Part shown: positions 1-17,115 of the stretch, in pieces
Layout of the letters: each line of letters opens with the position of its first letter
Numbering within the stretch: the first letter of the stretch is position 1
Origin: Gemmatimonadota bacterium
GTDB lineage: Bacteria; 4572-55; J002
Reading direction: 5' to 3'
Assembly (NCBI GenBank): GCA_003697105.1
Contig: RFFQ01000141.1
Coordinates: 1-17,115, forward strand
Length of the DNA stretch: 17,115 bases
The notes under the pieces: generated by a model
Told to the model about the DNA's origin: nothing
Database searches by the model: none
Seen by the model: only the letters and a program-made list of their open reading frames with translations
Translations under genes and position numbers: made by a program

Positions 1-56
1 GACCCCGATATAAAAATGTCTATTCATAACATAGGGGGTGCGGAATGTCGGTTGTA

Positions 57-1979
57 TTATCGCAACAAGATCATTGGTTTGCTGATGGTTTGGTTTGGTG
101 TGACCAGCCGGTAGCTGTACATTCCACTGGCAACGGCTTCACCTTGCTGATTCTTACCATCCCAATATACGGTGTATGAGCCGGCGGTATGGGACTGATC
201 CACTAAAGTGCGAATCAATTCTCCTTTCAGATTGTAAATACCCAATTTTACCGGGCTGGCTTGTGCCAGATCGTAGCGGATCGTGGTTTGGGGGTTGAAC
301 GGGTTCGGGTAATTCTGATGGAGACTCGCGATTTTCGGTACGGCGGTACTTTGTTGTTCTACGGGCACAGAGGTGTACCACTCTACGGGCTGGTAGGGTG
401 CTCGCACGTACAAAATATCATGCGGGAATGCCGGTGCAGAGCCTTCTGCGCCGTAAGACAGGTTAAACATCACATCCAACCCCCAGCCAGCCTGAGCGTG
501 GCTATGGGTGGTCGGTCCCGGTATTTTTGCCGAAATGCCCGCGCTGGTATCGCCAGCATCGCTGTACAGGACACCGGGGGCACTCCACCAATCTTCACCG
601 TCCTCATCTCCGCCCATCCAATGGAAGTAACTCATGCGGACTTCAGTCGCATCACCTAAACCAACACCCCAATCACCTTCTTCGGTCAAACCAATCAAGA
701 CGGTGTCCCAACTGGTATAGACCAGATATAAATTGTCATCCTCATCAATTGCCATCGACCCTGCACCGGCAAGCCCTTCGTGCAATGTATCTGCAAAGAC
801 CTTTTGGGGAGTTGTCCAGGCGCTCATATCGCGGGGGTTTTGGCTGCGGCAGTAATACATCAACCCACCAAAACCAACATCGTAATATCCGCTAAGTAGC
901 CCTTGATCCAAGTCTGCCGGCGCAATGGGATTGGCATACGTTACCACATGGATATATCCCTGCTGGTCCACAACCACATTCGGGAAACAGGGTGCTAGCC
1001 AGCCATTATCTGGGTTGACCTCTTCGGGACTCTCGTAGGGATAGTAAAAATGCTCTGGACCGCCAATCAAAACGGTTTCCCCTTCATCCAAGGCGGCAGG
1101 TTCCCAGGTCTCGGTTTCATGGTCAAACCGTTTACCGCGCATGTCGGGCCACCCGTCCCCGTTGACATCTCCATGCCAAAACAGATACGCATCGTGTGTG
1201 ACCGGATCAACTGCGATATGCGGGAAATTCTCGCCCCGATTCGTGGGGTCACCCACAACTTGGGTCAAACCCTGCCATTCACCTGCCTGATTCTTCCAGT
1301 CAAAATAGAGATTACCTGCCGAGTTATACCGGTAAAACCCCAAATAGATTTCGTCAAGAGAGTTGACTCGCGCCATGGGGAAGGAAAATCCGCGTTCCGA
1401 AGGCAGGTTGAGGTTGCCTTCGTACGTCCACGCTTGGAGGAGGTGATCATAAGTCAAATATGCCATTTGGAGCGAATTGCGGTCACTGGGTGTAGGTACG
1501 GTGGTATAGGCAAAAAACGCATGCACAATCCCATCAGAGGTCACCGCCAGAGTTTTGCGCCGCACACCGGTGGGTTCAATGGGAGCGAGTACACCCAGCA
1601 AAGATTGGTGGTCCCAAAACTGAAAGTCCGATGTCCACGAGCCATAGCGTAAGTCTGTTGCGGTGGACTCATCGTTATCACCGCTTTCAAACAGGGACAT
1701 GACATCATCCGAGCCGGTAATCCGAACTACCTGCGGGATGTAGCCGTAGATTAGCGGGTAGTTGGCGAAGCTATTGCCATACATAATATCTTCCGCGACC
1801 ACATTGACTCCCTCCGGTGGAGGGGTGCGCAACATCGCTCCGGGCGTTCGGGGTGCGGACTGTACGGCATCTTCTGCCGGATTCGCCACGAAAGTTTGTG
1901 CCGGATGCTCAATTGTGCGGGCAGACACGACTCCCACACCGAACACCAAACACCACAGGAACAGCCTAAATGACTTCAT
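57..1979 (-). CDS. Exported beta-propeller-like protein with C-terminal FlgD-like sorting domain
   Basis: A 640-residue secreted protein of unknown substrate. Residues 1-20 form a signal peptide (basic KSFR, hydrophobic core, likely cleavage after VSA). Residues about 140-530 hold repeated strands of the form 'hxxDxxxxhhhxxY/W' (AVTSDGIVHAFFAY at 145, IAVDPVTHDAYLFW at 255, VVVDQQGYIHVVTY at 335, MAIDEDDNLYLVYT at 409), as in sialidase-like beta-propellers. DVNGDGWPD at 271-279 resembles a calcium-binding DxNxDGxxD loop. Residues 552-640 match the FlgD-like Ig / Por secretion-tail type: NYPNPFNP at 556-563, then IYNLKGELIRTLV, WDG, GEAVASGMYSYRL and a terminal hydrophobic-Arg. In the family this tail directs outer-membrane translocation or surface attachment. 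An upstream in-frame start at 2042 would lie inside the neighbouring phosphoesterase gene and add 21 residues before the signal peptide. The ATG at 1979 has AGGAGGT just upstream, so I use it. It is the last gene of the leftward run. The domain call is firm; the molecular role is unknown. Confidence 0.9.
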   Translation of the reverse strand: MKSFRLFLWCLVFGVGVVSARTIEHPAQTFVANPAEDAVQSAPRTPGAMLRTPPPEGVNVVAEDIMYGNSFANYPLIYGYIPQVVRITGSDDVMSLFESGDNDESTATDLRYGSWTSDFQFWDHQSLLGVLAPIEPTGVRRKTLAVTSDGIVHAFFAYTTVPTPSDRNSLQMAYLTYDHLLQAWTYEGNLNLPSERGFSFPMARVNSLDEIYLGFYRYNSAGNLYFDWKNQAGEWQGLTQVVGDPTNRGENFPHIAVDPVTHDAYLFWHGDVNGDGWPDMRGKRFDHETETWEPAALDEGETVLIGGPEHFYYPYESPEEVNPDNGWLAPCFPNVVVDQQGYIHVVTYANPIAPADLDQGLLSGYYDVGFGGLMYYCRSQNPRDMSAWTTPQKVFADTLHEGLAGAGSMAIDEDDNLYLVYTSWDTVLIGLTEEGDWGVGLGDATEVRMSYFHWMGGDEDGEDWWSAPGVLYSDAGDTSAGISAKIPGPTTHSHAQAGWGLDVMFNLSYGAEGSAPAFPHDILYVRAPYQPVEWYTSVPVEQQSTAVPKIASLHQNYPNPFNPQTTIRYDLAQASPVKLGIYNLKGELIRTLVDQSHTAGSYTVYWDGKNQQGEAVASGMYSYRLVTPNQTISKPMILLR

Positions 1980-1982
1980 GAA

Positions 1983-1989
1983 ACCTCCT
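1983..1989 (-). promoter_or_regulatory. Shine-Dalgarno site fixing the start of the exported protein
   Basis: AGGAGGT read on the minus strand, 3 nt before the ATG at 1979 (4 nt if AGGAGG is taken as the core). This slightly short spacing supports the internal start that places the signal peptide at the N-terminus. Confidence 0.7.
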
Positions 1990-2016
1990 TTGGGTGTTGT
2001 GAAAAAATGAAAAAGG

Positions 2017-2778
2017 TTAAAAGACGGGTAATTCTCTGCCAACAGGCAACAGAGTTTTTGCCGTGAACTGTACGTGATCCGGCATTAATTCGTAAATCCA
2101 GTAGGGATGCGGGCGTTCACAGAACGCCGGAATCACGGCGAAGGTGGTCGTACCGGTCTGAAACGGTTTGACACCGGAGTGATAATGCCCGCTGAGCACC
2201 AAGCGCACTTTGCCGCTATGGACGATCTGATCCTGCAAGACGGCAGCATCGCGGTAGTTATGCGGGTATTCATGATCGATTTCCGGCGCAATAACAAAAT
2301 GTTGGATGTGGATTTGGGGGCGGGGGTCATCGTCTTGCAAAACCCGCTCAAAACGGTCGCGTTGTTCCCCCACGCGTTCCGGTACGTGATCGGCGGCTTC
2401 GGCGTCGCAAAACGTGATGATGCGATACCCTTGAATCGTATGTTCTACCGGCAAATCCCCAAAAACGGCGTGATATACCTCATATTGATCGTGATTACCG
2501 GGCAACACCACGTACGGAAAATCAAGCGGGTAGAGCATATCCGCAATGACGTACAAATCGGCTTCCGCTTGAGCTTGCCGCTCGGGGTTGTCCATTTCGT
2601 CCAAGGGATAATCCAGCAGATCGCCACTAATCACCAGCAGGTCAGGGTCTTCAAACTGAATTTGGCGCAGGAGTTCATGGAGGCGGTCTGGCATTTCTCG
2701 ACTTTTACGGTACGGAAAATCGGAGGTACCCGGTAGGTGATCCCGCAGATGCAAATCCGAAACATGTACAATTTTCAT
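2017..2778 (-). CDS. Calcineurin-like metallophosphoesterase (CpdA/YfcE-like superfamily)
   Basis: A 253-residue cytosolic dimetal phosphoesterase. All family metal-binding motifs are visible in order: D8-x-H10 (VSDLHL), G52-D53-x-x-D56 (SGDLLD), G94-N95-H96-D97 (PGNHDQ), H160 in HIQHFVIAP, and G197-H198-x-H200 (LSGHYHSG). This is the layout of class III cyclic-nucleotide phosphodiesterases and related nucleases or phosphodiesterases, and the length fits that group. The substrate (cAMP, other phosphodiester or phosphomonoester) cannot be told from sequence. A GTG at 2799 is possible, but the ATG at 2778 starts right at the canonical first strand MKIVHVSDLH and has GGAAGGAG about 11 nt upstream, so it is preferred. 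It lies 27 nt after deoC and 37 nt before the exported protein gene, so it is probably co-transcribed with both. Confidence 0.92.
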   Translation of the reverse strand: MKIVHVSDLHLRDHLPGTSDFPYRKSREMPDRLHELLRQIQFEDPDLLVISGDLLDYPLDEMDNPERQAQAEADLYVIADMLYPLDFPYVVLPGNHDQYEVYHAVFGDLPVEHTIQGYRIITFCDAEAADHVPERVGEQRDRFERVLQDDDPRPQIHIQHFVIAPEIDHEYPHNYRDAAVLQDQIVHSGKVRLVLSGHYHSGVKPFQTGTTTFAVIPAFCERPHPYWIYELMPDHVQFTAKTLLPVGRELPVF

Positions 2779-2805
2779 AGATGTTGTTTCTCCTTCCACA
2801 GTTGC

Positions 2806-3609
2806 CTAGCCGTTAATGATGCGGATGCTTGCGCTAGCCCCTAACCGGTTGGCGCCGGCTTCAATCAAGGAGATGGCATCTTGCCGGGTCCGGATGCCGC
2901 CGGAGGCTTTCACCCCGAGCGTATTTCCGACGGTTTGTCTCATTAACTGAACATCGGCGACCGTGGCACCTCCAGAAGCAAAGCCGGTGGAGGTCTTGAC
3001 AAAATCGGCTCCGGCGGCTTTTGCCAGTTGGCAGGCAACCACTTTCTCATCATCGGTGAGCAGAGCGGTCTCAATGATGACTTTGCACAAGGCGTTGTAG
3101 CCGTAGCATGTTTCCACCACGCCTTGAATATCCGCCATAACCCATTCATAATTGCCGGCTTTTAGTGCCCCGATGGGGAGCACCATATCGATTTCGTCTG
3201 CTCCGGCAAGGAGGGCTATTTCGGCTTCCATGACTTTGATTTCGGGCAGATTTGCCCCCAGTGGAAAGCCGACGACGGTGCACACCTTAACGTCACTTTC
3301 TTCCAGCAGTTGCGACGCCAACGGCACAAACCCGGAATTGACACAAACGGAGTAAAACCCGTGTGTGACCGCTTCTTCACAAAGTTGCCGGATATGATCC
3401 GATGTGGCATCCGGTTTCAACAGCGTATGGTCAATAATACCGGCAATATTCTGGATCAGTGTCGCCGGATCGGATTCCACCGGCGGCAGTAACGTGCCTG
3501 CCAGCAAGTAAAGGGGGGGAATATACTCATTCATTTCGGGGTCATGGTGGTGATGATCGGGATCATGATGCTCGGGATGACAATCACAAGAATGGGTGTG
3601 GTCATGCAT
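2806..3609 (-). CDS. deoC: Deoxyribose-phosphate aldolase with His/Cys-rich N-terminal extension
   Basis: Class I aldolase cleaving 2-deoxyribose 5-phosphate to glyceraldehyde 3-phosphate and acetaldehyde in deoxynucleoside salvage. It has 267 residues; the catalytic TIM barrel covers about 50-267. Visible signatures: [11 protein letters not shown] at 59-69, [11 protein letters not shown] at 110-120, [10 protein letters not shown] at 138-147 with proton-relay Asp141, FVKTSTGF at 203-210 with Schiff-base Lys205, and GVKASGGIR at 232-240 with Lys234. The oddity is residues 1-23: ten His, two Cys, five Asp and one Glu, which look like a metal-binding tail. They are followed by about 25 linker residues before the normal start of the family. 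A strong AAGGAGGT just before the ATG at 3609 shows the extension is probably translated. Spacing is 22 nt from the DUF2953 gene and 27 nt to the phosphoesterase. Enzyme identity is very secure. Confidence 0.97.
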
Positions 3610-3614
3610 GGGAT

Positions 3615-3622
3615 ACCTCCTT
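3615..3622 (-). promoter_or_regulatory. Strong Shine-Dalgarno site of deoC
   Basis: AAGGAGGT on the minus strand, 5 nt before the ATG at 3609. It decides the start codon, and so the presence of the His-rich extension in the protein. Confidence 0.8.
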
Positions 3623-3631
3623 CAGTGGGGG

Positions 3632-4378
3632 TTAGGGTGATGATGGATTTTTGGATTCAGGTTGATTTGGGGGAGGTTCGGCGTGGTGTTGGGGTGGAAA
3701 AAGCCAACCCCCCCGCCGCCACTCTTTCCAGAAGTCGAATGCCGAAGCAATAATTGCCAGTAGGATATGCCAAGGACGGATTTTGAAGGTTAATTCAACA
3801 TCTCCTTCGTAGCCGGCTTGCTGAAAATTCGGTGTCAGGTTCACATATGCCTGGCGCGGAAAGAACGGGCGTAGGGATTCGATCACCCCAAACGCCGTAC
3901 CGGTTTGCGCCGGATTATGAAGTCCGTAGGTTCCGTCAATGGTGATATTATCAATCTGGAAAGGTTTCACCAATCGTTTTAACGTTCGTAGGACTTCATC
4001 ATAATATTTTTTCGTCATGTCAACGGCAAATTCAATATCCTCGCGAGTAATTTCCGGGAGTTCGAGTTCTCGCAGTTTGGTGACTCGCTCTTCAAGTGTA
4101 ACCGGTTTGACCTCTTTTCTTTGTTTTCGTCGCGCAATTTGTTGACGTAGTGCCCGTTCACGAGCGATCCGGATCACGTAGGCGGTGTCCCGCTCAAATA
4201 GGGCACCGACACCAAATAATCCTTCAAAATACGTGAAGGTTACGCGAAATTGATGGTATTCTTTTCGCCGGTGGGCAAAGGTGATATAAATCGGTGTGAG
4301 CAGGAAAAGGATGCCCGTGAGTCCGATCAGTGCCAATGGAATGAATAGCAGCCAGAATAAAAGGGTCAGAATCATCAT
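3632..4378 (-). CDS. Membrane-anchored DUF2953-like protein
   Basis: A 248-residue protein of unknown function. Residues about 2-35 are a long hydrophobic stretch (ILTLLFWLLFIPLALIG...) likely to span the membrane. A basic, charged middle (about 70-135) follows, then the signature YGLHNPAQTGTAFGVIES at about 151-168, which resembles the 'G-x-DPAxTGxxxG' core of DUF2953 proteins. A second hydrophobic segment lies near 203-217, and the C-terminal tail is Pro-rich. The reading frame is open up to 4486, and an ATG at 4426 is possible. However, a sigma70-like promoter at 4417-4446 and the position of the membrane segment favour ATG at 4378 (or the next codon, 4375). No clear Shine-Dalgarno precedes it, so the start is uncertain by a few residues. 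It is first in the leftward run. The family call is from memory of the motif. Confidence 0.75.
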   Translation of the reverse strand: MMILTLLFWLLFIPLALIGLTGILFLLTPIYITFAHRRKEYHQFRVTFTYFEGLFGVGALFERDTAYVIRIARERALRQQIARRKQRKEVKPVTLEERVTKLRELELPEITREDIEFAVDMTKKYYDEVLRTLKRLVKPFQIDNITIDGTYGLHNPAQTGTAFGVIESLRPFFPRQAYVNLTPNFQQAGYEGDVELTFKIRPWHILLAIIASAFDFWKEWRRGGWLFPPQHHAEPPPNQPESKNPSSP

Positions 4379-4416
4379 TTGGGGTTTCTGGGGGTCATTG
4401 AAATGGTGTTTTGGCG

Positions 4417-4446
4417 AATATACCATGTATTTTAACAAAGCGTCAA
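4417..4446 (-). promoter_or_regulatory. Candidate sigma70-type promoter for the leftward operon
   Basis: On the minus strand TTGACG (4441-4446) is followed after 18 nt by TATATT (4417-4422). Transcription would start near 4410, about 30 nt before the ATG at 4378. The upstream in-frame ATG at 4426 would then lie inside the promoter. Confidence 0.5.
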
Positions 4447-4494
4447 GATAAATTCCCGAAGATTCTATTCGCATCGTGCGGATCAACGTGTGCC

Positions 4495-4517
4495 AAATTT
4501 CGGCGATTCCGAATTTT
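4495..4517. other. Imperfect inverted repeat in the divergent promoter region
   Basis: Arms AAATTTCGG (4495-4503) and CCGAATTTT (4509-4517) pair in 8 of 9 positions around a 5-nt loop, followed by one further T. It could be an operator or a weak terminator-like hairpin between the two promoters. No regulator gene in the window points to it, so the role is a guess. Confidence 0.25.
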
Positions 4518-4521
4518 TAGC

Positions 4522-4550
4522 TTGTGGTTTTGTCTTGAATTTACTAGGAT
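4522..4550 (+). promoter_or_regulatory. Weak candidate promoter for the signalling operon
   Basis: TTGTGG (4522-4527) and TAGGAT (4545-4550) are separated by 17 nt. Both boxes are imperfect matches to the sigma70 consensus (3/6 and 4/6). It is the best placed pair I can see upstream of the seven-gene run. Confidence 0.3.
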
Positions 4551-4669
4551 ATTACCTGAAAATGGTTTATTGTCCCAATTTCCCCTGAGCGGTGTTTTTG
4601 CTGGAGACCGGTATATCAAATGAGGCACCTCCGGTGGAACCGCCAACGAACCCTCTTCATGAAAGACAT

Positions 4670-5896
4670 ATGCGAGACCAACAAAAAAACCGAGCTCAAT
4701 TGATTGCCGAATTGAACCAACTCCGCGAGGAAAATGCGAAATTGCACCGAGCGACTCGCAATTTTGAACTGCTACAAAAAGTGGTTGAACAAAACGAAAC
4801 ACATCTTCTCCTACTCCAACAAAGTGCCCATATTGGTATCTGGCAGTGGGACTCGAAGGAAAATCATATAACCTTGACCCCTCTGCTGTGTAATATCTTG
4901 CAGATACAATCGCCTGTTCCGGTAGATGATTATCTGGCACACGTCCACCCGGCAGATCGGGAGACCGTGCAGGCATGGCTAGAAGCCTTGTTCCATCCGG
5001 CAGAGTTACCCCCGCCGGTAGAGTACCGTTGGATGTTGCCGGATGGGATGGGAGTACGGTGGCTCCAGAAATACCCGTTCGCGGAGCAAACATCTACCCC
5101 GAATATCCCCTCTATGCGCGGTATTTTGCATGACATTACGGCGTTTAAATCCACCGAGATAACCTTAAAACAAACCGCAGAACAGTTCCAGTCCATATTT
5201 CGGCAACATCCCTGTAGTTTTATCCTGTTTGAAGTCCAGTTCAACACCCAGCACCAACCGTGCGATTACGTTATCGTAGATTTGAATCCGGCATGTGAAG
5301 CCCTCACCGGATTGAATCGTGAGACGGCGATTGGGCACAATATCCTACAGTTAGTACCAGACCTTAATCCCCAATTGTTAGTGGTTGCCCGGAAGACCGT
5401 CTTAACCAAAACGGCGCACCATTGCGAGTATTACTCGGAGTTACTGGATAAATATTTGTGGGTACAGTTCTTCCAACCCCAGCCCCATCTGCTGTGCCTG
5501 ATGTTTGTGGATTTGAACCTTGATTTCCGGCAGACCCCCTCTGAGGAGACAGAAGCGTACCAACGCTTTTTTGAGAATAGCCCCTTTGTGATGCTCATCA
5601 TCGACCCGGAAAATGGGAATATCATTGAGGCAAATCCTGCCGCGTGCACGTTTTATGGATACCGGAGTGATGTCCTGATCTGCAAACGGATTCAGGATAT
5701 TAACACTCTCAGTGAGGATCAAATTGCGCTCGAAATGGATCAGGCACGACAGGAAAAACGAGATTATTTTAAATTTAAGCACCGGATTGCCTCCGGTGAG
5801 GTCGTGGAGGTGGAGGTGTACAGCCGCCCGATCCGGCTGTTTGGGCGGACATTGCTCTATTCGATTATCATCCCCACCCGTGATGAAATGCCATGA
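4670..5896 (+). CDS. Triple-PAS sensor protein without a kinase domain
   Basis: A 408-residue cytosolic protein made of sensor domains only. Residues 3-50 are a charged, heptad-like coiled coil (LIAELNQLREENAKLHRA). PAS-A covers about 48-165 (GIWQWDSKEN, then HPADRETVQAW, EYRW, LHDITAFKS). PAS-B covers about 170-285 (VIVDLNPACEALTGLNRE). PAS-C covers about 295-405 (FFENSPFVMLIIDPENGNII, EANPAACTFYGY). No HisKA, HATPase, GGDEF or HTH region follows; the protein ends right after PAS-C. Its stop overlaps the next gene by 4 nt (ATGA), so the two are translationally coupled, and it may serve as a detached sensory partner of that kinase. The ATG at 4670 begins the coiled coil. An in-frame GTG at 4592 would add 26 Pro-rich residues; neither has a good ribosome site. 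No ligand can be inferred. Confidence 0.85.
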   Translation: MRDQQKNRAQLIAELNQLREENAKLHRATRNFELLQKVVEQNETHLLLLQQSAHIGIWQWDSKENHITLTPLLCNILQIQSPVPVDDYLAHVHPADRETVQAWLEALFHPAELPPPVEYRWMLPDGMGVRWLQKYPFAEQTSTPNIPSMRGILHDITAFKSTEITLKQTAEQFQSIFRQHPCSFILFEVQFNTQHQPCDYVIVDLNPACEALTGLNRETAIGHNILQLVPDLNPQLLVVARKTVLTKTAHHCEYYSELLDKYLWVQFFQPQPHLLCLMFVDLNLDFRQTPSEETEAYQRFFENSPFVMLIIDPENGNIIEANPAACTFYGYRSDVLICKRIQDINTLSEDQIALEMDQARQEKRDYFKFKHRIASGEVVEVEVYSRPIRLFGRTLLYSIIIPTRDEMP

Positions 5897-8800
5897 AAAA
5901 AGAAATTGCTCGCTTAAAACGTAAACTCAAAACGGCTTCCGGTAAAAAACGGCTTGATTTACTCAATGAATTAGCCAAACTGTGTTGGAATATCTCTGTT
6001 GAGGACGCCAAGCGGTACGCCGAAGAAGCGATCTTGCTTAGTGATGAATTGGATGATTCCGGTAGTAAGTTGCGGGCAATGCTGAACTTAGCAAGTTGCT
6101 ACTGGAGCGTGAATCACTTGGATAAGACCCTCCAAATTCTGTTAGATGCGTTGGCTCTCGCGGAGAATATCGGAGAACCGTTACCCCTGTATTTGACCCA
6201 GAACAACCTCGGTATCGTTTATTATGACCTGAAAAAATACGATAAAGCAAAGCACTTTTTTGAACGCGCTTTGGAAATCCACCAAAATAAACTGGATGAT
6301 GACCAGCAATTGACGCCGCTGTTGGTCAATTTGGGGAATTTAGAGATTGAGTTTGGCCATCCCCCCAATGCGCTAGAGTACTATCAACGTGCTTTGCAAC
6401 TTGCAAAAACCGCTGAAGATTGGAATCGAGTCATAATCTGTCTAAACAATATCGGTAGTTACTACAAGAAGCACACCACCGACTATGAAGAGGCACTGCA
6501 TTACTACCAGCAAGCGTTAGCGGTCAATGCGGATGACATGCCGCAAGGCAAAGCGCAGACCTTGGTTTATATGGGTGACCTATTTACGATATGGGGTAAA
6601 CCGGCAGAAGCACAAAAATATCTATCTGAGGGATTGGAGCTAAGCCAGCAATTAGACCGGAAAGATTTGATTCAGATTGCCTATAGCAGCCTTTCGCGCA
6701 TGTATGCCACTACCGGCGACTACCAACGGGCTTTGGAATGCTACCAAAGTTATGTTGCGGTTAAAGATGAAGTTCTGAATCAGGAGACCGCCGCACGAAT
6801 TGCGGAAATGGAAGCCCGGTACGAATCCCAGCGCCGGGAACAGGAAGCCGAAATCTACCGGCTTAAAACTCAAGAATTGGAGCAGACGCTAGATCAATCT
6901 GAACGGTTGTTGCAAACGATCATCAACACCGTGCCGGATTGGATTTACATCAAAGACCCGCAGTTTCGTTATTTGCTGGTCAATAAGAGTTTTTGCGAGG
7001 CACTCAACAAACCGGCAGAGCAGATCATTGGCAAAACTGATTTAGAGTTGGGTTTCCCGGAAGAGTTGGTGTTCGGGGATGAAAGTGAAGCCTTGCGCGG
7101 ATTTCGGGTGGATGATGAAGCCGCTTTACAGGGAGAAACTCGCCACAATTCCTATGATGTGGCGCAGATTGGCGACGGTAGTATTCGCATTTTTGATACC
7201 TACAAAATGCCATTGTATAATAGCTCCGGGCAGATTTATGCCATTTTGAGCATCTCCCGGGATATTACGGAACTCAAGCAAGCGGAAGCCTCTCTCCGCG
7301 AAAGTGCCACCCGCCTGCAAATTGCCCTGCAAAACATACCGGTCATGCTGGATGCAATCGATCAAGATTTTAATATTGTCGCATGGAATGCCGAATGTGA
7401 GCGCATCACCGGCTACAGCGCCGCCGAAATTGTCGATAATCCCAAAGCAATGGAAATGCTCTATCCCGATCCAGAATACCGTAAAAAACTGTTTGCCGAG
7501 TGGCGTCAAATCTCCGGTGATTTCCGAGATATGGTCTCCACCTTGACGTGTAAAGATGGTACGGAACGAATTGTGGCGTGGTCTCATAACTCCATGAAGC
7601 ACATTTTGCCCGATTTGTTGCATTGGGAAGTTGGTATTGATATAACGGAACGCACCCGGGCGGAAGCGGAACTCCGCCAGCACCGGGATCAACTGGAAGA
7701 GATTATCAAAAAGCGAACGGCGGACCTCATGGAGGCAAAAGCCCGGGCGGAAGCGGCAAATCATGCTAAGAGTGCCTTTCTGGCAAATATGAGCCATGAA
7801 CTCCGCACCCCCCTAAACGGCATTTTGGGGTACGCCCAGATCATGAAACGGGATCAGAATTTGCCTAAAAAACATCGCAATGCCGTTGATATTATTCAAC
7901 GTAGCGGGGAGCATCTACTAACCTTAATTAATGATATTCTCGATCTCTCAAAAATCGAAGCCGGAAAGCTAGAACTTCAACCGGCGGAATTTAACTTTTT
8001 GCGTATGTTGAAAAATCTGGTTGATATGAAGCAAATTTTGGCAGAACATAAACAACTGGAATTTCATTACGACATCCTTTCGGGACTTCCTCAGATCGTC
8101 TTCGGAGATGAGAAGCGTATCCGGCAGATTTTACTCAACTTGATTAGTAATGCCATCAAATACACCCTTGAGGGGCACGTGACCTTCCGCGTGGGCTATC
8201 ATTACCAACGTATCCGCTTTGAGGTGGAAGATACCGGTATTGGGATTCCCAAAGATAAACTGGACGATATTTTTCAACCGTTCCATCAGGTCAGTGCCGC
8301 CGCCGCACGGTTGCAAGTGGAAGGTACCGGGTTAGGATTAGCAATTAGCCAACGTCTGGCGCAAAAAATGGGCAGTTGTATCTACGTGGAAAGTGAGGAA
8401 GGCCACGGCTCCAGATTTTGGTTTGATCTGGATTTGCCACCGGTTTCCCCCGAAAATTGGGTGATCGAAGATGAACCGGCAACGATTACCGGCTATTACG
8501 GTGAACAAAAACGCATCCTGGTTGCCGACGACAAACCGGAAAACCGGATTGTCTTTATGGATATGCTCTTGCCCTTGGGTTTTGAGGTCTTTGAAGCCGT
8601 TAATGGGCAAGATGCGATTGAACAAGCAGAGGCGTTACGTCCCGATGCCATCCTGATGGATTTTGTGATGCCCGTGATGGATGGTTTGGAGGCCACACGC
8701 TATATCCGGCAGCACCCCCAAATCAAGGATACCGTGATTATCATGGTCTCTGCCAGTGCCTTTGAACATACCCGGGAGGATAGCCGCGCCGCCGGGTGTA

Positions 8801-9135
8801 ATGACTTTCTCTCGAAACCGATCCGGCTTCATGAATTGCTGGAAATCTTGGGAGAACACCTGAAATTGGAGTGGATTTTTGCACCGATCCACTATACCGG
8901 AACGGAGGATATGGCGAACCTCGTACTCCCCCCACCGGCAGTCCTAAAAGACATTTATAATCTCGCAGATTTGGGAAATCCGGCAGGAATTGAAGCGGTA
9001 CTAGATACCCTGAAGGATAATCCCGAGTACCAGCCTTTTATTACTAGAATTCGAGAGTTATTACGCGGCTTTCAAACCGACGAAATTTGTACGTTAATCT
9101 CAGACCAAATAGGAGTACCGGAATGCCATGACTGA
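5893..9135 (+). CDS. Hybrid histidine kinase: TPR-PAS-PAS-HisKA-HATPase-REC plus C-terminal tail
   Basis: A 1080-residue cytosolic hybrid sensor kinase. TPR repeats fill about 20-290 (typical pieces NNLGIVYYDLKKYDKAKHFF at 104 and ALEYYQRALQL at 160). The coiled-coil linker at 300-345 includes EAEIYRLKTQELE. PAS domains lie at about 340-465 (PDWIYIKDPQFRYLLVNKSF) and 470-595 (DFNIVAWNAECERITGYSAAE). HisKA carries the phospho-acceptor His635 in NMSHELRTPLNGILGY. The ATPase domain has N753, DTGIGIP at 780 and GTGLGLA at 811-817. A receiver domain at 873-990 has acidic pair Asp879/Asp880, phospho-acceptor Asp923, Ser953 and Lys975. About 90 further residues (991-1080, starting near VLPPPAVLKDIYNLADLG) resemble tails I recall on cyanobacterial hybrid kinases. 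All catalytic residues are present. The start overlaps the PAS gene by 4 nt and the end overlaps the next gene by 8 nt. Confidence 0.95.
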   Translation: MKKEIARLKRKLKTASGKKRLDLLNELAKLCWNISVEDAKRYAEEAILLSDELDDSGSKLRAMLNLASCYWSVNHLDKTLQILLDALALAENIGEPLPLYLTQNNLGIVYYDLKKYDKAKHFFERALEIHQNKLDDDQQLTPLLVNLGNLEIEFGHPPNALEYYQRALQLAKTAEDWNRVIICLNNIGSYYKKHTTDYEEALHYYQQALAVNADDMPQGKAQTLVYMGDLFTIWGKPAEAQKYLSEGLELSQQLDRKDLIQIAYSSLSRMYATTGDYQRALECYQSYVAVKDEVLNQETAARIAEMEARYESQRREQEAEIYRLKTQELEQTLDQSERLLQTIINTVPDWIYIKDPQFRYLLVNKSFCEALNKPAEQIIGKTDLELGFPEELVFGDESEALRGFRVDDEAALQGETRHNSYDVAQIGDGSIRIFDTYKMPLYNSSGQIYAILSISRDITELKQAEASLRESATRLQIALQNIPVMLDAIDQDFNIVAWNAECERITGYSAAEIVDNPKAMEMLYPDPEYRKKLFAEWRQISGDFRDMVSTLTCKDGTERIVAWSHNSMKHILPDLLHWEVGIDITERTRAEAELRQHRDQLEEIIKKRTADLMEAKARAEAANHAKSAFLANMSHELRTPLNGILGYAQIMKRDQNLPKKHRNAVDIIQRSGEHLLTLINDILDLSKIEAGKLELQPAEFNFLRMLKNLVDMKQILAEHKQLEFHYDILSGLPQIVFGDEKRIRQILLNLISNAIKYTLEGHVTFRVGYHYQRIRFEVEDTGIGIPKDKLDDIFQPFHQVSAAAARLQVEGTGLGLAISQRLAQKMGSCIYVESEEGHGSRFWFDLDLPPVSPENWVIEDEPATITGYYGEQKRILVADDKPENRIVFMDMLLPLGFEVFEAVNGQDAIEQAEALRPDAILMDFVMPVMDGLEATRYIRQHPQIKDTVIIMVSASAFEHTREDSRAAGCNDFLSKPIRLHELLEILGEHLKLEWIFAPIHYTGTEDMANLVLPPPAVLKDIYNLADLGNPAGIEAVLDTLKDNPEYQPFITRIRELLRGFQTDEICTLISDQIGVPECHD

Positions 9136-10258
9136 TCCAGCCGTGAAAGGTACGATTTTGATTGTCGATGACAATCCCACAAATCTTGCGGTGTTGTATG
9201 ATTATCTGAAAGAAGAAGGATTTGCCGTATTCATTGCTAAAAGTGGTGAAAAAGCAATCCAACAAGTAGAACGCATCAAACCGGATATTATCCTATTGGA
9301 TGTGCTTATGCCCGGTGGGATTGATGGCTTTGAAACGTGTCACCGTCTAAAAGCCAACCCGAATACCCGCGGCATTCCGGTGATTTTTATGACCGCGCTT
9401 TCCGATACGGTGGATAAAGTAAAGGGATTCAACGCCGGTGCGGTGGATTACGTCACCAAACCCTTCCAGCAGGAAGAAGTACTAGCACGAATCAACGCGC
9501 ATTTGACCATCCTCCGGCAACAAGCGATCATCAAAGAATTAAGCGAGAAAAAATTACAAGAACTCCGATTTAGCATCAGCCAATCCTTACCGCACGAATT
9601 ACGAACACCCCTAACGACGATTATGGGATACTCCCAACTAATAGCGGCGTTATCACCGGAAAAGTTGCTGGAAAATGCCCCCAAAGTCTCGGAGAGTATT
9701 TATCAAGCGTCCAAGCGCCTCTACCGGTTGATAGAAAACTATATTTTGTTCACCCGCGTTCAAGTTCTTTTGGCAGATGAGGCGGAACTGAATCAGTTGC
9801 GACAACAAGCCATTTATAACCCACAGGAAATCATCGAAAAACAGGCTCGTGACAAAGCGGCAGAAAAAAAACGAAAGAGCGATTTATCGCTACAGGTAGA
9901 GAATGCCCTCGTTTATATTACCGTGCCAAACCTTGAAAAAATTGTTCAAGAATTGGTCGATAATGCTTTTACCTTTTCCTCACCGGGGTCTCCGGTTGCG
10001 GTACAAGGCGCACGGCAGGGAGACTCCTATCTCATTACGATTACCGATGCAGGACATGGCATGAGTACCGAACAACTGAAAAATATCGGCGCTTACATGC
10101 AATTTGACCGGCATAAACACGAACAACAAGGCTCCGGGCTCGGATTGACTTTGGCAACACAACTGGTTGAACTTCACGGTGGAACATGCCAACTGGAGAG
10201 CGTCCCAGAACAAGGTACAACGGTGTATGTCCGCTTGAGGAGTGTCGTTCATGGCTAA
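9128..10258 (+). CDS. Receiver-kinase protein: REC-HisKA-HATPase
   Basis: A 376-residue protein with an N-terminal receiver at 8-125: acidic pair Asp14/Asp15, phospho-acceptor Asp58 in ILLDVLMPG, Thr89, and Lys111 in VTKPF. The kinase follows, with His156 in SLPHELRTPLTTIMGYSQL, then an unusually charged stretch at about 215-252 (QQAIYNPQEIIEKQARDKAA), and an ATPase domain with Asn279 (ELVDNAFTF), TDAGHGM at 306-312 and GSGLGL at 335-340. A kinase headed by a receiver can take phosphate from another kinase and have its own activity gated by it; this is inferred from architecture. The partner may be the hybrid kinase just upstream, whose gene overlaps this one by 8 nt. AGGAG at 9111-9115 lies 12 nt before the ATG. 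Its catalytic domains belong to a different lineage from the four later kinases in the cluster. Confidence 0.93.
   Translation: MTDPAVKGTILIVDDNPTNLAVLYDYLKEEGFAVFIAKSGEKAIQQVERIKPDIILLDVLMPGGIDGFETCHRLKANPNTRGIPVIFMTALSDTVDKVKGFNAGAVDYVTKPFQQEEVLARINAHLTILRQQAIIKELSEKKLQELRFSISQSLPHELRTPLTTIMGYSQLIAALSPEKLLENAPKVSESIYQASKRLYRLIENYILFTRVQVLLADEAELNQLRQQAIYNPQEIIEKQARDKAAEKKRKSDLSLQVENALVYITVPNLEKIVQELVDNAFTFSSPGSPVAVQGARQGDSYLITITDAGHGMSTEQLKNIGAYMQFDRHKHEQQGSGLGLTLATQLVELHGGTCQLESVPEQGTTVYVRLRSVVHG
10237..10242 (+). promoter_or_regulatory. Shine-Dalgarno site of the first TPR-kinase gene
   Basis: GAGGAG lies inside the end of the preceding gene, 8 nt before the ATG at 10251. It favours that ATG over the GTG at 10242, which would overlap the site itself. 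Confidence 0.75.
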
Positions 10259-12104
10259 ACCGGTAGAACCTCTGTTACAGCAATTGAAAACAGCAACCGG
10301 CAAAGAACGTGTCGATGTATTGATCGAACTCTGTGGCGAAACCTATGATGCAGACCCGGTGAAGGGTATGGAATACGCGAAAGAAGCATTCATACTGGCA
10401 AATGACATCGAATATTTGGAGGGGATGGCGAAAAGTTATCACTCCTTGGGATTATGTTACAATACCACTGCCAACTACGTTAAAGCAAAAGATGCATACC
10501 GGAAAGCCGCGGAAATCAATCTCAAAATTAACAATAAAAAAAATCTGGCAAAAAACTACAATAATCTTGCTATTATCTATTATCATCAGGCAGAATATGC
10601 CCAAGCGTTGGAATATGCCTTCAAAGCATTCAATTTAGATGAGGAATTAGGGGAGACCGGTAGCCGGCATACCCATTATAACAATTTAGGGGTAATTTAT
10701 AGCCGGCTAGGGGATACCGATCAGGCACTGGAATATTATCACAAATGTCTGAAACTTGATCTCGAAAGTGGTGATAAACGACGGTTAGCCAAAACCTACA
10801 ACAATATTGCCGTGATTTATGATGAACAAAAAAAATTGGATTTAGCCTTAGAATATCATTGGAAAGCATTTAAACTTCGGGAAGGATTGGGTGACGAACG
10901 CGGAAAAGCGCTCAGTTATACCAACCTCGGCGTGGTTTATGAACAAAAAAACGAATTGGATAAAGCTTATGATTACCAGCAAAACGCCTTAGCGATTTAC
11001 CAACGACTGAACGACCGGGATGGGATGGCAACCGCCTTAGCCAATCTGGGTCAGGTGGAAATCCGGCGGAGACAGTTTGACTCTGCCGAAAAACTCTTGC
11101 AACGTGCTTTAACCATCTCTCGCGAAATTCATACGGTTGATTTGGAAATTGAAGTTTATAAACTGCTATCAGAGTTATATGAGGCACAGGAGGATTACAA
11201 AGCGGCTTTAGCGGCGTATAAAACATACCGCCACTTGGAGAAGGAACTGTTTAACGAGGAAAAAACCAATGCCATCACGGAAATGCGCACCAAATTTGAG
11301 ACCGAACAAAAAGAAAAAGAAGCGGAAATCTACCGCCTGCGTAATGTGGAATTGGCAGAAGCTCTCCGTAATTTAGAAAAGCTAGATCGGGAAAAAAACG
11401 AATTTTTAGGAATTGTTTCCCACGATCTGAAAAACCCACTCACTTATATTTTGGGGATCACACAGTTGGTTTCCGCCTATGGCATGGAAAACTTTTCCCC
11501 AGAGGAACTTCAGGAATTTTTTACCAGGATTGATCGTAGTGGTAAGCGAATGTTTCAGTTGATTACCAATTTACTGGATATCAACCGGTTGGAATCAGGA
11601 AATGTTGAACTTAGTCCAACTTATTTTGACCTCGTGGGGGTCCTAAAAACCGTATTGGAAGAATACCGGACACCGCTAGCCGAAAAACAATTGACCGTTT
11701 TCTCAGAACTGCCCCCCCCACCGGTGAATCTCTATGCCGATAAAAACGCGGTACAGCAAGTTTTGGATAACTTGATCTCCAATGCGATTAAATATTCACC
11801 GAAGCAGAAATCCATTTGTATCCGGTTGTACAAGAGGATGGCGTCATCTGCGGGCCAACCTTTGATCCGGTTAGAAGTGCAAGATGAAGGTTTGGGGCTG
11901 AGTTTGGAAGATAAAAAACAGCTCTTCCAGCGGTTTGCCCGGTTAAGTGCCAAACCCACCGGCGGGGAGCATTCCACCGGCTTGGGCTTGTCTGTCGTCA
12001 AAAAGTTGGTAGATTTGATGGGTGGTCAGGTGTGGGCAGAAAGCGCCGGTAAAAATAAAGGCACCACTTTTATTGTGGAACTTCCCGAAAACCGCTCTCA
12101 ATAG
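10251..12104 (+). CDS. TPR-sensor histidine kinase (TPR-HisKA-HATPase)
   Basis: A 617-residue cytosolic kinase with about seven TPR units in residues 20-335 (NNLAIIYYHQAEYAQALEYA, NNLGVIYSRLGDTDQALEYY, NNIAVIYDEQKKLDLALEYH, TNLGVVYEQKNELDKAYDYQ). The coiled-coil linker at 340-380 contains EAEIYRLRNVEL. HisKA has His391 in IVSHDLKNPLTYILG. The ATPase domain has Asn511 in NLISNAIKYSP, QDEGLGL at 544-550 and STGLGL at 575-580. There is no PAS, receiver or membrane segment, so the TPR array is the only visible input and presumably reads a protein partner. The first 30 residues (LLQQLKTATGKERVDVL) match the starts of the two other TPR kinases here. The ATG overlaps the upstream gene by 8 nt and has GAGGAG 8 nt before it. 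The phosphate target is not encoded in this protein; the receiver-kinase neighbours are candidates. Confidence 0.94.
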   Translation: MAKPVEPLLQQLKTATGKERVDVLIELCGETYDADPVKGMEYAKEAFILANDIEYLEGMAKSYHSLGLCYNTTANYVKAKDAYRKAAEINLKINNKKNLAKNYNNLAIIYYHQAEYAQALEYAFKAFNLDEELGETGSRHTHYNNLGVIYSRLGDTDQALEYYHKCLKLDLESGDKRRLAKTYNNIAVIYDEQKKLDLALEYHWKAFKLREGLGDERGKALSYTNLGVVYEQKNELDKAYDYQQNALAIYQRLNDRDGMATALANLGQVEIRRRQFDSAEKLLQRALTISREIHTVDLEIEVYKLLSELYEAQEDYKAALAAYKTYRHLEKELFNEEKTNAITEMRTKFETEQKEKEAEIYRLRNVELAEALRNLEKLDREKNEFLGIVSHDLKNPLTYILGITQLVSAYGMENFSPEELQEFFTRIDRSGKRMFQLITNLLDINRLESGNVELSPTYFDLVGVLKTVLEEYRTPLAEKQLTVFSELPPPPVNLYADKNAVQQVLDNLISNAIKYSPKQKSICIRLYKRMASSAGQPLIRLEVQDEGLGLSLEDKKQLFQRFARLSAKPTGGEHSTGLGLSVVKKLVDLMGGQVWAESAGKNKGTTFIVELPENRSQ

Positions 12105-12112
12105 GAATGTAT

Positions 12113-13924
12113 ATGAATTGGTTATTTCCTGCAATTGTTGCGACGTTGATCAGTATATTTATCTTAGCGGTGGTCTATTTTTACTTATACACGATTGACC
12201 GGCAAAAATATTTACTGATTTGGTGCATCGGCTGGGGATTTTATGCGCTCCGGCTTATTTTTATGCTCTTGCTGATTTTGCCACTGGGTCTTGACCCGTA
12301 TTTGCTGGTAGCCAATCAACTTGCCGCCTTGATGAGTGGGGTTTTTTTACTGGGGGGGACATACCGATTTTTAGAACGAAAAATACCCTATTTCTGGGTA
12401 TATTGGGCAATTTTTAGCGGGATATGGGTGCTTTATAGCACCTTTTCCCAACTTGATTTCCGGTATATGACGCTCCCGAATTACACCTTTCTGGGGGCAG
12501 TTTCGTTGTGGACGGGTGTGGTACTGCTCCGCTACTTGGAAAGGGGCGGGCTGGGAACACAGATCACGGGCGGGTCATTTATCCTGTGGGGCTTGCATAA
12601 ATTCAATTACCCGTTTTTGAGACCGGTGGAATGGTTTGCCCCGTGGGGGTATCTGATCGGTGCTACGCTGGCATTGATTGTCGCCATCGGAATGATTCTG
12701 GTCTATTTCCGCAAAACACGCGAAGACCTTCAACGCAGTGAAAGCCGTTACCGGTCTGTCATTGAATCCTTGAGTGAAGGCATCGTGGTGCATGACCTAT
12801 CCGGGAGGGTCATTGCCTGCAACCAGTCCGCGTTGGATATATTGCAGTTTACGAAAACCGAATTAATGAACTGGTCACCCACAGCGTCCCACCGGAAGAT
12901 ATTTCGGGACGATGGTTCCCCATTTCCCCCGGAGGAACATCCCGTTTTATTGACATTACGTACCAAAAAACCGTACCATCAGATGATTATGGGCATTCAG
13001 CGTGACGATGAACGCTTGATTTGGATATCAGTCAATACCCAACCGATCTATGACACTCCGCCAAGCGAATTGAGGGGTGTGGTGGCATCCCTGACCGACA
13101 TCACCCGGCGACGGGCCGCCGAAATGGAACTGCGTCAGCATCAGGAACAACTGGAAGAATTGGTCAAACGGCGTACCCAGGAACTCGAACTCGCCAAAGA
13201 TCGGGCTGAAGCGGCGAATCTGGCAAAAAACGAATTTTTGGAGATTGTGGCACACGATCTGAAAAATCCATTGACCGCAATTGGTATCAATGCCGATCTG
13301 CTACGCGTGATCCTGAAATCGAGGTGGACAGAAGACGTGGCAGACCTGGAACTGTACTTGCAAATCATTACGGATAAAGTCGAGCAGATGAACATCGCGA
13401 TCAAAAATCTGCTGGAATTAGACCGGTTAGAATCCGGGTATTTGCAGTTGCAAAAGGAACGTCTTAATGCGGAAACCATCCTACACCGGTTGGTGATGGA
13501 ATATCGTGAACTTTCCCAACGGAAAAATATTGAAATTGAATATGAAAAACCTGAGATGGAATGTTCCATCTTAGGCGACCAGTATGCCGTTCGCGAAATT
13601 TTTGATAATTTGCTCTCTAATGCGATCAAGTATTCCCCACCCAACAAAAAAATCTATGTTCGGACATCCATTATCAACGGCAGTTATGTGCAAGTGGAAA
13701 TTCAGGATGAAGGGCAGGGATTAACCCCAGAAGACCAGCAGAAGCTATTTAGCAAATTTGCTAAACTCAGTGCCCGACCCACCGGCGGCGAAATCTCTAC
13801 TGGACTCGGACTATCGATTGTTAAAAAATTAGTAGAAGCCCACAATGGCAAGGTGTGGGCGGAAAGTGAAGGTCGTCATAAAGGAACCACTTTTGTCGTT
13901 CGATTACCTCAACTCACACGATAA
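12113..13924 (+). CDS. Membrane sensor histidine kinase: 7TM-PAS-HisKA-HATPase
   Basis: A 603-residue integral membrane kinase, the only membrane protein of the cluster. Hydrophobic segments lie near 5-26, 34-56, 66-83, 94-112, 124-141, 150-165 and 178-199, giving seven spans with very short loops, so the sensing surface is probably within the membrane. A PAS domain covers about 210-335 (SRYRSVIESLSEGIVVHDLS, then GVVASLTDITRRRAA), followed by a coiled coil at 336-372. HisKA has His381 in IVAHDLKNPLTAIG. The ATPase domain has Asn503 in NLLSNAIKYSPP, QDEGQGL at 531-537 and STGLGL at 562-567. I do not recognise the 7TM domain as a named family. ATG 12107 sits directly on the AGGA at 12103-12106, whereas ATG 12113 is 6 nt away, so 12113 is chosen. 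It follows the previous gene by 8 nt. Confidence 0.92.
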   Translation: MNWLFPAIVATLISIFILAVVYFYLYTIDRQKYLLIWCIGWGFYALRLIFMLLLILPLGLDPYLLVANQLAALMSGVFLLGGTYRFLERKIPYFWVYWAIFSGIWVLYSTFSQLDFRYMTLPNYTFLGAVSLWTGVVLLRYLERGGLGTQITGGSFILWGLHKFNYPFLRPVEWFAPWGYLIGATLALIVAIGMILVYFRKTREDLQRSESRYRSVIESLSEGIVVHDLSGRVIACNQSALDILQFTKTELMNWSPTASHRKIFRDDGSPFPPEEHPVLLTLRTKKPYHQMIMGIQRDDERLIWISVNTQPIYDTPPSELRGVVASLTDITRRRAAEMELRQHQEQLEELVKRRTQELELAKDRAEAANLAKNEFLEIVAHDLKNPLTAIGINADLLRVILKSRWTEDVADLELYLQIITDKVEQMNIAIKNLLELDRLESGYLQLQKERLNAETILHRLVMEYRELSQRKNIEIEYEKPEMECSILGDQYAVREIFDNLLSNAIKYSPPNKKIYVRTSIINGSYVQVEIQDEGQGLTPEDQQKLFSKFAKLSARPTGGEISTGLGLSIVKKLVEAHNGKVWAESEGRHKGTTFVVRLPQLTR

Positions 13925-13937
13925 GGATGATTGCCCA

Positions 13938-15695
13938 ATGAATGAAAAAATACGCCTGTTAGAAGCCCAACTTCCGGAGCTAATCGGAAAAGAAAAGATA
14001 AATGCACTCAATGAGTTATGTTTTTTTTATGCTACTCGATCCACCGACAAGGCACTCCAATACGGCAGTGATGCCTTACTGCTGGCGCAGGAAGAAAACG
14101 ATCCGGTTGGTGAAGCAGAAGCGCTCTCTAAAAATGGGATTATCTATTTTTATTTAGGTGATTTTGATCAATCACTTCGTTACTTTTTGGATAGCTTAAA
14201 GCGCTACGAAAGCCTGGAGCATAAGTTGGGGATTGCAAAAACCTTACTCTCTATCGGGAACGTTTATAGCCGGCTCTCGAATAATGAATTGGCGCTGGAG
14301 TATTACCAGCAATCGCTTGTCATTTCAGAAGCCCTCAATGACCCCGTGGGGATTGCCTCTTGTTACCAAAATATTGGATTGATACACGATAATCAGGAAG
14401 AATACAACCTTGCTTTAGAGTATTATACGAAAGCATTGCAACTCTCGGAAAAGCTCAATGATACGGAAAAAGTGGCGAAGCTACTCAATAATATCGGGTT
14501 AGTGTATGAACATCTGAGTGATGACCAAAAAGCACTGGAGTATTATCAAAAATCGCTAGAAATTTGTGAGAGCGTGGCAGATAAAGCCGGTTTAGCGTAT
14601 TCATTAGGCACGATAGGTACCATCTACAAACGGGCGGGTCAATCGGGTAAAGCCATTGAGTATTTGGAACGGGGTTTGAAATTGGCGCAAGAACTGAAAG
14701 CTAAAGAATTGAGCCTGAATTTTTACGCCGAACTGACTGAACTATACGCCCAACAAGAAGATTATAAAACCGCTCTGATGTACCAGCAGCAATATCTAGA
14801 AGCGCGAGATGCGGTGTACAACGCCACTCAGAGCCGACAAATTGCTGAAATGCAAGCCAAATACGATGCCGAAAAAAAGAAACGTGAAGCGGAAATTTAC
14901 CGCCTGAAAAATGTAGAATTACAAAAAGAGGTCGACCAGCGGAAGGAAGCAGAAAAAAAACTCCGCCAGATCAATGAAGAACTCACCCAACTCCACCGGG
15001 AAAAAGATGAATTCCTCGGAATGGCGTCACATGACCTCAAAAATCCGTTAACATCGATCTTGGGATTTGTACAACTGATTAATATGCTGGGCGAAAAGTC
15101 GTTGGATAGCCGGACTAAAGGATTTTTGAATAGTATTGAAGAATGTGCGAACCAGATGTTCCGCATTGTCACAAACTTAGTGGATCTAAATCGGATTGAA
15201 TCTGGTAAAATACATTTTCCTTTACGCACATTCGACCTGCGGTTTGCTTTGGTTCAGGTAATCAATCGTTATCAAAGCCAAACGGATGATAAGCAAATTA
15301 CCATGAATTTTGAACTTCCGCATCATAAATGCCTTATCTTAGCCAATGAGGATGCGGTGGATCAAATTTTGGATAATTTGATTTCCAATGCGATTAAATA
15401 TTCCCCGCCGGAAAGCAGTATTTATGTGCGGTTGACCGACACGGGTGAGCATATCCATTGTGAAATAAAAGATGAAGGGCAAGGGCTGACCCCGGAAGAT
15501 AAGAAAAAGATATTTACGAAATTTGCACGGCTAAGTGCCAAACCTACCGGCGGTGAAAATTCGACGGGCTTAGGACTCTCTATTGTGAAACGATTGGTTG
15601 ATCTCATGCACGGTAATGTCTGGGTGGAAAGTGACGGTAAAAATAAAGGATCTGCTTTTATTGTGGAATTTCCGAAACCCTCTCAAGCTCATTAA
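13938..15695 (+). CDS. Second TPR-sensor histidine kinase (TPR-HisKA-HATPase)
   Basis: A 585-residue cytosolic kinase closely matching the TPR kinase two genes upstream. TPR units run through about 20-290 (LGDFDQSLRYFLDSLKRYES, NIGLVYEHLSDDQKALEYYQ, LGTIGTIYKRAGQSGKAIEY). The linker has EAEIYRLKNVELQ at 318-330 and continues as a longer coiled coil to 358. HisKA has His365 in MASHDLKNPLTSILGF. The ATPase domain has Asn484 in NLISNAIKYSPP, KDEGQGL at 511-517 and STGLGL at 542-547. All catalytic residues are intact. The frame stays open upstream to 13845, but that part overlaps the preceding gene. ATG 13938 has AAGGA at 13923-13927, about 10 nt away, and begins the shared 'L..L...IGKEK...LNEL' N-terminal module. 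The gap to the previous gene is 13 nt. No receiver is attached; likely a second input arm to the same network. Confidence 0.94.
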   Translation: MNEKIRLLEAQLPELIGKEKINALNELCFFYATRSTDKALQYGSDALLLAQEENDPVGEAEALSKNGIIYFYLGDFDQSLRYFLDSLKRYESLEHKLGIAKTLLSIGNVYSRLSNNELALEYYQQSLVISEALNDPVGIASCYQNIGLIHDNQEEYNLALEYYTKALQLSEKLNDTEKVAKLLNNIGLVYEHLSDDQKALEYYQKSLEICESVADKAGLAYSLGTIGTIYKRAGQSGKAIEYLERGLKLAQELKAKELSLNFYAELTELYAQQEDYKTALMYQQQYLEARDAVYNATQSRQIAEMQAKYDAEKKKREAEIYRLKNVELQKEVDQRKEAEKKLRQINEELTQLHREKDEFLGMASHDLKNPLTSILGFVQLINMLGEKSLDSRTKGFLNSIEECANQMFRIVTNLVDLNRIESGKIHFPLRTFDLRFALVQVINRYQSQTDDKQITMNFELPHHKCLILANEDAVDQILDNLISNAIKYSPPESSIYVRLTDTGEHIHCEIKDEGQGLTPEDKKKIFTKFARLSAKPTGGENSTGLGLSIVKRLVDLMHGNVWVESDGKNKGSAFIVEFPKPSQAH

Positions 15696-15734
15696 CTAAA
15701 TTTATAACGTATCTACCCGATTGAAGGTAACACG

Positions 15735-16898
15735 ATGAACGTATTGATTATTGAAGATGATACCTATGTCACCCGGTTACTCAAAGATACGATCCGGCGC
15801 GCCGGGCATGATGTAACGGATTGTCTGGATGCTGAAAGTGCTTTAGCGCATTATCAGACAACGTTTTATCCCTTGATTATATCGGATATTGGTCTGCCCG
15901 GTATTGATGGGGTGGGTTTTATCCGGCGAGTGCGGGAAATGCCGAACGGCAAATATAGCTTTATAGTTGTTTCCACCGGAGTTGCTCCCCCTTCGGAGCT
16001 GGCTTTTCTGCTGGAAGCCGGTGCAGATGACTATATTACAAAGCCACTTAATCTGGATATTCTGAAAATTCGGCTGGAAATTGCGTATGCTCAAGCCCAA
16101 CACCGAATCCGGCAGAAGAAAACAGATGAGGATATCCAGCAGGCGCTGACCCATCTGGAAGAGATGAATCGGGAAAAAATCGAGATTTTCAATATGGTCT
16201 CTCATGACCTGAAAGGACCCTTGACCTTCATTTTGGGAATTGTGGATTTTGTGAGCCATTCTTCCCCAGAGGAGTTTTCTAAAGCGAAACTCTATCGCTA
16301 CTTTAGCGATATTCAGAAAAATGGACAACGAATGTTTCAGTTAATGGATCGTCTTCTGAATGTCAATAATTTAGAAACCGGGCGGATCAACTTAAACTAT
16401 GAAGTGTTCGATATCTGCTTCCCTCTTTTGCAAGTTATCGAGATTTACACCCATGACGCCCTCAAAAAGCAGATTCAGATCGATTTTCAGCCCCCACCAG
16501 ACGAGTTTTTAGTCTATGCGGATGAAAGTGCCGTGCAACAAATTCTCGAGAATCTAATCTCCAACGCGATTAAATATTCACCACCGCACACTCAAATTTC
16601 TATCAGTCTGAAGGCGCATAATGAGTACATTATCTGTAAAGTTCAGGATGAAGGACAGGGGTTTGATGCCCACGAGAAAGACCTTATTTTTCACAAATTT
16701 GTCCGGCTCCATCCGGTGGTAGAGGAGACCCGACATTCTGCGGGTTTAGGGTTAGCGATTGTTAAGCGTTTAGCTGAACTCATGGGGGGTCGAGTATGGG
16801 CGGAAAGCCCCGGCCGGGGCAACGGTTCGACCTTTTTTGTTCAACTCCCTAAATCCCACGCACCGCAGAGTTCGGTTACCGCAGCGAGCCATTCGTGA
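15735..16898 (+). CDS. Second receiver-kinase protein: REC-HisKA-HATPase
   Basis: A 387-residue protein with an N-terminal receiver at 1-120: acidic pair Asp8/Asp9, phospho-acceptor Asp51 in LIISDIGLPG, Ser80/Thr81, and Lys103 in YITKPL. A coiled linker (130-150) leads to HisKA with His157 in MVSHDLKGPLTFILG. The ATPase domain has Asn277 in NLISNAIKYSPP, QDEGQGF at 304-310 and SAGLGLA at 335-341. It shares the architecture of the gene at 9128-10258, but its catalytic half belongs with the SHDLK kinases around it, so the REC-kinase layout seems to have arisen twice. Compared with its relatives, the lid segment (HPVVEETRH) lacks the SAKPTGGE sequence. GAAGG at 15723-15727 lies 7 nt before the ATG. 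It is last in the run, 39 nt after the preceding gene, and palindromic repeats follow 45 nt downstream. It is a likely collecting point for phosphate from the receiver-less kinases (inference). Confidence 0.94.
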   Translation: MNVLIIEDDTYVTRLLKDTIRRAGHDVTDCLDAESALAHYQTTFYPLIISDIGLPGIDGVGFIRRVREMPNGKYSFIVVSTGVAPPSELAFLLEAGADDYITKPLNLDILKIRLEIAYAQAQHRIRQKKTDEDIQQALTHLEEMNREKIEIFNMVSHDLKGPLTFILGIVDFVSHSSPEEFSKAKLYRYFSDIQKNGQRMFQLMDRLLNVNNLETGRINLNYEVFDICFPLLQVIEIYTHDALKKQIQIDFQPPPDEFLVYADESAVQQILENLISNAIKYSPPHTQISISLKAHNEYIICKVQDEGQGFDAHEKDLIFHKFVRLHPVVEETRHSAGLGLAIVKRLAELMGGRVWAESPGRGNGSTFFVQLPKSHAPQSSVTAASHS

Positions 16899-16902
16899 AT
16901 GC

Positions 16903-16992
16903 GAAAACCCCCACCATAATGCGGATTTGGTGGATACCCCCCGTAGAGACGTTGCATTGCAACGTCTCTACAGATATCGCCCATCACCATCC
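16903..16992. repeat. 90-bp repeat unit, copy 1
   Basis: This begins GAAAACC and ends CATCACCATCC. Its last 50 nt (16943-16992) match copy 2 at 17066-17115 in 49 of 50 positions. The first 40 nt are similar but diverged. Copies start 123 nt apart with 33 nt of unlike sequence between them. Confidence 0.85.
16943..16971. repeat. 29-bp palindrome, copy 1
   Basis: Arms GTAGAGACGTTGCA and TGCAACGTCTCTAC flank a single T and are perfect inverted copies. It lies 45 nt after the last kinase stop codon. There is no T-run, so it is not a standard intrinsic terminator, though the stem could still protect or end the transcript. Confidence 0.9.
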
Positions 16993-17025
16993 CCAAAAAT
17001 TTTGCCAGCGCCTCCAAACCGTGTG

Positions 17026-17115
17026 GAAAACCGACGCGCTTATCTGGATTCGGTAGGATACCCCCGTAGAGACGTTGCAGTGCAACGTCTCTACAGATAT
17101 CGCCCATCACCATCC
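17026..17115. repeat. 90-bp repeat unit, copy 2 (reaches the window edge)
   Basis: Second copy of the unit at 16903-16992, starting at GAAAACC and still matching copy 1 at the last base of the window, so the repeat may continue beyond it. Confidence 0.8.
17066..17094. repeat. 29-bp palindrome, copy 2
   Basis: Identical to copy 1 except for the central unpaired base (G instead of T), so both arms are fully conserved between copies. Conserved pairing with a variable centre suggests that hairpin shape or two-fold symmetry matters. Confidence 0.9.

Follow-up and report, generated by a model that had tools for sequence, protein, structure and literature searches.

The window in this study is the whole of contig C17 (17,115 bp), which belongs to a 4.18-Mb genome, assembled in 199 contigs, from a bacterial lineage with little sampling. 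Seven co-directional genes, designated g1 to g7, lie on its + strand at 4670–16898 and encode one PAS-only protein and six histidine kinases, with three receiver domains among them (Table 1). Coordinates, open reading frames and Pfam matches agree on this gene content, as described in the first-pass annotation, and the tight packing at the front was also confirmed: g1/g2, g2/g3 and g3/g4 overlap by 4, 8 and 8 nt (gaps of − 4, − 8 and − 8), and the following gaps are + 2, + 13 and + 39 nt. Judging from this tight co-directional packing, the seven genes are probably co-transcribed. The genes upstream of g1 are on the opposite strand. Promoter and terminator scans of the locus gave results at the level of shuffled sequence and were uninformative. 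At the start of the contig (57–2042), a secreted protein with a FlgD_ig/type IX secretion-like C-terminal signal is encoded. A defence function was considered and rejected, as PADLOC returned only generic TPR and kinase-like matches.

Table 1 Features of the locus and of the adjoining contig end.
Feature	Position	Strand	Description
g1	4670..5896	+	PAS-only protein, 408 aa; Pfam PAS_9/PAS_3 matches in the ORF; alternative GTG start at 4592
g2	5893..9135	+	TPR-PAS-PAS-HisKA-HATPase-REC-tail hybrid kinase, 1080 aa (Pfam)
g2 C-terminal tail	8932..9111	+	Follows the receiver; modelled as four short helices; lacks His; conserved with other hybrids (alignment A1)
g3	9128..10258	+	REC-HisKA-HATPase (Pfam); receiver clade follows tail-bearing hybrids
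g4	10251..12104	+	TPR-HisKA-HATPase (Pfam); HDLKNPL clade, support 99; alternative GTG start at 10242
g5	12107..13924	+	7TM-PAS-HisKA-HATPase (Pfam, hydropathy)
g5 7TM input domain	12107..12745	+	aa 1–213; seven-helix membrane domain
g6	13938..15695	+	TPR-HisKA-HATPase (ORF, Pfam, kinase tree)
g7	15735..16898	+	REC-HisKA-HATPase; HDLKGPL (Pfam, kinase tree)
Palindrome repeat	16943..17094	.	Two 29-nt copies (16943–16971 and 17066–17094) within a 123-nt direct repeat; the contig ends there

All six kinases have an H-box (HELRTP in g2 and g3, HDLKNP in g4 to g6, and HDLKGP in g7) and a full HATPase match, and the phosphoacceptor Asp and the Lys are kept in all three receivers when the sequences are read by eye. 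Hydropathy analysis predicted transmembrane segments in g5 only. The PAS-only protein g1, likewise predicted to be free of such segments, may be a soluble adaptor; a full-length relative was not found in 40 other genomes. A Pfam search of the window at E 0.01 revealed no effector domain, whether DNA-binding, GGDEF, EAL or of another type. The window also has no Hpt match; eight are present elsewhere in the genome, one of them free-standing on contig C22. It had been proposed that the receivers are located at kinase N-termini, which applies to g3 and g7; the third is at the C-terminus of g2. Similarly, the proposed absence of an output domain is valid for conventional effectors in the window, but g3 and g7 are themselves response regulators in form, with a histidine kinase as the output.

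The tail following the g2 receiver comprises approximately 60 residues and contains no histidine. Single-sequence structure prediction modelled it as four helices with a pLDDT of about 72–87, and the rest of the receiver-plus-tail model was poor. We constructed a tree of 136 kinase cores (quick IQ-TREE with SH-aLRT support only, no bootstrap), in which the g2 core clades with those of hybrids on C192, C68 and C22 and on C103 of the class relative G001, and the g3 core groups with REC-kinases from several phyla. The tail profile (A1) was present in 10 of 290 genomes. We read a further 20 tail loci, selected by the tail alone; at 11 of them, one of the next two genes downstream, in the same orientation, encodes a protein with a receiver at its N-terminus, and the other nine have no adjoining partner receiver. 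These 11 partner receivers are 48–68% identical to the g3 receiver; for the 67 other N-terminal receivers sampled from the present genome, the median identity is 32% and the highest value 53% (Mann-Whitney p 1.6e-7, which overstates the evidence because sequences of one genome are not independent). All tail-partner receivers sampled (19 of 19) fell into a single clade of 24 among 126 receivers, with a support of 88, in a FastTree phylogeny of uneven internal support.

The outputs of the partners are diverse. In other genomes, the genes after tail hybrids carry kinase, GGDEF, HD-GYP or sigma-54 domains, where GGDEF and HD-GYP were assigned by sequence motif only and domains in the fetched loci were called with profiles trained on the present genome. 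An earlier form of the claim, that the tail predicts a REC-kinase specifically, fitted the present genome (4 of 5 tail hybrids against 0 of 13 others); since the partner output varies in other genomes, it was rejected and recast to the receiver clade. The REC-kinases amount to a natural domain swap: compared with the partners on C68, C22 and G001 C103, g3 shows 74, 73 and 64% identity in the receiver and 43, 22 and 22% in the kinase half. The kinase halves closest to that of g3 (41–43%) belong to the REC-kinases of loci L112, L116 and L229, whose receivers are only 36–43% identical and which have no tail-bearing hybrid upstream. Near a g3-family REC-kinase at L112 (C12 of the present genome, G000), a TPR and caspase-like (Peptidase_C14) protein is encoded at 9409–11538, directly upstream of a lone receiver.

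At the level of sequence, the receiver tracks the upstream hybrid and the output half is exchangeable. On this basis, g3, adjacent to and co-directional with g2, is best read as the putative response regulator that partners g2, with a kinase exchanged into its output slot. In more general terms, a tail-bearing hybrid may fix the clade of its partner receiver across phyla, and histidine kinases of different families may repeatedly have filled the output slot in this lineage, producing two-tier kinase cascades whose final regulators are unlinked; we advance this generalization tentatively, with slightly less than even confidence.

RpfC/RpfG is an example of a hybrid kinase paired with a separate receiver-output protein. 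The g2-g3 arrangement is similar in that a hybrid kinase gene lies beside a receiver-output gene, and relatives of the pair use HD-GYP or GGDEF outputs. It differs in that g2 has the His-less four-helix tail in place of an HPt and the output of g3 is a kinase. With an N-terminal receiver containing a phosphorylatable Asp and a C-terminal HisKA-HATPase, g3 and g7 qualify as REC-HisK proteins (Galperin; PMC5847659), of which at least 30 are located near kinases in the present genome. A 2018 archaeal census counted REC-HisK proteins as response regulators and allowed for a role either as cascade intermediates or as internal sensors (PMC5847659); for g3, in contrast, a likely partner is identified here. 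At locus L100 (G000 C48, 4704–11452), two REC-kinases are followed by a guanylate/adenylate cyclase-AAA-TPR protein, possibly another exit for REC-kinases.

In the proposed mechanism, g2, which has cytosolic TPR and PAS inputs, would autophosphorylate and transfer the phosphate to its own receiver, the g3 receiver, or both. The phosphorylated g3 receiver would then gate the g3 kinase, and the output of the pair would be a second kinase. Alternatively, the histidine of g3 or g7 could accept phosphate from a receiver in a T-R-(R)T phosphorelay, replacing the HPt that the window lacks. The T-R-T-R loci RedCDEF and TodST can use the second transmitter as such a phosphotransfer step, and the T-R then R-T order of the present genes is in line with this precedent (PMC3018481). 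However, H-boxes and full HATPase matches are kept throughout, and the sequences give no sign of a degenerate, autophosphorylation-defective second transmitter as reported for Red. In addition, partners differ in the kinase half (22% identity), which favours a gated output over a fixed relay histidine. We therefore consider a relay of this type rather improbable. RedCDEF of Myxococcus xanthus and TodST likewise have two transmitters and several receivers per locus, and Red has no obvious DNA-binding output (PMC3018481); the present locus differs in having six transmitters, and the dual-receiver and lone-receiver proteins are absent from the window by Pfam.

The kinases g4, g5, g6 and g7 fell into one 21-member clade of the kinase tree (support 99), whose members were found only in the present genome and G001. 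The clade is not subdivided according to locus, and a simple, recent tandem duplication therefore does not explain the array. In G001, the relatives of g4 to g7 are solitary. Solitary kinases of this family adjoin unrelated housekeeping genes, such as mutS and the pantothenate synthetase gene, and the recurring partner regulator sought beside them was not found. A dedicated network in the sense of one conserved unit was not borne out, as the set is not kept in G001 and g4 to g7 are dispersed paralogues, although this synteny test is weak because G001, the sole same-class genome compared, is related only at the class level. At locus L095 (G000 C101), a STAS-domain protein is encoded at 9902–10402 between two TPR kinases of the g4–g7 family.

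The four kinases of this lineage-specific family appear to have exchanged their inputs, with TPR in g4 and g6, 7TM-PAS at the membrane in g5, and a receiver in g7. The kinase half of g7 is from the g4–g6 family, and its receiver is nearest to the receivers of the C22 array. Its motif is HDLKGPL, compared with HDLKNPL in the family. Since the missing N/T of the usual phosphatase motif is generally needed for phosphatase action, g7 would probably be a second gated kinase biased to kinase activity. The best named model for g4 and g6 was FimS of Porphyromonas gingivalis, which also has a TPR input on a HisKA kinase (PMC11053733), but their scores (190.8 and 198.4) are below the cut-off of 600 for NCBIfam NF053520, and the TPRs of FimS are periplasmic between transmembrane helices, whereas g4 and g6 have no transmembrane segment.

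The input domain of g5 was modelled as seven helices with a pLDDT of 92, and had no Pfam match even at E 5. It contains the conserved stretch HxxxYPxLxxxEWFAPWGY. Homologues with 32–49% identity were found in Desulfobulbaceae, Hydrogenedentota, Marispirochaeta, Chloroflexi and Clostridia MAGs. The domain occurred in 11 genomes out of 386 and was missing from G001, a distribution that suggests horizontal spread. Assignment to a receptor family was attempted and rejected: VIA-align gave Z scores of about 12 with many unrelated seven-helix receptors, which is the range of helical bundles, and Foldseek gave no match below 0.001.

We evaluated how unusual the locus is in its own genome, which has 124 HATPase and 134 receiver matches. 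Sampling around kinases (same strand, gaps ≤ 200 bp) placed 145 two-component genes in 99 foci, comprising 67 single genes, 24 pairs, 6 triads and 2 foci of six genes; single receivers are undercounted in these figures because the sampling was centred on kinases. The two six-gene foci are the present locus and contig C92. The 44,008 two-component genes of a 2010 census are fully accounted for by classes with one to four members, and 94% of its triads combine kinases with regulators (PMC3018481). Long kinase-only arrays are thus generally rare, yet recurrent in the present genome, given that the census classes stop at four and two sextets occur here.

The C92 array (L094, G000; 5137–17629) consists of six TPR kinases in a row, of another family, and lies between a RelA/SpoT gene and a CrcB gene, which close it at both ends; neither flank holds a regulator. 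Five of its kinases are approximately 35–40% identical to each other, and in the C92 kinases the HExNN box is followed by a conserved insertion, IWxCWExDxxG. Smaller arrays are located on C71, C185 and C68; on C185 and C68, the flanking genes are unrelated and include no regulator. The sister array on C71 (L093, G000; 2227–14347) encodes three TPR kinases, a hybrid and a REC-PAS-GAF-PAS-kinase, followed by acetyl-CoA synthetase; the hybrid combines extracellular solute-binding domains, a kinase, a receiver and a g2-like tail. These five kinase genes count as 3 + 2 in the foci, since a gap of 228 nt and what looks like a frameshift interrupt the run. The latter is in the second TPR kinase, near 10283–10668.

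These arrays bear on the possibility that the present genes gathered accidentally, through duplication and insertion events in a genome rich in kinases, each kinase acting on its own unlinked regulator. The scattered single occurrence of the g4–g7 family beside housekeeping genes and the lack of a conserved set in G001 are consistent with such a history. On the other hand, the gene starts overlap, six kinases in a row occur twice in one genome in which 67 of 99 foci are single genes, and the g2-g3 pairing is conserved well outside this genome. We regard accidental gathering as unlikely.

The contig stops 217 nt after g7, inside a repeat, and the absence of an output domain consequently holds only up to that point. 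The repeat contains a palindrome with perfect 14-nt arms, GTAGAGACGTTGCA-N-TGCAACGTCTCTAC, which recurs at no fewer than 10 places in the genome (several of them contig ends) and folds as RNA far better than shuffled sequences (z − 7.5). Matching the contig end to other contigs to find the sequence beyond g7 yielded only other ends in the same repeat. Exits are present in two sister arrays. The C22 array, which has g7-like receivers, a hybrid with the g2 tail and two REC-kinases, ends with the free HPt protein. The eight-gene array on C103 of G001 contains a g2-like kinase that is split, a protein made of receiver plus tail, a REC-kinase and two more kinases; an NtrC-type regulator follows after 33 nt, with REC-DUF4388 next to it. 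Therefore, an exit may also lie beyond the end of the present contig, and the locus could be a truncated ordinary one whose real output is a conventional response regulator or HPt just past g7. The 217 nt and the strong hairpin repeat after g7 are nevertheless unlike the packing within the operon, and arrays without an exit also exist, as shown by C92, which has unrelated genes on both sides, and by C185 and C68. Truncation of this kind is a somewhat unlikely explanation, if one with real precedents in the sister arrays.

We lean towards the interpretation, which we hold to be slightly the more probable outcome, that the locus is a multikinase array built on the g2-g3 pair of hybrid kinase and response regulator, surrounded by four kinases with exchanged inputs that would end on regulators encoded elsewhere. 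The first-pass annotation had proposed a dedicated multi-input integration network with its output regulator elsewhere; a kinase-only array without an adjacent final regulator is retained from this proposal, as in the closed C92 array, and the dedicated conserved unit is not. RetS and GacS are kinases that regulate each other directly, and that system resembles the present proposal in that several sensor kinases act on one another, but its unlinked kinases converge on a known regulator, whereas those described here are adjacent (PMC5992135). The locus would thus combine known ideas, namely a REC-HisK output, a second-transmitter relay and kinase-kinase regulation.

Kinase-only arrays that exceed the four-gene classes of the 2010 census (PMC3018481) occur in the present genome. 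REC-HisK proteins are common, yet according to the 2018 archaeal census none had been studied or characterised experimentally (PMC5847659). The g2-g3 pair offers a concrete, testable case, in which a kinase would be driven by a receiver of a type that elsewhere acts on c-di-GMP enzymes or sigma-54 regulators.
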